Shown in pieces: positions 1-64,000 of a stretch of DNA of 64,000 bases (the stretch's first letter is position 1; the number at the start of each line of letters is the position of its first letter). The translations under genes and the position numbers were made by a program. The DNA lies in NCBI RefSeq assembly GCF_040782645.1, contig NZ_CP160403.1:3410001-3474000 (forward strand). The letters run 5' to 3'. Under the pieces are notes generated by a model, which ran no database searches, was not told the DNA's origin, and was given only the letters and a program-made list of their open reading frames with translations. The stretch comes from Streptomyces sp. HUAS ZL42 (GTDB lineage: Bacteria; Actinomycetota; Actinomycetes; Streptomycetales; Streptomycetaceae).

Positions 1-473
1 TCGACGGCCTTGTAGCCGGTCTCCATCGGCTCGTGCACCGACTTGCGCTGCATGACCGTGGGGGCCTGCAGCTCGAGGGCGCGGCGGCCGGACGTCTCGA
101 TCTCGCCGAGGCCGTCGATCGGGTTGCCGAGCGGGTCGACGACGCGGCCGAGGTAGCCCTCGCCCACTGCCACGGAGAGCACCTCACCGGTGCGCTGCAC
201 CGGCTGACCCTCCTCGATGCCGCTGAACTCACCGAGGACGATGGCACCGATCTCGCGCTCCTCGAGGTTGAGGGCGAGGCCGAGGGTGCCGTCCTCGAAC
301 TTCAGCAGTTCGTTGGCCATGGCCGAGGGCAGGCCCTCGACCTTCGCGATGCCGTCGCCGGCAAGGGTGACCGTACCGACCTCCTCGCGCGAGGCCGCGT
401 CCGGCTTGTACGACTGGACGAAGTTCTCCAGCGCGTCCCGGATCTCCTCCGGCCGGATCGTGAGCTCCGCCAT
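1..473 (-). CDS. atpA: ATP synthase F1 subunit alpha, N-terminal part (gene runs off the window)
   Basis: Only the first 157 codons are present; the gene continues past base 1. The product begins [18 protein letters not shown] and contains the beta-barrel segment typical of F1 alpha ([16 protein letters not shown], then [12 protein letters not shown]). The subunit forms the alpha3beta3 catalytic head of F1Fo ATP synthase, carrying the non-catalytic nucleotide sites. It is the last atp gene visible in the minus-strand operon I-B-E-F-H-A and follows atpH after about 130 bases that hold a palindromic repeat. The ATG at 471-473 is preceded by an AGGGAA-type ribosome site. The identification is secure; the end is not visible. 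Confidence 0.97.
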
Positions 474-493
474 CTGGGTTCCCTGCTCTCCTT

Positions 494-559
494 GTTGGGC
501 CCGAAGTTTCACTTTGGGGGTCTGGGGGCGACCCCCAGGATTCTTCTGCACGGCCCAAC
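494..559. repeat. Dispersed Streptomyces-type palindrome between atpH and atpA
   Basis: The core at 513-551 contains TGGGGGTCTGGGGGCGA followed by CCCCCAGGATTCTTCTGCAC. An outer stem is formed by GTTGGGCC (494-501) and GGCCCAAC (552-559). A diverged copy of the core lies at 9145-9181, inside the start of prmC. Repeats of this kind are scattered between genes in Streptomyces genomes. Here it sits in the atpH-atpA gap of a single operon, so it may form an mRNA hairpin that tunes downstream expression. That role is inference. Confidence 0.7.
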
Positions 560-603
560 CAGGGCCGTAAGCACGTACTACGTGTTCAGTTGCCGGGCTG
601 CCG

Positions 604-1419
604 CTAGCTCGCCATGCGGCGGGCGGCGTCCTCGATGCGGTCCGCGAGGGAACCGTTGATCACCTCGTCGCCGACCTGCACCCGGATTCCGCCGAGGACC
701 TCGGGGTCCACGTCGATGTTGAGGTGCATCTGGCGGCCGTAGAGCTTCGCGAGGGCGGCGCCCAGGCGCTGCTTCTGCGTGTCGCTCAGCGGCACCGCCG
801 ACGTGACGACGGCCACCAGGCGGTCCCGGCGCTCGGCGGCGAGCTTGGACAGGGACTCGAGTCCCGACTCCAGGCTACGTCCCCGCGGCGCGGTCACAAG
901 GCGCGTCACCAGACGCTCGGTGCCCTGGGCGGCCCGGCCGCCGAGCAGCCGGCGCAGCAGCTCGACCTTGGCCGAGGTGGCGGCCTTGCGGTCGGTCAGC
1001 GCGGCACGCAGCTCGGTGTTCGAGGAGACGATGCGCCCGAAGCGGAACAGCTCGTCCTCGACGTCGTCGAGCGCGCCGGCCTTCTGGGCGGCGGTGAGGT
1101 CGGCGGTGTTCGCCAGCTCCTCGAGGGCGTCCACCAGGTCGCGCGACTGCGACCAGCGGGAACGCACCATCCCGGACACCAGGTCGGCGCTCTCCCCGCT
1201 GACCTGGCCGCCGAGCAGACGCTGGGCCAGCCCGGCCTTGGCCTCACCGGCCTGCGCCGGGTCGGTCAGGACCCGACGCAGCGACACCTCGCGGTCGAGC
1301 AGCGCGGTGACGGCGGCCAGCTCGGTGGCGAGCGTGCCCGCGTCGACGGACGTGGAGTCCGTCAGCGCGTCGAGACGCTCGCGTGCGGCTGCCAGGGCCT
1401 CGCGGCTCGCTCCGTTCAT
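604..1419 (-). CDS. atpH: ATP synthase F1 subunit delta
   Basis: The 271-residue product is the delta/OSCP stator subunit joining the top of the F1 head to the b-subunit stalk. It is much longer than the roughly 180-residue proteobacterial form, as is usual in actinomycetes, with an extra helical N-terminal half. The C-terminal third holds the family signature around [19 protein letters not shown] and [20 protein letters not shown]. Its start overlaps the atpF stop by four bases (ATGA), so the two are translationally coupled. Confidence 0.96.
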
Positions 1420-1964
1420 CGCGCGGCCTCGGCCTTCTCCTCGAGCTCGTCGAGGAAGCGGTCGATGACGCGGCTCTGCCGGGCGTGGTCCTCGAGGGAC
1501 TCGCCGACGAGCTTGCCGGCCAGCTCGGTGGCGAGCTTGCCGACGTCCTGACGCAGCGCGGACGCGGCGGCCTTGCGGTCGGCCTCGATCTGCGAGTGGC
1601 CGGCGGCGACGATCTCCTCGCGCTGCCGCTGGCCCTCGGCACGCATCTCGGCGATGAGGGCGGCACCCTGCTCCTGCGCCTCCTGGCGCAGACGCGCGGC
1701 CTCGTGCCGGGCCTCGGCGAGCTGGGCCTTGTACTGCTCAAGGACGCTCTGGGCCTCGACCTTCATGGCCTCGGCCTCTTCGATACCGCCTTCGATCGCC
1801 GTACGACGCTCTTCCAGAACCTTGTTGATGTTCGGAAGCAGCTTCTTCCAGAAGAAGAAGAACACGATGGCGAAGGCGATGGTGCCGACGAGCAGCTCGG
1901 GGCCCGGAGGAAGCAGCGGGTTCTGCTCTTCCTCGGCCGCCAGCTGTACCAGGTTGGCGATCAC
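1416..1964 (-). CDS. atpF: ATP synthase Fo subunit b
   Basis: The 182-residue product has one N-terminal membrane segment (about residues 25-43, rich in Phe/Ile/Val and ending in WKKLL) followed by a long, highly charged coiled coil that dimerises as the peripheral stalk. It lies 39 bases downstream of atpE and overlaps atpH by four bases. Length and architecture match bacterial subunit b. ATG at 1964 is chosen because it gives the short polar N-terminus typical of the actinobacterial protein. Confidence 0.95.
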   Translation of the reverse strand: MIANLVQLAAEEEQNPLLPPGPELLVGTIAFAIVFFFFWKKLLPNINKVLEERRTAIEGGIEEAEAMKVEAQSVLEQYKAQLAEARHEAARLRQEAQEQGAALIAEMRAEGQRQREEIVAAGHSQIEADRKAAASALRQDVGKLATELAGKLVGESLEDHARQSRVIDRFLDELEEKAEAAR

Positions 1965-2003
1965 ATCAGTGCCTTTCGTCGATACGTGTCGGGTAAGGGG
2001 TGA

Positions 2004-2258
<255 letters not shown>

Positions 2259-2313
2259 TTACGGACCGGTGGGAGTTGGCCACCGGACGATCAGGGGGTT
2301 GGTGGGGCGGGGC

Positions 2314-3132
2314 TCAGTGGTGCTCGGCGAGAGCGCCCTGAATGTACGAGCAGGCGAGGAGCACGAAGACGTACGCCTGGACCGCCTGCACGAAGAGCTC
2401 GAAGAGGATCATGACCACGGTCATGACGAAGGAGACGCCGGCCGCCGGGATCATCCAGCTGTTCAGCAGGTACCAGGAGGCGACGGTGAACATGACCAGC
2501 ATCAGGTGGCCGGCGAACATGTTGGCGAACAGTCGCACCGCGTGCGTGAAGGGCCGGACCAGGGTGTTCGAGAAGAACTCGATCACCACCACGAGCGGGA
2601 GGACCGCGCCGAGTTCCTTGTCGTAGCCGGTGAGGTTCTTGATTCCGCCGACGAAGCCGTGCTTCTTGAACGTCAGCGTCATCCACGTGATGTAGACGAT
2701 CGCGGCCAGCACGACGGGGAAGGCGATGATCGACGACACCGGGAACTGGGCGATCGGGATCACGGACCAGATGTTCATGATCCAGATGAAGAAGAAGAGC
2801 GAGACCATGAGCGGGACGTACTTCTCGCCCTCGCGCTTTCCGAGGGTCTCGTAGACGATGCCGCGGCGTACGAAGTCGTAGCCGGCCTCGCCGATCATCT
2901 GCAGCTTGCCCGGGACCACCTTGGCCTTGCCGAACGCCGCCCAGAAGAAGGTGACGACCAGGAGGGTGGTGATGAGCGCGAGCAGCATCACCTTGTTGAA
3001 CTCGAACCCGCCGATCGTGGCGATCGGCTGGAAGAGGAACGAGTGCAGGCCCGGAGCCGGGAAGCCACAGCCGTTGTCGGACAGAATGCGGCAATCCCAC
3101 TCAAAGGCGAGCTGGGTCGGGTCAGCACTCAC
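2314..3132 (-). CDS. atpB: ATP synthase Fo subunit a
   Basis: The polytopic a subunit forms the proton half-channels against the c-ring. The essential Arg is in HAVRLFANMFAGH in the fourth helix; the C-terminus YIQGALAEHH is typical. The GTG at 3130-3132 (product starts MSADPTQLAFEWD) is preferred to an upstream ATG at 3168 because GAAGGAG lies seven bases before it. The product is 272 residues, the usual actinobacterial length, and sits 73 bases upstream of atpE. Confidence 0.95.
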   Translation of the reverse strand: MSADPTQLAFEWDCRILSDNGCGFPAPGLHSFLFQPIATIGGFEFNKVMLLALITTLLVVTFFWAAFGKAKVVPGKLQMIGEAGYDFVRRGIVYETLGKREGEKYVPLMVSLFFFIWIMNIWSVIPIAQFPVSSIIAFPVVLAAIVYITWMTLTFKKHGFVGGIKNLTGYDKELGAVLPLVVVIEFFSNTLVRPFTHAVRLFANMFAGHLMLVMFTVASWYLLNSWMIPAAGVSFVMTVVMILFELFVQAVQAYVFVLLACSYIQGALAEHH

Positions 3133-3357
3133 CGCGGGCTCCTTCGGCGTGACGCATGGGTACGGCAACCTCGTTGTGTCGGCGCGGCGCGCAGCCGCGG
3201 GTCGGCACCGGACTGGTGTTACGGATGTGAGGGCGGCTGGGGGGCTTCGAGCCTCGCGATTGAGCAGGCGTCAGCTCAGATGCCCGCGCCCACGATGCCG
3301 CAGTTGGCATCGGACGATAGCAGGAGATCTCACTCGCCCTTATCCCGCCCCTACCCC

Positions 3358-3795
3358 TCACGACGACGGCCCTGTCTTCTCGGGCTTCTCACTCTTCGCC
3401 GAGTCCGGATCGATGTAGAAGATCTTGGCCTTCAGATGCGCACGAGCCTGCGCAGCCATCCACACAACGGTCGCGACGACGAGCGAGACGGCGAACGCCT
3501 TCGCGTTGAAGAGAGAGGTGTCCTTGAAGAGGGCCACGAAGATCATGAGCAGCAGGAGCTGGGCCACATAGAGCATCAGCCCCATGGCCTGGAACAACTG
3601 GGGGAGCGTTTTTGCCGTCCACTGGAGGACGTAGAGACCGATCCCCATGAACAGGATCGCGATCAGCACACCGACGCCCGCGCCGAGCGCCCCCTTGCCG
3701 CCCGCCACCGCACCACTGACGGCGACGGCGACCACACCGGCAGCCGCTGTGGGCACAGCGCACTGCAGAAGGTTCCGGACGTCATTGGACGGCAT
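3358..3795 (-). CDS. atpI: AtpI-like membrane protein, first gene of the atp operon
   Basis: The 145-residue protein has four predicted membrane helices and a charged C-terminus (DPDSAKSEKPEKTG). Its position immediately before atpB, with size and topology, identifies it as the AtpI/F0-I family protein, thought to assist c-ring assembly or cation supply. ATG at 3795 (MPSNDVRN) is preferred to the longer frame to 3906, whose extra residues are polar and lack a ribosome site. The 225-base gap to atpB leaves room for a second operon promoter. Confidence 0.85.
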   Translation of the reverse strand: MPSNDVRNLLQCAVPTAAAGVVAVAVSGAVAGGKGALGAGVGVLIAILFMGIGLYVLQWTAKTLPQLFQAMGLMLYVAQLLLLMIFVALFKDTSLFNAKAFAVSLVVATVVWMAAQARAHLKAKIFYIDPDSAKSEKPEKTGPSS

Positions 3796-4097
3796 GGCGG
3801 CAACTCCGCTTTCACAGGGGGCAGGGGTGTCGTCATGGACGAGCGTAGTCCCCGGTGGAGGATTGGAGACCTCACGCCAAAAGACCGTCGCACTGCGGTC
3901 CTTCAACTCGGTTCCGGGGTTCTCGTGAACCGTATCACAAACTATTTGATGCAGTCTTTACCTGTCGGCTGTGCTTGCTGTCACACATGAGAGCGAGCAT
4001 GCCCGTCTGTGCAGAAACCGGGCCAACTTGTCCGGTATCAAGTGGCTTTGTTCCCCCACGAGTTGGCAATGTTCTAGTCAGATTCTTACCTTGGGCG
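3796..4097. other. Intergenic leader of the atp operon
   Basis: About 300 bases between the WecA-like gene and atpI, both on the minus strand. The stretch 3930-4090 is noticeably AT-richer than the surroundings (for example CAAATAGTTTGTGATACGGT on the minus strand), as expected for the atp operon promoter. I cannot fix a -35/-10 pair with confidence. No coding capacity was seen. Confidence 0.5.
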
Positions 4098-5438
4098 TCA
4101 GCGCCGCGTTCCGGCGTTCCGCCGGTCCGGAAAGCGCGAACGGGGGCCGATGGCGGTCGCTCCGTTGACTCCCGCCACACCCGCAACAACCGGAGTGCGG
4201 CGCTCCTCCTCCGCCGGCGCCGGCTCGTCGACGATCGCCGCCGGCCCAAGGGCGGGCTCGTCGACCGCCCGGCGACGGCGGTAGCGCGGCGGCACGAAGC
4301 CCTCGGCCCAGCGCGGGGCGCGCGGCGTGAACCGCGGCAGCAGAAGCAGCACGAGACCGATGGCACTGAGGATCACGATGCCGAGCACGATCCACATGGA
4401 CGCCGAGTTCACGGAGTAGGCGAGCGCCCCGAACGCGATCAGTGCCGACCAGAAGTACATGATCAGCACCGCCCGGCTGTGCGAGTGCCCGATCTCCAGG
4501 AGCCGGTGGTGCAGATGCCCTCGGTCCGCGGCGAACGGCGACTGGCCGCGCCAGGTACGGCGCACGATCGCGAGGATCAGGTCCGCGGCCGGGATCGCGA
4601 TGATCGTCAACGGCAGCAGCAGCGGGATGTAGACGGGAACCGTCTGATGCACGGCCGCCTTCTCGGAGCCCGCGTACAGGTTGAGCGCGTCCGGATCGAT
4701 CTGGCCGGTGATCGAGATGGCGCCCGCGGCCAGCACCAGGCCGATCAGCATCGAGCCCGAGTCGCCCATGAAGATCCGCGCGGGATGCATGTTGTGCGGC
4801 AGGAAGCCCAGGCACATGCCCATCAGGATCGCCGAGAAGAGAGTGGCGGGGGCGGCGGCCTCGATGCCGTACGAGTACCAGATCCGGTAGGCGTACAGGA
4901 AGAACGCCGCCGCCGCGATGCACACCATGCCGGCCGCGAGGCCGTCGAGGCCGTCGACGAAGTTGACCGCGTTGATCGTGATGACGACGAGCGCGACCGT
5001 CAGCAGCGTGCCCTGCCACTGAGTCAGCGCCACCGAGCCGACGGTCGGGATCGGCAGCCACAGGATCGTCAGACCCTGCATGACCATGACGCCGGCGGCG
5101 ATCATCTGGGCGCCCAGCTTGATCAGCGCGTCGATCTCGAACTTGTCGTCCAGGACGCCGATCAGCCAGATCAGGGCGGCGCCGGACAGCAGCGCCCGCG
5201 GCTCGTTGGACGTGGTGAAGACCTGGCTGAGGTTGGTGAGGTGGTCCGCGACCAGCAGGCCCGCGCACAGGCCGAAGAACATCGCGATCCCGCCGAGGCG
5301 CGGAGTTGGTTCCCGGTGCACGTCGCGCGCCCGGATCTCCGGCATCGCCCCGGCCACGATCGCGAACTTCCGTACCGGCCCTGTCAGCAGATACGTCACC
5401 GCGGCCGTGATGCAGAGCGTCAGCAGGTATTCACGCAC
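4098..5438 (-). CDS. MraY/WecA-family polyprenyl-phosphate sugar-phosphate transferase
   Basis: This integral membrane enzyme of about 446 residues should transfer a UDP-sugar 1-phosphate to undecaprenyl (decaprenyl) phosphate, starting synthesis of a wall polymer. Family motifs are present: GVLDDKFEID (metal-binding Asp pair), NAVNFVDGLDGLAAG, and HNMHPARIFMGDSGS. Eleven or so hydrophobic helices run through the first 370 residues; the C-terminus is disordered and rich in Pro/Arg. The GTG at 5438 (MREYLLTLC) is preceded by GGGGAAG; an ATG at 5477 is an alternative. An adjacent WecA-like gene before the atp operon is typical of Streptomyces. The sugar substrate is not evident. Confidence 0.88.
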   Translation of the reverse strand: MREYLLTLCITAAVTYLLTGPVRKFAIVAGAMPEIRARDVHREPTPRLGGIAMFFGLCAGLLVADHLTNLSQVFTTSNEPRALLSGAALIWLIGVLDDKFEIDALIKLGAQMIAAGVMVMQGLTILWLPIPTVGSVALTQWQGTLLTVALVVITINAVNFVDGLDGLAAGMVCIAAAAFFLYAYRIWYSYGIEAAAPATLFSAILMGMCLGFLPHNMHPARIFMGDSGSMLIGLVLAAGAISITGQIDPDALNLYAGSEKAAVHQTVPVYIPLLLPLTIIAIPAADLILAIVRRTWRGQSPFAADRGHLHHRLLEIGHSHSRAVLIMYFWSALIAFGALAYSVNSASMWIVLGIVILSAIGLVLLLLPRFTPRAPRWAEGFVPPRYRRRRAVDEPALGPAAIVDEPAPAEEERRTPVVAGVAGVNGATAIGPRSRFPDRRNAGTRR

Positions 5439-5579
5439 AGGCTTCCCCACAGATCTCGCTGGCCATCTCAGCCCCACACCCTAGCGACTGGACTCCTCCC
5501 CGACGCATATGGTTGGGGACTTCCGGGTAGCGACGATGGTTGCACGTGTGGCTGTGTACGTTTCGGCACCTACCCCGGA

Positions 5580-6821
5580 TCAGCGGGGATAGGGCGGAAA
5601 CCGGCCGGTCAGCTCCCGTACCTCCTCGCGGGCCTTCTTGCCGTCGACCTCGTCCCGCAGCACCCCCGCGAGCAGCGCCGCGATCAGCCGCATCTCCTCC
5701 TCTCCCATGCCCTGCGTGGTGACCGCCGCCGTTCCGAGCCGCAGGCCACGGGCGTCGCCGTGCGGCAGCGCGCAGCAGTCCAGGACCATGCCGGCGGCGG
5801 CGAGCCGGCCGCGGGCGGTGCGTCCGTCGACGCCGAGCGGCACGGTGTCGGCGGTGATGAGGTGGGTGTCGGTCCCGCCGGTGGTGACGACCAGCCCTTC
5901 CGCGGCGAGACCGGCCGCCAGGACCCTCGCGTTGGCGACCACCTGATGGGCGTACGCGGCGAACGCCGGTGTTGCCGCCTCGCCGAAGGCGACGGCCTTC
6001 GCGGCGATGGTGTGCATCTGCGCGCCGCCCTGGGTGAAGGGGAAGACGGCCCGGTCCACGCGTTCGGCCAGTTCGGAGGAGCCGCAGAGGATCATGCCGC
6101 CGCGCGGCCCGCGCAGCACCTTGTGGGTGGTGGCACAGACGACGTCGGCGTACGGCACCGGATTCGGCGCCGCTCCCCCGGCGACGAGCCCGATGGGATG
6201 GGCGGCGTCGGCGATGAGATACGCGCCGACCTCGTCGGCCACGTCCCGGAAGAAGGCGTAGTCGATGTGGCGCGGATAGGCGATCGACCCGCACACGATC
6301 GCCTTGGGCCGGTGCGTACGGGCGAGTGCGCGGACCTGGTCGTGGTCGATCAACCCGGTCTCCGCGTCCACTCCGTAGGGGACGAAGTCGAACCAGCGTC
6401 CGGAGAAGTTCGCGGGCGAGCCGTGCGTGAGGTGACCGCCGTACGGCAGCCCCAGGGCGAGGACGGTGTCGCCGGGCCGCAGCAGGGCGGCGTACGCGGC
6501 GAGCACGGCCGACGAGCCGGAGTGCGACTGCACATTGGCGTGCTCGGCCCCGAACAGCCTCATCGCCCGCTCCACGGCGATGCTCTCGGCGACGTCGACG
6601 ATCTCGCAGCCCCCGTGGTGCCGTGCGCCCGGATAGCCCTCCGCGTACTTGTTCGCGAGCGGCGAGCCGAGCGCGGCAAGCACGGCCGGCGAGGTGAAGT
6701 TCTCGGCGGCGATCAACTGCAGCGTCGTCGACTGCCGCTCCACCTCCCCGAACAGGATCTCGGCGAGCTCGGGGTCCTGCCGCCGCAGGACATCGGCCTC
6801 GACAGTGTGGGTGACCGACAT
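5580..6821 (-). CDS. glyA: Serine hydroxymethyltransferase paralogue
   Basis: The 413-residue PLP enzyme interconverts serine and glycine with tetrahydrofolate. NKYAEGYPGARHHGG (58-72), IADAAHPIGL (203-212) and the PLP lysine K234 in ATTHKVLRGPRGG are clear. Several normally invariant positions are altered: the usual HSGSQAN is HSGSSAV, and the residue after the PLP lysine is Val rather than Thr. It is therefore probably the second, divergent actinobacterial copy rather than the housekeeping enzyme. ATG at 6821 (MSVTHTVEAD) is used; the longer frame upstream is unsupported. Confidence 0.88.
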   Translation of the reverse strand: MSVTHTVEADVLRRQDPELAEILFGEVERQSTTLQLIAAENFTSPAVLAALGSPLANKYAEGYPGARHHGGCEIVDVAESIAVERAMRLFGAEHANVQSHSGSSAVLAAYAALLRPGDTVLALGLPYGGHLTHGSPANFSGRWFDFVPYGVDAETGLIDHDQVRALARTHRPKAIVCGSIAYPRHIDYAFFRDVADEVGAYLIADAAHPIGLVAGGAAPNPVPYADVVCATTHKVLRGPRGGMILCGSSELAERVDRAVFPFTQGGAQMHTIAAKAVAFGEAATPAFAAYAHQVVANARVLAAGLAAEGLVVTTGGTDTHLITADTVPLGVDGRTARGRLAAAGMVLDCCALPHGDARGLRLGTAAVTTQGMGEEEMRLIAALLAGVLRDEVDGKKAREEVRELTGRFPPYPR

Positions 6822-6924
6822 GGTGGGCTCCGGGGCGTCGACGGTGACGTACGACCAATGTAGGCCCGGGGCCCCGGGGACGCCCGGTGTTGACGCGCAC
6901 CGCACTGCCGCCGCCGGCAGTCGC

Positions 6925-7605
6925 CTACATCCGCGCGGGCACCCCGGTGAGCGCGGTCACCACGGGATCCAGCGCCTGATGTATCTCGTCCCCGATCGAC
7001 CGGAAGAACGTCAACGGCGCCCCGTACGGGTCGTACACCTCGTCCGCCTCCGCCGTGGGCGCCAGCAGCCACCCGCGTAGAGCCGCCGCAGCCCGCACCA
7101 GCGCACGCGCACGCGCGACCACCCCGTCCTCCAGCGGAGGGAGGGTCGCCGGGTCTATCGCCCGCACGAGCCGCGTGAACTCCTTCAGCGTGAACGTGCG
7201 AAGCCCCGCCGAGTGCCCCATGGAGATGACCTGCGCGCGGTGATCCCGCGTAGCGGTCAGCACCAGGTCCGCCATGATGACGTGTTCGTCCAGCAGTTCC
7301 CGCCCCACGAAGCCGGACGCGTCCGCGCCGAAGTCGGCCAGCACGGTCTCCGCGTTGGCCTCCATGGGCGCGCCCTCGTGACCCCAGGTGCCCGCGCTCT
7401 CCACGATGAGCCCGCCACCGAGGACGCCGAGCCGCTGTTTCACGAAATGCCGGGTCAGCCGCTCCGTGATGGGCGAGCGGCACACGTTGCCGGTGCTGAC
7501 GTGGAGGATGCGGAAGCTGTCGCGCGGAAGCCCGACGAATGTCGTCGTGATCTCCGCTGCACTTTCCCCGTTGCCTATGCCACGCCCCGCGTCAGGGGCT
7601 GTCAA
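6925..7605 (-). CDS. Low-molecular-weight protein-tyrosine-phosphatase-like protein lacking the catalytic cysteine
   Basis: About 226 residues. The fold signature ILHVSTGNVCRSPITERL (residues 33-50) aligns with the P-loop V-C-x-G-N-x-C-R-S-P of LMW phosphatases, but the nucleophilic Cys is Ser37 here, while Cys42 and Arg43 of the loop remain. The DPYG at the expected general-acid position is present (EVYDPYGAP). It may be a catalytically dead phosphotyrosine-binding protein. The TTG at 7605 overlaps the sua5 stop (TTGA) and has GAGGTGG eight bases upstream, so translation is coupled to sua5. Confidence 0.8.
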   Translation of the reverse strand: MTAPDAGRGIGNGESAAEITTTFVGLPRDSFRILHVSTGNVCRSPITERLTRHFVKQRLGVLGGGLIVESAGTWGHEGAPMEANAETVLADFGADASGFVGRELLDEHVIMADLVLTATRDHRAQVISMGHSAGLRTFTLKEFTRLVRAIDPATLPPLEDGVVARARALVRAAAALRGWLLAPTAEADEVYDPYGAPLTFFRSIGDEIHQALDPVVTALTGVPARM

Positions 7606-8249
7606 CTGGCCACCTCGAGGTCGGGTACGACCTTCCGCAGCTCGTCGGCCGAGATTGCTCCCTCGCGCAGCAGCCGCGGCACCTCGCGGGTGACGTCGAC
7701 GATCGACGAGGGGACGTTGCCGGGGGTCGGGCCGCCGTCCAGGTAGACGGAGACGGAGTCGCCGAGCATCTCCTGCGCGGCGTCGCAGTCCTCCGGTGCC
7801 GGGTGGCCCGTGAGGTTCGCGGAGGAGACCGCCATCGGGCCGACCTCCGTCAGCAGTTCGATGGCGACCGGGTGAAGCGGCATGCGCACGGCAACCGTGC
7901 CCCGGGTGTCCCCCAGGTCCCACTGCAGGGACGGCTGGTGCTTGGCGACGAGTGTGAGCGCTCCCGGCCAGAAGGCGTCGACCAGTTCCCAGGCCAGCTC
8001 GGAGAAGTCCGTGACCAGGCCGTGCAGGGTGTTCGGGGAGCCGATGAGGACGGGCGTGGGCATGTTGCGGCCGCGGCCCTTGGCCTCGAGCAGGTCGCCG
8101 ACGGCCTCCTTGGAGAACGCGTCGGCGCCGATGCCGTACACCGTGTCGGTGGGGAGGACCACCAGCTCGCCGCGGCGGACGGCGGACGCGGCCTCGCGCA
8201 GGCCGGTCACACGGTCGGTCGCGTCGTTGGTGTCGTATCGCCGAGCCAT
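7602..8249 (-). CDS. L-threonylcarbamoyladenylate synthase (Sua5/YrdC/TsaC family)
   Basis: The 215-residue protein makes threonylcarbamoyl-AMP from threonine, bicarbonate and ATP, the first step of t6A37 formation in ANN-decoding tRNAs. The KxR/SxN-type nucleotide site is visible: VLPTDTVYGIGADAF near residue 32, then PTPVLIGS and AVSSANLTG. There is no C-terminal Sua5 domain, so this is the short form. It follows prmC by 50 bases, and the overlap with the phosphatase-like gene suggests one operon prmC-sua5-ptp. Confidence 0.92.
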   Translation of the reverse strand: MARRYDTNDATDRVTGLREAASAVRRGELVVLPTDTVYGIGADAFSKEAVGDLLEAKGRGRNMPTPVLIGSPNTLHGLVTDFSELAWELVDAFWPGALTLVAKHQPSLQWDLGDTRGTVAVRMPLHPVAIELLTEVGPMAVSSANLTGHPAPEDCDAAQEMLGDSVSVYLDGGPTPGNVPSSIVDVTREVPRLLREGAISADELRKVVPDLEVAS

Positions 8250-8299
8250 TTAGCGGGCCTCCTCGTACACGTACTGCTGGGATGAAGTCTGCGGGGTGC

Positions 8300-9181
8300 T
8301 CACGGCAGCGCCTTGCGGGCCGTGGCGAAGCGCGGGCGGTTGTTGAGGTCGGGGTGGTCGGCCGCGTCGGCCCAGCCCCGCTCCTCGGTGAAGATCCACG
8401 GCACTTGACCGCCCTGGGTGTCGGCGTGCTCGATGACAACGACGCCACCGGGGCGCAGGAGACGGTGTGCGGTGCGTTCCAGGCCGCGGATCAGGTCGAG
8501 GCCGTCCTCGCCGGAGAACAGCGCCATGTCGGGGTCGTAGTCCCGCGCCTCGGGAGCGACGTACTCCCATTCGGTGAGCGGGATGTAGGGCGGGTTGGAG
8601 ATGACCAGGTCGACCTGGCCGTCGAGGTCGCGGAAGGCGTCCAGGGCGTTGCCCTGGCGGAGGTCGACCCTGGACCCCTCCATGTTCTTGCGGGTCCATG
8701 CCAGGGCGTCCTCGGACAGCTCCACGGCGTGCACGCGGGAGCGCGGGACCTCCTGGGCGAGCGCGAGCGCGATGGCACCCGAGCCGGTGCACAGGTCGAC
8801 GATGCAGGGTTCCACGACGTCCATGGCGCGCACCGCGTCTATGGCCCAGCCGACCACGGACTCGGTCTCGGGGCGCGGCACGAACACCCCGGGCCCGACC
8901 TGGAGTTCCAGGTAGCGGAAGAAGGCGCGCCCGGTGATGTGCTGCAGCGGCTCGCGCTGCTCACGGCGGGCGATGACCTCCCAGTACCGGGCGTCGAAGT
9001 CCGAGTCCTTCACGGAGTGCAACTGGCCCCGCTTCACGCCGTGCACGAACGCGGCGAGCTCCTCCGCGTCGTTGCGCGGCGAGGGCACGCCGGCGTCGGC
9101 CAGCCGCTGGGTGGCCTGGGCCACCTCCGCGAGCAGCACGCTGCGGGGGCTTGGGGGTCGCCCCCCAAAATCTTGCTGCAC
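8300..9181 (-). CDS. prmC: Peptide chain release factor N5-glutamine methyltransferase
   Basis: The 293-residue SAM enzyme methylates the Gln of the GGQ motif in release factors; its substrate gene prfA is immediately upstream. PRPETE (102-107), the SAM loop DLCTGSGAIAL (129-139) and the catalytic NPPY (196-199) are present. The GTG at 9181 has GGAGGA nine bases upstream. The first 13 codons (QQDFGGRPPSPR) lie inside a dispersed palindromic repeat also found at 513-551, so the N-terminal extension appears repeat-derived. An internal GTG at 9139 is the alternative, ancestral-looking start, but it lacks a ribosome site. Confidence 0.93.
   Translation of the reverse strand: MQQDFGGRPPSPRSVLLAEVAQATQRLADAGVPSPRNDAEELAAFVHGVKRGQLHSVKDSDFDARYWEVIARREQREPLQHITGRAFFRYLELQVGPGVFVPRPETESVVGWAIDAVRAMDVVEPCIVDLCTGSGAIALALAQEVPRSRVHAVELSEDALAWTRKNMEGSRVDLRQGNALDAFRDLDGQVDLVISNPPYIPLTEWEYVAPEARDYDPDMALFSGEDGLDLIRGLERTAHRLLRPGGVVVIEHADTQGGQVPWIFTEERGWADAADHPDLNNRPRFATARKALP
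9145..9181. repeat. Second copy of the dispersed palindrome, inside the prmC start
   Basis: On the plus strand GGGGGCTTGGGGGTCG is followed by CCCCCCAAAATCTTGCTGCAC. It matches the repeat at 513-551 in order and spacing of its G-run, CGA/CG centre, C-run and conserved tail TTCTGCAC/TTGCTGCAC. On the minus strand it overlaps the first prmC codons and could fold into a hairpin just after the start codon. Confidence 0.65.
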
Positions 9182-9213
9182 GCTCGTCCTCCGGTACTCG
9201 GTACTTCAGGGCC

Positions 9214-10281
9214 TTACGCGGCTGCCAGCTTCGCCGCAGAGTCGGCGTCGACGCAGGCCTGGATCACCGCGTCGAGGTCGCCGTCCAGAACCTGGTCCAG
9301 GTTGTACGCCTTGAAGCCGACGCGGTGGTCCGAGATGCGGTTCTCCGGGAAGTTGTACGTGCGGATCTTCTCGGAGCGGTCGACGGTACGGACCTGGCTG
9401 CGGCGGGCGTCGGCGGCCTCCCTCTCCGCCTCCTCCTGCGCCATGGCGAGCAGCCTGGAGCGCAGGATACGCATCGCCTGCTCCTTGTTCTGCAGCTGGC
9501 TCTTCTCGTTCTGGCAGGAGGCGACGACTCCGGTCGGGATGTGCGTGATGCGCACGGCGGAGTCGGTGGTGTTGACGGACTGGCCGCCGGGACCGGAGGA
9601 ACGGTACACGTCGATGCGGAGGTCGTTGGGATTGATCTCGACGTCGACCTCCTCCGCCTCCGGCGTGACGAGGACACCCGCCGCGGACGTGTGGATACGG
9701 CCCTGGGACTCCGTCGCCGGCACGCGCTGCACGCGGTGCACGCCGCCCTCGTACTTCAGACGCGCCCACACGCCCTGCCCGGGCTCGGTCTGCCCCCTGG
9801 CCTTCACCGCGACCTGGACGTCCTTGTAGCCGCCCAGCTCGGACTCGGTGGCGTCGATGATCTCGGTCTTCCAGCCGACGCGCTCGGCGTACCGCAGGTA
9901 CATGCGCAGCAGGTCGCCGGCGAACAGGGCCGACTCGTCGCCGCCCGCGCCCGCCTTGATCTCGAGGATGACGTCCTTGTCGTCGCTGGGGTCCCGCGGG
10001 ATGAGCAGGAAGCGCAGCTTCTCGGTCAGTTCCTCGCGCTGCTTCTCCAGATCCTTGACCTCGGCCGCGAAGTCGGGGTCGTCGGCGGCGAGTTCGCGCG
10101 CGGTGTCGATGTCGTCGCCGGTCTGCTTCCAGGAGCGGAACGTGGCGACGATCGGGGTGAGCTCGGCGTACCGCTTGTTCAGCCTGCGCGCGTTGGCCTG
10201 GTCGGCGTGGACCGACGGGTCGGCGAGCTTCGTCTCCAGGTCGGCGTGCTCACCGACGAGTTCCTCGACGGCCTCGAACAT
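9214..10281 (-). CDS. prfA: Peptide chain release factor 1
   Basis: The 355-residue factor recognises UAA and UAG and triggers peptidyl-tRNA hydrolysis. The GGQ catalytic motif is at 232-234 ([17 protein letters not shown]), and the RF1-type codon-recognition tripeptide PAT at 188-190 ([10 protein letters not shown]) separates it from RF2. A long helical N-terminal domain comes first. ATG at 10281 ([12 protein letters not shown]) has AGGAGCCCTG upstream. It is followed by prmC, whose product methylates the GGQ glutamine. Confidence 0.97.
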
Positions 10282-10390
10282 CTCAGGGCTCCTGTACTGC
10301 GGATGAAAAGGGAAGGGCGGGCGACCAAAAACGCCGGTCCCGGCGCACCCCGGGAGGGGACGCAGCCGTGGACCGGCGAAAAGGGGCTCG

Positions 10391-10612
10391 CTACTTCTTG
10401 GAGCCGGCAGCCTTGCCGAAGCGGGCCTCGAAGCGGGCCACACGGCCACCGGTGTCGAGGATCTTCTGCTTACCCGTGTAGAACGGGTGGCACTCGGAGC
10501 AGACCTCGGCCCGGATGGTGCCGGACTCGATGGTGCTACGGGTGGTGAACGACGCGCCGCAGGTGCAGCTGACCTGCGTCTCGACGTACGCGGGGTGGAT
10601 GTCGCGCTTCAA
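10391..10612 (-). CDS. rpmE: Ribosomal protein bL31, zinc-binding form
   Basis: This is a 73-residue large-subunit protein. The zinc site is present as CTCG (16-19) and CSECH (38-42), so this is the Cys-containing paralogue that is normally replaced by a Cys-less copy under zinc limitation. [19 protein letters not shown] is typical of the family. It lies 109 bases upstream of prfA, the usual actinobacterial order. An AGGAGACACCTT ribosome site precedes the ATG. Confidence 0.97.
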
Positions 10613-10770
10613 GGTGTCTCCTAGATTCCGGGAGGGCGCCGGGTCGCTGCCGCGGGATGCGGAAGCGTGAACCGGAGCCGACGTACCAGTCTGCCAGGAC
10701 TGGCGCCATCACCCAAAACCGGGGGTTGCCGCGGGGTATTCCCTGCACGTGAGTGCGCCATGAAGAGCGC

Positions 10771-11907
10771 CTACGACGACGTCACGACACCTGCCGCCTC
10801 GCCCGCCGCGTTGCCCTCCGTGGCCGTCCTGGGGATCGCCTGGTCGTTCTTGAGGGCGGTCCACACCTGCTGGGCCTTCGTCTTTTCGATGATCACGCGG
10901 TTCGGGTTCGCCGGGTCGTACCGGACCGGCATCGTGACCATGGTCATGTTCGAGGAGCCGATGCCCTTGAGACCGTTTGCGAAGGACATGAGGGAGTTCA
11001 CCGAGCCGAGGTCCGAGTCGGTCGTCACGGCCTTGGTGGCGGTGTCGGCGAGGTCGTACAGCTTCTTGGGGTTGCCGAAGAGGTTGATGCTCTTGATCTG
11101 GTCGAGGAGCGCCTTGATGAAGGCCTGCTGGAGCTGGATGCGGCCGAGGTCTGAGCCGTCACCGACGCCGTGCCGGGTGCGGACCAGGCCGAGTGCCTGC
11201 TCGCCGTCCAGCTTGTGGGTGCCGGCCTTCAGGTTCAGGTGGCTGTCGGAGTCCTTGATGTCCTTGCTCGTGGTGACCGTGACACCGCCGAGCTCGTCGA
11301 CGAGTTTCTGGAAGCCGGCGAAGTCGACCTCGAGGTAGTGGTCCATGCGGACGCCGGTGAGGGACTCGACCGTCTTCACCGCGCAGGCGGCGCCGCCGGT
11401 GGAGTAGGCGGAGTTGAACATCACGTCGTCCGCGGCGTCGTGCGTGTCGCCCTTGGTGTCGGAGCACTCGGGGCGGTCGATGAGGGTGTCGCGCGGTATG
11501 GAGACCACGCTGGCCTTCTTGTGGCCCTCGTAGACGTGCACGATCATCGCCGTGTCGGAGCGGGCGCTGCCGTCGTCGGTGCCGCCACCGAGCGCCTTGT
11601 TCCTGCCGGAGCGGGTGTCCGAGCCGAGGACGAGGATGTTCTCGGAGCCGTTGTCGGCCTTCGTCGGCCGGTCGGTGCCGAGGGCCTGGTCGATGTCGAC
11701 GCTCTTGATGTTGCCGTTGAGCTTGAAGTACACGTACCCGGCTCCGGTGCCGCCCAGCACGAGGACGCCCGCCGCGGTCCAGGCAGTGATCATCAGACCC
11801 TTGCGCCTGTCACGGGGCTTGCGGCGACGGCCCTTGGCGCGGTGGCGCGGGCCGGTGGTGCCGGTCTCGCCCGGTGTGCCGGGCTCCGGCGTGCTCTCGG
11901 CGGACAT
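10771..11907 (-). CDS. LytR-CpsA-Psr (LCP) family cell-wall glycopolymer ligase
   Basis: The 378-residue membrane-anchored protein has a basic cytoplasmic N-terminus (PRHRAKGRRRKPRDRRKG), one membrane helix at about 40-62, and an extracellular LCP domain. The catalytic-domain signature includes SDTAMIVHVYEGHKKASV followed by SIPRDTLIDRP, and later VRTRHGVGDGSDLGRIQLQQ. LCP proteins transfer lipid-linked wall polymers to peptidoglycan, which fits the WecA-like gene at 4098-5438. A short gap separates it from rpmE downstream. Confidence 0.92.
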   Translation of the reverse strand: MSAESTPEPGTPGETGTTGPRHRAKGRRRKPRDRRKGLMITAWTAAGVLVLGGTGAGYVYFKLNGNIKSVDIDQALGTDRPTKADNGSENILVLGSDTRSGRNKALGGGTDDGSARSDTAMIVHVYEGHKKASVVSIPRDTLIDRPECSDTKGDTHDAADDVMFNSAYSTGGAACAVKTVESLTGVRMDHYLEVDFAGFQKLVDELGGVTVTTSKDIKDSDSHLNLKAGTHKLDGEQALGLVRTRHGVGDGSDLGRIQLQQAFIKALLDQIKSINLFGNPKKLYDLADTATKAVTTDSDLGSVNSLMSFANGLKGIGSSNMTMVTMPVRYDPANPNRVIIEKTKAQQVWTALKNDQAIPRTATEGNAAGEAAGVVTSS

Positions 11908-12044
11908 GTGCTCCTCGGTTCTCGTCCGGTCGGTTACCCCCTGCGATCAGGGACAGGCCTGGTCGGCCCGGTCCGTTTTGGACCTGTACCGCACCATCGT
12001 CACCCCGTCCGGTCAGACGGGGAAACCGGGGAAAGGGTTGCACA

Positions 12045-12085
12045 ACGCACTGTGCCCACCGCCTGGGGCGATGGGCACAGTGCGT
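12045..12085 (-). terminator. Hairpin terminator downstream of the protease gene
   Basis: ACGCACTGTGCCCA (12045-12058) and TGGGCACAGTGCGT (12072-12085) form a perfect 14-bp stem with a 13-base loop, 39 bases past the stop of the protease gene on the minus strand. There is no U-run; Streptomyces terminators often lack one. Confidence 0.7.
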
Positions 12086-12123
12086 GATCGGTGATACCGG
12101 GCATATCCGGCTCACCTGCGGTT

Positions 12124-13974
12124 TCAGCCGAAGATGTCGTACTGCTTGAAGTCCGTCCCGACCGAGATCGGTGTGGCAAAGATCTCGCTGGAGGCCTTTC
12201 CGGTGCCCGGATACAGCAGCAGCGTGCCGCTGCTGTTGCGGGCCAGGAAGTCGGCCTTGCCGTCGCCGGTGACGTCACCGACGGCGTCGAAGCCGGTGTA
12301 GCTCCCCCAGGTGCGCACCTTGATCCGGGCGGAGAAGGCTCCCGTGCCGGCTGTGCCCGTGCCCCTGTAGAGGTACACGTAGCCGGTGCTCGCGTTGCGG
12401 ACCAGCAGGTCGGCCTTGCCGTCGCCGGTGAAGTCGCCGTGGCCGCGCACGAAGTTGTACTGGTTCCAGCCCGAGCCGACCTGCACGCGGCTGGCGAAGC
12501 TGCCGTCGCCCCGGCCCGGGTAGATCCACAGGACGCCGGACGAGTCGACCGAGAGCAGGTCGGGCTTGTAGTCGCCGGTGACGTCACCGGGGACGACGAT
12601 GCGGGTGCGGGTCTTCCAGTTGTCGGCGATCTGCTTCGTCGCCCAGCTGCCGCTGGACTGCACGTAGTGGATCCAGAAGACGTCCCCGTCGGAGCTGCGG
12701 CGGGCGATCAGGTCCTGGTAGCCGTCACGGTCGAGGTCGGTCTGCAGGACGACGTTGTAGGCACCCCAGTAGCCCCAGGACTGGCGGGCGGCGAAGTAGG
12801 TGCCCCCGGAGTCCTTCTCGTAGCCGGTCTTGGTGGAGGCGTTGCGCACCCACAGGTCGGCTCGGTGGTCGCCGCTGAGGTTGGTGTCGTCGATGCGCGG
12901 GTACGCGGCGCCGACGTACGTGGAGACCTTGTTGAAGACGCTGTACGAGCCCGCCTCGACGCAGTCCGTCACACCCCAGGAGACGACTCCGACGATCCGG
13001 TTGTTCACGACCAGCGGGCCGCCGGAGTCACCGTTGCAGGCGGCTGTGGTGCCCGTGTCGCTGCCGCTGGCGGGATTGCCCGCGCAGACCATGTGGCCCT
13101 TGACGAAGTCGACGCCGTGGTAGTTCGCGCAGGTGGTGTCGGACTGGATGGGCAGCGTGGCCGTCTTCAGCGTCTCGGAGATGTCCTGGCTGGTGGAGCT
13201 GGTGCGGCCCCAGCCGTAGAGCTTGGCGCTGGTGCCGGCAGCGTAGGAGGCGGTGTCGCCGGCAGTCGTCATGCGGATCGGCGTGGCCTTGATCGCGACC
13301 GGCAGGGTCAGCACGGCGATGTCGTTGTCGAACGTCGTCGCGCTGTACGAGGGGTGGTTCCACTGCCGCCACACGCCGGTGACGGTGCCGCCGTGCAGGT
13401 CCGTGCTCTGACTGCCGTCGGCGTTCGTGACCGTGGTCGGCAGCTGCGAGGTGCCGGTGACGATCGCGCCGTTGGCGTACCAGTTGTAGTTCCTGACGCA
13501 GTGCGCGGCGGTGAGGATCTTCGTCGGCGCGACGACGGCACCTCCGCAGAAGAAGCCGATGTCGTCGCTCTCGTCGGCGGTGCCTTTGTCGTCGTAGTAC
13601 CAGAGCTGGGCCATCCACGGCGCCGAGGTGATCGTCGTGTCGGTCCCGCCGATGATGTACGGGCTGACCGAGGAGCTGCTGGTGCTCGCGCTCAGGGACG
13701 ACTTCGTGGTCGTCCGCCCCACGGTGTCGTCACCGGCGAGAGCGCCCTCGATGCGCCGCTCCAGCTCGGCCGAGGACGGTGAGCTCATGGCGGGCTTCAC
13801 CGTCGGTGCCGGCAGGGTGGCGGCGTTCGCGGACGAGGTCAGCAGGGCGGCGGCGACGGCCGCGACGACACCCGCCGCAGCGACTGGCAGGGCGATGCGT
13901 ATCCGGCGCTTGTGACGACCGCGGCCGGACATGGGAATGGGCAAGGAAAGTCCCCCCAGCGAGAAAAGAGTCAA
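12124..13974 (-). CDS. Secreted trypsin-like serine protease with C-terminal FG-GAP/VCBS repeats
   Basis: Up to 616 residues. A twin-charged N-terminus (RGRHKRRIRIAL) and a hydrophobic stretch ending SSANAA form an export signal. The S1 domain starts at IIGGT and carries the triad His (LTAAHC), Asp (FDNDIAVL) and Ser (CNGDSGGPLVV); the specificity pocket suggests trypsin-like cleavage. The last 240 residues contain repeated units of the form VTGDGKADFLARNSSGTLLLY, which resemble calcium-binding beta-propeller FG-GAP repeats. The true start is uncertain: ATG 13974, ATG 13932, or TTG near 13944, which best fits a GGGGGGA ribosome site. Confidence 0.88.
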   Translation of the reverse strand: MTLFSLGGLSLPIPMSGRGRHKRRIRIALPVAAAGVVAAVAAALLTSSANAATLPAPTVKPAMSSPSSAELERRIEGALAGDDTVGRTTTKSSLSASTSSSSVSPYIIGGTDTTITSAPWMAQLWYYDDKGTADESDDIGFFCGGAVVAPTKILTAAHCVRNYNWYANGAIVTGTSQLPTTVTNADGSQSTDLHGGTVTGVWRQWNHPSYSATTFDNDIAVLTLPVAIKATPIRMTTAGDTASYAAGTSAKLYGWGRTSSTSQDISETLKTATLPIQSDTTCANYHGVDFVKGHMVCAGNPASGSDTGTTAACNGDSGGPLVVNNRIVGVVSWGVTDCVEAGSYSVFNKVSTYVGAAYPRIDDTNLSGDHRADLWVRNASTKTGYEKDSGGTYFAARQSWGYWGAYNVVLQTDLDRDGYQDLIARRSSDGDVFWIHYVQSSGSWATKQIADNWKTRTRIVVPGDVTGDYKPDLLSVDSSGVLWIYPGRGDGSFASRVQVGSGWNQYNFVRGHGDFTGDGKADLLVRNASTGYVYLYRGTGTAGTGAFSARIKVRTWGSYTGFDAVGDVTGDGKADFLARNSSGTLLLYPGTGKASSEIFATPISVGTDFKQYDIFG

Positions 13975-13977
13975 AAG

Positions 13978-14049
13978 GGGCGCCTGAGGCGCCCACTCTC
14001 ATCAGCGCCAAAAGGCCGCCCCCCGTCACTCTTTGACGGGGGGCGGCCT
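13978..14049 (-). terminator. Strong hairpins downstream of rho
   Basis: AGGCCGCCCCCCGTCA (14013-14028) pairs perfectly with TGACGGGGGGCGGCCT (14034-14049) around the loop CTCTT. A smaller hairpin, GGGCGCC/GGCGCCC, is at 13978-13994. They lie past the rho stop and before the protease gene, so they most likely end the rho transcript without needing Rho itself. Confidence 0.75.
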
Positions 14050-14050
14050 C

Positions 14051-14155
14051 AGCAGCGCCGCAAAGGGGCGCGGGGCTGTATCGATATGCGGCTCCGCCGC
14101 GTGGGCGCGATCAACCACAGACATCCTGCAGCCGACAGCCAACCGGCGGCTCAAC
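14051..14155. repeat. Streptomyces interspersed intergenic repeat
   Basis: This stretch, with GGGGCGCGGGGCTGTATCGA, ATATGCGGCTCCGCCGCGTG and a tail rich in CAACCACAGACATCCTGCAG, matches from memory a repeat type found in many Streptomyces intergenic regions. It contains the palindrome GCGGCTCCGCCGC. It separates rho from its terminator hairpins and shows no coding capacity. Confidence 0.6.
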
Positions 14156-14160
14156 GGCGA

Positions 14161-16146
14161 CTAGTCACCGTTCCCGGGCATCGGCGTCGTCTTCTGGATC
14201 TGCAGCAGGAACTCGGCGTTCGACTTCGTCTGCTTCATCTTGTCGAGCAGCAGCTCGATCGCCTGCTGCTGGTCGAGCGCGTGCAGCACCCGGCGCAGCT
14301 TCCAGACGATGGCGAGCTCCTCGTTGCCGAGCAGGATCTCTTCCTTACGGGTACCGGACGCGTCGACGTCCACCGCCGGGAAGATCCGCTTGTCGGCGAG
14401 CTTCCGGTCGAGCTTGAGCTCGGCGTTGCCCGTGCCCTTGAACTCCTCGAAGATCACCTCGTCCATGCGGGACCCGGTGTCGACCAGAGCCGTGGCCAGG
14501 ATGGTGAGCGAGCCACCGTCCTCGATGTTCCGCGCGGCGCCGAAGAAGCGCTTGGGCGGGTACAGGGCGGTCGAGTCGACACCACCGGACAGGATGCGGC
14601 CGGAGGCGGGCGCGGCCAGGTTGTAGGCACGGCCCAGACGCGTGATGGAGTCCAGCAGGACGACCACGTCGTGCCCGAGCTCGACGAGCCGCTTGGCCCG
14701 CTCGATCGCCAGCTCCGCGACCGTGGTGTGGTCCTCGGCCGGGCGGTCGAAGGTCGAGGAGATGACCTCGCCCTTGACCGACCGCTGCATGTCGGTGACC
14801 TCTTCCGGACGCTCGTCGACGAGGACGACCATCAGGTGGCACTCGGGGTTGTTGTGGGTGATCGCGTTGGCGATCGCCTGCATGATCATGGTCTTGCCGG
14901 TCTTCGGCGGGGCCACGATCAGACCGCGCTGGCCCTTACCGATCGGCGACACGAGGTCGATGATGCGGGTGGTCAGCACGCCCGGGTCGGTCTCCAGGCG
15001 GAGCCGGTCCTGCGGGTACAGCGGGGTCAGCTTGTTGAACTCCGGGCGGCCACGGCCGTGTTCGGGCGCCATGCCGTTGACGGAGTCCAGACGGACCAGC
15101 GCGTTGAACTTCTCGCGCCGCTCGCCTTCCTTGGGCTGACGGACCGCACCCGTGACGTGGTCACCCTTGCGCAGACCGTTCTTGCGGACCTGGGCGAGGG
15201 AGACGTACACGTCGTTCGGACCCGGCAGGTAGCCCGACGTACGGATGAAGGCGTAGTTGTCGAGGATGTCCAGGATGCCCGCGACCGGGATCAGGACGTC
15301 GTCCTCGGCGATCTGCGGCTCGCTGCCGATCTCGTCACGGCCACGACGGCCCCGACGGTCGCGGTAACGGCCCCGACGGCCACGGCGGCCGCCCTCGAAG
15401 TCGTCGTCGTCCTGCGGACCGGCGCCCCGGTCCTGGCGGCCGCCGCCCTGCTGCTGGCCCTGCTGGCGCTGCTGGCCGCCCTGGCCCTGCTGGTCGTCGC
15501 CCTTGCCCCGGCGGTCGCGGTCACGGCCGCGCTCGCCGCGGTCGCGGCGGTCGCGGCGGCGGCCCTCGCCGTCGCCCGCGTCGCCCTTGGCCTCGCCCTG
15601 CGGCTGGGCCTGGACGGGGGCCTCGGTCTTCGGCTCGCTCTTGGCCTCGGCGGTGACCGTCTCCGGGCTGCCGGCCTCGGCGGTGACCCGGCGGCGCCTG
15701 CGCTCCGCGGGGGCCTCGTCGCCTGCGGCGGGCTGGCCGGGAATCTCGATCTGCTGCTGGGCCACGGCCTTCTCGGCGGGTGCCTCGGCCGACTTCTCCG
15801 CCTTCTTCTCGGCGGCCTCTTCGCCCGTACGAGCGCGGGAGGTGGCGCGGCGCTTCGGCTTGGTCTCGGTGGCGTCGGCGTCAGAAGCGGTCTTCGCGGC
15901 CGGGGCGCCCCCTCCCGCCTGCGCCTCCTTGATGACCTCGATCAGCTGGCTCTTGCGCATGCGCGCGGTGCCCCTGATGCCGAGGCCGGATGCGACCTGC
16001 TGCAGCTCGGCCAGCACCATGCCCTCGAGGCCGGTACCGCGGCGCCGCCGGGAGCCGGCACCGCTGGCAGGCGCGGAGGCGTCCGTGGCGGGCGCGGCAG
16101 CGGTCTCCTCGACACGTGCGCCCATCAGATCGGTGGTGTCGCTCAC
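14161..16146 (-). CDS. rho: Transcription termination factor Rho with long arginine-rich insertion
   Basis: The 661-residue hexameric RNA helicase is about 240 residues longer than E. coli Rho. Near residues 42-70 is the Rho N-terminal helical domain ([20 protein letters not shown]). Residues 75-260 are a low-complexity Ala/Glu/Arg/Gly/Gln region with clusters such as [19 protein letters not shown], an added RNA-binding segment typical of high-GC actinobacteria. The cold-shock-like RNA-binding domain follows, then the ATPase with Walker A APPKTGKT, Walker [18 protein letters not shown] and the C-terminal helices. Confidence 0.97.
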
Positions 16147-16551
16147 GAAGGGTCCTTCCCTGGAGCGGACGTCGGCCTGTCTGGCTCGGCGACCGGTTGT
16201 GCTGTCCGGCTCCTGTCCCTGTGGTGTGGACGAAGCCGGGGCGGTGGTCCGCCAAAGCGGCGGAAGAGATTTCTGGTGACGGCGCTTCCTCGAGCCGTGA
16301 CACTCGGTGTCACGTGGTGTGGTCGCACCTGTTCCGGAGCGTGCCCGGCGGCCTGCTCAGCGCCCGCGTACGGCGTACTGCCCAGGTACGACGTACGGAA
16401 CACGGAGTGGCTTGGGAGGCTCCCGGAAGAATGTCTGTCCCGGACGGGGACACGAAGCACCTCGCCATGGTGGGGTCGGGTGCAGACTTGAGGTTAACAC
16501 TACCGGATCCAACAAACATTCCCCCTCTCGAAATCCGGCAACCGTGCGCTT
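16147..16551. other. Long rho leader region
   Basis: About 400 bases between the thrB stop and the rho start, both on the minus strand, with no credible gene. A long untranslated leader before rho is common in bacteria, where Rho often represses its own transcript by early termination; that mechanism is inferred here. AT-richer stretches near 16480-16555 would suit a promoter. Confidence 0.4.
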
Positions 16552-17481
16552 TTAAATGTCACCGGAGGGTGCGAGCGGCAGCACGACCGCTCCCTGCGCG
16601 TCGAGCTCCAGGCGGTTGGCGGCCCAGCCGTCGCCCGCCAGATGGGCCACCTTGTCGGCGCTGTCGTCGTTGGCCAGCGCCAGCACGGTGGGGCCCGCGC
16701 CGGAGATCACCGCGGGGATGCCGTCCGCTCTCAGCCGCTCCACCAGCGCCGCGCTTTCCGGCATGGCCGGTGCGCGGTACTCCTGGTGGAGGCGGTCCTC
16801 GGTGGCGGGCAGCAGCAGCTCGGGGCGCCTGGTCAGGGCCTCGACGAGCAGGGCCGCCCGGCCCGCGTTCACGGCGGCGTCGACGTGCGGCACGGTGCGC
16901 GGGAGCAGGCCGCGCGCGGTCTCGGTCAGGACCGGCTTTCCGGGCACGAAAACCACCGGAACGATGGAATCGGCGGGCTCCATCCTGATCGCCCGCGCGG
17001 CACCGGCCTCCATCCAGGAGAGCGTGAAACCGCCGAGCAGACAGGCCGCCACATTGTCGGGGTGGCCCTCGATCTCGGTGGCGAGCTCCAGGAGGGCCGC
17101 GTCGTCGAGCCTGGCCTCGCCGCCTATGGTCACGGCGCGCGCGGCGACGATGCCGGCGCAGATGGCGGCGGAGGAGGAGCCCAGGCCGCGGCCGTGCGGG
17201 ATGCGGTTGGCGCAGACGATCTCCAGTCCGCGCGGCTGGCCGCCCAGCAGGTCGAAGGCGGTACGCAGGGAGCGTACGAGAAGGTGGCTCTCGTCACGTG
17301 GCAGCGTCTCGCCGCCCTCACCCGCGATGTCGATGTGCAGCCCGGCGTCGGCCACCCGGACGACCACGTCGTCGTAGAGCCCCAGCGACAGGCCGAGGGC
17401 GTCGAAGCCCGGGCCGAGGTTGGCGCTGGTGGCGGGGACGCGCACCCGGACGGCGGCGGCGCGGAACGCTGGACCGGCCAT
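16552..17481 (-). CDS. thrB: Homoserine kinase
   Basis: This 309-residue GHMP-family kinase phosphorylates homoserine before threonine synthase. The ATP loop is RIPHGRGLGSSSAAICAGI; the N-terminal VRVRVPATSANLGPGFDALG and C-terminal ISGAGPTVLAL motifs are typical. ATG at 17481 (MAGPAFRAAA) is chosen because the longer frame to 17622 adds residues unrelated to the family. It is the third gene of the cluster hom-thrC-thrB, with about 280 bases before it, so it may have its own promoter. Confidence 0.96.
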   Translation of the reverse strand: MAGPAFRAAAVRVRVPATSANLGPGFDALGLSLGLYDDVVVRVADAGLHIDIAGEGGETLPRDESHLLVRSLRTAFDLLGGQPRGLEIVCANRIPHGRGLGSSSAAICAGIVAARAVTIGGEARLDDAALLELATEIEGHPDNVAACLLGGFTLSWMEAGAARAIRMEPADSIVPVVFVPGKPVLTETARGLLPRTVPHVDAAVNAGRAALLVEALTRRPELLLPATEDRLHQEYRAPAMPESAALVERLRADGIPAVISGAGPTVLALANDDSADKVAHLAGDGWAANRLELDAQGAVVLPLAPSGDI

Positions 17482-17764
17482 CGCTCGATGAACTCCTTGA
17501 GCTGCGAGATTGTCGAATGACATTCGATACGTACGGGAGGACCCTCGGGGACATACGGGAGGCCCCTCGGGACCGCTTCCGGGCCGCGGAGACGGCGCGG
17601 CACCGTCCATATGCGGAGGCATATGCGGCGGGCGGGTTCAGTACAGCCTATCGAAGGTGGGTTCTGCCGCGACATAGGGCGCACAGGAGGCGCACGATGC
17701 GTGTCGTAGGCCCCCTGTGCACCCCCGATGGGGGTTACCCCTCGCCAGGACCCGTCGCGCCTCG

Positions 17765-18823
17765 TCAGACGAGCCCGAGGCGCTCGGCCGCCGTCGCCGC
17801 GTCGACCGGGACGGTGACGGGCTGCGGGGCGCCCGCGACGGCCCAGTCGGGGTCCTTGAGCCCGTTGCCGGTGACGGTGCACACGATGGTCTGTCCCGGG
17901 TCGACCTTGCCCTGCTCGGCGGCCTTCAGCAGGCCGGCGACGGACGCGGCGGACGCGGGCTCCACGAAGACACCCTCCTGCGAGGCCAACAGCCGGTAGG
18001 CGCGCAGGATTTCACGGTCCGTCACCTCGTCGATGAGACCGCCGGACTCGTCCCTCGCCCGAAGGGCGTACTGCCAGGACGCGGGGTTGCCGATACGGAT
18101 CGCCGTGGCGATGGTCGAGGGGTCCTTGACGACCTCGCCGCGCACGATCGGAGCACTGCCGGAGGCCTGGAAACCCCACATGCGCGGGGTCTGCTTCGCG
18201 ACACCGTCGGCGGCGTACTCCGTGTAACCCTTCCAGTACGCGGTGATGTTGCCCGCGTTGCCCACCGGCAGGACGTGGATGTCCGGGGCGTCGCCGAGCA
18301 TGTCCACGATCTCGAACGAGGCGGTCTTCTGCCCCTCGATACGTACCGGATTGACCGAATTGACCAGCGCCACCGGGTAGTTGTCGCTGAGCTTGCGGGC
18401 AAGGGTGAGGCAGTCGTCGAAGTTGCCGTCGACCTGCAGGATCTTGGCGCCGTGGACGAGCGCCTGGCCCATCTTGCCGAGCGCGATCTTCCCCTGCGGA
18501 ACGAGAACGGCCGAAACCATACCCGCGCGCACGGCGTAAGCGGCCGCGGAGGCCGACGTGTTGCCGGTGGAGGCGCAGATGACGGCCTTCGCGCCCTCCT
18601 CCTTGGCCCTGCTGATGGCCATGGTCATGCCGCGGTCCTTGAAGGACCCGGTGGGGTTGGCGCCCTCCACCTTGAGGTGGACCTCGCAGCCCGTGCGCTC
18701 GGAGAGCACCTGCGCGGGCACGAGGGGCGTGCCGCCCTCGCGGAGCGTCACGACCGGCGTGGTGTCGGAAACCGGCAGCCGGTCCCGGTACTCCTCGATG
18801 ATTCCGCGCCACTGGTGGGTCAT
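17765..18823 (-). CDS. thrC: Threonine synthase
   Basis: This 352-residue fold-type II PLP enzyme converts O-phosphohomoserine to threonine. The PLP lysine lies in [16 protein letters not shown], the phosphate-binding loop is [13 protein letters not shown], and [15 protein letters not shown] completes the cofactor site. It lies only six bases after hom and is surely co-transcribed with it. Its length matches the short class of threonine synthases found in actinobacteria. Confidence 0.97.
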
Positions 18824-18829
18824 TGCTGG

Positions 18830-20122
18830 TTACTCTCCTTCAACCCGCATGATGCTGGCGACACCCCGCACGGTGTCGAGCTTGCGCAACGCCTCGACCG
18901 TCCCGGAGAGGGATGCGTCGGACGCACGGTGGGTCACGACGACGAGGGATGCTTCGCCGTCCTTGCCCTGCTGCCGAACCGTATCGATGGACACCCCGTG
19001 CTCGGCGAACACGGTGGCGACCTGGGCGAGAACACCCGGTTTGTCGGCAACGTCAAGGCTGATGTGGTAGCGCGTGACGACGTCCCCCATGGGCGACACG
19101 GGCAGCGCGGCGTACGCCGACTCGCCGGGCCCGGTGGCCTCGCTGAGGCGGTTGCGGCAGACGGCGACGAGGTCGCCGAGCACCGCGGAGGCCGTGGGGG
19201 CGCCGCCGGCGCCGGGCCCGTAGAACATCAGCTGTCCGGAAGCATCCGACTCGACGAACACGGCGTTGTACGCGCCGCGCACGGAGGCGAGCGGGTGGCT
19301 CAGCGGAATCATCGCGGGGTGCACGCGCGCGGTGACGGACTCCCCGTCCTCGGCCCGCTCGCAGATGGCGAGCAGCTTGATGGTGCAGCCCATCTCCCTG
19401 GCGGAGGCGAAGTCCGCGGCGGTGACCTCGGTCATGCCCTCGCGGTAGACGTCGTCGAGACGCACGCGCGTGTGGAAGGCGATTCCGGCGAGGATGGCGG
19501 CCTTGGCGGCGGCGTCGAACCCCTCGACGTCGGCGGTCGGGTCGGCCTCCGCGTACCCCAGGGCGGTGGCCTCGTCGAGCGCCTCCTGATACCCCGCCCC
19601 AGTGGAATCCATCTTGTCGAGGATGAAGTTGGTGGTCCCGTTGACGATGCCGAGCACCCGGTTGACCTTGTCGCCGGCGAGCGACTCGCGCAGCGGCCGG
19701 ATCAGCGGGATGGCACCGGCGACAGCGGCCTCGTAGTAGAGGTCCTTGTCGTGCTCCTCGGCGGCGGCGTGCAGGGCGGCCCCGTCCTGGGCCAGGAGGG
19801 CCTTGTTGGCGGAGACGACGGACGCCCCGTGCTCGAAGGCGGTGGTGATGAGGGTACGGGCGGGCTCGATACCGCCGATGACCTCGACGACGACGTCGAT
19901 GTCCCCACGTTTGACGAGCGCGGTGGCGTCGGTGGTGACCAGGCTCGGGTCGATGCCCTCCCTGACCTTGGAGGGCCGGCGGACGGCCACGCCCGCCAGC
20001 TCCACCGGGGCGCCGATCCTGGCGGCGAGGTCGTCGGCGTGCGTCGTCATGATGCGCGCCACCTCTGAGCCGACAACCCCACAGCCCAGCAGCGCCACCT
20101 TCAGCGGACGCGTACGCATCAT
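18830..20122 (-). CDS. hom: Homoserine dehydrogenase with C-terminal ACT domain
   Basis: About 430 residues. It reduces aspartate semialdehyde to homoserine. The dinucleotide fold starts with KVALLGCGVVGSEVARIM; catalytic-domain motifs include GIVNGTTNFILDKM and ADPTADVEGFDAAAKAAIL. An ACT domain (ADKPGVLAQVATVFAEHG) at the end suggests threonine feedback inhibition. Two adjacent ATGs (20122, 20119) follow GAGGTCGG; the second gives better spacing. It heads hom-thrC. Confidence 0.96.
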   Translation of the reverse strand: MMRTRPLKVALLGCGVVGSEVARIMTTHADDLAARIGAPVELAGVAVRRPSKVREGIDPSLVTTDATALVKRGDIDVVVEVIGGIEPARTLITTAFEHGASVVSANKALLAQDGAALHAAAEEHDKDLYYEAAVAGAIPLIRPLRESLAGDKVNRVLGIVNGTTNFILDKMDSTGAGYQEALDEATALGYAEADPTADVEGFDAAAKAAILAGIAFHTRVRLDDVYREGMTEVTAADFASAREMGCTIKLLAICERAEDGESVTARVHPAMIPLSHPLASVRGAYNAVFVESDASGQLMFYGPGAGGAPTASAVLGDLVAVCRNRLSEATGPGESAYAALPVSPMGDVVTRYHISLDVADKPGVLAQVATVFAEHGVSIDTVRQQGKDGEASLVVVTHRASDASLSGTVEALRKLDTVRGVASIMRVEGE

Positions 20123-20316
20123 CCGACCTCGTTTCCTCATACCGTCTACGGTTGGACCAGTCTCACTCACCGGACGGGAGTTTCTATGCTTCGTCCGGAT
20201 TGTGAGACATCTATTTCATTTGCAGAGGGGTGGAAGACAGGAGATCTTCCGCCCCGATGCTTTCCGGCGGTTTCCGGTTCTTGTTTCCGGCGCCTGCTTC
20301 CGGTTTTTGTTTCGGT

Positions 20317-21708
20317 TCATCCGACATCGAGACGCAGGAGGTCCTCCTCCGTCTCCCGGCGGACGATCACACGGGCCTCGCCGTCGTTCACCGCGACGAC
20401 GGGCGGACGGAGCACGTGGTTGTAGTTGCTGGCCATGGAGCGGCAGTAGGCACCCGTGGCGGGTACGGCGATGAGGTCACCCGGTGCCAGGTCGGCCGGC
20501 AGGAACGCGTCCCTCACCACGATGTCGCCACTCTCACAGTGCTTGCCGACGACGCGGGCGAGCATCGGCTCGGCGTCGGAGGTGCGGGAGACGAGGGCGA
20601 CGCTGTACTCGGCGTCGTACAGCGCGGTGCGGATGTTGTCGGACATGCCGCCGTCGACGGAGACGTACGTCCGCAGCCCGTCGAGCGGCTTGATGGTGCC
20701 GACCTCGTACAGCGTGAAGGCGGTGGGCCCGACGATGGCACGGCCCGGCTCGACGGAGATACGGGGGGTGCTCAGGCGGGCGGCATCGCACTCGCGGGTG
20801 ACGATCTCGGTCAGCGCCTTGGCGATCTCGTGGGGTTCGCGAGGATCGTCGTCACTCGTGTACGCGATACCGAGCCCGCCGCCGAGGTCGATCTCCGGCA
20901 GCTCGACACCGTGCTCGTCGCGAATGTCCCTGAGCAGGCCGACCACACGATGGGCGGCGACCTCGAACCCGGACATGTCGAAGATCTGCGACCCGATGTG
21001 GGAGTGGATCCCGATCAGCTCGAGCCCGTCGAGCTGAAGGGCGCGGCGCACGGCCTCGGCGGCCTGCCCGCCGGCGAGCGGAATGCCGAACTTCTGGTCT
21101 TCGTGGGCGGTGGCGATGAACTCGTGGGTGTGTGCCTCGACGCCGACGGTGATACGGATCTGGACCCGCTGCCGCTTCCCGAGGGACTGGGCGATGTGCG
21201 CGACGCGGACGATCTCCTGGAAGGAGTCGAGGACGATGCGCCCGACGCCGGCGCGGACGGCCCTTTCGATCTCGTCCGCCGACTTGTTGTTGCCGTGGAA
21301 GGCGATGCGGTCGGCGGGCATGCCGCCGGAGAGGGCGGTGGTGAGCTCGCCGCCCGAGCAGACGTCGAGATTGAGCCCCTCCTCGTGCAGCCACCGCACG
21401 ACGGCACGGGACAGGAACGCCTTGCCGGCGTAGAAGACGTCGGCGTCAGCCCCGAAGGCGGTGCGCCACGCGCGGGCCCGCTCCCGGAAGTCGGCCTCGT
21501 CGAGGATGTAGGCGGGCGTGCCGAACTCCTCGGCGAGCTGCTTGACGTCGATGCCGCCGACGGTGAGAACGCCTTCGTTGTTCCGGTTGACGGTCTGGGC
21601 CCACACCTTGGGGTCGAGGGCGTTGAGGTCCGTGGGCGGAGCGGAGTAGTGCCCCTCGGGCAGGACATCGGCGTGACGGGGCCCGGCGGGATGTGCGGAA
21701 CGGCTCAT
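20317..21708 (-). CDS. lysA: Diaminopimelate decarboxylase
   Basis: This 463-residue fold-type III PLP enzyme catalyses the last step of lysine synthesis. The PLP lysine is in [24 protein letters not shown] and [11 protein letters not shown] are conserved active-site segments. ATG at 21708 ([12 protein letters not shown]) has AGAGAG upstream. It lies 19 bases after the ArgRS-like gene and 195 bases before hom, grouping the lysine and threonine branches of aspartate metabolism. Confidence 0.97.
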
Positions 21709-21727
21709 TGCTCTCTCTTCGGCTCTC

Positions 21728-22780
21728 TCAGAGGTGGTCGGGTGCGTCGATGCCGAGCAGGGACAGGCCGCCGGCCAGCACCGTCCCGGCGGCTTCGGCG
21801 AGGGCGAGCCGGGCACGGTGGGCGGCCGAGGGTTTCTCCGCGCCCCGGGGGAGCACGGTGGGCAGGAAGACGAGGGCGGCATCGGCGACGGTGACGAGGT
21901 GCCGGGCGAGACGGTGGGGGGTGCGGGCGGCGGCGGTGGCGGTGAGGATGCGGGGGTGGTCGGCGAGGGTGGTGAGGAGAAGGGTGGAGGGCGCGGTAGG
22001 CGTGATGGGGATGATGGGGGTGATGGGACGGGGACGGGGGCGGGAATCGGTGGGCTCGGCGTCGGCGACGAGCGACTCCGACCCCGACTCCGGTCCGAAA
22101 CCGAGGTCGGCGGCGTTGCGGCTGATGGCCCTGGTGCGGGCGTGGGCGTAACGGACGCGGAAGAGGGGATTGCTCTCCCGCTGGACGAGATGCTCGGCGC
22201 TGATCCGGGGCCGGTCGTGCGGAGCGGGATGGAGCAGGGCCCAGCGGGCGGCGTCGGGCCCGAGGGGGGCGGGGTCCTCGGGGGCGGGGACGGGCCGTAG
22301 GTTCACGGGCTCCTGGTGATCGATCTCGACACGACCGCCCTGCGAGCCGATGACGCGCTCCAGCGTGTCGGCAAGGACCTCGGCACGCACTTCGTACGGC
22401 ACATGGAGCCGGACGATCTGCCCGGCGAGCGCGTCGGAGTGCCCGTACCGCAGACCGTCGCCAAGGATGCGGCGCACAAGACCGGCCGTCGCGGAACCGG
22501 AGTCGAGGCTGATGTTGAGGAAACCGGGCCCGGTGATCTCGACGTCGGTGACGCCTTCGGCATGGCTGAGATAAGGGAGGAGCACCTCGGCCACGCGCCG
22601 CGGGGGCTGTCCGGCGGGGTGGGCGAGCTGCAGGGCGATGTTGGTGGCGTAGTCACCACAGCCACCCGGCCCCGGGACCGTCACCACGGCCCGCTCGGGA
22701 ACAGTCACGCTCAGCTCCCCCTCGTCCACAGCACGACGCACCGCGTGCAGCACGGTGCGCGAGAGCTCGACGGGGGTCAC
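21728..22780 (-). CDS. nrtL: ArgRS-related anticodon-binding protein (NrtL-like), no catalytic core
   Basis: About 350 residues. The N-terminus matches the Add-1 domain of arginyl-tRNA synthetases ([18 protein letters not shown], then ITGPGFLNI). The C-terminal third matches the DALR anticodon-binding domain ([17 protein letters not shown]). The HIGH and KMSKS catalytic motifs and the Rossmann core are absent, so it cannot aminoacylate. A Pro/Ile/Thr-rich insertion lies near residues 255-275. GTG at 22780 is the start. It lies close to a tRNA-Arg gene, a conserved actinobacterial arrangement; its function is unknown. Confidence 0.85.
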
Positions 22781-23027
22781 GGGACAAGCGTAGGGGAGGA
22801 GGGGGGTGGGTAGGCGAGTCGGTTTGGGCAGGGGTCCGGGATGTGGACGGGTGGGGGAGGCGGCGGGCGGTGTGGGGCTCGACAGACGTGGGAACGGCGC
22901 AGGTCCGGATGGCCGGAGTGGGCGTGAGGGCACTCGGGCAGCGCCCTGGGCCGAAGCAAGGAGGAAGCGATTCGTGAGGCTGGATGCGGCGAGGCGAGGT
23001 GAGGTGCGATGGCAGATCTGCCCGGCC

Positions 23028-23495
23028 TCAGCCGCCGGCGTGGCCGACCGGCTCGCTGTCCTCGTCGCCCAGCGCGCTCTCCAACACCGAGGCACTCGCC
23101 CCGCCACTCCCCCGGGCACGCCTCCGCTCGACCAACTGCCGTACGAGCTGTACGAGTTCCGTCGGCTCGAAGGGTTTGGCGAGGAAGGCGTCGACGCCGA
23201 CATCGAGCCCGGTTTCGACCTCGTACTGTGTGCAGGCACTGACGATGGCGAGGGGAAGATCACGGGTCCGCGGATCGGCACGCAGCCGAGCGGCAGTCCG
23301 AAGCCCGTCCAGCCGCGGCATGACCACATCCAGGGTGACTACGTCGGGCCGCACCTGATGAACGACATCCAGACACTCGGCACCATCGGCCGCGGTCACG
23401 ACCTCGAGCCCCTCCAGCTCGAGATTGACCCTGATCAACTGGCGGATGACCTTGTTGTCGTCCACAACAAGCACCCGACCCGACGCGCCTGGCAC
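23028..23495 (-). CDS. Single-domain response regulator (receiver only)
   Basis: The 155-residue CheY-like protein has the acidic pocket in LVVDDNKVIRQL, the phosphoacceptor Asp in VVTLDVVMPRLDGL, a Ser switch residue in AIVSACTQ and the conserved Lys in FLAKPFEP. There is no DNA-binding output domain; the C-terminus is a charged tail (VERRRARGSGGAS). No kinase gene is adjacent. The start is GTG at 23495 (MPGASGRVLVV). Confidence 0.88.
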   Translation of the reverse strand: MPGASGRVLVVDDNKVIRQLIRVNLELEGLEVVTAADGAECLDVVHQVRPDVVTLDVVMPRLDGLRTAARLRADPRTRDLPLAIVSACTQYEVETGLDVGVDAFLAKPFEPTELVQLVRQLVERRRARGSGGASASVLESALGDEDSEPVGHAGG

Positions 23496-23660
23496 AACTC
23501 GAGAGTAGGTCGGGACCGGCCATCGCGTCCGGGTTTTCCCCACTTCCACCCCACGCGAGCGACGCAGCACCGGCCCCCGACGCCGGTAAACCCGTTCATG
23601 AACACCCCGAAGGAACTGGTAGGGTTCTACCCGTCGCCGCACACACAGCGCAGCCGACAC

Positions 23661-23732
23661 GCCCCCGTAGCTCAGGGGATAGAGCAACGGCCTCCGGAGC
23701 CGTGTGCGCAGGTTCGAATCCTGCCGGGGGCA
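23661..23732 (+). tRNA. tRNA-Arg, anticodon CCG
   Basis: The cloverleaf folds fully: acceptor GCCCCCG/CGGGGGC, D stem GCTC/GAGC, anticodon stem ACGGC/GCCGT with loop CTCCGGA (anticodon CCG), T stem GCAGG/CCTGC with loop TTCGAAT, and discriminator A; no encoded CCA. It reads the common arginine codon CGG. Its 3' part (from 23692) is the integration site of the adjoining elements and is duplicated at 41421 and 51669. Confidence 0.98.
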
Positions 23733-23738
23733 CTCGCC
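23692..23738 (+). repeat. attL core: 47-bp tRNA-Arg 3' repeat, copy 1
   Basis: Starting CTCCGGAGCCGTGTGCGCAG and ending GGGGGCACTCGCC, it spans the anticodon loop to just past the tRNA 3' end. It is identical to 41421-41467 and one base longer than 51669-51714. Integration at this site keeps the tRNA gene intact. Confidence 0.95.
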
Positions 23739-23787
23739 AGTCAGCCAGCAAGGACCAGGCTCTGACCAGGGCGAATGCCGACTTGAG

Positions 23788-23820
23788 AGAGCGGGAGTCA
23801 GTCTCACTGACTCCCGCTCT
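23788..23820. terminator. tRNA terminator hairpin, copy 1
   Basis: AGAGCGGGAGTCAGT and ACTGACTCCCGCTCT form a perfect 15-bp stem with loop CTC, followed by TTCTC. It lies 55 bases past the tRNA gene. Related hairpins occupy the same place after the other two att copies (41514-41548, 51763-51795). Confidence 0.85.
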
Positions 23821-23844
23821 TTCTCGTTGTCTCTCAGTGTTCAC

Positions 23845-23860
23845 GCACTATCTGCGATAC
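23845..23860 (+). promoter_or_regulatory. Candidate integrase/Xis arm-binding site, left end of element 1
   Basis: GCACTATCTGCGATAC is repeated exactly at 41329-41344 near the right end of element 1 and in variant form (GCACGATATGCGATAG) at 51578-51593 near the right end of element 2. Sites of one sequence flanking the crossover are typical arm-type sites of tyrosine recombinases. Protein binding is inferred. Confidence 0.6.
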
Positions 23861-24181
23861 ACGCGACACGCCTCCGACACGCTCATGCGCTCCTCGGACG
23901 TAGGGCGCCCTCGACAACGTCGCGTGCCTAACGCCCTCATGGAAGAGGTGGGCGGCGCAATGGGGCGATGTTCGTGTGTGCCGATGTGGATCTAGCCCAG
24001 TCGTATTGGCGGGCAGCCGTCCGGCGACGGTGTCCGCCCGGAAGCGAGTGCGGCCCTGTGAAGGACTTGCAGGGATCATGCTCGAACCGTGAAACTGCGT
24101 CTCTTGAGTACGCCCACGCCGGACCGCTGCGAGGTTCAGGTCACCCCGCATGTGCCCGCTGCACAGCAAAGAAAGGCGAAC

Positions 24182-25081
24182 GTGAAGAGAGTCGCCCGCA
24201 CCACGCTGACCCTCATAAGTGCGTGGACTTTCTGGGGCATCCTATTCTTCGCCCCGATCCCATTCCTCCCGAAGACGTCATTCTGGGGGTTGATCACTGC
24301 TCTATTTACCTTCTTCGCCTTCCCGGCTTTCGCACTCAAGGAGACCAAGGAATGGCGCGAGGGAGGCGCTTCACGGGGAGCCAAAACAGCAATTCCGCGT
24401 CATCTGATCGGCTTCAGCCGCCACGTCGGCCTTCTGAAGGATGGACGTGGCGTCACCTATCAGATCGCCAAGGGGCCGCACGGCCCGCGGTTCACGTGGC
24501 GGTTCGACCCTGGGGTTCCCGCGAACGACTTGATGATCACGAGCCTTGTGGAAGAGGAACTTGGGCGCATCGAGAAAGAGCTCGGCTTGCCGATCAGCTT
24601 CCCCCACGCCACTCCGGAGGGCAGAGAGGCGGCACGCCAGCGCGCAGAAGCCAGCCGCCCAAGCGTTGAGCAGCTCCGTGAAGCCGCCGCCGACGGCGAC
24701 GCACGGGCGCTGGAGCGACTCTGGAGCAAAACCGGAAAGCCCATCACGGATGCTGCGCAGCTCAAGGCCGGTACCCATTACCACCTCGGTTACGACATCG
24801 GCCGGTACGTCAGGAGCTTCCAGGGCCGCATGTGGGAGGGCACGGAGTTCGACGACCTGAACGACGAGGAGAACGGTTACGGCACCTGGCATGTGTTCGC
24901 CACGGCCGAGACCACCCGATCAGAAGGGTCTCGGGTCTCGACGGAACAAATCCGCATTAGCGCTGCTGGGGGTGACCCCGATGTGCGTCTAATCCCCGCC
25001 TCCCAGGACGAGGCAGTCCGCGTCTTCGAGGAGTTGCACGCCGCTCACGTGGCATGGGACTCCCGCCGCAAGTCGCGTTAG
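24182..25081 (+). CDS. Unknown element-borne membrane protein
   Basis: About 299 residues from GTG 24182 (preceded by AAAGG); a longer frame from 24089 also exists. Two hydrophobic helices near the N-terminus (LTLISAWTFWGILFFA and FWGLITALFTFFAFPAFAL) precede a soluble Glu/Arg-rich domain of about 220 residues. No family was recognised. It is the only gene between the left att site and the integrase and converges on it, with a shared hairpin between. Genes of this kind near the element end are often accessory or immunity functions, but nothing here shows that. Confidence 0.7.
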   Translation: MKRVARTTLTLISAWTFWGILFFAPIPFLPKTSFWGLITALFTFFAFPAFALKETKEWREGGASRGAKTAIPRHLIGFSRHVGLLKDGRGVTYQIAKGPHGPRFTWRFDPGVPANDLMITSLVEEELGRIEKELGLPISFPHATPEGREAARQRAEASRPSVEQLREAAADGDARALERLWSKTGKPITDAAQLKAGTHYHLGYDIGRYVRSFQGRMWEGTEFDDLNDEENGYGTWHVFATAETTRSEGSRVSTEQIRISAAGGDPDVRLIPASQDEAVRVFEELHAAHVAWDSRRKSR

Positions 25082-25109
25082 CACTCCGATCGAAGTCAGA
25101 TTGGAGTAT

Positions 25110-25145
25110 TAGAGGGCGGTCCGACTCTCCCGGACCCGCCCTCTA
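25110..25145. terminator. Bidirectional terminator between the unknown gene and int
   Basis: TAGAGGGCGGTCCG and CGGACCCGCCCTCTA form an inverted repeat around ACTCTCC, with one bulged base. It lies between two convergent genes (stops at 25081 and 25166), so it probably ends both transcripts. Confidence 0.75.
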
Positions 25146-25165
25146 AGCGTAAATGAAACGGACGC

Positions 25166-26626
25166 CTATGCGGCGTCTCCGTCTTCCTCCAACGCCTTTG
25201 CGATCTTCGCGTTGGCGGCTTCCTCATGACCGTCAATGCAACCGTGGTAACGGCGATGGATCACCTCGGGTGAATTCCCAACGCGGCGGGCCACCTCTGC
25301 GATCGGGACTCCCGCATTCAGCCACCGCGTAATGCAGGCATGCCGCAGGTCGTACGGACGCCCCGCCAACGGCGAGTCGACGCGCTCAGGTGGGAGCGCA
25401 TACTCCCGCGCTTCCTCCCACACCCGCCAATAGGTCGATGAGCCGACCACGCCCCCACGCTCGTTCCCGAACACGCGCCCTTCCTTGGCCGTACCGAAAG
25501 CGTCCAGGTGCGCCCGCAGTATCGCCACCAAGACAGGCGGGATAGGCACCGGACGGTCGCTCTTGGCCTCCCGCGCCTTCAGCCCGCGACGGTCGTGACG
25601 TTCGCCGGAATCGGTCCACTGCTTCCCGGAGACGGGACGCGTCTCCCGGAGCGTCAGCGTGCCCCATCCTGCGTCCGGGAGATGGCAGTCAGACCGCCTC
25701 AGCCCGACCGCCTCAGCCGGACGCAAGCCCGCGTAGTACAGGACCGCGTAGAAAGCCACCAGGCGCCTCCCACGGCAGCGATCCCACGATCCGACGTAGG
25801 ACACTGCCGCGAGCAACTGACGGGCTTGTAGGGCATTCACGAGGACGCGCCGGTCCACCACGTCATTGGAGCCCACGTGCTTCCGGCGGGCGCGCTGAAG
25901 CGGGTTCTCTGAGAGGTCGCCCGCGACCACCGCGTGTTCAAGGGCGGTGTTCAGGGCTCGGCGGCGGCGCCTGTACGTGTCGCCCGCCGCCGGGGTGCCG
26001 TCCAGCTTGTACCCGAGGCGATAGAGCACGTCCTCGAACACCGCAGCGTCTGCCACATCGCCCACCGGGCGATCCGTCGTCGTGAGCCATTCGTACGCGG
26101 CTTTGAGGTCGGCCGGCGGGTCCTCCCCAGCATTCGCGGGCACGATCCCCCACCGGAAGGCCAACCGCAATTGCTCATCCGAAGGAGCGCCGTCCCCGCG
26201 CTTGACCATGGCGAGCGTCACGGCTGCAAGACCGTCCGCCATGCCCTCTCGGGTCTTGGCTGCACTCGTACGCCACCGCCCTGCGACGTACTTGCGGCAG
26301 AACTCGAACCACCGCAATGGCGGTTCAACCTCTGCGGCTTTCGCCGCTTCCGCTGCCGCGCGGACCTCAGACTCAGGCTGTCCGCTTGCGATCTCGAAAG
26401 CCTCACCCCGGCGCATAGCCTGCCGCAATTCCGAGCTTCGGTTTTCAGCGAGTGCCGACGTGGCGAACGTCGCACTACTCACTTTCCCGCCTACGACCCA
26501 GCGCAGTTGGTACGGGCGCGCTTTCCGATTGACCTTCGTGACTTTCCAAATTCGGATATCGAGCGAATACCCCGGCTTGGCCTCCCCGTGCGGTCGGAGA
26601 ACAGGACCGTTGTCATCCGTGCTCAC
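25166..26626 (-). CDS. int: Tyrosine site-specific integrase of element 1
   Basis: The 486-residue recombinase inserts and excises the element at tRNA-Arg. Catalytic features: Arg in YYAGLRPAEAVGLRRSD, the box PYDLRHACITRWL, and the nucleophile Tyr in NSPEVIHRRYHGCID. An N-terminal arm-binding region (RPYQLRWVVGGKV) and a core-binding domain precede. The GTG at 26626 overlaps the xis stop (GTGA), giving coupled xis-int translation. A closely related but 5'-truncated copy is at 44946-46322. Confidence 0.96.
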   Translation of the reverse strand: MSTDDNGPVLRPHGEAKPGYSLDIRIWKVTKVNRKARPYQLRWVVGGKVSSATFATSALAENRSSELRQAMRRGEAFEIASGQPESEVRAAAEAAKAAEVEPPLRWFEFCRKYVAGRWRTSAAKTREGMADGLAAVTLAMVKRGDGAPSDEQLRLAFRWGIVPANAGEDPPADLKAAYEWLTTTDRPVGDVADAAVFEDVLYRLGYKLDGTPAAGDTYRRRRRALNTALEHAVVAGDLSENPLQRARRKHVGSNDVVDRRVLVNALQARQLLAAVSYVGSWDRCRGRRLVAFYAVLYYAGLRPAEAVGLRRSDCHLPDAGWGTLTLRETRPVSGKQWTDSGERHDRRGLKAREAKSDRPVPIPPVLVAILRAHLDAFGTAKEGRVFGNERGGVVGSSTYWRVWEEAREYALPPERVDSPLAGRPYDLRHACITRWLNAGVPIAEVARRVGNSPEVIHRRYHGCIDGHEEAANAKIAKALEEDGDAA

Positions 26627-26817
26627 GCAGCGTCCTCCCGCTCTGCAAGCCAACGTTCGTATTCCGACCGCCGGATCCGTACGTCGCCGTTGGGGAGCTT
26701 GATGGCGCGGGGCGCTTTACCGAGTTGGCGCCACCGGTAGAAGGTCGACGGGGCGACCTTCAGATCAGTGATGACCTCTTCGACGGTCATCTTCTCGTCC
26801 CGCGTGGGGGCGCTCAT
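26623..26817 (-). CDS. xis: Excisionase, MerR-like helix-turn-helix
   Basis: The 64-residue protein has a winged HTH of the excisionase class (TVEEVITDLKVAPSTFYRWR, then GDVRIRRSEYERWLA). It should bend DNA at the att sites and direct Int toward excision. It overlaps the ATPase gene upstream (ATGA) and int downstream (GTGA), so replication, excision and integration genes form one coupled operon. Element 2 has no counterpart. Confidence 0.93.
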   Translation of the reverse strand: MSAPTRDEKMTVEEVITDLKVAPSTFYRWRQLGKAPRAIKLPNGDVRIRRSEYERWLAEREDAA

Positions 26818-27971
26818 TCCGCCTTCCCTTCGGCTTGGTCCGCACCGGACAGCCCGGACAGCTCCAATTCCGACTGTCCGGGGTGTTCGTGCTGGTCAGA
26901 GGGCATAACCGGACAGCCGGACAGTGCGGACACCTCTTGCACGCCCTCTGTCCGAGCGTCGGTGTCCGGGTAGTACCGGCCGCTGGGGTCCTTGGTGAGC
27001 TGTCCGGCGTCGGCCATCCGGTTGCAGGTGCGCCGGATCGTGTCCAGGTCGACGTTCGGCAACTCGCCTGCCATGTCCTTTGGTTTGGCACCGGGGTGAG
27101 CGCGGACGTAGCGCAGGATCGTGGCGCGGGTGTCGCTGACGGTGTGGTCAGTGACCGGCCCGTCCAGCAAATGCCAGGCTCCGGAGGCGGGTTGGAAGCT
27201 GAGGGCGTACTCGGCTTCGTCGACGTCGCGGCCGGTGACGTGCAGGATGCCGTCTGCCTGCCCGCGGGCCCGCTTCAGTACGAGCGTGGCGTCAGCGGCT
27301 CCGGCAATGCCGTTAGTGCCGGACACCTCCGTGAGGAAGTCCTCGGAACCTGCTTTGCGGACGTGGTGGACGAGGACGACGGCCACCCCGTAGTGGTCGG
27401 CGAGCCGCTTGGCGTAGCCGACGGCGACATAGTCCGCGTCGTACGCCGACACCCCTGCCGGTGCCTGTCCGCGCATCTTGGCGAATACGTCGATGACGAC
27501 CATGCGCGCGTCGGGGTTGCGCTCCAGCCACTGGGCGATGGCCTCCGTGCCGCCTTGGGGGAAGGGCGGGCATTCGGTGACCAGTGTCAGCCCGGCGGGG
27601 GCCGGCTGGCCTCCGAGGAGCTTGCCCATGCGGGTCTGGAGACGGCGCGGGGTGTCTTCCAGGGCGAGGTAGAGCACCGGTCCGCCCTGAACGGGCACGG
27701 AGTCGAACGCCTTGCCTCCGGCCGCCACAGACAGGCCCAGTCCGAGGGAGAGCCAGGACTTGCCGACCTTGGGCGGCCCGGCGAGCACGCTGACGCCCTC
27801 GGCGAGGATGCCGGGCACGGCCCATTTCGGCTCGGGGAAGTGCGCGGCCATGAGCTGATCGGCCGTCCATGCGGTCCGCGGGCGTTCCCGCTTCGGCGGC
27901 GCGGCGGGTGCCGTCTCGGGGTCGCTGGGCACGGAGTACAGGTGCAGGGGCGGGATGGGGTTGGTACTCAT
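26814..27971 (-). CDS. RepA/DnaB-like AAA ATPase, putative replicative helicase or loader
   Basis: The 385-residue protein has a RecA-fold domain: Walker A AGPPKVGKS (64-72), Walker B MVVIDVFAKM, and the sensor region VVLVHHVRKAG. A C-terminal winged-helix-like region (ATILRYVRAHPGAKPKDM) follows. This AAA_25/RepA class works with primase-polymerases in plasmids and AICEs. Its ATG overlaps the primase-polymerase stop (ATGA). The last 45 codons contain several CCGGACAG motifs also found near the right end of the element, possibly replication iterons inside the gene. Confidence 0.85.
   Translation of the reverse strand: MSTNPIPPLHLYSVPSDPETAPAAPPKRERPRTAWTADQLMAAHFPEPKWAVPGILAEGVSVLAGPPKVGKSWLSLGLGLSVAAGGKAFDSVPVQGGPVLYLALEDTPRRLQTRMGKLLGGQPAPAGLTLVTECPPFPQGGTEAIAQWLERNPDARMVVIDVFAKMRGQAPAGVSAYDADYVAVGYAKRLADHYGVAVVLVHHVRKAGSEDFLTEVSGTNGIAGAADATLVLKRARGQADGILHVTGRDVDEAEYALSFQPASGAWHLLDGPVTDHTVSDTRATILRYVRAHPGAKPKDMAGELPNVDLDTIRRTCNRMADAGQLTKDPSGRYYPDTDARTEGVQEVSALSGCPVMPSDQHEHPGQSELELSGLSGADQAEGKAE
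26838..26970. repeat. CCGGACAG motif cluster A (candidate replication iterons)
   Basis: Inside the 3' end of the ATPase gene the octamer CCGGACAG or its complement CTGTCCGG occurs at least five times (for example ACCGGACAGCCCGGACAGCT and ACCGGACAGCCGGACAGTG). Similar clusters are at 37955-38031 and 41161-41237. Clustering in three places within one element, including its replication gene, suggests initiator binding sites. Confidence 0.5.
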
Positions 27972-28867
27972 GCGGCGACCGTCCGGGGGCGCCGGGCTCC
28001 GGCCCTGAGCCCGGAGGCGATGGTGCGCTGTGCCTCGCGCTCGCTCTGGCCGACTTGGATCGCGGCCGTGAGGAGCCAGCCGGTGACGTCGGCTTCGCTC
28101 AACTCGCCTCCGGCAACAAGCTGTCCGAGAGCAACCGCGGCGATGAAGAGCGCGTTGTTGTGTTCGTGTGGGCCGGAGTTGGTGACCCGCTGAACTTCCC
28201 CTTTGACGGCGGACCGCAGGAAAGCGGCGCACCGTCCGCGGCCGGTGAGGGCGACCGTGATGGGCGTCTGCGGGGGGAGGGGGGCCGGGCGCAGCAGTTC
28301 GGCAAGCCAGCCCGGCAGAGGCGCCACGGGGGCGTTGCGGACGATTTCGTACGGGTGTCCAGTGAAGGTGCTGCCCGCGCCGACCACGAGACCGCCCCAC
28401 GCGCGGGTGTCGACCTTCCAGCCCAGTCCGCGGGCGCTGTCCCCGGCGGTGTTGCGCAGAGACTCGCCCTCGGGGGCGGCGAAGTACAGGTGGATGCCGC
28501 CGCTCCAGGTGCGGACGGTATGGGTGTCGGTGGGGAAGGGCTGGCCGTGGCGCTCGCAGAGCACGGCGAGCACGTCGGCGCCGTCCGTGACGTCGTGCTC
28601 GGCCCAAGCGGCCGGCGGTGTGTCGCCGGGGTGCTTGGGCTTGTCCAGGTCGATGACGACCAAGCCGGAAGGGCCGGTGGCGATGCCGACGTTGAAGGCG
28701 TCCGCAGACCACGCGCGGGTGATGCGGTCCGGGTCGGTGGTGGCGCGAGTCTCCCAGTCGGAGACGGCCGGGCGCTTGTCGCCGGGGATGAGGGGGAAGA
28801 CGCGCCAGCCACGCGACGCTGCGTCAAGCGCGGCGGTGAGCTGGGCAGAGCCGTCCGGGTACGGCAT
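27968..28867 (-). CDS. Bifunctional DNA primase/polymerase (RepPP type)
   Basis: The 299-residue prim-pol domain protein has catalytic acidic residues in LVVIDLDKPKHPG and the conserved histidine motif in TWSGGIHLYFAAPEG; GWRVFPLIPGDKRP is the family's N-terminal signature. In AICEs this class replaces the RepSA and RepAM initiators and would prime and copy the excised element together with the overlapping ATPase. It is first in the coupled operon prim-pol, ATPase, xis, int. An AGGAGAAC ribosome site precedes the ATG. Confidence 0.92.
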   Translation of the reverse strand: MPYPDGSAQLTAALDAASRGWRVFPLIPGDKRPAVSDWETRATTDPDRITRAWSADAFNVGIATGPSGLVVIDLDKPKHPGDTPPAAWAEHDVTDGADVLAVLCERHGQPFPTDTHTVRTWSGGIHLYFAAPEGESLRNTAGDSARGLGWKVDTRAWGGLVVGAGSTFTGHPYEIVRNAPVAPLPGWLAELLRPAPLPPQTPITVALTGRGRCAAFLRSAVKGEVQRVTNSGPHEHNNALFIAAVALGQLVAGGELSEADVTGWLLTAAIQVGQSEREAQRTIASGLRAGARRPRTVAA

Positions 28868-28948
28868 GCTGGGGGTTCTCCTGTTCTGTCTACGGATGGG
28901 CAGGGAGAACCGCGGCGGCGGGCGACCTTGCTGGGGAGTCCCGCCGCC
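28868..28948 (-). promoter_or_regulatory. Leader of the replication operon, duplicated upstream of the transfer operon
   Basis: The leader contains GTTCTCCT (ribosome-site complement), GGGCAGGGAGA and GCGACCTTGCTGGGGAGTCC in that order. The same three blocks in the same order and near-identical spacing recur at 35282-35347 before the first gene of the transfer operon. Shared leaders suggest joint control by one regulator, perhaps the Pra-like or GntR-like protein. Confidence 0.6.
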
Positions 28949-28957
28949 GCGGCGTTG

Positions 28958-29422
28958 CTACTGGTTCTTGGCCCAAGCGGCGTACTGCTGCCGGACGTAG
29001 TGGCGCGGGTCGCAACTGCCGTGGACGTCGTCCAGGTCCATCAGCCGGTGTGCGGCCTTGGTGGCGACGTCCACCGCATCGCTGGTGACGCTGTCGGCTT
29101 CGTTGCTCAGCGCGATCCGGTCCAAGAGCGCGGCCTTTCGCAGCCAGAACTCCCGGTTCAGCCCGTCGTAGAACGGCCTGTCGGCCGCCGTGCGGGCGGT
29201 CCATCCGATCTCGCTGACGATGCTCGGGGCGAGCGTGTACGCCTCCTCTGGCGTGGGGCGCGCCTCCGGCCCGGGACGGTAGTCGGCGGTGACGTACAGG
29301 CGGGTGCGCTTGCCGTCCCGGGTGGGGTACTGGCGTGCCAGGCCGGTGTCGAACGCGGCGGCCAGGGCGCGGCTGACGCGGTCAGTGTCGGCCGGGGCGC
29401 AGATAACGCGGATCTCGAACAT
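28958..29422 (-). CDS. Unknown small AICE protein
   Basis: This 154-residue soluble protein (starts MFEIRVICAPADTDRVSRAL) has no recognised family. It has an alpha/beta-looking N-terminal third (EIRVICAP, RLYVTADYRPGP) and a helical, charged C-terminus. AAGGAG precedes the ATG. It sits between small membrane genes and the replication operon, on the same strand, a position usually filled by conserved AICE hypothetical genes. Confidence 0.75.
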   Translation of the reverse strand: MFEIRVICAPADTDRVSRALAAAFDTGLARQYPTRDGKRTRLYVTADYRPGPEARPTPEEAYTLAPSIVSEIGWTARTAADRPFYDGLNREFWLRKAALLDRIALSNEADSVTSDAVDVATKAAHRLMDLDDVHGSCDPRHYVRQQYAAWAKNQ

Positions 29423-29425
29423 GGA

Positions 29426-30034
29426 TCAGTGCTCCTTGCCGGTGCTGACGGATGGCAGTTCGGGCAGCCCGGCGGCTTCCACGGCCTTGAAGTCGAAGCC
29501 GGGCAGGGCGGCGCGGGTGATGAGGGCTTGGGCGAGCTGTTCGGCGTAGGCGGCGCCGGTGCGGGCCACCTCGATCTGGGCTCCGGTGCGCAGGGCCTCG
29601 ACGCGCTCGAGGTGGGCGTGTTCCTCGCGGCGCGCGCTGGTCTGCCGCTCGTACGCGATGCGCTCGCGGCGGTCGGTGCGCCAGTACCGCGCGGCGAGCC
29701 CGTAGGCGACGGCCGTGGCCAGCACCCACAGCAGCAGCGGCAGGGACAGCCCGTCGGCGTATCCCGCGACCCCGGCCAGGGCGAGCCCGCCCGAGGCGGC
29801 GAACGCGGTTCCGGCGATCACGGAGTCTCCGGCCCTGCCGATGCTCGCGCACACGCCAGCTGCGGCGGCTCCGAGGGACAGCACGGTCATGAGCACGGCG
29901 TTGCCAACGGAGTGTTCGGCGCCGTTGGCGTTCCAGATGCGGGCCAGGATCAGCACGGTGGACGTGGCGATGGCGGGCGCGGCCTTGGGCGCGATGATGG
30001 CGAGCCAGTGCCGGGCGATGATCTGTTCGTTCAT
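29426..30034 (-). CDS. Putative Spd-like membrane protein
   Basis: The 202-residue protein has four predicted membrane helices in residues 10-110 (for example LLLWVLATAVAYGLAARYW) and a C-terminal coiled, charged segment (ERIAYERQTSARREEHAHLE). GAGGAG lies upstream of the ATG. In Streptomyces plasmids and AICEs, membrane genes next to traB (spd genes) promote spread within the recipient mycelium; assignment to that group rests on position and topology only. Confidence 0.65.
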   Translation of the reverse strand: MNEQIIARHWLAIIAPKAAPAIATSTVLILARIWNANGAEHSVGNAVLMTVLSLGAAAAGVCASIGRAGDSVIAGTAFAASGGLALAGVAGYADGLSLPLLLWVLATAVAYGLAARYWRTDRRERIAYERQTSARREEHAHLERVEALRTGAQIEVARTGAAYAEQLAQALITRAALPGFDFKAVEAAGLPELPSVSTGKEH

Positions 30035-30045
30035 GGCCAGGCTCC

Positions 30046-30234
30046 TCACAGTTGCTGGATGGCGTGGATGACGGCGGTGGCGAGCTGGTTGATGGGTCCG
30101 GCGGCACCCGTGGAGGCGAGGAAAAAGCCGAACCCGGCGGCGATGAACGCGCCGCCGTATCCGAGGGACTTGGAGCGCAGGAGGAAGAACAGGACGAGTC
30201 CGAACAGGGCCACGAGCGAGACGGTGACGGCCAC
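30046..30234 (-). CDS. Small two-helix membrane protein
   Basis: The 62-residue protein begins at GTG 30234 (AVTVSLVALFGLVLFFLLRS) with AAGGGAG upstream. Two hydrophobic helices flank a short RSKSLGYGG loop. It lies 11 bases before the next membrane gene and 35 bases after the zinc-ribbon gene, so it belongs to the transfer/spread gene group. No specific family was recognised. Confidence 0.7.
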   Translation of the reverse strand: MAVTVSLVALFGLVLFFLLRSKSLGYGGAFIAAGFGFFLASTGAAGPINQLATAVIHAIQQL

Positions 30235-30269
30235 GGGCGGAACTCCCTTCGGGTGCTGTGGGCGGGTGG

Positions 30270-30521
30270 TCAGTTGGTGCCTTCGCGGTAGATCCGCTGG
30301 GCGCGGTTGAAGAGCCAGCGGCCGACGCGTATGCGCTTGCCGGTGGCCTTGCAGCGGCGGCAGCTCTTGCCGCGCTTGGGCCGTCCCTTGCGGTCGGTGG
30401 TGAGCGCGTAGCCGAAGCCGTTGCACGTGCGGCAGGTGCCGAACGGGCTGGCCGCACACATTCCGGCGTAACCGAGCGTGACGAGCATCAGGCAGGCGAT
30501 AGCAAGGGCGATGGGGGTCAT
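30270..30521 (-). CDS. Small membrane-anchored zinc-ribbon-like protein
   Basis: The 83-residue protein has one N-terminal hydrophobic helix (IALAIACLMLVTLGYAGM) and four cysteines as CRTCNGFG and CRRCKATG, resembling DnaJ-type or rubredoxin-like zinc knuckles, followed by a basic tail (GKRIRVGRWLFNRAQR). It lies just downstream of the traB 3' end. Proteins of this layout recur in AICEs; their role is unknown. Confidence 0.7.
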   Translation of the reverse strand: MTPIALAIACLMLVTLGYAGMCAASPFGTCRTCNGFGYALTTDRKGRPKRGKSCRRCKATGKRIRVGRWLFNRAQRIYREGTN

Positions 30522-30562
30522 GAGGGGCCCTTCCAGGCGGTTTCCGGGATTTCCGCAGGTGG

Positions 30563-30652
30563 GGTGCTATGCACTAGATCGCAGATCAGGTGCTATGTAG
30601 GGTGCTAGCGGGGGTGCTACCAGTAGCAGGGCGAGGTGCTACCGGTAGCACC
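30563..30652 (+). promoter_or_regulatory. GGTGCTA repeat cluster next to traB: candidate TraB recognition (clt) site
   Basis: GGTGCTA occurs five times in direct orientation (30563, 30589, 30601, 30613, 30635) and once inverted (TAGCACC at 30646-30652) within 90 bases, starting nine bases from the traB stop. In characterised Streptomyces plasmids TraB binds short direct repeats in a cis-acting transfer locus near its own gene. The repeats here fit that position and size; the exact motif may be the element's own specificity. Confidence 0.65.
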
Positions 30653-30660
30653 GTCCAGGG

Positions 30661-32880
30661 CTAGGCGGCGCCCCGCTTTTGGTCACGCTCCGCAATCGCC
30701 TTTGTGAGGTCTGCGCGTGCGATACCGCGGCGGGTGGTGCGGGTGCCGTCGTCGGTGGTCCCGGCCACGTCGCGGGTCTTGATGCCGTGCGGCTTGAGCG
30801 CGGACGTGACGTTCTCGCCCTTCCAGCCGCCGTAGACCTCCGGCCGCAACTCGGCCAGCCGGACAGCGATCCGCTCGTTCCACACCCGCTCCTCCGACGG
30901 CGGCACAACCGCGGCGACGTCGGCGAGCAGGTCGTAGGACGGCCCGGTCACGGCCTCGGCGTCCTCGCCGAGCGCGTGCCCGGACAGGGTTTTCTCGGCC
31001 TTGCGCAGCGCGTGCGCGCGCTGGGCGATGGCGTGGGTGGCGTTGTCGTCGAGGTAGGCGGTGCGCACCACGACCGGCAGCGCGGTGGCGCCGGCGAGGT
31101 AGCCGTTACCGGCGTCGATCTCCGGGCGGAACGAGGTGGCGCGCACGCCGTTCTTGTACGCGGACGTGCCCAGGATCATGTCGTTCTCGACCTGGCCTGC
31201 GACCTTGAGGGCGAAGCGGATGGACACGTTGCCGCTGATCCCGGTCGGCAGGGAGTCCTTGTCCGGACGCTGTGTGGCCAGGATGAGGATCACACCCAGC
31301 GCGCGGCCGAGCTTGATGATGAACTCGGCGTCCTCACCAGCCTGTTTGCCGTACTTGGGGTGACCGAACAGGTTCTGGCACTCATCGAACACCCCAACCA
31401 GCGGCCACAGCTTCAGCGAGCGCTTGTCGGCGATCTGCCGAGTGATGCGCTTGTCCGGGCACAGATCCCGCGGCAGCTTCTTGATCGCCGCGGCGCGGCG
31501 CATGACCTCTTCACGCAGCAGCTTCAGGGAGTCGGCCGCGTACTTGATCGAGTCGTCGTCGATGCCGGAGACGAACCGGTGGCTGACGCATTCGAGGGAG
31601 TCCAGGTCGCCGGTGCCCTTGTTCTCGTGCAGCCACAGTTCCACCGATGGGTCCAGGGCGGCGCCGCACGCGAGGACGCGCACGGAGGCGGTCTTGCCCT
31701 GGCCGGGCAGCGAGCCGATCAGGATGTTGTGCTGGATCATCGGCACCGACTGAGCCCGGCCGCGCGGGTCGATGCCGAACGGGTTCCGCTTGAAGATGTC
31801 GTGCCGCCGGGCGCTGGCCAGCTGCCACTTGACCATGCCGGTCTTGGACAGGTCCCGGTCCCCCACCCACAGGATGAGGCGCCCCTCGTGCTCGCTGGGG
31901 TCGGCGTCCGGCCACACGCAGCCCAGCGGGCGGCGCAGGCCGGAGGCGAGCCGGGCGCGCCGGTCGGCCACATCGGCGACTGTGACGCCCAGCGGGAGGT
32001 CGATGTCCGCGCGCCAGCCCGGTCCCTCGCGGGTGATCGGGGCGACGAACTTGATGCCGTCCTGGCCCTTGGCGACAGCGGTGGCGATCTGGCCGATGCC
32101 GATGGATGCCATGGCCTTGATGACGATGTCGCTGGTCAGCTTCTGTACCTCGGTCTTGATGACGGCGCGGGTGGCCAGCGGCGCATCCGCCGGGGCGCCC
32201 AGCCAGCCCAGCGTCAGCACGGTGAGCGTGGCGGAGATGACCTGCGTTCCCGGCTCGGCCCCGTAGATCAGGAAGAGGCCCATTCCCAGGGCGAACACGG
32301 CACCGATCACGGTGAGGAGCATCCGCAGCCGCACCCGGCGGTCACGCTGGCGGGACAGCTTCAGGTACAGCTCGGAGTTCTCCCGGCGCGCCTCCGCCTG
32401 CCGCAGCGGCTCGCCCTCCGCGTCGACCGCCCAACGGCCCACGCGCATCAGGGTGTTGGCCAGGCCGCGCGGCGAGCGCCAGATCAGCTTGGGCACGTAC
32501 AGGAACGGCACGCGGACCGTATGGAAGGCGATGGTGTGCCAGACGTGCCCGGCCAGCCACTTCATCGCGTCCTTGAACTCGGCACCCGACTTCAGCCACG
32601 TAGGGATGACGTCCAGCCGCTTGGAGTCGCGGATGCGGTCGATCAGACCGGGGCCCGACTGAGTCGGCGCGGGGCGGTCGACCAGGGTCGGGCCGGAGTC
32701 GTCCGACTCCCCCTCGCCCGGGTCGGCCGACTGGTCGGGCCCGGAGTCGGGCGTGCGGTCGGCCGACTCGGTACGGGCCGACCGGGCCTTGTCGAGGTCG
32801 ACCACGTCGCCGTCGGAGTCGGACGTCATCTCGGCTTCCAGCCGGTTGAAGAGTTCGTTGTCGTCGTCGGGGTGTTTCAC
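30661..32880 (-). CDS. traB: TraB: FtsK/SpoIIIE-family DNA translocase for conjugation
   Basis: The 739-residue protein has an acidic N-terminal tail, two membrane helices near 200-250 (LLTVIGAVFALGMGLFLIY), then the motor: Walker A IGSLPGQGKTAS, Walker B PLVGVFDECQ, and ATQRPDKDSLP. The C-terminal winged helix (SALKPHGIKTRDVAG) corresponds to the FtsK gamma domain that reads the transfer repeats. Streptomyces conjugation moves double-stranded DNA with this single protein. GTG at 32880 (MKHPDDDNELF) has GAAGGAA upstream. Confidence 0.93.
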   Translation of the reverse strand: MKHPDDDNELFNRLEAEMTSDSDGDVVDLDKARSARTESADRTPDSGPDQSADPGEGESDDSGPTLVDRPAPTQSGPGLIDRIRDSKRLDVIPTWLKSGAEFKDAMKWLAGHVWHTIAFHTVRVPFLYVPKLIWRSPRGLANTLMRVGRWAVDAEGEPLRQAEARRENSELYLKLSRQRDRRVRLRMLLTVIGAVFALGMGLFLIYGAEPGTQVISATLTVLTLGWLGAPADAPLATRAVIKTEVQKLTSDIVIKAMASIGIGQIATAVAKGQDGIKFVAPITREGPGWRADIDLPLGVTVADVADRRARLASGLRRPLGCVWPDADPSEHEGRLILWVGDRDLSKTGMVKWQLASARRHDIFKRNPFGIDPRGRAQSVPMIQHNILIGSLPGQGKTASVRVLACGAALDPSVELWLHENKGTGDLDSLECVSHRFVSGIDDDSIKYAADSLKLLREEVMRRAAAIKKLPRDLCPDKRITRQIADKRSLKLWPLVGVFDECQNLFGHPKYGKQAGEDAEFIIKLGRALGVILILATQRPDKDSLPTGISGNVSIRFALKVAGQVENDMILGTSAYKNGVRATSFRPEIDAGNGYLAGATALPVVVRTAYLDDNATHAIAQRAHALRKAEKTLSGHALGEDAEAVTGPSYDLLADVAAVVPPSEERVWNERIAVRLAELRPEVYGGWKGENVTSALKPHGIKTRDVAGTTDDGTRTTRRGIARADLTKAIAERDQKRGAA

Positions 32881-32907
32881 TGAGGGTTCCTTCTCTCGGG
32901 AGGGATG

Positions 32908-32949
32908 CGGGGCCCGGCCGCTGCTTTGGTCGGTTGAGACCGGGCCCCG
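32908..32949 (-). terminator. Hairpin between the RRQRL-type gene and traB
   Basis: CGGGGCCCGG (32908-32917) and CCGGGCCCCG (32940-32949) form a perfect 10-bp stem with a 22-base loop. On the minus-strand transcript it lies 28 bases before the traB start. It could attenuate readthrough into traB, whose uncontrolled expression is typically lethal (the kil phenotype). Confidence 0.6.
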
Positions 32950-32960
32950 TGCTGGATGGG

Positions 32961-33344
32961 TCAGGCGGCGCACTGTTCCTCGGGGTAGGCGCAGAGGATG
33001 CACATCCCGAGCGAGGTCGGGATGCAGTAGCTGTAGGTGATCTGGCAGTTGGGGCAGGTGCGGCGGGCGAGCATCGCCAGGGCGAGCGCGCCCCACTTGC
33101 GGGAGGTCATCGGCCGCACCGGCTTCGCGCGGTCGACGCGGTACAGGTAGGCGACCTGCACGCCCGTCTTGCGGCCTCGGTGGCGGCGCATCACCTGCGC
33201 GGCAACCGGCTGGCCACCCGGCCGCAGCCCGGCCGCCCGCAGCTGTCGGCGAGTGGCGTAGCCGTCCGGAGCGAACCGCCACGGGAACGTAGGGACCCCG
33301 AACCGCGCGCCAGAGGGGTCGAAGCACTTGGCGTAGGCGGTCAT
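32961..33344 (-). CDS. RRQRL-motif family zinc-binding protein
   Basis: The 127-residue basic protein contains ATRRQLRAAGLRPGGQPVA, matching the Streptomyces family named for an RRQRL motif (here RRQLR), and a C-terminal cysteine cluster (CPNCQITYSYC, CILCAYPEEQC) suited to zinc. It overlaps the GGDEF gene by four bases. These proteins are nearly always found next to traB in AICEs; the function is not known. Confidence 0.8.
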   Translation of the reverse strand: MTAYAKCFDPSGARFGVPTFPWRFAPDGYATRRQLRAAGLRPGGQPVAAQVMRRHRGRKTGVQVAYLYRVDRAKPVRPMTSRKWGALALAMLARRTCPNCQITYSYCIPTSLGMCILCAYPEEQCAA

Positions 33345-33994
33345 CCGGCAGCCACCCCCACCACGGGCATATCGGTGCTGGCACCGGTGCGTCCGGCACG
33401 CCGTCCGGTGACAGTGGCGAACAGCCGCCCCAGCCCGGCACGGCGGGTTCCGGCGCGGGTCTGTTTGGCCGCGTACATCGCCTCATCGGCCCGCCGCAGC
33501 AGCCCGGACAGGTCCTCGCCGGGGAAGTCGACGGCGCGCACCCAGCCGAGCGAGACCGTGGTGCGTACGGAAGGATCCTGGCCGTCGACCGGACGGGCGA
33601 GCACACGGTGCAGCACGGCGAGCAGATCACTCGCGGTGCCGTGGTCGTCGATCAGGACGGCGGCGAACTCATCGCCCCCAAGCCGCCCAGCCACCCCAAA
33701 GCGGCCGACGTGGTCCGCAAGCCGGGCCGCGGTCGCCTTCAACAGCGCGTCTCCAGCAGCGTGGCCGAAGGTGTCATTGATCTGCTTGAAGCGGTCGACA
33801 TCGGCCAGCACCACGACCGCCCGCGGATCCCGCAGCAGGGCAGTGGCGCGGCGTGTGAATGCCTCGCGCGTCCGCAGGCCAGTCAGGGGGTCACGGCGGG
33901 CGACGTTCAGGCGCCGCCGCAGCCACAGCGTGTGCGCCGTCCAGCCCGAAGCGACCGGAGCCGCCGCGGCCAGCATGGTCACGAAGGTGTTCAT
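33341..33994 (-). CDS. GGDEF-domain diguanylate cyclase carried on element 1
   Basis: The 217-residue protein has an N-terminal hydrophobic segment, then a complete GGDEF domain: LADVDRFKQINDTFGH (metal and substrate residues) and RLGGDEFAAVL (active loop 106-110 intact). No RxxD inhibitory site is present upstream of the loop (residues there are GRFGVAG), so product feedback is unlikely. It overlaps both neighbours by four bases. It should make c-di-GMP, which in Streptomyces holds back sporulation through BldD; an element raising it could prolong the mycelial phase in which transfer occurs (inference). Confidence 0.88.
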   Translation of the reverse strand: MNTFVTMLAAAAPVASGWTAHTLWLRRRLNVARRDPLTGLRTREAFTRRATALLRDPRAVVVLADVDRFKQINDTFGHAAGDALLKATAARLADHVGRFGVAGRLGGDEFAAVLIDDHGTASDLLAVLHRVLARPVDGQDPSVRTTVSLGWVRAVDFPGEDLSGLLRRADEAMYAAKQTRAGTRRAGLGRLFATVTGRRAGRTGASTDMPVVGVAAG

Positions 33995-34983
33995 GCCGCC
34001 GCCCCCTGGGTGTCGTCGTCGCCGTCGACGGAGTGCAGGCGGCGCCCTTCGGCCCGCTCGGTCAGCAACGCATCGCGCAGGACACGGGAGTTGGCGGCCG
34101 AGCAGTGCAGCGAGGTGCGGATGGCTTCCGCGTTGATCGCGTCATCCGCCCAGTCGGCCGTGACCTCACGCGCCTCGGCGAGCAGTGCCGCCGGGGTCCG
34201 CGGCGACTTGGCAGCCTTGCCCTTGCCCTTGGTGCCAGCCGGGCGCTTGCGCGGCGACTTGGACGCCTCCGGCTTCGGCGTCTCCGCCTGCTGCGGCAGC
34301 AGGGGCGGCACGTCCTCACTCGCCGGGGCCAGCTCGCCCAGCTTCAGCAGCACACGTTCCGGGCGCGGGGTCTTCGACCGCCACCGCCGCCCGTGCCGCT
34401 CGCGCAGCCGGGCGCGGGCCAACTGCCGCTCGCGCTCCCGCTTCAGCGCCTCGGCGTAGGAGGTGATCTCCCACAGCGTCATCCGCCGCCACAGGGCGAA
34501 CGTCGACAGCGGGGCGAGCATCCAGCGGGAGAACCGCACCTTCTCCATCCGCCGGCCGGTCGCGGCGCCGATCCGTACGGCGTAGACATGGGCGCCGATC
34601 TCGGAGAACACCACCCACAGCAGCGGCATCGTGCCGTGCGCGATCTTCGCCCACAGCGAGTGCCCGGCCGCGACGTTCAGCCCGCAGGTGACCAGCGTCA
34701 GCGCCCACGGCACGAACCGCACCCACGCCAACGCCATATCCATCCGGATCAGCAGCAGGTTGGCCACGGTGAACACCGGAATGGCGACGTCGATGCCGAC
34801 CGGCAGCATCCACGGCGAGCTGAAGCCCCACCGCGCGGCGGCAGAGGAGACCGCGTCGAATGAGGCGATCAGCCCCAGTGCACCGACACCGGCCGCTGCC
34901 AACGCGCCTAATCCGGCGAGCCCAGTCTCCGGCTTCGTCAGTGGCGGCACGCCCGCGCGTGCCGTCTCGGTTGCGGTCGTCAT
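33991..34983 (-). CDS. DUF2637-family membrane protein
   Basis: The 330-residue protein has four to five membrane helices in the first 150 residues (VGIDVAIPVFTVANLLLI and VWVVFSEIGAHVYAV-like segments), a basic linker (LKRERERQLARARLRERHG) and a Lys/Pro-rich region before a small C-terminal domain. This matches the DUF2637 family common to Streptomyces conjugative elements. It overlaps the GGDEF gene downstream and the small gene upstream by four bases each. Confidence 0.82.
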   Translation of the reverse strand: MTTATETARAGVPPLTKPETGLAGLGALAAAGVGALGLIASFDAVSSAAARWGFSSPWMLPVGIDVAIPVFTVANLLLIRMDMALAWVRFVPWALTLVTCGLNVAAGHSLWAKIAHGTMPLLWVVFSEIGAHVYAVRIGAATGRRMEKVRFSRWMLAPLSTFALWRRMTLWEITSYAEALKRERERQLARARLRERHGRRWRSKTPRPERVLLKLGELAPASEDVPPLLPQQAETPKPEASKSPRKRPAGTKGKGKAAKSPRTPAALLAEAREVTADWADDAINAEAIRTSLHCSAANSRVLRDALLTERAEGRRLHSVDGDDDTQGAAA

Positions 34984-35279
34984 GCCGCCGCCCCCTTCCG
35001 GGAGGACCGGCGGCGCCTCGCCGGGCGCGCCAGCGGGACGACGTTGAACAGCTCCGGAGCGTGCGCCTCGATCACCTCGGCGGCGATACGGGCCACGTCG
35101 TCCGGCAGGCTGCGGTACTCGGGGTCGGCGAGGATGTCGCGCGCCGCATCCAGACGGGCCGCGCGCTCTTCATCCGTCTCGCCCTCCACCCCGAGCCACA
35201 GCTCAACCGGCGTACCAAGGGCGAGTTCCACGAAGTCTTCAGCGGAGACGGCCTGTTGATGGCCGATGTACGTACGCAA
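34980..35279 (-). CDS. Small acidic first gene of the transfer operon
   Basis: About 99 residues starting at TTG 35279 (LRTYIGHQQAVSAEDFVEL), chosen because a near-perfect AAGGAG lies seven bases upstream; the ATG at 35411 has no such site. It is acidic in the middle (GEGETDEERAARLDAARD-like) with a basic tail (RPARRRRSSRKG). No family was recognised. It opens the minus-strand run to traB and shares its leader sequence with the replication operon. Confidence 0.72.
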   Translation of the reverse strand: MRTYIGHQQAVSAEDFVELALGTPVELWLGVEGETDEERAARLDAARDILADPEYRSLPDDVARIAAEVIEAHAPELFNVVPLARPARRRRSSRKGAAA

Positions 35280-35615
35280 GACGTTCTCCTTAGTCGAAGG
35301 GCAGGGAGATGACCGATGGCAGGCGACCTTGCTGGGGAGTCCCGCCAGTCGGACACGTGCACGATCAAGGCGGTACGGCGTCCGGAGCTCCCGGAGGACC
35401 TTGAGATACATGTATTACGTGTTCCTCATCTTGCAGCGGGGGGTTCGCTCCGTCAAGCCCCTTCGGCTGTTTTGAGTTCTGCGAGCTCCCCGCGCTCGAT
35501 GTACCTACAGATTGGCGTCGGTGGCGGCGACGTTCGACTTCGCGGATGTACGGCTCAAGTCGTCCTTAGCTACTGTGAAGTCGAACCAAGTCGTCCCAAG
35601 AAGTCGGAGGTTGGC
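35280..35615. promoter_or_regulatory. Divergent control region between the transfer operon and the pra-like gene
   Basis: The left half (35282-35347) repeats the leader found before the primase-polymerase gene. The right half carries CAAGTCGTCC at 35556-35565 and again at 35587-35596, a spacing of 31 bases (three helical turns), with GAAGTCGAAC between. The same pair with the same 31-base spacing recurs in element 2 (46442, 46473). These are good operator candidates for the GntR-type or Pra-type regulator. Confidence 0.6.
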
Positions 35616-36386
35616 GTGGCGAACGAGCGGCTACGCGGCGCGATAGTGGACTTGGGCCTGACGCTCGATGAGGTTGCCGAACGACTCGGGGTCGCGGCCA
35701 AGACGGTGGAACGATGGATCAACGAACCTGAGCGCAAGCCATATCGGCGTTTCCAGTTCGCAACAGCCTCGCTGTTGAAGTGCGAAGTGTCGTACCTGTG
35801 GCCGGACGAACGGACGTCAGCTGAGGTCGTGGCCGCTGGCAACGCGGAGTTGGTCAGGCTCTATCCGCACCGGTCCGTCGTGATGCAAACCCTCTGGACG
35901 AACCTCTACTCCAAGGCGACCCGTCAGTTTGACCTGCTGGTTTACTCCGGGTTCTGGCTCACGGAGGACGCGTCGTTCCACCGCATCGTGAAGGAGAAGT
36001 CAGCCGACGGAGTGCCCATCCGCTTCATTCTGGGAGAGCCCACGTCGCCGGCCGTGGCCGTGCGCGGTGAGGACGAAGGGATCGGCGCGGCGATGGCAGG
36101 GAAGATCCGAAACGCTCTCATCAACTACGGTCCGCTCTTTGGCCTCCCCGGGGTGGAGTTCCGGCTGCACGGTACGACCCTCTACAACTCGATCTACCGA
36201 GCCGATGACGAGATGCTGGCGAACGGGCACCTCTACGGCGTCGGCGCCTACATGGCCCCCGTGTTGCACCTGCGGCGCGTGCCCGGCGGTGAACTCTTTG
36301 ACGCGTATGCCGAGAGCGTTGACAAGGTCTGGGAATCGGCCCGGCCGATCTCTTCACCTGCCGATTGGGAAGGCGCTACCGGATGA
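35616..36386 (+). CDS. Pra-like regulator with XRE-type helix-turn-helix and DUF5919-like domain
   Basis: About 256 residues from GTG 35616 (GGAGG upstream). The N-terminal HTH is LTLDEVAERLGVAAKTVERW; the rest contains SVVMQTLWTNLYSKATRQFD and FRLHGTTLYNSIYRADDEML, a phospholipase-D-like or sensor fold. In pSAM2, Pra activates replication, excision and integration genes; position next to Nudix and GntR genes supports the same role. The frame ends in TGA that overlaps the Nudix ATG (ATGA). In element 2 the two are one uninterrupted frame. Confidence 0.75.
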   Translation: MANERLRGAIVDLGLTLDEVAERLGVAAKTVERWINEPERKPYRRFQFATASLLKCEVSYLWPDERTSAEVVAAGNAELVRLYPHRSVVMQTLWTNLYSKATRQFDLLVYSGFWLTEDASFHRIVKEKSADGVPIRFILGEPTSPAVAVRGEDEGIGAAMAGKIRNALINYGPLFGLPGVEFRLHGTTLYNSIYRADDEMLANGHLYGVGAYMAPVLHLRRVPGGELFDAYAESVDKVWESARPISSPADWEGATG

Positions 36387-36856
36387 GCCGCATCGACTAC
36401 TTCCGCGACCCGAACGCCCCTCAGGCCAACTCGGTGGTGCCATCGGTCACCGCAGTCGTCCGGGACGACGCGGGACGATTGCTGCTCATTCACAAGACGG
36501 ACAACGATCTGTGGGCGCTGCCCGGCGGTGGCCACGACATCGGGGAGCGCATTGGTGACACCGTCGTCCGTGAGGTCGCAGAAGAAACCGGCATTGACGT
36601 TGAGATAGACAGCATCGTGGGGCTCTACACCGACCCTGCACACGTCTTGGCGTACGACGACGGAGAGGTCCGGCAACAGTTCTCCATCTGCTTCCGAGCC
36701 CACCCCGTCGGCGGTTCCCTGCGCACGAGCAGTGAGTCAAAAGAGGTCCGCTGGGTTGACCCAGCGGACCTTGACCGATTGGACATTCACCCGTCAATGA
36801 TGCTGCGCATCCGACACGGCCTCGATGAATCGCGGCGGGAGCCTCACATCGGCTGA
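36383..36856 (+). CDS. Nudix hydrolase, Pif-like immunity candidate
   Basis: The 157-residue protein has a complete Nudix box in GGGHDIGERIGDTVVREVAE followed by ETGIDV. pSAM2 encodes Pif, a Nudix-motif immunity factor that blocks redundant transfer between element-bearing cells, in a similar regulatory neighbourhood. Here the gene is translationally coupled to the Pra-like gene through ATGA. Its 3' end overlaps the convergent HD gene by 13 bases. Whether this protein gives immunity or hydrolyses a nucleotide signal is not shown by sequence. Confidence 0.82.
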   Translation: MSRIDYFRDPNAPQANSVVPSVTAVVRDDAGRLLLIHKTDNDLWALPGGGHDIGERIGDTVVREVAEETGIDVEIDSIVGLYTDPAHVLAYDDGEVRQQFSICFRAHPVGGSLRTSSESKEVRWVDPADLDRLDIHPSMMLRIRHGLDESRREPHIG

Positions 36857-37413
36857 CTGCCAGCAGAGACCTGCGCCAACCGGTCATCAACCCGCTTCGT
36901 CGCTGCGTGGATCTCGGGGGCCGCGCGATGGATGAACCGCCCGACAATCGTGTCCGGGCCGTACCGCTGCACGATCTCGTCCAACCGTGCGGCCGGCGTG
37001 GTCTGCGTCCCGTCGGGCGTCGTTGTCATGTCGCAGTAGAGCAAGGCGTCAACCAGGTCTGGGCGCTCTAGCTCGAACTCGCCCTCTAGCTCCTGCCTCA
37101 GTCCGCGTTCGTCGGCTTCCAGCAGGGCGCAGGAGTGGTGAGCCACGAGACGAACAACCCGTTCGTCGGCCCCTTCCTGGTCTCGGAGGAACCGCGCGCC
37201 GTCCAGCGGGTGGAAGCCTGTAGCGGCGATGGCCGGCGAGTACCCAATGTCATGCAGCACCGCGGCAGCTTCCAGCAACTCGCCATCGCCCCCCATGATC
37301 GGGGCCAAGGAGCGGGCACGCTTGGCGACCCCCAGCGAGTGCGCCCACCGACGCGGCAGCGGATCAGACAGCAACGATTCGGAGAGCGAGTACGCCCACT
37401 CAGTCAGTCCCAT
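36844..37413 (-). CDS. HD-domain phosphohydrolase
   Basis: The 189-residue protein has the metal-binding HD pattern: RRWAHSLGVAKRA (first His), AAVLHDIGYSP (HD pair), VAHHSCA (His pair) and a later LLYCDMTTTPDG (Asp). Such proteins dephosphorylate nucleotides. ATG at 37413 (MGLTEWAYSLSE) is used. It lies 11 bases after the GntR gene on the same strand, so it is probably co-expressed with the repressor. A frameshifted copy is in element 2. Confidence 0.85.
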   Translation of the reverse strand: MGLTEWAYSLSESLLSDPLPRRWAHSLGVAKRARSLAPIMGGDGELLEAAAVLHDIGYSPAIAATGFHPLDGARFLRDQEGADERVVRLVAHHSCALLEADERGLRQELEGEFELERPDLVDALLYCDMTTTPDGTQTTPAARLDEIVQRYGPDTIVGRFIHRAAPEIHAATKRVDDRLAQVSAGSQPM

Positions 37414-37424
37414 GGCGGCCAAGG

Positions 37425-37871
37425 CTACGGCCGAACCGCGGGAGTCGGGAGAGCGCGCACTGTCCGCCCCTTGCCATGAACGGTGGCAAGCAGGCCGTTT
37501 CCCTCCATTTGGGCCAGGACACGGCGCACTGCGGTACGGGACGCTCCGAACCGCTCGCACAGTTTCGCCTCGGACGGGTACGTGTCACCCACTGACAGCG
37601 AGTCCTCCGTGATCACATCGGTCAGCCGTTCCGCGAGAGATCGACGGTCGCCGCCCCGAACGACTCGCCACCCGATGCCGGGAGCAGACTCAACAACACC
37701 CTCGGCTTCGAGAACCTTAAGAGCACGACGGATCGTGTTGCGGGAGACGCCATGCATGTCCATGAACTCAGCCTCAGACGGCAGGGCGCCGCTGCCCTGT
37801 TCTGCCTCGATCTCGTTTCGCAGCGCCTCTGCAATGACCAGGTATGTTCCGCGCGGACTGGCCTCCGGCAC
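37425..37871 (-). CDS. Tandem winged-helix GntR-type repressor (KorSA-like role)
   Basis: The 148-residue protein consists of two consecutive GntR winged-helix domains and nothing else: LPSEAEFMDMHGVSRNTIRR at about 30-50 and YPSEAKLCERFGASRTAVRR at about 98-118, each followed by a wing (GIGWRVVRGG, HGKGRTVRAL). No ligand-binding domain is present. It likely represses the Pra-like gene or the transfer genes, as GntR-family KorSA does in pSAM2. A second copy (48308-48754) shares the double-HTH design. Confidence 0.83.
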   Translation of the reverse strand: MPEASPRGTYLVIAEALRNEIEAEQGSGALPSEAEFMDMHGVSRNTIRRALKVLEAEGVVESAPGIGWRVVRGGDRRSLAERLTDVITEDSLSVGDTYPSEAKLCERFGASRTAVRRVLAQMEGNGLLATVHGKGRTVRALPTPAVRP

Positions 37872-37954
37872 TTCGGCTCCTCTCGCTCTTCATCGCTCGC
37901 TGCCAAGGGTGCCACGAGGCACACAACACGTCATTGGACGGGCAGTGTCCTACC

Positions 37955-38031
37955 TGTCCGGCTGTCCGGATAAGTCGCTGACCTGCGACAAGAGACCGGA
38001 CAGGCGAAGGGCGGGCTGTCCGGGCTGTCCG
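37955..38031. repeat. CTGTCCGG motif cluster B
   Basis: Two adjacent CTGTCCGG units, an inverted CCGGACAG about 41 bases in, and a CTGTCCGGGCTGTCCG pair at the end, in 77 bases. Cluster C (41161-41237) has the same units in the same order within the same 77-base length. The two clusters bracket the cargo genes 38147-41063. Confidence 0.6.
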
Positions 38032-38146
38032 CTTGCGCACGCCGCGGCTCCCCGGTGCGCCGCCCCCGCATGGCCGGCCTGCCGAGCCGTGAGTGAAATT
38101 GCTCGAAGTGCTGACGTGCAGCGCGCAGTTGTGGAAACATCCCGCT

Positions 38147-39136
38147 ATGTCTTGGCAGATGGCTTTGGAATACCTTCGCACGCTCGTCTGGCCAGCCGTT
38201 GTGCTGACTCTTGGCTTTACCTTCAGGAAGCAACTGGCATCACTGTTCGGTCGCGTCGAGTCTGTTGAGACTCCCCTTGGAACAGTAGCCTTTGAAAAGC
38301 AGGCTGATGCAGTTGCTCAGGAAGCTGCCGAAATTGAGAGCGAGATGGCTGGCGAGCTGGCGGCAGCACAGACGAATACCTCAGAAATAGATGATGTGGA
38401 AACTCGCGAAATATCGACCGGAGAACCGCAGCAGATCACTCGACCGCAAAATTTGAGTAGCGATTTCTCCGATCTTTTTGAACTTGCCGAGACGGAAACA
38501 ACTGCCGCCGTCATGGCCGCATGGCGCGAGGTAGAAAGGGCGGTGAAGACCGCCGGAATAAAGCACGGCCTTACACCAATAACTTCGCAGACCTTGTCCG
38601 GCATGGGATTGCTTTCCGATGAACTCGCCAGGTCCGTTGAGGACCTGCGCCATCTGCGGAATCGAGTCGTCCATGAAGGCGATATCCTCCTAACGAAGAG
38701 TGGCGCACGATCGTATATCACTGCCGCGCAACGCATCGTAGAAGCCTTGGAGCTATCACAGGATCCGAGGTTCCAAGCGCTCCAATACGAACGTTCCGTA
38801 GTTCACGCCTTGGGGCGCGCGGGACTTCCTGCCGAACCGGGAAACAGAGACGATGAATTCGACGCTTACGGGCAGACTCCAGCCAGTACCACAATTGCAG
38901 TAGAAGTCAGATTTCGACGTCGAGGTGAGCTAAGCCTTCACGATATCGAGAAGGTGATTTCCAAGCTCCCCACCCTCGCCGCAAATGTCCTCGTTGTAAC
39001 CAATGCACCACTGGCCCAAGAGGTGCATGAATTTAACTCTACCTACAACGCCCGGCCGCGCTTCGAAGTAGTGCAATGGCAGGGCGATAGGGATACGCCC
39101 TTGCTGGCTCGGGCCATTGGGCGCCTGAGCGGTTGA
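38147..39136 (+). CDS. Membrane-anchored protein with HEPN-like and nuclease-like domains; candidate defence effector
   Basis: The 329-residue protein comes from ATG 38147 (a longer frame from 38093 is less likely). The N-terminal 26 residues form a membrane segment (LRTLVWPAVVLTLGFTF). Residues 40-95 are a charged linker. Residues 110-205 are helical with the HEPN-type motif LRNRVVH (R171, N172, H176). The C-terminal part resembles a restriction-endonuclease fold: EFDAYG (D239), then IAVEVRFRRR (E253, R255 where Lys is usual) and the strand VLVVTNAPLA. GC is clearly lower than in the flanking genes, so it is recently acquired cargo. No exact family was recognised; the domain calls are by eye. 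Confidence 0.65.
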   Translation: MSWQMALEYLRTLVWPAVVLTLGFTFRKQLASLFGRVESVETPLGTVAFEKQADAVAQEAAEIESEMAGELAAAQTNTSEIDDVETREISTGEPQQITRPQNLSSDFSDLFELAETETTAAVMAAWREVERAVKTAGIKHGLTPITSQTLSGMGLLSDELARSVEDLRHLRNRVVHEGDILLTKSGARSYITAAQRIVEALELSQDPRFQALQYERSVVHALGRAGLPAEPGNRDDEFDAYGQTPASTTIAVEVRFRRRGELSLHDIEKVISKLPTLAANVLVVTNAPLAQEVHEFNSTYNARPRFEVVQWQGDRDTPLLARAIGRLSG

Positions 39137-39149
39137 TCGGCGCGCTGTG

Positions 39150-39236
39150 CACAGAGGCTGTAACACCCCGGGTGTTACAGCCCGTCGGCGGAGCCGACCC
39201 CTCATTGGGCGCAGGAGCCGGAGGCGACTTCCGAAT
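39150..39236. repeat. R1: palindrome-rich direct repeat, also a bidirectional terminator
   Basis: GGCTGTAACACC and GGTGTTACAGCC form a perfect 12-bp stem with loop CCG, followed by GTCGGC/GCCGAC around GGA, then a conserved tail GGGCGCAGGAGCCGGAGGCG. It lies between two convergent cargo genes, so it can end both. A copy with roughly 90% identity (R2) is at 41239-41326. Confidence 0.75.
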
Positions 39237-39238
39237 GC

Positions 39239-40471
39239 TCATTCAAACAACTCAGATTGCCCCGGCGAGATAGAGCGACTTCTCGAATTGCGCGCTCGCC
39301 GCTGAATCACTTCCTCAATGGGACCCAGCGTCTCAACAACCGCCGCATTATAGAGCCAGTGCAACGTACCTTCGCGCTCCAGGTTACCGGTAACCCGGAT
39401 CGCAAGGTCTTCTTCATGAGCCCTAACAGCCTCATGATAGTCCTCATCAGAGGCCAGTCGGACTCGCACCTTCTTGGGTTGGCCACTTTCGAGAGAGTCG
39501 ATTCCGAATACGCCTGGACTCCCCGCCTCTTTTTTTGCAAGGAGGTGTACCCGACCAACAATGGTCTTACGTTCGGACCGACTGTCTGACGCAAGTTCAT
39601 TGGCCGCCTTTTCCAGGACGGGTGCGTCACTACCTCGCAGATCGAAAGTGACGGATGCGGACTCCCCTGGAATCGGACGACTAGGGTCCCATTCAACCGT
39701 GATGTCCGCACCGTCAGACTGAGAAGCCATGCCCAATAGGGCAATAGCCATTTCGTATGAGACTCCCTGCTGCACGCCGGCAGCGAACCCCGTCATCGAA
39801 TGAGTGGTCTTGTAGTGGTCGAGAGCTTCAACTGTTGCACCTACCGCACGCACGACAGCCAGATTGATTTCGCGAGACTGAGCGACGTTCGAGCCTGTCA
39901 GATCAGGACTCGCAGACTGAACGCCTCCCCGAAGAGGAACAGCGGCCGCCGTCGGCGCGTAGGCAGTGACGATGTAACTGCCAGGGGCAGTCTGCCCCAT
40001 CAAGATGCCCTCAAGATAACGATTGGCAAATTGACCGAACTTGTTACTGAAATGTCGGACGGGATCAACAAATGCCTTAGCTCCAGCCAAAAGAGCTTTT
40101 CGTGCCGACAGGATCAGCTGCTCCCCTTCACGCCATGCAATCATCCCACTAGGCGCAGAGGACTCTTTCCTGAACCTAAATTCATCTGCCGTCTGCACGA
40201 TGAGTCGCGGCGACAGGACACGAGTCCACAAGTCGCGGTCGTCGGCCAACTGCCTCAGTGCGGCGTTCATCATGAAGGAAAAGTCTGGAGCTTCCGTATC
40301 GAGCGGAACCAGGAGAGTGGCCGGACCGGAAGGACTGGCGCCCGGAGGAGCCAAGCGATTATACGCCCCATCCCTCGCCCCAACCATCTGCCACCCTGCT
40401 TCTTCCAGGACAGATGCAAGCCTACGGGGATCCACGTTGCCGGGGATCACCGAGGAATCAAGGCTGTTCAT
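39239..40471 (-). CDS. Unknown 410-residue cargo protein paired with the DUF4365-like gene
   Basis: No family was recognised. The N-terminal part (VLEEAGWQMVGARDGAYNRL) looks like a small alpha/beta domain repeated in restriction-associated proteins; the middle is helical (KAFVDPVRHFSNKFGQFANRY); the C-terminal half mixes strands and charged helices (TFDLRGSDAPVLEKAANELA). No membrane segment or catalytic motif stands out. It overlaps the upstream DUF4365-like gene by 14 bases, so the two make one operon. Lower GC and AT-rich codons mark it as acquired. Confidence 0.72.
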   Translation of the reverse strand: MNSLDSSVIPGNVDPRRLASVLEEAGWQMVGARDGAYNRLAPPGASPSGPATLLVPLDTEAPDFSFMMNAALRQLADDRDLWTRVLSPRLIVQTADEFRFRKESSAPSGMIAWREGEQLILSARKALLAGAKAFVDPVRHFSNKFGQFANRYLEGILMGQTAPGSYIVTAYAPTAAAVPLRGGVQSASPDLTGSNVAQSREINLAVVRAVGATVEALDHYKTTHSMTGFAAGVQQGVSYEMAIALLGMASQSDGADITVEWDPSRPIPGESASVTFDLRGSDAPVLEKAANELASDSRSERKTIVGRVHLLAKKEAGSPGVFGIDSLESGQPKKVRVRLASDEDYHEAVRAHEEDLAIRVTGNLEREGTLHWLYNAAVVETLGPIEEVIQRRARNSRSRSISPGQSELFE

Positions 40472-41063
40472 TCAACGATTCACCCCTATCAAGCTTGTCG
40501 AGGATAAGAGTCAAAGAAGAGGCATCAAATATATTCGCGGTTGGAACCCTTATGGTGGGACTCGCGACGCCCTGCTTGGCTATTTGCCCCTCCAGTGAAG
40601 CCCAATAACAACAGTAATTGAGCTCCAATCGATCATGACTGGCGCGGGTCCAATCCATCTGTCGATGCGACGTGACCATAACGACCAATATGGCCTTGGG
40701 CGTACTCCTCACCAGCGAGAGGTGTTCGAAGTACTCACGCTTCTTGAACTGATAGCTGAATTCAGTTTTAGACGGGTCCGGGCGGATGGTAGTGGTGTTC
40801 TTTAGCTGCACGTACACACTGGCCTCCTGCTTGCCAGTGATCACCGGGGGGCGGGCGAGCAGTGCATCCATACCATAGATGTCACGTCTGACAGCAGTCA
40901 TAGCGCAGCCGGCCGTCGCAGCGACGCTGGCAACGTAGCCTTCCTGAAGTTGCTCCATGCATGCAGTGAAGGTGTTCTTGTTCACCGCTTCTATGCGACT
41001 GACCGGGGCGCGCTTGACCCCCGTGTCTCCGGCAGATTGCACCAACCGACTCCCCCCTCCCAC
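40458..41063 (-). CDS. DUF4365-like PD-(D/E)xK-fold nuclease candidate
   Basis: About 201 residues from GTG 41063, or 175 from GTG 40985. The core EQLQEGYVASVAATAGCAM, RRDIYGMDALL and YVQLKNTTTI follows the DUF4365 pattern: Asp61/Asp66 in the D-x-x-x-x-D element and Gln86-Leu-Lys88 as the terminal catalytic Q-x-K of the restriction-endonuclease fold. DUF4365 genes recur in defence islands. Operon with the 410-residue gene suggests a two-component system: nuclease plus partner. Low GC. Confidence 0.7.
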   Translation of the reverse strand: MGGGSRLVQSAGDTGVKRAPVSRIEAVNKNTFTACMEQLQEGYVASVAATAGCAMTAVRRDIYGMDALLARPPVITGKQEASVYVQLKNTTTIRPDPSKTEFSYQFKKREYFEHLSLVRSTPKAILVVMVTSHRQMDWTRASHDRLELNYCCYWASLEGQIAKQGVASPTIRVPTANIFDASSLTLILDKLDRGESLNEQP

Positions 41064-41160
41064 TTGCAGGGTAGATCGACTTGGGCCAACTGCACACCCA
41101 TGGTGAAGGATTTAGTACTCAGGGTGTCTACATGCGGTGACCAACGCCTAGCGTCCCAGG

Positions 41161-41237
41161 TGTCCGGCTGTCCGGTTACGCTCTCACCTACACAAACAGC
41201 CCGGACAGCTCAGGGTGCCGGTGTCCGGGCTGTCCGG
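41161..41237. repeat. CTGTCCGG motif cluster C
   Basis: TGTCCGGCTGTCCGG at the start, inverted CCGGACAG at 41201, and TGTCCGGGCTGTCCGG at the end. Same layout and length as cluster B at 37955-38031, though the sequence between the motifs differs, so the motifs are conserved by function rather than by recent copying. Confidence 0.6.
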
Positions 41238-41238
41238 T

Positions 41239-41326
41239 CACAGACGGCTGCAACACCCAGGGGGTTACAGCCCGTCGGCGAAGCCGACCTCTCAATGGGC
41301 GCAGGAGCCGGAGGCGACTTCCGACT
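41239..41326. repeat. R2: second copy of the cargo-flanking repeat
   Basis: It follows R1 (39150-39236) closely: GGCTGCAACACCC/GGGTTACAGCC stem (now imperfect), GTCGGC GAA GCCGAC, then ATGGGCGCAGGAGCCGGAGG and CGACTTCCGA. It is joined directly to the right-end arm site at 41329. Only this copy lies at the element end. Confidence 0.75.
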
Positions 41327-41328
41327 GC

Positions 41329-41344
41329 GCACTATCTGCGATAC
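41329..41344 (+). promoter_or_regulatory. Candidate arm-binding site, right end of element 1
   Basis: GCACTATCTGCGATAC is identical to the left-end copy at 23845-23860. It ends 77 bases before the att core at 41421; in element 2 the variant site ends 76 bases before its core (51593 to 51669), which supports both as true element ends. Confidence 0.6.
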
Positions 41345-41420
41345 AGGAGGGCACCGCGCGCCTCCATCGATCAAGGATCGTGCTGGTCAGGGCTCATTCG
41401 CAAGCCCAACTGTGATTGGG

Positions 41421-41467
41421 CTCCGGAGCCGTGTGCGCAGGTTCGAATCCTGCCGGGGGCACTCGCC
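41421..41467 (+). repeat. att core, copy 2 (junction of elements 1 and 2)
   Basis: 47 bases identical to 23692-23738. The sequence to its right (TGGGAACAGCAGAAATCAAG) matches that after copy 3 rather than copy 1, which records the order of recombination events. Confidence 0.95.
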
Positions 41468-41513
41468 TGGGAACAGCAGAAATCAAGCGCTGACCAGGGC
41501 GGATGCCGACACC

Positions 41514-41548
41514 AAGGGCGGGACTCAGTCTCACTGAGTCCCGCCCTT
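41514..41548. terminator. Hairpin terminator, copy 2, with paired substitutions
   Basis: AAGGGCGGGACTCAGT and ACTGAGTCCCGCCCTT pair perfectly over 16 bp. Relative to copies 1 and 3 (AGCGGGAGTCAG) both arms changed together, so pairing is kept although the sequence differs. Confidence 0.8.
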
Positions 41549-41719
41549 TGTCACTGCCGCGCACTGGTCTCGATAGACCTGCGATAGAGGCACGCCGACG
41601 GCCCTACGAGAACAAACTGGGTCTTCGAACTTGAACGGTGTGGCGTGCTCAGCAGCCTGATCATCCGATGCTGTCGGCGATCTGGACTGGGTGCTGTCCT
41701 GGATGCAGCGCGCCCCGGG

Positions 41720-42015
41720 TGCATGATTGCGCCGAGCCGCGGTGGCCCAAAAACCGTTCGCCGAGCAGGTCCGCCAGGTCCCCGCGGGCTGGTGGATCGC
41801 CCACTGGGTGCGCGCTGTGGGCTCCACAGTCGTGCAGGCCGCCCGCGACCTGCACCTGTCCTGGCCTGTGGTGATGGACGCTTTCCGAACGGAAGGCCAG
41901 CAAGTGACAGCCCTTGCGTTGGCGCCGGTCGTCCGATCCGTGCACGATTCCTCGCCTGTGCCACCCGCCCGGCCTGCGGTGTCAGTTCATCGGGGGAGCG
42001 GAGGGCCCAAGACAA
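41720..42015 (+). pseudogene. Partial ISL3 transposase copy
   Basis: The translation QKPFAEQVRQVPAGWWIAHW, then STVVQAARDLHLSWPVVMDA and FRTEGQQVTALALAPV parallels residues around 95-155 of the full transposase (FTEQVRQVPAGARITQRL, STVIQAARDLHLSWPTVMNA). The zinc-finger N-terminus and the whole DDE domain are missing. It lies between the left terminal repeat and the passenger gene. Confidence 0.8.
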
Positions 42016-42123
42016 CGCTTCCCGGTTCAGGTCGACAGCGACATCAGTAGAACCCCGCAATCCTGCACGTACTCGCTCCTGTCCAAGGGGCCATTGTCAG
42101 TCGCCCCCGGTAGTGTCCGCCAC

Positions 42124-42762
42124 ATGATCGAAGTGGAAAACATCCTTGCTCAACTGGACAAATGCGCGGACGAGTTCACGTTCCCCGACCTCGGCCATGG
42201 TTACTTCTCTGCCGTGGACGCACGGATGCACCTCTTCCGCGACCCGGAACGCTGGGCCCTGATCGTCGAGACCGTCGGCTACAACCCGCGCATGGGAAAC
42301 CTCGTTGACGTGCTCCATGTCTTCGGAAATTGCCTGACGGCTGGTGGGCCGGGCTTTGCGAACGAGGGGTTCCTCGACCGCGTCGAAAACATGGAGGAGA
42401 TCGACGACGAGGAGGAGTACGCGGGCGACGCTCCCGTAGTCGTCAGGGGCTGGCCGCTCGTCGTGGACATGGAGCCCGGCGAGCCGCTCGAAGATGTGTT
42501 CCGCGCACTCGTGCCGGAGCACCGGGACCTGCTCCTCGCGGACGAGGCCGAACTGTGGTCGCGAATCCCCGCCGACCTGCCGAAAGTGCTGCAGCTGGAG
42601 GAATGGCACCAGCCGGAGGATCTCGTTGAAGCGCCTCCCAGCGCGAGTGAGACCTACCAGCAGATCGCGGAAGTCCTTGCTTCCGGTGACATCAGCCGCT
42701 ACCGACCGAGCCTTTCACCCAATACCCACTGGTCCAACTGGCCGGACTCCGGGCAGCTGTGA
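42124..42762 (+). CDS. DUF7003-like passenger protein inside the ISL3 unit
   Basis: The 212-residue acidic protein (VENILAQLDKCADEFTFPDL, then ARMHLFRDPERWALIVETVG) matches from memory a family of bacterial proteins of unknown function that begin with a DKC..F.FP segment; the family number is tentative. No signal peptide or membrane helix. Its GC and codon use resemble the chromosome. It lies between the partial and complete transposases, so it travels with the insertion sequence. Confidence 0.7.
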   Translation: MIEVENILAQLDKCADEFTFPDLGHGYFSAVDARMHLFRDPERWALIVETVGYNPRMGNLVDVLHVFGNCLTAGGPGFANEGFLDRVENMEEIDDEEEYAGDAPVVVRGWPLVVDMEPGEPLEDVFRALVPEHRDLLLADEAELWSRIPADLPKVLQLEEWHQPEDLVEAPPSASETYQQIAEVLASGDISRYRPSLSPNTHWSNWPDSGQL

Positions 42763-42903
42763 CCGGTCGCCAAGGCTGCCCGGAACCGCGCCGCTGTCAC
42801 GTCGGCGAGTCTCGACTGGGTGCTGCCCTGGATGCAGAGCGCCCGTGCCCACGGGTGATCATTACTGTTCTCTACGCAGCTTGATCATCATGGGACCACG
42901 GGC

Positions 42904-44223
42904 TTGGACAACGATACGACGTTGCTGCTTGACCTCGACGGCCTGGCCGTCGTCAGGGTCGAACGGCTGGCAGAAGGCGCCCGGCGGGTGCACCTGGTCA
43001 CGGCCGAGGAGGGCGCGCGGGCCTGCCCCGCATGTGGAGTGCTCTCCTCGCGGGTCAAGGGATCGGCGATATCGCGGCCGCGGGACCTGCCCCACGGCGA
43101 GCGGGGCCTGGAACTGGTGTGGCGCAAGCGGCGCTGGTACTGCCGCGAACCGCAGTGCCCGAGGCGCTCTTTCACCGAGCAGGTCCGCCAGGTCCCGGCC
43201 GGAGCACGGATCACCCAGCGGTTACGGAACGCGGCGGGTCGGCGGGTATGCGACGCCGGGTCCACTGTCATTCAGGCGGCCCGTGACCTGCATCTGTCCT
43301 GGCCCACCGTGATGAACGCCTTCCGTACCGCCGGGCAGGCGGTGACGGCGGCCGCGCTGGAACCAATCGAGGTGCTGGGCATCGACGAGACCCGGCGAGG
43401 GCGCACCCAATGGCAGCAGAACCCGGACTCCGGGCGCTGGGAGCCGGTCGCGAACCAGTGGCACACCGGCTTCGTCGACGCCTTCGGAGTCCAGGGCCTG
43501 CTCGGACAGGTAGAGGGCCGCGCCCCCAGCGACGTGCTGGCCTGGCTGTCTACCACCCCACTGGAGTGGCGCAAACAGATCCGCTTCGTCGCCATCGACA
43601 TGTCCACCGGCTACCGTGCCGCGATCCGTACCGCACTGCCGCACGCCACGGTGGTCGTCGACCACTTCCATGTGGTCCAGCTCGCCAACAAGATGCTGAA
43701 CACGGTCCGCCGCCGCACCACCGCCAGCCTGCGCGGCCGACGCGGACGGGCCGCAGATCCCGAGTGGAGGGCCAGGCGCCGGCTCCTGCGCAACCGCGAG
43801 GACCTGACCGACCAGCAGTTCACCCACATGTGGAACGGGCTCATCGACGCAGGCGCGATCGGCATGACGCTCCTGACCGCCTGGATCGCGAAGGAGCGGC
43901 TGCGGGACCTGCTCGCCACCTCCCGCACCGACGCCGACAGACACCGCATCGGACACCTGCGCTGGAAGTTCCTGACCTGGTGCGCGGACTCCGACATCCC
44001 CGAGGTCCGCCAGCTCGCCGTCACGGTCGACCGCTGGTGGCCCGAGATAGAAACGTTCATCGCCACCGGCCACAGCAACGCCAAGAGCGAGGGCATCAAC
44101 CGCGTGATCAAGCTCGTCGCCAGAGCTGCCCACGGCTTCCGCAACCCGGCCAACCAACGCCTACGCACACGCTGCGTCACCACCCGCCGAGCCCGCGGAC
44201 ACCTCCGCACCGCTCAACTTTGA
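42904..44223 (+). CDS. ISL3-family transposase
   Basis: The 439-residue protein starts at TTG 42904. The N-terminal zinc finger is CPACGVLSSRVKG with a second Cys pair (RRWYCREPQCPRRSF), followed by an HTH, then the DDE catalytic domain: GIDETRRGRTQW (first Asp), VVVDHFHVVQLANKM (second Asp) and NAKSEGINRVIKLVAR (Glu). It appears intact. Its stop lies in the right terminal repeat, six bases from the target duplication. Confidence 0.92.
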   Translation: MDNDTTLLLDLDGLAVVRVERLAEGARRVHLVTAEEGARACPACGVLSSRVKGSAISRPRDLPHGERGLELVWRKRRWYCREPQCPRRSFTEQVRQVPAGARITQRLRNAAGRRVCDAGSTVIQAARDLHLSWPTVMNAFRTAGQAVTAAALEPIEVLGIDETRRGRTQWQQNPDSGRWEPVANQWHTGFVDAFGVQGLLGQVEGRAPSDVLAWLSTTPLEWRKQIRFVAIDMSTGYRAAIRTALPHATVVVDHFHVVQLANKMLNTVRRRTTASLRGRRGRAADPEWRARRRLLRNREDLTDQQFTHMWNGLIDAGAIGMTLLTAWIAKERLRDLLATSRTDADRHRIGHLRWKFLTWCADSDIPEVRQLAVTVDRWWPEIETFIATGHSNAKSEGINRVIKLVARAAHGFRNPANQRLRTRCVTTRRARGHLRTAQL

Positions 44224-44858
44224 AGACCCAACAAACTCGTGGCTACGGCGACCAGCGCAGATGCGGCGCCCGCTGCAGCCGTCGCTGTCGTCACCCGTTC
44301 CGTGAAGGCAGCCACAGGCGCCCCTCCCACGCCCGCACGCTTGAGCTGCACGTCGACGAAGTGATCGCGAACGTCAAGCGTCGGCGCACCTTCAACGAGT
44401 GCGGTCAAGGTGATCGCTTGCCCCTTCCTGATCAGCTCAGGCCCGAACGAAATGGTTGTACCTGAAACCGCACAGGCGCTGATGACCGCCCCGTGTTGGC
44501 CAGCGTCGGCACTCAGAAGCTCCACAACTGAGACGTTCAGATCGATCTCAAGGGCTCGTTGCCGATCAAACTGCTCACTGGCGATCGCGTGTCGTCCCGA
44601 ATTCTTCAAGCGGACTACAGCGACGTACGGGTCCGTCAGAGCTACACCGTTGCAGAGGACCTCGATCGTCATGCTCCCGGACTGGAGGCCAGACTGGTCT
44701 ACCAAGGGTGAAGCACTTTCAAGGTCGTACAAGAGCTGACGCTTTGGGGGGAAGAGGGCCCTTCTGGCGTAGTAGACAGAGACTGCACCCAGAGCCAAGG
44801 CGAGGACCGCAAGCCCGATGGTGACTAGGTTGAACCCCTTGCCCTCCAACATGTCCAC
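44214..44858 (-). CDS. Unknown membrane-anchored protein with C-terminus altered by IS insertion
   Basis: About 214 residues from GTG 44858 (MDMLEGKGFNL); GTG 44870 or ATG 44852 are alternatives. One N-terminal membrane helix (LVTIGLAVLALALGAVSVYYA) is followed by a beta-rich soluble domain (VAVVRLKNSGRHAIASEQFD) and a terminal hydrophobic helix. The ISL3 unit inserted here: removing it restores an ending VATSLFS-stop, whereas the present frame reads on into the terminal repeat and ends VATSLLGLQS. The protein is therefore only minimally changed. The family was not recognised. Confidence 0.7.
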   Translation of the reverse strand: MDMLEGKGFNLVTIGLAVLALALGAVSVYYARRALFPPKRQLLYDLESASPLVDQSGLQSGSMTIEVLCNGVALTDPYVAVVRLKNSGRHAIASEQFDRQRALEIDLNVSVVELLSADAGQHGAVISACAVSGTTISFGPELIRKGQAITLTALVEGAPTLDVRDHFVDVQLKRAGVGGAPVAAFTERVTTATAAAGAASALVAVATSLLGLQS

Positions 44859-44945
44859 TGCCGACTGCACTTCTCCCCTTCCAGATCCTCCCCTGAATGA
44901 CGCAGTGCAAGGTACAGCGAGCGGCTCACGCTCCGCCATGGGGAG

Positions 44946-46322
44946 TCACACGAGGTCGTCTGGCCAATCGAGTTCCGCCTCGATCTTCTTGTTCATGGTC
45001 TCCTCCTGGCCGTAGATGCACCCTTCATAGACGCGGTGGATCACTTCGGGCGAGTTGCCGACGCGCCGGGCGACCTCTGCCACGGGCACGCCAGCGTTCA
45101 GCCAAGTCGTGATGCAGGTGTGCCGGAGGTCGTACGGCCGTCCCCCGAGGATGGAAGCCTGAAGGTCCGGCGGGAGGGCGTACTCCCGAGCGTCCCGCCA
45201 CACGCGCCAATAGGTGCTGCTGCCCACGAGACCGCCCCGCTCGTTCGTGAAGAGCCGCCCATCCTCGGCCGTGCCGAACTCCTCGAGGTGGGCGCGGAGC
45301 ATGGCCACGAGTGGTGGCGGGATCGGGACCGGCCGGTCCTCCTTGGCCTCTCTCGACTTCAGGCCGCGCCTGTCGTGGCCCTCTCCACTGTCTGTCCACT
45401 GCTTCCCCGACACGGGGTGTGTGTCGTGAAGCGTCAGAACGCCCCACCCCTTCTCCGGGAGGAAGCAATCAGCCTTCCTGAGCCCCACAGCCTCACTCGG
45501 TCGGAGCCCCGCGAAGTACATGACCGCGTAGAAGCCAACCAGGCGCCAACCCTTCTTACGGTCCCATGTCCCAACGTATGAGACCGAAGCGACGAGTTGA
45601 GCAGCCTGCGTCTTGTTCACAAGGACGCGGGGGTCCACGCGGTCCGATGAAGCACTCTTCACTTTCTTGATAGCGGCGAGTGGATTCTCCGTTAGAAGCT
45701 TGCACTCGATGGCGTATTCAACCGCGGTATTGAGCGCGCGCCTACGACGACGGGATGTCTCCCCCGCCGCGGGGGTGCCGTCCAGTTTGAAGGAGAGCCG
45801 ATACTGAACATCGCGAAGAATCTTCGGGTCTTCCAGCGAGGAGACGAGAAGTGAATTCTTGGACATCCACCGGTAGGCGTCTTCAAGTTCCTCCGGCGGG
45901 TCAAGTTCGGCGTTCTTGGGAATGACCGCCCACCGGAAGGCGAGACGCAGCTCCTCCGGCGACGGCATTTTCGTTTCCTGCTCTACCAGAGCCAACGTCA
46001 CCGCGGCGAGCCCGTCGGCGATGCCCTCACGGGTCTTGGCCGCGGCGGTTGGCCAGCGCATCGCCATGTACTCGCGACAGAACGCGAACCAAGGCAGTTC
46101 CTCCCGGGCTTGCTCCGCGCTGGCCTCGGCCCGTACCTCGGATTCAGGCAGCCCGTCCGCGATGCGGAATGCCTCGCCACGGCGCATTGCCTGCCACAGG
46201 TCAGATCTACGGCTCTCTGCAAGCGCCACCGTGGCGAAGGTGGCACTGCTGACCTTTCCTCCGACTTTCCAGCGGAGTTGGTAGGGACGGGTCTTGCTCT
46301 GCGCCTTGGAAACCTTCCCTGC
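44946..46322 (-). pseudogene. int: Element 2 integrase, 5'-truncated
   Basis: Similar throughout to the element 1 integrase (GRPYDLRHTCITTWLNAGVP and NSPEVIHRVYEGCIYGQEE keep the catalytic Arg/His/Tyr). Upstream of 46322 the frame hits a TGA and similarity stops; the first 35-40 residues of the arm-binding domain are missing, with no start codon or ribosome site in frame. The DNA beyond the break matches the leader of the Pra-like gene, so a deletion fused the two. GTG at 46229 could give a 427-residue product lacking arm binding, presumably inactive. Confidence 0.88.
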
Positions 46323-46501
46323 GGAGAGAGGTTCGCCCCGTCAAGCCCTTCGGCTGTTTGAGGTCTGCGGGCCTCTCGCGCTCGATGTACCTACAGACTG
46401 GCGTCGGCAGGGCCGACGATCGACTTCGCGGATGTACGGCTCAAGTCGTCCTTAGCTACCGTGAAGTCGAACCAAGTCGTCCCAGGAAGGCGGAGGTTGG
46501 C
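46323..46501 (+). promoter_or_regulatory. Pra-Nudix upstream region of element 2
   Basis: Closely matches 35436-35615 of element 1, including CAAGTCGTCC at 46442 and 46473, the same 31-base spacing, and GGAGG before the start. The region left of about 46325, corresponding to the divergent transfer promoter in element 1, is gone. Confidence 0.65.
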
Positions 46502-47737
46502 ATGGCGAACGAGCGACTGCGCGGCGCGATAGTGGACTTGGGCCTGACGCTCGACGAGGTCGCCGAACGACTCGGGGTCGAGGCCAAGACGGTAGAGCGA
46601 TGGATCAACGAACCGGAGCGCAAGCCATATCGCCGCTTCCAGTTCGCAACGGCATCACTGTTGAGATGCGAGGTGTCGTACCTGTGGCCCGACGAGCGCA
46701 CGTCAGCTGAGGTCGCGGCCGCCAGTAACGCGGAGTTGGTCAGGCTCTATCCACACCGGTCCGTCGTGATGCAAACGCTCTGGACGAACCTCTACTCCAA
46801 GGCAACCCGTCAGTTTGACCTGTTGGTGTACTCCGGGTTCTGGCTCACGGAAGACGCGTCGTTCCACCGCATCGTGAAAGAGAAGTCAGCCGATGGAGTG
46901 CCCATCCGCTTCATCCTGGGAGAGCCCACGTCGGCGGCCGTGGCGGTGCGCGGCGAGGACGAAGGGATCGGCGCGGCAATGGCGGGCAAGATCCGGAACG
47001 CCCTCATCAACTACGGCCCGCTCTTCGGCCTCCCCGGAGTGGAGTTCCGGTTGCACGGTGCAACCCTCTACAACTCCATCTACCGGGCCGACGACGAGAT
47101 GCTGGCGAACGGGCACCTTTACGGGGTCGGCGCCTACATGGCACCCGTGCTGCACCTGCGACGCGTGCCCGGCGGTGAACTCTTCGACGCCTACGCTGAG
47201 AGCATTGAGAAGGTCTGGGAGTCGGCGTCCGATCTCTTCGCCTACCGAGTGGGAAGGCACCGCCTGATGAGCCGGATCGACTACTTCCGTGACCCGACCG
47301 CCCCCAAGGCCAACTCGGTGGTGCCCTCGGTCACCGCGGTCGTCCTGGACGACGCAGGGCGGCTGCTCATCCACAAGACCGATAACGATCTGTGGGCACT
47401 GCCCGGCGGCGGCCACGATATCGGCGAACGCATCGGCGACACCGTCATCCGTGAGGTCTCAGAAGAGACAGGCATAGACGTTGAGGTAGACGGCATCGTG
47501 GGGCTCTGCACGGACCCTGAACATGTGCTGGCGTATGACGACGGAGAGGTCCGGCAACAGTTCTCCATCTGCTTCCGAGCGCACCCCGTGGGCGGCACCC
47601 TGCGCACGAGCAGCGAGTCAAAACAGGTCCGCTGGGTCTGCCCAGCGGACCTGGACGGACTAGACATTCACCCGTCGATGATGCTGCGCATCCGACACGG
47701 CCTCGACGAATCGCGACAAGAGCCCTACATCGGCTGA
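46502..47737 (+). CDS. Fused Pra-like regulator and Nudix hydrolase
   Basis: This 411-residue single frame combines residues 1-256 equivalent to the Pra-like protein (HTH LTLDEVAERLGVEAKTVERW) and a C-terminal Nudix domain (GGGHDIGERIGDTVIREVSE then ETGIDV). The junction reads LFAYRVGRHRLMSRIDYFRD. In element 1 two extra bases just before this point put a stop into the frame and an overlapping ATG restarts it. The fusion could let Nudix ligand binding or hydrolysis govern the HTH directly, or the split form may derive from it. Start ATG 46502 with GGAGG upstream. Confidence 0.85.
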   Translation: MANERLRGAIVDLGLTLDEVAERLGVEAKTVERWINEPERKPYRRFQFATASLLRCEVSYLWPDERTSAEVAAASNAELVRLYPHRSVVMQTLWTNLYSKATRQFDLLVYSGFWLTEDASFHRIVKEKSADGVPIRFILGEPTSAAVAVRGEDEGIGAAMAGKIRNALINYGPLFGLPGVEFRLHGATLYNSIYRADDEMLANGHLYGVGAYMAPVLHLRRVPGGELFDAYAESIEKVWESASDLFAYRVGRHRLMSRIDYFRDPTAPKANSVVPSVTAVVLDDAGRLLIHKTDNDLWALPGGGHDIGERIGDTVIREVSEETGIDVEVDGIVGLCTDPEHVLAYDDGEVRQQFSICFRAHPVGGTLRTSSESKQVRWVCPADLDGLDIHPSMMLRIRHGLDESRQEPYIG

Positions 47738-48296
47738 CCGTCGGCAGTTACCTTCGCCAACCTGTGTTCAACCCGCTTCGATGCTGCGTGGATCTCCGGG
47801 GCTGCGCGCTGAATGAACCGCCCAACGATCGTGTCAGGGCCGTACCGCTGCACGATCTCGTCCAGCCTCTCAACTGGCGTCGTTTGCGTCCCGTCGGGCG
47901 TCGTCGTCATGTCGCAGTAGAGCAAGGCGTCGACCAGGTCCGGCCGCTCCAGCTCAAACTCACCCTCCAACTCTTGCCTGAGCCCGCGCTCCTCAGCTTC
48001 CAGCAGAGCGCAGGAGTGGTGAGCCACGAGACGAACAACCCGTTCGTCCGCCCCTTCCTGGTTCCTAAGGAACCGCGCACCATCCAAGGGGTGAAAGCCC
48101 GTGGTCGCGATGGCCGGCGAGTACCCGATGTCATGCAGAACCGCGGCAGCCTCGAGCAACTCGGCATCATTGCCGACCATCGGCCCCAGGGAGCGAGCGC
48201 GCGCTTAGCAACCCCAAGCGAGTGAGCCCACCGGCGCGGGAGCGGATCAGACAGCAGCGATTCAGAGAGCGAGTACGCCCACTCAGTCAGTCCCAT
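47725..48296 (-). pseudogene. HD-domain gene of element 2, frameshifted
   Basis: The N-terminal 33 residues (MGLTEWAYSLSESLLSDPLP, VAKRA) are in one frame and the rest (ELLEAAAVLHDIGYSPAIAT onward) in another. Compared with element 1, two extra bases sit in a GCGCGCGC run near 48200-48210. The internal frame of 151 residues still holds the HD pair but lacks the first histidine. Confidence 0.85.
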
Positions 48297-48307
48297 GGCG
48301 GCTAAGG

Positions 48308-48754
48308 CTACGACTGGAGGGGAGGTGTCGGGAGAGCACGTACGGTTCGCCCCTTGCCGTGGATGGTGGAGAGCAACCCGTTTCCTTCCATCTGGCCGAG
48401 CACACGACGCACGGCCGTGCGGGAGACTCCAAACCGTTCACAGAGCCTCGCTTCAGAGGGGTATGAGTCACCCACAGAGAGCGAGTCCTCTGCGATCAGA
48501 TCGGTCAATCGCTGCACGAGGGAGCGTCGGTCACCGCCCCGGACAACGCGCCAACCGATACCGGAGGCTGACTCGACAACGCCGTCCACCTCCAACACCT
48601 TTAGAGCGCGGCGCACGGTGTTGCGGGACACGCCGTGTGAACTCATCAACGCGGCCTCTGAAGGCAAGGCGTCACCCGCGTCACCCGATTCGATCTGTTG
48701 TCGTAGCGACTCAGAGACCTGCAAGTAGGTACCTCGCGGACTGGCCTGCGGCAC
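48308..48754 (-). CDS. Tandem winged-helix GntR-type repressor of element 2
   Basis: This 148-residue paralogue of 37425-37871 has both helix-turn-helix units intact (LPSEAALMSSHGVSRNTVRR and YPSEARLCERFGVSRTAVRR). The linker and most of the second domain are nearly identical to element 1, while the first 30 residues differ more. It may cross-regulate element 1, since the candidate operators are shared. Confidence 0.83.
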   Translation of the reverse strand: MPQASPRGTYLQVSESLRQQIESGDAGDALPSEAALMSSHGVSRNTVRRALKVLEVDGVVESASGIGWRVVRGGDRRSLVQRLTDLIAEDSLSVGDSYPSEARLCERFGVSRTAVRRVLGQMEGNGLLSTIHGKGRTVRALPTPPLQS

Positions 48755-48941
48755 GTGCTCTCCCCTTCACGAGCATCCTGCACGGAGCCTCAGTACGATC
48801 AGCTTCCCACGTCAGGCGCAAACTACCGCCACCGAGTACCTGGGCAGCACGAGGAAAGCCCACAGACTGAGCCTCGAGCAACGGTAGCCTGCGACTACAC
48901 GATGACCCGCCAACGCATTGCCGCTGCCTTAAAGGAGCTCA

Positions 48942-50090
48942 GTGAGGCTACGCAAGTCTGACCTCGAAGTCGAAGTGCTGTACAACCGCATCAGACGCGG
49001 TGATCTCGATCTTCAACCCGACTATCAACGCGGCGAAGTCTGGGATACTGCTCGCCGACAACGTCTGGTCGACACGATCTTGCGCGGATGGTACGTACCT
49101 GCCATTCATGTAGTACGCGATGACGCGGGCTTCGAATCTATTTTGGATGGACAACAGCGGCTCCGCACGATCCAGGCTTTCATGAATAACGTGTTCCGCT
49201 TTTCCGCCAAAATTGAACCACCGAGCGAGGAGCTGGAACCTTATGATGGTTACTTTTTCGACCAGCTTCCAGAAACCCTGAAGAAGAGGTTTCAGCGCTT
49301 CGAGATCAGCGTGGTAACGCTGACGGACTATGAACCCGCCGAGCCCTCAGAACTATTCTTTCGCCTCAATCAGCAGTACGCCTTGACTCCTTCAGAAAAG
49401 CGCAACGCTCTATTTGGCGCAGCTCGAGACCAGGTGAAGGACGTCGTTTCCACCCTTGTCGAAGCAGGTCTCCTGAAACGCGAGGTTGTAGGCTTCTCAA
49501 ACGGCAGGCTGGCGTACGACGATGTAATGGCCAGGGTGTGTGTTGCCCTTGAAGAGGGAACCCTCCGACGCCAGTTGAGCAACACATACATTGAACAGTT
49601 CTACAGGTCCAATGATTTCAGCCCATCCGTAATACGGCGCGCTTGCGACGCCGGCATCGCCCTGGGGGCCACCCTCGGCGGCCGAAAGATCATGAGGTTT
49701 AACAAAGCAACACTATTCACCTGGCTAGTCTTCACAGATCACGTAATCCAAACTACAGGGGAAAGCATCCCAGAGAAGTTCATCAGGAACTTCGAGGGTC
49801 TAAGGACAGGCACCGTCACTCCGGAACTACCGATAACAGAACTCGGCCCCACTATCGAGCCAGATCTAATCGGCGTAGTAAAAGCCTACAACGACAGGTC
49901 TTCCTATCGAGTGCTTGACGTCTCTTCGGTTCTGTTGCGCGACTTCGCGCTACACATACTGCATGAGGCATTCAGGTCGGCCGGTCGGGGGCGCTTTGCC
50001 GATATCTCCGCGAGATTGAAGTCATCGGATGATGCAGAGCATGAAATGCTCGCGGAGATCGAGAGGATCAACTGGGGGGCCGATCTGTGA
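48942..50090 (+). CDS. DUF262 (ParB/GmrS-like) protein, first gene of a candidate defence pair
   Basis: The 382-residue protein starts at GTG 48942 with AAAGGAG upstream. DUF262 hallmarks: LQPDYQRGEVWD (24-35) and the nucleotide/DNA-site motif ILDGQQRLRTIQAF (67-80). The remaining 280 residues are helical (PSELFFRLNQQYALTPSEKR). There is no fused DUF1524 HNH domain, unlike GmrSD enzymes, so the nuclease partner must be separate. The stop overlaps the next gene's GTG (GTGA). Low GC relative to the element backbone. Confidence 0.88.
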   Translation: MRLRKSDLEVEVLYNRIRRGDLDLQPDYQRGEVWDTARRQRLVDTILRGWYVPAIHVVRDDAGFESILDGQQRLRTIQAFMNNVFRFSAKIEPPSEELEPYDGYFFDQLPETLKKRFQRFEISVVTLTDYEPAEPSELFFRLNQQYALTPSEKRNALFGAARDQVKDVVSTLVEAGLLKREVVGFSNGRLAYDDVMARVCVALEEGTLRRQLSNTYIEQFYRSNDFSPSVIRRACDAGIALGATLGGRKIMRFNKATLFTWLVFTDHVIQTTGESIPEKFIRNFEGLRTGTVTPELPITELGPTIEPDLIGVVKAYNDRSSYRVLDVSSVLLRDFALHILHEAFRSAGRGRFADISARLKSSDDAEHEMLAEIERINWGADL

Positions 50091-51433
50091 GACTTTTGCC
50101 ATTGGGGCAGCGGTGGGAGAGCCTCGCTAAAACTAACGCCTCTGGAGAGTTTCCCCGGCAAGTAGCCTTGGACGGCTTCGGCACACAAGACCAGGTGGAG
50201 TTGCCGAAACCTCTCACTGTCATCTTTGGACTCAACGGATCCGGAAAGACACGGCTGCTCAGCAGCTTGTCCAAGTCGCTTTCGGATGCACCTGTCGTGG
50301 CCATGTACGAGCTGGTTAATTACCTACTGCACGATTTCGGCAAGCGTGATGACATCCCTGACTTGCTGGACGAGCTAGATCCCCTCGCCCCAGAAAAAGT
50401 GAAACTCGATGAAGTCCAGGATCTGGTTCGCCGAGACTACGAAGAGGTTAGATGGTACGTAGCACCCATCGTAGGTAGCCCTTTTTCCGCGCTCGTCGGT
50501 GAAGAGGTAGTTCCTGTTTTCGTGGTGCGCTACGGGGGAAGAGAGTACGACTTTCGGAGCATGGGTCTTGGTGAGTTGAGCGTTCACCTCCTCATGTGGA
50601 TCCTCTCGTACAGCAAGGGTAGTGACAGCCAGGCCTTCCTTCTGGATGAACCAGAAGCATTCTTGCCAGCTCCTTCCAAGGCTGCTTTCCTGGCTCATCT
50701 ATTGGAAACCTGCATCAATGGCGGGAAGCCCCTCGTTGTCGCATCGCACTCGCTTGAAGTAATTCAGCCAGCCCTTGACGCAGACGCGGCAATTATGCTG
50801 GCCTATCAGTCTTCAGACATTCAATTCATCGGCCCTTCGGACATGCTGAAGGATCGAGTGGCAGGATTGTATGGCCAGACGCGGGAAGTGGAATGGGTCG
50901 TACTTCTCGAAGATGAAGCGGCATACATTCTAATTCAGGAGATCACCCGTACCGCAGACCCGAAGCTATGGCAGTCATGCCGGTTTCTTTGGTGCGCGGG
51001 CTACGGGGATCTCGAGGCCATCTGGGCCCACCTCCCTAGACCCGATCAGAAAATAGATGGAGTCCCATCCTTCGCTTTCGTTGCCGATGGCGACAAGGCA
51101 GAGGACGTAAAGAAAGCTGTCGCCAAAAACGAAAAAAAGACCCGCCAGAAGAACCGTTGGCCACTCTTCTGCCTTCCGGGAGATCCGGACGCCCTGATGA
51201 AGGCGTCGGCCAAAGAGCAGGTCTCATTCCTCGCAGACCACCTTTCCCAGACCCCGGAGGCGATTGTCGGATTCCTGGAGTCAATCGAGGGGCGGGAAGC
51301 CCACAACTGGCTCGAGGATTTCGTCAGCTTCGCCCGACGCCCCCGTCAAGAGGTAATGAGGATGCTATCCATGGCCTACGTGCGAAACACTGATCGGGCC
51401 GAGCTTCAGGACTTTCTGTCGTCTCTCAAGTAA
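50087..51433 (+). CDS. OLD-like ABC ATPase with TOPRIM-type domain, second gene of the pair
   Basis: The 448-residue protein has Walker A FGLNGSGKT (47-55), a signature-like SMGLGELS (158-165), Walker B AFLLDEPEAF (183-192) and the switch histidine in ASHSLEVIQ (H221). A TOPRIM-like segment follows: VVLLEDEAAY (E275) and FVADGDKAED (D334, D336). This is the overlapping-ATPase-plus-nuclease layout of OLD and Gabija-type proteins. Translational coupling to DUF262 implies a complex or a fixed ratio. Low GC; last gene before the right att site. Confidence 0.85.
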   Translation: MRLLPLGQRWESLAKTNASGEFPRQVALDGFGTQDQVELPKPLTVIFGLNGSGKTRLLSSLSKSLSDAPVVAMYELVNYLLHDFGKRDDIPDLLDELDPLAPEKVKLDEVQDLVRRDYEEVRWYVAPIVGSPFSALVGEEVVPVFVVRYGGREYDFRSMGLGELSVHLLMWILSYSKGSDSQAFLLDEPEAFLPAPSKAAFLAHLLETCINGGKPLVVASHSLEVIQPALDADAAIMLAYQSSDIQFIGPSDMLKDRVAGLYGQTREVEWVVLLEDEAAYILIQEITRTADPKLWQSCRFLWCAGYGDLEAIWAHLPRPDQKIDGVPSFAFVADGDKAEDVKKAVAKNEKKTRQKNRWPLFCLPGDPDALMKASAKEQVSFLADHLSQTPEAIVGFLESIEGREAHNWLEDFVSFARRPRQEVMRMLSMAYVRNTDRAELQDFLSSLK

Positions 51434-51577
51434 CTCCCGAGACCAAATCGATGTCCGCCGTCTACCATGCAGCTCCTCACGCCGAACATCTGGCTGGCTG
51501 AGCGCTCTGCCTCGAGGGCTGCCTACGATCAACTCACGGCTTCAGGCCCGCGGGAGGGGCCATGAGCCGGTCGCTGC

Positions 51578-51593
51578 GCACGATATGCGATAG
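51578..51593 (+). promoter_or_regulatory. Candidate arm-binding site, right end of element 2
   Basis: GCACGATATGCGATAG differs from the element 1 arm site (GCACTATCTGCGATAC) at three positions and lies at nearly the same distance (76 versus 77 bases) from the att core. Confidence 0.5.
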
Positions 51594-51668
51594 AAGAGCA
51601 GCGCGCGTACGACGCACTGCCAAGAGTGTGCAGGTCAGTGGCACTGCGGCTGGCCTGCACAGAACCCT

Positions 51669-51714
51669 CTCCGGAGCCGTGTGCGCAGGTTCGAATCCTG
51701 CCGGGGCACTCGCC
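51669..51714 (+). repeat. att core, copy 3 (one G shorter)
   Basis: Same as copies 1 and 2 except CCGGGGC in place of CCGGGGGC. It is the right boundary of element 2 and at the same time the left boundary of the element 3 remnant. Confidence 0.92.
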
Positions 51715-51762
51715 TGGGAACAGCAGAAATCAAGCGCTGACCAGGGCGGATGCCGACATGAG

Positions 51763-51795
51763 AGAGCGGGAGTCAGTCTCACTGACTCCCGCTCT
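51763..51795. terminator. Hairpin terminator, copy 3
   Basis: AGAGCGGGAGTCAGT and ACTGACTCCCGCTCT, identical to copy 1 (23788-23820), followed by TTCTC. Confidence 0.8.
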
Positions 51796-51850
51796 TTCTC
51801 ACTGTTGCGCACTGATCACGTGTGAGGGGAGTGTGGGCCACGCACGGGGC

Positions 51851-52003
51851 TCACACGCTGTCCGGCCCCTCCCCCCACCCCATGGTCTTCTCGATCTTCT
51901 TGTTGTTCTCCACCTCGCTGTCGTCGGCAACCCCCGCATAGCGGCGGTGGATCACCTCCGGGGAGTTGCCCGCGCGCCGGCCACCTCAGCCACGGGGAGG
52001 CCA
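51851..52003 (-). pseudogene. Element 3 remnant: integrase C-terminus with frameshift
   Basis: The translation NSPEVIHRRYAGVADDSEVE then NNKKIEKTMGWGEGPDSV-stop aligns with the C-termini of both integrases in the array and keeps the catalytic Tyr. One base is missing in the preceding GLPVAEVA/RRAGNS segment. Beyond 52003 similarity ends at a transposase fragment. Its place and strand just right of an att core are those of int in elements 1 and 2, so a third element once sat here. Confidence 0.85.
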
Positions 52004-52009
52004 GAGCGG

Positions 52010-52290
52010 AGCCGTACGGCTTGCGAGCGAGGGGCGAACACTGCAGCGGGTGGGCCAGATGCGGCTCGAAGCCGTAGTCCTGGAACAGCTCGATCAGCCA
52101 GCCCCAGCCATACGTGGCCTCGAACACCACCGGCGTGCCCACCGGCAGGTCACCGATCACTCCCAGCACCGTCTCGCGCCCGTTGCGGACGTTCCGGTTC
52201 GCCGCCGTCCGGCCGCTCTCGTCCATCACGGCGATCTGCGACCGGCGGCGATGCACATCGATCCCGACGTAAACCTGAATCGCGGGCCTC
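52010..52290 (-). pseudogene. IS110-family transposase fragment
   Basis: The stretch VYVGIDVHRRRSQIAVMDES, then VVFEATYGWGWLIELFQDYG and FEPHLAHPLQCSPLA, matches the N-terminal RuvC-like DEDD domain of IS110/IS1111 transposases. It stops before the second half and has no clear start codon (GGAGG followed by ATT or GTT). It abuts the integrase remnant and probably marks the deletion that removed most of element 3. Confidence 0.75.
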
Positions 52291-52428
52291 CTGACCCGGA
52301 CTCGGCTCCCCCACAGCAGGGGGCTCCCGACGCACCACAAGGGGAAGCCCCAGCCCTCATAGGTCAGGCCAACGGCACCTTTCTGCTATCGGGGCGTCAG
52401 ATCGCCCAATTCCGCTGAATACCAAGGG

Positions 52429-55400
52429 TCAAATCAAGCTGAGGGTCTGCAACCTGTTGACGAGCCGGTAGCATCGCTGCTCGGGCCCCGACGTTTGTTC
52501 GGTCACTGCTTTGGTCAGCTCCCGCATGGCTGTGGGATGGGCTCCACGTCCGGTTCTGTCGTACATCTGCAGCAAGCGGCGCAGGAAGGCGCGCACCGCG
52601 GTGAGGTCGCCCTGAAGGGCTTTCGCGTGCGCCCTGGCGCAGAGGTCGTTCGCGTTTTCTGCCGACCGGGATTGCATGTGTCTTTCGACGCGGTCGGGCA
52701 TGCGGACCCGCAGAAGTTCCGAAACGACCACCCCGTACGCCTCTTTCTGTGATTCTTCTGGATACTTCTGCAGGACGCGAAGAATCCTGCTTCGTTGTTT
52801 GGCGAGGTCACCCGGGAGCAGGCGCAGGGCGAGGATGAGGCGTTTCAGGGTCCAGGGGTTCAGCGTGAACGCCGCGGCTGATGCGGCTGGGGCTGGGGTG
52901 CCTGCCCAGTCGGCCAAAGCGTCCAGGCAGTTGCCCAGTACTGCGGGCGACTCCCATGCCTCCCGCACCGCCCAGTCGGACAGGAGCCGGGACACCTCTG
53001 AGGAGTCGGCCGGGTCGCTGGACTGTATGACCGCGGTGGCCAGTTGCACCACCAGCTCGGCCTGACTGGCTTCGGGTGTGGCGGGGAAGCCCTTCAGGTA
53101 GTTCTCCGCGTCCGAGGGGCGCAGCGTGCGCGCGTGGATGGCTGTTTCCAGCGCCGCGAAACGCAGCTGCAGGTAGTCCTTGACGGGCACCTGGGGATCT
53201 TTCATCAGCCGGCCCACCGTATCCAGCGACATCCGGGACAGGCGGTGCAGTTCGTCCGGATGCCATTGGCTGGCGAGTTTCAACAGCCACTGCCACACGT
53301 GGGCGGCCTGGTTGGGCGGGAGCTCGCAGGCCAGGGACAAAAGGGCCTCCGTGCTTCGCGCTCCCAGCGCGTCGTCGGCTTCTGTGCGACGAATCACCTC
53401 CAGCTCTGCTTCAAATCCGTGGCAGGTGGTGTCATCCAGGGTCGATGGCTGCATGCAGGCTTTCAGTATGCGCAGGGACAGATCGTGCCGTTTCTGGGTC
53501 AGACAGCGGCGCGTCAGGTCCATGAAGTGGCCTGCGCACTTGTAGCGGTCCTGCAAGGACGCCGTGTCGATGTCCGTCACGGCGCTGTACAGGTGACGCC
53601 ACAGCCACGTGCGGTCGTCGGGCCGCCCGTGCTTGGTGACCAGAGGGGGAAACAACTGCGCCGTGTTCCCGGTGTGCAGCAGGTGCGGCACGTCCACGAC
53701 GCCGCCCCGCAGAACCGGCATCAGTATGTCGGTGATTTCTTTCTTCCTGGGGAATTTTTCCACCATTTCGAAGAACCCCGCCCAGGGGCTTACATCCCAT
53801 TCGGAGGCGCCCTGCAGCCGGCGAACCAAGTGGAGCATTGTCTCGTCGCCGCCCAGGGTGAGGAGCATGTGCAGTACTTCGGCCGGGCTGCGAGGTTGGG
53901 GAGCGAGGTTCTGCGCAAGTTCGGCCGAGAGTCCGGCCTGCCAGTCATCCGCCAGGGATCGGACGTCCGGGAGCGTTTCACCGTCCGAGCGGTGGATCGC
54001 GAGGATGAGAGGGTACCAGGCGTAGATCTGGGTCGACACCGGATCCTGAGCGCTTTTCGCGGCGATGGCGAGGATCAGGTTCCGATGATTGCTCACCAGC
54101 CAGGATCGGTCCTCTTTCGAGGTCCTGGTGATGAGTTCCCGCGCGAATTTGCGGTGCAACCGGTTTGCAGGGTCAAGTCCCCTGAGCGCCTTGTGCAGGA
54201 ATTCATGCCTCCATTTTTCGAAGGTGGGATTTCCGTTTCGGTTTTTGATTCTTTTCAGTGCCCGGTCCAGGGCGGTGCGCTGCCCCAGCCAGACGAGGCG
54301 CTGGCCGGCCCCGGCGATGTAGCCGTGTGCCTGTTCGAGGTCGTCCGATGCAAGGCCGAATGCTTCGCTGAGGACACCGTCAGGTACGGGGAGCCGCTGG
54401 GCTCCGCAGTACATGAGCAGCAGGAGGCCGAGAGCCTTGTCAGTCCCGGAGTGGTACTTCTGGAACTGTCCGTGCAGTTCTTCCGCGTACCGCTGGAATG
54501 CCTGCTCCCGGTCGGAGCTGAGCATGCGGACGACTTCGCCGATGAGTGGGGGGTTGTCGCTCCTGAGACGGAAGTTGATGTCCGCTCGTTCGTTGTGGGT
54601 CAAGCGGTGCCGCCGCGAGCGGGACGGGTGCAACTGCGCGGCGAGTGCCTGTACTTCGTCGATCTGTACCCGTCCTACCTGCACCGTTTGCTGCAACGGC
54701 TGCAGCCAGGCGGGGGTGTCGCACTCGGTCAGCAAGTACAGCCCGGGTTGGTTGCTGTCCTGGTCGTCCAGCGTGGGGCTGAGGATGACCCGCACATCGT
54801 CGGGGTCGCGGAGGGCGTCCAGCACGATGATGAAGGGCTGTTGCTGTGCGGCGCGGAAGGCCTTCAATGCCGTGATGTCGGCTCCGCTCTCCGGGTCGAG
54901 GACGAAGACGGGGGCCTGCCTGAGCCGGTGGAGTTCGTCCACGCTGCGCAGCAGCGCCCAGGTGCGGCCCGAGCCCCGAGCACCTTCGACCTTCAAGATG
55001 GCGGAACGCGGGGAGGGTTGGTCGAGCCATTCGCTCATGGATCGGTAGGCCTGGCGCTCGACATCCCGTTCGATCGCCGGCCTGGAGAAGCACTCGTGTG
55101 TGACAAGAGCCAGCGGGGTGCCGGGGGCGGGCACCTGCTCGCGCCACTGGGCCCAGCCCACGGGCCCGCCGGCGGCCGAGTCGTCTTCTCGCCGCTTCGG
55201 CGCGGGTGCAGGGCGGCGCGGGGTGTGCACATCGGCCCTGGCCTGGAAGGCTGCGCAGGCGCGGGCAGCCAGGCGCAGGAACCACAGCTGTTCGGCACGT
55301 TCCGTACGGCGAGGAAGGAACATCAGGGCGCAGGCCTGCAGGGCCAGGAGGTACTGGGGGTGCCATTCGGGCTGGGCGTAGCGGCGGACCCGGCGCCAGG

Positions 55401-56403
55401 GGTCAGGAGCGGCGCGCAGGCGCCGAATGGTGGACAGCAGGCCTTTGGGCAGGAGGACTTCGTCCGCCGCGGTGGTCTCCTCATCGTCGTTGAGCAGGAG
55501 TTCTTCCAGCACGTTGCGTGCCGGCTCGTCCAGTCGGGGAAGGTAGTCGCAGACCAGGTAGAGCATCAGCTGGACCGGGTCTCGCAGCAGCAGCCCTACC
55601 TCCTGAAAGCGGGACAGGTCGATGAGGCGGAAGGAGTCGGGGGCAAGCTGCGGCTGCGTGGCCACCATGATGTTGCCGGGGTGGAGGTCGTAGTGGGCGC
55701 GGCCCAGGGCCACCGTGGGCGGTTTCAGACGGGCCAGCGGGGAAGGATCCGCAAACGGGGTGGGGTTGGGCAGCGCATGAGACCATCCCGGCGGTGTGAA
55801 AGATGTGCTGCGCAGGTCGGTGCCCAGGAGCCGCGCGGCGGCGCCGGCCAGGTGGCCGGCGGGGTCGGCCCGATGGCCCAGAGCCTTCGCCAGGAAGTCC
55901 TGCGCCGCCATGTCGTGCTCGGCGCGCGGGTCGGGATTCCACTCCGTGAAGATGGATTCGATGACGGCGGCGGCTACATCGGTTCTCCCGTCGCCGGGTG
56001 GGATCACGGTCAACGGGTTCAGCGGATTGCGTCCGCGTTCATCGAGGGCGCACTCGAGGAACATCAGCCAGCTGTCGCCGACCCTGAGCGGCGGATAGAC
56101 CTGGCGAATGAGCCGGCGCCCGGGAAAGACGAAGGCGGGCCCACCCCGGTGGAAGTCCGGACCGGACTGCCAGGCCGTCTCGAGATCATGAGGTTCGGTG
56201 ACGGCCCCGTCATCGTCGGCACACAGCTTGAGCAGAAGCTTCTGCTGTGGATGCTCTGCATCCCCTTCATGGAAGACGAAGCCGAGGCGTGCTCCGCTGC
56301 CCCCGTCGGGTAACGCCTGCGCGAGGGTGATTTTGCGCCGAGTGTTTTGCCACTGCTCCAGCGCAGCGTCGGCCTCGTGGCCAAAGTGTGTCAACCCGCT
56401 CAT
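52429..56403 (-). CDS. Giant kinase-fold/STAND-type NTPase protein, candidate conflict-system sensor
   Basis: The 1324-residue protein has an N-terminal phosphotransferase-like domain, about 1-380, with HYDLHPGNIMVAT (237-249) and RLIDLSRFQEVG (259-270), the catalytic-loop and DFG-like positions of aminoglycoside-type kinases. A P-loop NTPase follows with Walker A EGARGSGRTWALL (473-485) and Walker B PFIIVLDALRD (523-533), then some 700 residues of helical repeats. The order effector-like domain, NTPase, superhelical sensor is that of STAND proteins in bacterial conflict systems. ATG 56403 lacks a strong ribosome site. The function is inferred from architecture only. Confidence 0.7.
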   Translation of the reverse strand: MSGLTHFGHEADAALEQWQNTRRKITLAQALPDGGSGARLGFVFHEGDAEHPQQKLLLKLCADDDGAVTEPHDLETAWQSGPDFHRGGPAFVFPGRRLIRQVYPPLRVGDSWLMFLECALDERGRNPLNPLTVIPPGDGRTDVAAAVIESIFTEWNPDPRAEHDMAAQDFLAKALGHRADPAGHLAGAAARLLGTDLRSTSFTPPGWSHALPNPTPFADPSPLARLKPPTVALGRAHYDLHPGNIMVATQPQLAPDSFRLIDLSRFQEVGLLLRDPVQLMLYLVCDYLPRLDEPARNVLEELLLNDDEETTAADEVLLPKGLLSTIRRLRAAPDPWRRVRRYAQPEWHPQYLLALQACALMFLPRRTERAEQLWFLRLAARACAAFQARADVHTPRRPAPAPKRREDDSAAGGPVGWAQWREQVPAPGTPLALVTHECFSRPAIERDVERQAYRSMSEWLDQPSPRSAILKVEGARGSGRTWALLRSVDELHRLRQAPVFVLDPESGADITALKAFRAAQQQPFIIVLDALRDPDDVRVILSPTLDDQDSNQPGLYLLTECDTPAWLQPLQQTVQVGRVQIDEVQALAAQLHPSRSRRHRLTHNERADINFRLRSDNPPLIGEVVRMLSSDREQAFQRYAEELHGQFQKYHSGTDKALGLLLLMYCGAQRLPVPDGVLSEAFGLASDDLEQAHGYIAGAGQRLVWLGQRTALDRALKRIKNRNGNPTFEKWRHEFLHKALRGLDPANRLHRKFARELITRTSKEDRSWLVSNHRNLILAIAAKSAQDPVSTQIYAWYPLILAIHRSDGETLPDVRSLADDWQAGLSAELAQNLAPQPRSPAEVLHMLLTLGGDETMLHLVRRLQGASEWDVSPWAGFFEMVEKFPRKKEITDILMPVLRGGVVDVPHLLHTGNTAQLFPPLVTKHGRPDDRTWLWRHLYSAVTDIDTASLQDRYKCAGHFMDLTRRCLTQKRHDLSLRILKACMQPSTLDDTTCHGFEAELEVIRRTEADDALGARSTEALLSLACELPPNQAAHVWQWLLKLASQWHPDELHRLSRMSLDTVGRLMKDPQVPVKDYLQLRFAALETAIHARTLRPSDAENYLKGFPATPEASQAELVVQLATAVIQSSDPADSSEVSRLLSDWAVREAWESPAVLGNCLDALADWAGTPAPAASAAAFTLNPWTLKRLILALRLLPGDLAKQRSRILRVLQKYPEESQKEAYGVVVSELLRVRMPDRVERHMQSRSAENANDLCARAHAKALQGDLTAVRAFLRRLLQMYDRTGRGAHPTAMRELTKAVTEQTSGPEQRCYRLVNRLQTLSLI

Positions 56404-56487
56404 GAGACCCAGTCTGTCCGAACCGGGGCCACAACAGTGGCAGTTGTGATGCTATGCCTGCGGAAGGTGGACGTCGGGGGGCTGGGA

Positions 56488-57951
56488 ATGACGAGGACGG
56501 GGGCGATGCGCCGCCTGCAGCGTGCTGCGAGACGGGGCAGGCCCATCAGCGCGCGCGTGCTGCAGCAGGCGGTGGCCGACCACGATGCGAGTTCGGGACC
56601 GTGCCGCATCCACGGTGCGCGAGTGGCTGGGCCGGTGGACCTCTCCCACCGTCAACTGGAATTCGGCCTGGAGTTCGTCCGGTGCCGGTTCTCCGATCCG
56701 CTGGATCTGCGCGGCCTGCAAGCCATCTCGCTCGATCTGAGGGGCTCGAGTGTTCCTGCACTGCTGGCGGATGGCCTTGCCGTTGACGGGGACGTCCGCC
56801 TGTCGGGATGCGTCATCGGCACGGCGCCGGGTGAACCGATGGCCCTGGGCACCGAGGCAGCCGTCGTACGCGACGGCGTGCAGGCCCCGCGCCGGGTGAC
56901 CGAGCCGTCCGCCGAGGCGCCGCTGCGCCTGGCAGACGCCCGGATCGCGGGCAGCCTCACGGCGGAGGAACTGCACCTGTACTCCAGCGGGATGTGGTCC
57001 CTGTTCGCTCCTCGCCTGCGCATCGATGGCGCGCTGCAGGGACGGGGGCTGACGGCGACGGGCGCGGTATACCTGCGTGACGTCCGGGTGGCGCACGCCG
57101 TGTACGTCAACGAGGCGCAGGTGGGGGGCATCGACGCCACCGGTCTCTCGTGCGGCCGCGGGTTCTACGCCGACTGGGGTTTTTGCTCCCGCGGACAGGT
57201 CCTGCTGCGGGGAGCCGCGGTCGAATCGGTGGTGACCTTTCACGACGCCACCCTGGGCGCACCGCACGGGGAGCTGATCCTCAGCCGCCTCACGACGCCT
57301 CGGCTGCGTCTGGACCTGCGCGCCGCCCCGCCCAGGCGCATCGTGCTGCGGGATGCTCGCGTGGGAGTGCTCGTCGACGACTCCGCCACCTGGCCCGCCG
57401 CTGGGCGGCTGGACATCGAAGGCCTCGTCTATCAGCGTCTGGGGTCCACCACTCCTCTGTCGCTGAAGGACCGGCTGGCCTGGCTCGCCTTGGACCGCGA
57501 AGCCGGCGTGAGCGTCTTCGAGCAACTGGCTGCCTCCTACCAGGCGGCGGGTGACGAGCGCGCAGTCAGAGCAGTGCGGCATGCGCGTGAACGGCATCTG
57601 CGGCGCAGCGACAGACTCACCGGCCGGATCTGGGGGGCGGTGCAGGACGTCCTGTTCGGCTACGGCTACGCACCCCGGCGGGCGTTGCTGTGGCTGCTGG
57701 CGCTGGTGACGGCCGGCTCGAGCTGGTTCTCCGTGCACCCGCCGGCCCCGGTGGGCGGATCGGGCCAGCGCACGTTCGATCCGGTGCTGTACTGCCTGGA
57801 TCTGCTGATCCCGGTGGTCTCTTTGGGCTATCGGTCGGCTTTCGACCCGGCCGGCTGGGGCAAGGCGGTGGCCGTGTTCTTGATCGTCTCGGGATGGGTG
57901 CTGGCCACCGCGGTGATCTCCGGTGCCAGCCGCGCGCTGGGACGCGGATAG
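56488..57951 (+). CDS. Membrane-anchored repeat protein, divergent partner of the STAND-type gene
   Basis: About 487 residues from ATG 56488. The first 330 residues consist of short strands with repeated A-x-[LV]-x-[GA] turns (LRIDGALQGRGLTATGAVYL, RDVRVAHAVYVNEAQVGGID), suggesting a right-handed beta-helix akin to pentapeptide or bactofilin-like repeats. Residues 390-485 contain two to three membrane helices (RRALLWLLALVTAGSSWFS, VAVFLIVSGWVLATAVI). Similar Streptomyces proteins are often labelled membrane-associated oxidoreductase without a visible cofactor site. Head-to-head placement suggests shared control with 52429-56403. Confidence 0.7.
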   Translation: MTRTGAMRRLQRAARRGRPISARVLQQAVADHDASSGPCRIHGARVAGPVDLSHRQLEFGLEFVRCRFSDPLDLRGLQAISLDLRGSSVPALLADGLAVDGDVRLSGCVIGTAPGEPMALGTEAAVVRDGVQAPRRVTEPSAEAPLRLADARIAGSLTAEELHLYSSGMWSLFAPRLRIDGALQGRGLTATGAVYLRDVRVAHAVYVNEAQVGGIDATGLSCGRGFYADWGFCSRGQVLLRGAAVESVVTFHDATLGAPHGELILSRLTTPRLRLDLRAAPPRRIVLRDARVGVLVDDSATWPAAGRLDIEGLVYQRLGSTTPLSLKDRLAWLALDREAGVSVFEQLAASYQAAGDERAVRAVRHARERHLRRSDRLTGRIWGAVQDVLFGYGYAPRRALLWLLALVTAGSSWFSVHPPAPVGGSGQRTFDPVLYCLDLLIPVVSLGYRSAFDPAGWGKAVAVFLIVSGWVLATAVISGASRALGRG

Positions 57952-58359
57952 GAGGAAGGCTCGATCCGTTGTGACGGACATCGTGCCTGAGCCCGCTGCG
58001 CCAAGCGGTCGACGGGGGCGTGCCCGAGGCCGCCGCCGTGCCCGGCGACCGGCTTGCCGCCATCGATGAGGATGCCGAAGCCCTGAGCTGGACCTGCATG
58101 TCGCCGAGCGCGCCCACGCGGGTTCGAGGTACGCCGCCGGGTGCAGGTACCGCGACGGTCCGGGAACAGCGCGGATCCGGTCCAAGCGGTGCGGTGGTTC
58201 CTGGCCATGGTCGACCGCGGCAGGAGACGGGGTTCACGAAGCGATCCAGCTGGTGAAGCATGGTACGACCGCCGAGCAGATCCGCACCGTGGGTGAACTC
58301 GCCGGACGCCCCTCCGAAGCCGAGACGTTCATCCGCATGGGGCCCGCGAGCTCGGCTGG
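57952..58359. other. No credible gene
   Basis: About 400 bases with several long overlapping frames on both strands but none with recognisable protein sequence, a ribosome site or consistent third-position GC. It adjoins two decayed genes and is probably degraded coding DNA. Confidence 0.5.
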
Positions 58360-58690
58360 TGATCACCCACCAGCCGATCCGGTCAGCGCGCTGCTGCAGT
58401 CCATGCCGATCGAGGTGATCCGCTCCCGCGCAACCGCCCGCTGTTCGCCGAGCGCAGTCGTACGACTGTGTACTCGCGCTCCCGGTCGCGAGAGGCGTTG
58501 GTGCGCACCACGCCTTGTCTCCGAGCGCTTCGACGAGATCACCTTGTTCTCCAACAACCATGGCGGCGTGGTTCCAGTAGGTCTACGTGCGGTCTTCGCC
58601 ATGGATGCGCAGTTTGTGACCAAACCGAATCAGCCGGGAGTAGAAGCCGTCTCCGTGGGTGAGGATGAAGCCTCCTGGGACCCAGCGGGT
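58360..58690 (-). pseudogene. Decayed papain-like (YiiX/NlpC-P60-type) hydrolase
   Basis: The minus strand reads PGGFILTHGDGFYSRLIRFG, then TYWNHAAMVVGEQGDLVEAL, resembling permuted papain-fold hydrolases in which the Tyr-Trp-Asn-His segment is at the active site. An in-frame TAG at 58583-58585 interrupts the protein just before TYWNH, and the downstream part (ARERITSIGMDCSSALTG) is in a different frame. The family call is by eye and moderate. Confidence 0.5.
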
Positions 58691-58798
58691 AGCTTCCTTC
58701 CCTGCTTCGATGCAGCGTGCCGCACACGCGCCCCCCCGTTGGTGCTTACCAACACCAGCAAGCAGTCCCTCGTCCCCGGCAGCACGTGCCGCTGACCC

Positions 58799-59515
58799 CT
58801 ACCTGTGAGCGGCGTGTGCGTCACCGAAGGGCGTGGTGACCCCGTCGTAGGAGACGCGCAGCATCATTCCCTGCTCGGCGTGGGGCAGGTTGTGGCAGTG
58901 ATTCATCCAGATCCCGGGGTTGTCGGCCTGGAACGCCACCTCTCACACCTCTCCCGCCCGTACCTCGAAGGTGTCCACCCACAGGGGACTGCCCGACGAG
59001 GACGTCCCGTCCCTGGAAAGGATCAGCACGTGATGGCCGTGCAGATGCCAGGGGTGAGTCACCAGGCTTCGGTTGACGACCTTGAACCGGACGAGATCGC
59101 CCTCGGCGACCAGCAGGTCCGGGATCGACGGGTGCCCAGCTCGTTGACCGTCTGCGCGTAGGCAGGCCGTCCGTCGACCATGGCGACAGTGCGGTCCAGG
59201 ACCAGGGTGAAGTGCCGGTCGGCGGCGTCCGGATCGAACGGGGCACGCGCCGGCGTTCCGTACTTCAGGAGATCGAGGTCCGGCCAGTCGGAGGTGTCCT
59301 CGATCCGTGGCTCGCCTTCGGCGTCGCCGTCCGGGCGCAGCAACACCCCGGTGTCGCGGTCGTTGTCGAGCACCAGCGCGACGGTCGTGTCCGGCATGAC
59401 GAACACCAGGTCGTGGCGCCCGCCGGCGGGCAGCCGCAGGCTCACGTCACGGACCTGCTCGGGATGGTTGAGGTCGCGCCCGTCGACGGCCGCGACCTCG
59501 GGTTGGTGTGGTCAC
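58799..59515 (-). pseudogene. Multicopper oxidase, N-terminally truncated and disrupted
   Basis: The C-terminal cupredoxin domain keeps its copper ligands in HPWHLHGHHVLIL and [18 protein letters not shown]. The gene has a frameshift near 59130 (after VNELGT), an in-frame TGA at 58943-58945 replacing the Trp of GEVWEVAF, and no start; homology ends near 59515 (EVAAVDGRDLNHPEQV). It is a relic of a CotA/laccase-type enzyme. Confidence 0.85.
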
Positions 59516-59773
59516 GGACGTGCTTGTCTGTGCCGGCGGGTTCACGAAGGAATCGTCGCGTCGACGACCGGGAACGTCCTCCGACGGCGGATGGTCGTCC
59601 GTACGCAGATCCGCGTACGGAGTTGACGTGTGATCGCGCTCTTCGCCGTAGACGATCACGCACGGACGAGTACTCGGCGTCTCCCGCCCCGGCAGTAGGA
59701 TCGAGGTCATGCAACGCAGAGCCACGCCGTTGGCAAGCATGCGATCCCCGGCGCCGACCGGAACGGCGCACCT

Positions 59774-60466
59774 GTGAACGCGGCAGGCGCATCCCCGCTC
59801 GGCAACGCTCCGATCAAGGTTCTGCTGGCCGATGACGAGCGTCTCGTGCGATCCGGGTTCAAGGTACTGATCGACGTCGAGGACGACATCGAGGTGGTGG
59901 CGGAGGCCACCGACGGTGCAGAGGCCGTCGAGCGGGCCCGTGCGACCCGTCCCGACGTCGTGCTCATGGACATCCGCATGCCGAAGCTCGACGGGATCCA
60001 GGCGACCAGCCAGATCGTCAGGACGCGTGGGCTTCAGCATGTCCGGGTCCTGATCCTCACCACCTACGAGACCGACGCGTACGTCTTTGAAGCACTGCAG
60101 GCCGGCGCGAGCGGCTTCATGCTCAAGGACGCGGGGCCGGCCGAACTCCTCCATGCCATCCGGGTCGTCGCCGCCGGAGACGCGTTGCTCGCCCCGCGGA
60201 TCACCCGACGTCTGATCGCCCAGTTCACCGCGCAACGGGTCTCCGCGCAGGCCGGTGAGGACCGGCTGGCGGTCCTGACCCAGCGCGAACGTGAAGTGCT
60301 GGCTCTGGTGGGACAGGGCCTGAGCAACGACGAGATCGGCGCTGAGCTGTGCCTGAGCCCGGCCACCGCGCGCACCCACGTCAGCCACGCGATGGTGAAA
60401 CTGGGTGCGCGGGACCGCGCACAACTGGTCGTCATCGCCTATCGGACGGGGCTCGTCAGTCCGTAG
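59774..60466 (+). CDS. NarL/LuxR-family response regulator, orphan
   Basis: The 230-residue protein starts at GTG 59774. The receiver has the acidic pair in VLLADDERLVRSG, phosphoacceptor Asp in DVVLMDIRMPKLDG, switch Thr in LILTTYE and Lys in FMLKDAGP. The output LuxR-type HTH is LTQREREVLALVGQGLSNDE followed by LSPATARTHVSHAMVKL. Such regulators normally have an adjacent histidine kinase; none is present on either side, and decayed genes lie upstream, so the kinase may have been lost. Confidence 0.93.
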   Translation: MNAAGASPLGNAPIKVLLADDERLVRSGFKVLIDVEDDIEVVAEATDGAEAVERARATRPDVVLMDIRMPKLDGIQATSQIVRTRGLQHVRVLILTTYETDAYVFEALQAGASGFMLKDAGPAELLHAIRVVAAGDALLAPRITRRLIAQFTAQRVSAQAGEDRLAVLTQREREVLALVGQGLSNDEIGAELCLSPATARTHVSHAMVKLGARDRAQLVVIAYRTGLVSP

Positions 60467-60764
60467 CCGACCCCTTGGCCGTGGTGCTCCTCCCTGATCC
60501 GACGACGCGCTCCGTCGCGCCCGTCCACGCATGCCTCATTCACGGGATTACGTGGTGCGTCGTGCCGTGCCCGGCCCGGTCGAACACCGGATGCGCGAGG
60601 GACCTCGACCGCGTCACACGGACACGCCGGCTTCCGCTGCGGAACGGCGACGCGGTGAACGGGGCGGGCGCGGCCTATGCTCTGCCTCTCGACGTCCGCG
60701 CCGCGGAAGGCGGTTGCGGCCTCACACGCACGCCGCCGACCGCCGCCACGAGGAGAGATCCTGC

Positions 60765-61160
60765 ATGACCGGGAACGAGAGCGAGGGCGCCCTGGCGAGC
60801 GTCCGCTACATCGTCGACGACGTCCAGGCCGCGATCGACTTCTACACCGCGCACCTCGGCTTCACGGTGCTCACCGCGTTTCCGCCCGCGTTCGCCGATG
60901 TCGTACGAGGGCCGCTGCGGCTGCTGCTCTCCGGCCCGGCCAGCTCGGGTGCGCGCGCCACTCCCGCGGACGTCGCCGGCAGCGGGCGCAACCGCATCCA
61001 CCTCGTCGTCGACGACCTCGAGGCCGAGCGGGAACGACTGCAGCGGGCCGGCGTGGTGCTCCGCAGCGACATCGTCTCGGGGCCCGGCGGACGCCAACTG
61101 CTACTGGCCGACCCCGCGGGCAACCTCGTCGAGCTGTTCACTCCGGCAGCCGGCCGCTGA
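60765..61160 (+). CDS. VOC-superfamily (glyoxalase/bleomycin-resistance-like) protein
   Basis: The 131-residue protein has two beta-alpha-beta-beta-beta modules: VRYIVDDVQAAIDFYTAHLG at the start and RIHLVVDDLEAERERLQRAG in the middle, ending ADPAGNLVELF with the metal-site Glu. GAGGAG precedes the ATG by about nine bases. The substrate cannot be assigned; nearby genes give no pathway. Confidence 0.9.
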   Translation: MTGNESEGALASVRYIVDDVQAAIDFYTAHLGFTVLTAFPPAFADVVRGPLRLLLSGPASSGARATPADVAGSGRNRIHLVVDDLEAERERLQRAGVVLRSDIVSGPGGRQLLLADPAGNLVELFTPAAGR

Positions 61161-61764
61161 GCCCGGGACGAGGGAACGCGCCTGCGGAGCCCGGGACCCG
61201 CCCGGTCGGGCGGTGCGGCGCGAACGGGCCGACGCCAGGCCGCCCGATGACCATGCCGACCAGCGCGAGCCCCACGCCGGCGAAGGACCCACCCTGCCCA
61301 TCACCGGCGCCGACACCCCCGCCGGAACCGGCCATCGCAACAACGCCGAAGACGGCGCCCACCAGTCCGAGCCCCACGCCGACGAAGAACCCACCCTGCC
61401 TTTCACCGGCACCGACACCCCCGCCGGAACCGGCCATCGCAACAACGCCGAAGACGGCGCCCACCAGTCCGAGCCCCACGGCGACGAAGGCCGCGTCCTG
61501 CCCCTGCCCACCACCGGCGCGACCGGTGGAGCGCAGCGTCGGCACGTCGATGACCACGCCGGCCGGCGCGGCAGCAGGGCCACCCCGGGCACGGCCCGGC
61601 CGGAGCCACCGCTGTCCTCCTCGGCGGCCGAGACCTGTGCGGCTGCTGGTGCGGCAACTGCCGGCGGCCCCGAGCAGGGCCGCCGGTGCCGCGGTGAGCG
61701 GGCGCCGGACGGACATGGAGCCCCCTTCACATGCTTGATGCGTGTACGGGAAGGCGCAGACGGG
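61161..61764. other. Region with a 102-base tandem repeat; coding status unresolved
   Basis: Two copies of a 102-base unit (positions 61312 and 61414 start an identical 68-base block beginning CGACACCCCCGCCGGAACCG) and a partial third. On the minus strand a frame at 61138-61716 gives three glycine-rich hydrophobic repeats (VGLGLVGAVFGVVAMAGSGG), which could be membrane helices, but its N-terminus looks shifted out of frame with a signal-peptide-like segment. No gene is called. Confidence 0.5.
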
Positions 61765-63939
61765 TCAGACCTTGACCCCTCCCTCGACCTCGGCCGGGGG
61801 CGCGGGGACCGTCTTCGGTGCCCGGCGTGCGGGCATCCACCAGTTGGCCTTGCCGAACAGTTCCATCACGGCGGGCATCAGGACCATCCGCACGACGGTG
61901 GCGTCGATGAGCACGGCGATGGCCATGCCCACAGCCCCCTGCCTGACCGCGACGTCGGGCCCGAGCACGGAGGTCATGAAGACGGCGATCATGATGGCGG
62001 CCGCGGCCGTGATGACCCTGGCGGTCCGGGCCAGCCCTCGGGTGACGGACAGTCGGGTGTCGCCGGTTCGCTCGTACTCCTCACGGATCCGCGAGATCAG
62101 GAACACCTGGTAGTCCATCGACAGGCCGAACAGGACCGGGAACATCGTCATCGGCACCCAGTTCGTGACCGGCATCTCGGTGGGGAACCCGAAGGCCGTG
62201 CCGAGCCATCCCCACTGCACGATCGCGACCACCACACCGAAGGCGGCGCCGATCGAGAGCGCGTTCATCACCGCGGCCTGCAGGGCGATCGTGACCGACC
62301 GGACCAACGCCAGCATCAGCACCATGGACAGCGCGATGACGACCCCGATCATCAGCGGCAGACGCTCGGCGGAGTCCTCGGAGACATCGATGGTGGTGGC
62401 GTTCGGTCCGCCGATGAGGACCGCTGCACCACCGGGCGTCCCGGGCAGCACGTCGTCGCGGAGCCTGTGCACCAGGTCCGCGGTCGCTTCGTCCTGGTAT
62501 CCGGTCGTGGGGAACGCGGTGAAGGTGACGGCCTGCCCGTCATTGCTGACCTGGGGCGGCGTGGCCTGGGCGATGCCCTCGGTCTTGCCGACCGCTGCGA
62601 CCACGGGACTCAGATCGGCGTCCTTGGAGTCGACCCGGGCGGCGAAGATCAGGGGTGCCCCGTAGCCCGGACCGAAGCCCTCGGAGAGGATCTTGTACGA
62701 GATGTAGCTGCTCCGGTCGCGGGGCTGAACGCTGGCGTCGGGCTGGCTCAGCCGCATGTCCAGCATGGGGGCGGCCAGGGCCAGCAGGAACCCGCCGGCG
62801 AGGATCGCGGAGGTCAGCGGCCTGCGCTGCACCACGCCGGCCCACCGCTCGGCGGGACTACGGCGCTGGAACCGCGCTTCGGCCGCCCGGTCCCGGCGGG
62901 ACGCGCGACGAGGCAGGCGCAGCGAGTTGATCTTGTGGCCGGTGAACCCCAGGAACGCCGGCAGCAGGGTCACCGCGGCGACCATCGTCACCAGCACGGC
63001 GATGGACGTGGCGACGGCCACCCCGGTCATCAGCCGCTGTCCCATGACGATCAGACCGAGCAACGCGATCACGACGGTCAGGCCGGCGAACATCACCGCG
63101 CGACCGGCGGTGGTGATGGCCGTGACGGTTGCGGTCTCGGGGTCGTCGCCGTCCCGCAGGCCGTCCTTGTAGCGGGTCACGATGAACAGGGCGTAGTCGA
63201 TGCCCACCCCGAGCCCGATCATCGCACCGAAGATCACCGTGAAGCCCGGCGCGGGGACCACGTGCCCCACCAGCTTGATCAGCGCGAGGCCGGCCGCGAG
63301 TGCCAGCACGGCGGTCACGATCGGCAGGCCCATCGCCACCAGCGACCCGAAGGCGATGAACAGGATCACCGCTGCCGCCAGGATGCCCACACTTTCGGCA
63401 GGCCCCTGCGCGGGGGTCTCGGCCTTCTCCGCCATGTACCCGCCGAGCCCGAAGGCGACGCTGTCGTCGGAGGCGTCTTTGACCACCTTCACCAGGGGCT
63501 TGACCTCGCTCTTCTCCACCTCCTTGCCGGTCAGCGGGATGGTCGTCCGAGCGATATGACGATCCTTCGTCACCAGGTTCGCGTCCTGGTACGGCGAGAC
63601 CACCGGTCCGGTGATGGACGAGTCGGAGAGATCGGTGACGACCTTCTCGATCTTCTTCCGGGCGGCAGGGTCGTCGATTCCCTTGTCCGCCTTGATCGCA
63701 AGGGTCAGCGTGTCCCCCGACCGTTCGGGAAAGTGCTTCTCGATCAGCGCCTGCGCCCTGGCCGATCCGGAGTCTCCGCCGGAAAAGTCGTCGTCGGAGG
63801 CGGCGCCGTAGGTGAAGCCGACGAACGCCACGACGATCACACCGACGATCCAGGTCAGGAGGACCATGCGCCGACGGCGGTAACAGAAGCGACCCAGTCC
63901 CGCCAGAGCTCCGTCCGTACGTGGAGACTCGGTTGTCAT
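61765..63939 (-). CDS. MMPL-family RND transporter
   Basis: The 724-residue protein has twelve predicted helices in two RND halves, each preceded by a large extracellular loop. Signature segments: GLGVGIDYALFIVTRYKDGL with the proton-relay Asp, and its twin VLFGLSMDYQVFLISRIREE. ATG 63939 (MTTESPRTDG) follows GAGGAGCAG. MMPL proteins in actinomycetes export lipids or antibiotics; the substrate is unknown. The gene's promoter lies at the edge of the window. Confidence 0.94.
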   Translation of the reverse strand: MTTESPRTDGALAGLGRFCYRRRRMVLLTWIVGVIVVAFVGFTYGAASDDDFSGGDSGSARAQALIEKHFPERSGDTLTLAIKADKGIDDPAARKKIEKVVTDLSDSSITGPVVSPYQDANLVTKDRHIARTTIPLTGKEVEKSEVKPLVKVVKDASDDSVAFGLGGYMAEKAETPAQGPAESVGILAAAVILFIAFGSLVAMGLPIVTAVLALAAGLALIKLVGHVVPAPGFTVIFGAMIGLGVGIDYALFIVTRYKDGLRDGDDPETATVTAITTAGRAVMFAGLTVVIALLGLIVMGQRLMTGVAVATSIAVLVTMVAAVTLLPAFLGFTGHKINSLRLPRRASRRDRAAEARFQRRSPAERWAGVVQRRPLTSAILAGGFLLALAAPMLDMRLSQPDASVQPRDRSSYISYKILSEGFGPGYGAPLIFAARVDSKDADLSPVVAAVGKTEGIAQATPPQVSNDGQAVTFTAFPTTGYQDEATADLVHRLRDDVLPGTPGGAAVLIGGPNATTIDVSEDSAERLPLMIGVVIALSMVLMLALVRSVTIALQAAVMNALSIGAAFGVVVAIVQWGWLGTAFGFPTEMPVTNWVPMTMFPVLFGLSMDYQVFLISRIREEYERTGDTRLSVTRGLARTARVITAAAAIMIAVFMTSVLGPDVAVRQGAVGMAIAVLIDATVVRMVLMPAVMELFGKANWWMPARRAPKTVPAPPAEVEGGVKV

Positions 63940-64000
63940 CATCTGCTCCTCAGTGGTCGAGCCTTGCGAACATGGCTCGCTTCTCGAAAGGGGGGAGGTT

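What the first reader, a model, noticed from the sequence alone, without database searches (positions are those of the whole stretch)
48942..51433. Coupled DUF262 plus OLD-like ATPase-TOPRIM pair: candidate undescribed defence system
A stand-alone DUF262 protein (DGQQR motif, no HNH domain) overlaps by GTGA a protein with ABC-type ATPase motifs and TOPRIM-like acidic residues. Known relatives combine these parts differently: GmrSD fuses DUF262 to HNH, Gabija pairs an OLD protein with a UvrD helicase, PARIS pairs an ATPase with a TOPRIM protein. I know of no named system with this pairing. The location is a cargo slot of a mobile element and the GC is low.
Basis: partly seen in the sequence, partly recalled or inferred. 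Interest (0 to 1): 0.85.

Follow-up and report, generated by a model that had tools for sequence, protein, structure and literature searches.

The report
DUF262–OLD nuclease pair, likely phage defence
Two overlapping Streptomyces genes, a probable infection sensor and a probable DNA- or RNA-cutting ATPase, form a conserved two-gene unit in a slot where some related mobile elements carry bacterial immune systems, so they are probably an unnamed anti-phage defence system.

Summary
A 382-aa DUF262 protein (48942-50090) overlaps by GTGA a 448-aa protein (50087-51433) that joins an ABC-type ATPase to a TOPRIM-like tail. But it is not Menshen by most tests run: no NsnC, no DUF3696, and a DUF262 tree that rejects joining it to NsnA (AU p 0.007). 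One printed statement that a Menshen component carries an OLD-type TOPRIM leaves some doubt. Context supports defence: the pair is cargo of the second of two tandem tRNA-Arg islands; in related islands the same slot holds Hachiman, Lamassu or PADLOC candidates in 5 of 8 cargoes scanned. Most likely mechanism (inferred): the DUF262 protein senses infection and licenses the OLD-type nuclease. New variant of a known kind. No activity is shown, and the TOPRIM call rests on motif and predicted fold.

The parts
48942..50090 (+). Gene A: stand-alone DUF262 (GmrS-type, ParB/sulfiredoxin fold) protein, 382 aa, GTG start, no HNH domain found
50087..51433 (+). Gene B: OLD-like ABC ATPase (about residues 20-260) plus TOPRIM-like domain (about 268-365) and helical tail, 448 aa, overlaps A by GTGA
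   Evidence: AF2 model pLDDT 88 whose best solved match is the OLD nuclease 6p74, Foldseek E 2.1e-7, TMq 0.31, rmsd 18.0 over 562 columns; an SMC head is rank 2 and GajA rank 3
50087..50090 (+). GTGA translational overlap
51669..51758 (.). right att-like repeat, 3' end of tRNA-Arg(ccg) plus following bases; right end of island 2
41421..41511 (.). middle att-like repeat, 98.9% identical to the right one over 91 columns; junction of islands 1 and 2
23661..23733 (+). intact tRNA-Arg(ccg), presumed integration site
   Evidence: repeat
44946..46229 (-). integrase of island 2 (Phage_integrase, E 2.4e-6, just over the Pfam cut-off)
46358..47737 (+). HTH plus NUDIX gene of the conserved element module
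   Evidence: module duplicated in island 1, 86% over 2351 columns
47725..48180 (-). HD-domain gene of the conserved element module
48308..48754 (-). GntR-type double winged-helix regulator that borders the cargo slot
   Evidence: closest homologues in other Streptomyces 84-53% identical in the regions read

Best explanation
The two genes are a two-component anti-phage module made of a DUF262 sensor-regulator and an OLD-type ATPase-nuclease, carried as interchangeable cargo of a tRNA-Arg integrative element. Shown here: the two genes, their motifs, predicted folds, co-inheritance, wide but rare distribution, and a cargo slot that in some related islands holds defence systems. Inferred: protein A, which looks like BrxU without its HNH nuclease, detects an infection cue (a DNA modification, a nucleotide-pool change or a phage protein) through its nucleotide-binding ParB/Srx-type fold. 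It then releases or recruits B, whose ABC ATPase controls the TOPRIM-like nuclease, which cuts phage DNA or a host nucleic acid such as tRNA and stops the infection.
For: Invariant in all 20 B rows, among 18 positions: G162 E163, D187 E188 P189, H221 S222, E275, D334, D336, H406; in all 20 A rows, among 29: D69 G70, R73, N143. E..DxD found in 20 of 20 B, Walker A in 18 of 20, the two misses being short 376-aa gene models. Folds: B's best solved match is the OLD nuclease 6p74; A's is BrxU. Slot: regions around GntR homologues were read in 18 of the 20 best-scoring other genomes; 11 of 18 carry NUDIX and HD genes by blastp. Cargo was scanned in 8 of these 11, and 5 of 8 hit PADLOC: Hachiman HamA/HamB (L174, E 5e-107/2e-229), Lamassu LmuA/LmuB (L177, E 4e-24/4e-93), PDC-M36A (L173, E 2e-138), DUF3644/HEC-08 (L181, E 8e-24/2e-21), and, weakest, PDC-S39 and PDC-S41 (L182, E 3e-11 and 1e-17); none in L175, L178, L179. 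Island 1 of the window has PDC-M02A in the same place (E 2.9e-90). A type II methylase gene lies within about 5 kb of the pair in L029 and L030, and an HsdR-like ORF (E 2.4e-4) directly upstream in L101.
Against: No activity, trigger or target is known. The TOPRIM assignment has no significant sequence-profile support, and TM-scores of the best fold matches are low (0.31 and 0.28 by query). Sequence search of A against solved structures found no relative. The predicted structures are single chains, so no complex was tested. Slot counts are small, have no matched control slot, and three of the five hits are PADLOC candidate families, not proven systems. The pair is rare: B at E <= 1e-3 in 3 of 150 genomes of the genus, two of them weak, and no match to B in 50,697 phage or 72,556 plasmid records at E <= 1e-5.
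Confidence: 0.65

Rival explanations
1. It is a divergent Menshen system: A is NsnA, B is NsnB, and NsnC has been lost or replaced by the TOPRIM-like tail.
For: PADLOC NsnA hit on A E 3.5e-32; A-NsnA profile-profile E 1.7e-27 over 188 columns, B-NsnB E 1.2e-7 over 82 columns; same gene order and overlap in canonical loci. [quoted passage not shown]
Against: NsnA match covers only the DUF262 domain (residues 2-170). No NsnC hit in B's last 202 residues and none by hhalign. In the one canonical locus read in full, NsnB ends in DUF3696 and neither NsnB nor NsnC hits a TOPRIM family; B has no DUF3696 hit. In the DUF262 tree both groups are single clades (100/99 and 100/98), A joining 6 other DUF262 rows first (95/90) and NsnA 9 others (88/92); AU test p 0.007 against joining them after six long rows were dropped. 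B matches OLD-type proteins and NsnB about equally by profile (E 6e-8 and 1e-7).
Confidence: 0.2
2. It is a modification-dependent (type IV-like) restriction pair: A recognises modified phage DNA as GmrSD, BrxU and SspE do, and B cuts that DNA directly rather than killing the cell.
For: A's predicted fold is nearest BrxU and SspE; DGQQR motif; OLD and GajA nucleases cut DNA (PMC10568477, passages). This is a sub-case of the best explanation.
Against: No modification-reading domain was identified; the TOPRIM nuclease AriB of PARIS cuts tRNA instead (PMC12409363, search listing; PMC12839542, passages).
Confidence: 0.3
3. It is a toxin-antitoxin or element-maintenance unit of the island, with B the toxin and A its restraint, and phage defence a by-product or absent.
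For: Overlapping genes and location on an integrative element; PARIS's AriB, once activated, cleaves host tRNA to abort infection (PMC12839542, passage), so a nuclease of this kind can be toxic to its host.
Against: Slot neighbours in several related islands are defence systems or candidates; the pair also occurs off this element type, in places beside restriction genes.
Confidence: 0.12
4. It has no defence role: a housekeeping DNA-repair or regulatory pair moved by chance.
For: ABC ATPases of Rad50 and SMC type match B's ATPase fold as well as or better than OLD-type proteins in the second aligner.
Against: Rare distribution, low GC, cargo slot.
Confidence: 0.05

Closest known systems
Menshen (NsnA-NsnB-NsnC)
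   Same: First gene DUF262, second gene an ABC ATPase, same order and overlap
   Different: No NsnC, no DUF3696, separate DUF262 clade; a TOPRIM-like tail, though a review places an OLD-type TOPRIM in one Menshen component
OLD family nucleases, classes 1-4 (single OLD, Gabija, retron, PARIS)
   Same: ABC ATPase plus C-terminal E..DxD TOPRIM-like domain; best solved match 6p74
   Different: Partner is a DUF262 protein, which none of the four classes described in PMC10568477 (passages) has; 448 aa against 528 (6p74) and 575-675 (GajA chains)
GmrSD / BrxU / SspE
   Same: DUF262 with DGQQR; predicted fold nearest BrxU
   Different: No DUF1524 HNH domain found; the presumed nuclease is a separate OLD-type protein
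PARIS (AriA-AriB)
   Same: ABC ATPase with TOPRIM-type effector; AriA is B's best PADLOC hit, E 6.3e-11
   Different: ATPase and TOPRIM-like part in one protein, plus DUF262 partner
pSAM2-like actinomycete integrative elements (AICEs)
   Same: Integrase, tRNA-Arg site, NUDIX, HD and GntR genes; a paper reports tandem AICEs in a tRNA-Arg gene of S. avermitilis and mdp-nud-xre clusters (PMC3218068, passages)
   Different: No replication or transfer gene recognised in island 2 among the ORFs scanned, so it may be a remnant or a mobilisable relative

Membership tests
Menshen | NsnA-type DUF262 protein over its full length | tested here: not met
   Hit covers A 2-170 against model 45-213 of 385; separate clade, AU p 0.007
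Menshen | NsnB ATPase | tested here: inconclusive
   E 1.2e-7, profile-profile E 1.2e-7, about equal to OLD-type proteins; no DUF3696
Menshen | NsnC | tested here: not met
   No PADLOC NsnC hit in B's last 202 residues or in the three upstream neighbours scanned; no hhalign match; own genome negative for PDLC03879 at E <= 1e-3 (two other NsnC models not searched in the genome)
OLD nuclease family | ABC ATPase motifs | tested here: met
   AAA_21 over cut-off, Walker A in 18 of 20, fold
OLD nuclease family | C-terminal TOPRIM domain | tested here: inconclusive
   E..DxD in 20 of 20, strand-helix order of the model fits and Foldseek's best solved hit is an OLD nuclease; no Pfam or significant profile match; VIA covers only residues 15-264
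Gabija | GajB UvrD-like helicase next to the OLD gene | tested here: not met
   Neighbours scanned at 44.2-52.3 kb are integrase, NUDIX, HD, GntR, an IS110 fragment and one 241-aa ORF without hits
PARIS | AriA ATPase with AriB TOPRIM effector | tested here: inconclusive
   AriA hit on B; no AriB gene seen next to B; AriAB fusions exist (PMC10568477, passage) and B has a weak AriAB hit, E 1.9e-3
GmrSD/BrxU type IV | DUF262 plus DUF1524 HNH | tested here: not met
   Only GmrSD_N over cut-off in A, no DUF1524 hit at E <= 1
AICE | integrase, tRNA att repeats, replication and Tra genes | tested here: inconclusive
   Integrase and att repeats met; Rep and Tra not found among ORFs scanned, not searched for specifically
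Any defence system | protection against phage | not testable with these tools
   needs plaque assays

The most novel reading that the evidence does not exclude
A further class of OLD nuclease: an OLD-type ATPase-nuclease licensed by a stand-alone DUF262 sensor, arisen apart from Menshen, found from actinobacteria to a Pseudomonas, and moved around Streptomyces in a defence cargo slot of tRNA-Arg islands. It would show that DUF262 sensors have been wired to ABC ATPases at least twice.
Probability: 0.47. Interest if true: 0.68.

Novelty: new variant of a known kind. Interest (0 to 1): 0.55.

Why it matters
DUF262 proteins recur in defence loci but are best understood where an HNH nuclease is fused to them. 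A minimal two-gene unit in which the sensor and an OLD-type nuclease are separate proteins would let one ask directly what DUF262 senses and how it controls a partner. The slot comparison also points to tRNA-Arg islands of Streptomyces as a place to look for further defence systems, since the same position holds Hachiman, Lamassu and uncharacterised cargo in the islands read.

Tried and rejected
Single-sequence scan of genome contigs with B found nothing; the alignment scan gave 11 loci, of which the 4 with long matches were read and 7 with shorter matches were not. The weak match in G100 was not read. HEC-04 and AriA profiles ring in 176 of 198 and 198 of 198 genomes and are too general to place B; a tree of the ATPase domains was therefore not attempted. 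DUF4435 gave one locus. Prevalence in the genus was tested on samples of 150 (B) and 392 (A) genomes only. Viral and phage collections: one short fragment, otherwise none. The BFVD search gave mostly ATPases, with two giant-virus 'ATP-dependent endonucleases' at ranks 2 and 3. For the slot, G138 and G122, though among the 20 best other genomes, were not fetched. L185 (ThsB, E 2e-49) and L187 (ShosA, E 9e-66) were scanned, as was L180 (one protein, no hit), but left out of the count because a NUDIX and an HD gene were not both recognised there; L176 (one protein scanned with Pfam only), L183, L186 and L190 were left out for the same reason. Module loci L184, L188 and L189 had no cargo scanned. 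Six long rows were dropped before the second tree; the Menshen question came before any tree, but the AU test was run after I had seen the first one. Literature: searches showed no paper whose title, abstract start or read passages name this pair; lists were capped in some (30 of 58, 40 of 99, 25 of 53) and the library lacks most subscription papers. Not seen: the original Menshen paper (Millman et al. 2022, as cited in PMC10952713) and the 2020 ABC-ATPase survey (recalled by DOI, look-up failed), which by a passage in PMC12839542 (its reference 52; that the two are the same is my recollection) describes many TOPRIM-linked OLD neighbourhoods and could already contain the pair. On checking I added the review's TOPRIM statement about Menshen, which speaks against my reading, and moved the Menshen rival from 0.17 to 0.20, the novel case from 0.50 to 0.47 and the best explanation from 0.66 to 0.65.

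Full report
What is there. The window lies in a single-contig 9.87-Mb genome, at 3410001-3474000; the closest named protein relatives are from Streptomyces. Gene A (48942-50090) encodes 382 aa with the DUF262 domain and DGQQR and no HNH hit. Gene B (50087-51433) starts inside A's stop region (GTGA) and encodes 448 aa with an ABC-type ATPase and, after it, an E..DxD set of acidic residues. A database gene model of B starts later and has 412 aa; several relatives have the longer start.

It is a real module. B has 28 homologue clusters at E <= 1e-3; A has 490, of which 120 were listed. In 15 of the 28, the window's own included, the longest-contig length equals that of a listed DUF262 cluster; of the 13 others, 11 have longest contigs of at most 4,135 bases and two of 28,034 and 136,832. 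Equal contig length is a proxy for lying on one contig. In DNA I read the pair, same strand and overlapping or within 3 bases, in the window and in Paractinoplanes (L029), Marmoricola (L030), Mycobacterium (L031), Pseudomonas parafulva (L032) and another genome of the window's genus (L101). Over 20 pairs, A and B distances correlate at r 0.94 with 0 of 9999 permutations as high; common descent alone would give much of this, so it shows co-inheritance, not contact.

What B is. Conserved in all 20: GE at 162-163, DEP at 187-189, HS at 221-222, E275, D334, D336 and H406, among 18 positions. The predicted model (pLDDT 88) alternates strands and helices around these acids as TOPRIM domains do (general knowledge). 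Foldseek's best solved match is the class 1 OLD nuclease 6p74, E 2.1e-7 but TMq only 0.31, with GajA at rank 3, among SMC and Rad50 heads. The second aligner covers only the ATPase and ranks Rad50, SMC and UvrA first. Pfam, PADLOC and profile-profile tests of the tail alone are negative or not significant, so 'TOPRIM-like' is the right strength of claim.

What A is. The model (pLDDT 82) matches BrxU first (E 3.4e-4, TMq 0.28), then SspE and ParB/sulfiredoxin folds in the N-terminal 150 residues. BrxU's rmsd of 15.8 over 288 residues means that domains are matched but not their arrangement. A therefore looks like the sensor half of BrxU with the nuclease missing.

Is it Menshen? [quoted passage not shown] I read one canonical locus in another genome (L040): NsnA, NsnB with AAA_21 and DUF3696, and NsnC, without a TOPRIM hit in NsnB or NsnC. 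That differs from the review's statement, which I could not trace to its source. A hits NsnA only over the DUF262 domain; B hits NsnB weakly; NsnC is absent by PADLOC and hhalign. In a tree of 75 DUF262 domains, 20 A-family and 20 NsnA rows each form one clade (100/99, 100/98), but A joins 6 other DUF262 rows first (95/90) and NsnA 9 others (88/92). After six long rows were left out, an AU test rejects A plus NsnA as one clade, p 0.007. Long branches, limited sampling, and running that test after seeing the first tree are caveats. B is about as near to OLD-type proteins as to NsnB. So it resembles Menshen in make-up but is not filed as Menshen.

Where it sits. The tRNA-Arg(ccg) at 23661-23733 has its 3' end repeated within 41421-41511 and 51669-51758, marking two tandem islands, each with an integrase and an 86%-identical NUDIX-HD-GntR module. 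Tandem AICEs in tRNA-Arg and HD/NUDIX clusters are known for actinomycete elements (PMC3218068, passages). Between the GntR gene and the right repeat lies low-GC cargo: in island 1 three ORFs, one matching PDC-M02A, E 2.9e-90, in island 2 the pair.

Testing the slot. GntR homologues at E <= 1e-3 occur in 140 of 140 genomes, as expected for a common fold, so I read regions around the best ones: 18 of the 20 best-scoring other genomes. Eleven of 18 carry NUDIX and HD genes. Cargo was scanned in 8 of 11: Hachiman in L174, Lamassu in L177, PADLOC candidate families in L173 (strong), L181 and L182 (weaker), nothing in L175, L178 and L179. In L173 and L174 the cargo is followed by a perfect 43-bp tRNA-Arg remnant; of the other nine module loci, L175 and L178 have only short matches to it and seven none. 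There is no matched control slot, so this is supportive, not statistical, evidence. In L029 and L030 a methylase gene (Eco57I type by Pfam in L029, 51% identical in L030) and an uncharacterised gene (37% identical) lie near the pair.

How it may work. DUF262 proteins bind and hydrolyse nucleotides and regulate nucleases in BrxU and SspE (PMC10952713, passages); in PARIS the ABC ATPase AriA activates the TOPRIM nuclease AriB (PMC12839542, passage). The simplest reading is that A senses and B executes. Sensing cue, target and outcome are inferred. I put about 0.65 on the defence pair with this division of labour, and less on any particular target.

Verdict. Observation confirmed, interpretation partly right: an unnamed, distinct DUF262-OLD pair is likely, but the two-part theme is already known from Menshen, and two papers that could already list the pair could not be read. 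Interest 0.55.

Noticed in passing
23661-51758: Two tandem integrative islands in tRNA-Arg(ccg) with three att-like repeats and a duplicated 2.35-kb NUDIX-HD-GntR module (86% identical).
   Followed up: yes
38093-41063: Cargo of island 1: a 347-aa protein with a sub-threshold HEPN hit, a 410-aa protein without Pfam hits and a DUF4365 protein matching the PADLOC candidate PDC-M02A (E 2.9e-90); GC 56.4%.
   Followed up: partly
L173-L190: The GntR-bordered slot of related islands holds varied cargo, including Hachiman, Lamassu and uncharacterised genes (for example a 498-aa protein in L178 and a TPR protein in L175).
   Followed up: partly
52429-56403: 1324-aa protein on the minus strand with sub-threshold nSTAND NTPase 5 and TCAD9 matches, just outside the right att repeat; it may be another conflict-system protein.
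   Followed up: no
51816-52340: IS110 transposase-like fragment (sub-threshold) next to the right att repeat, probably a decayed insertion.
   Followed up: no
42904-44223: ISL3-family transposase inside island 2.
   Followed up: no
window 51302-51304 (B residue H406, in GREAHNW): H406 is invariant in all 20 B proteins including those at 20% identity, outside the E..DxD set; its role is unknown.
   Followed up: no
L029 10110-13919, L030 4058-6680: An Eco57I-type methylase and an uncharacterised partner gene accompany the pair in two genera.
   Followed up: partly
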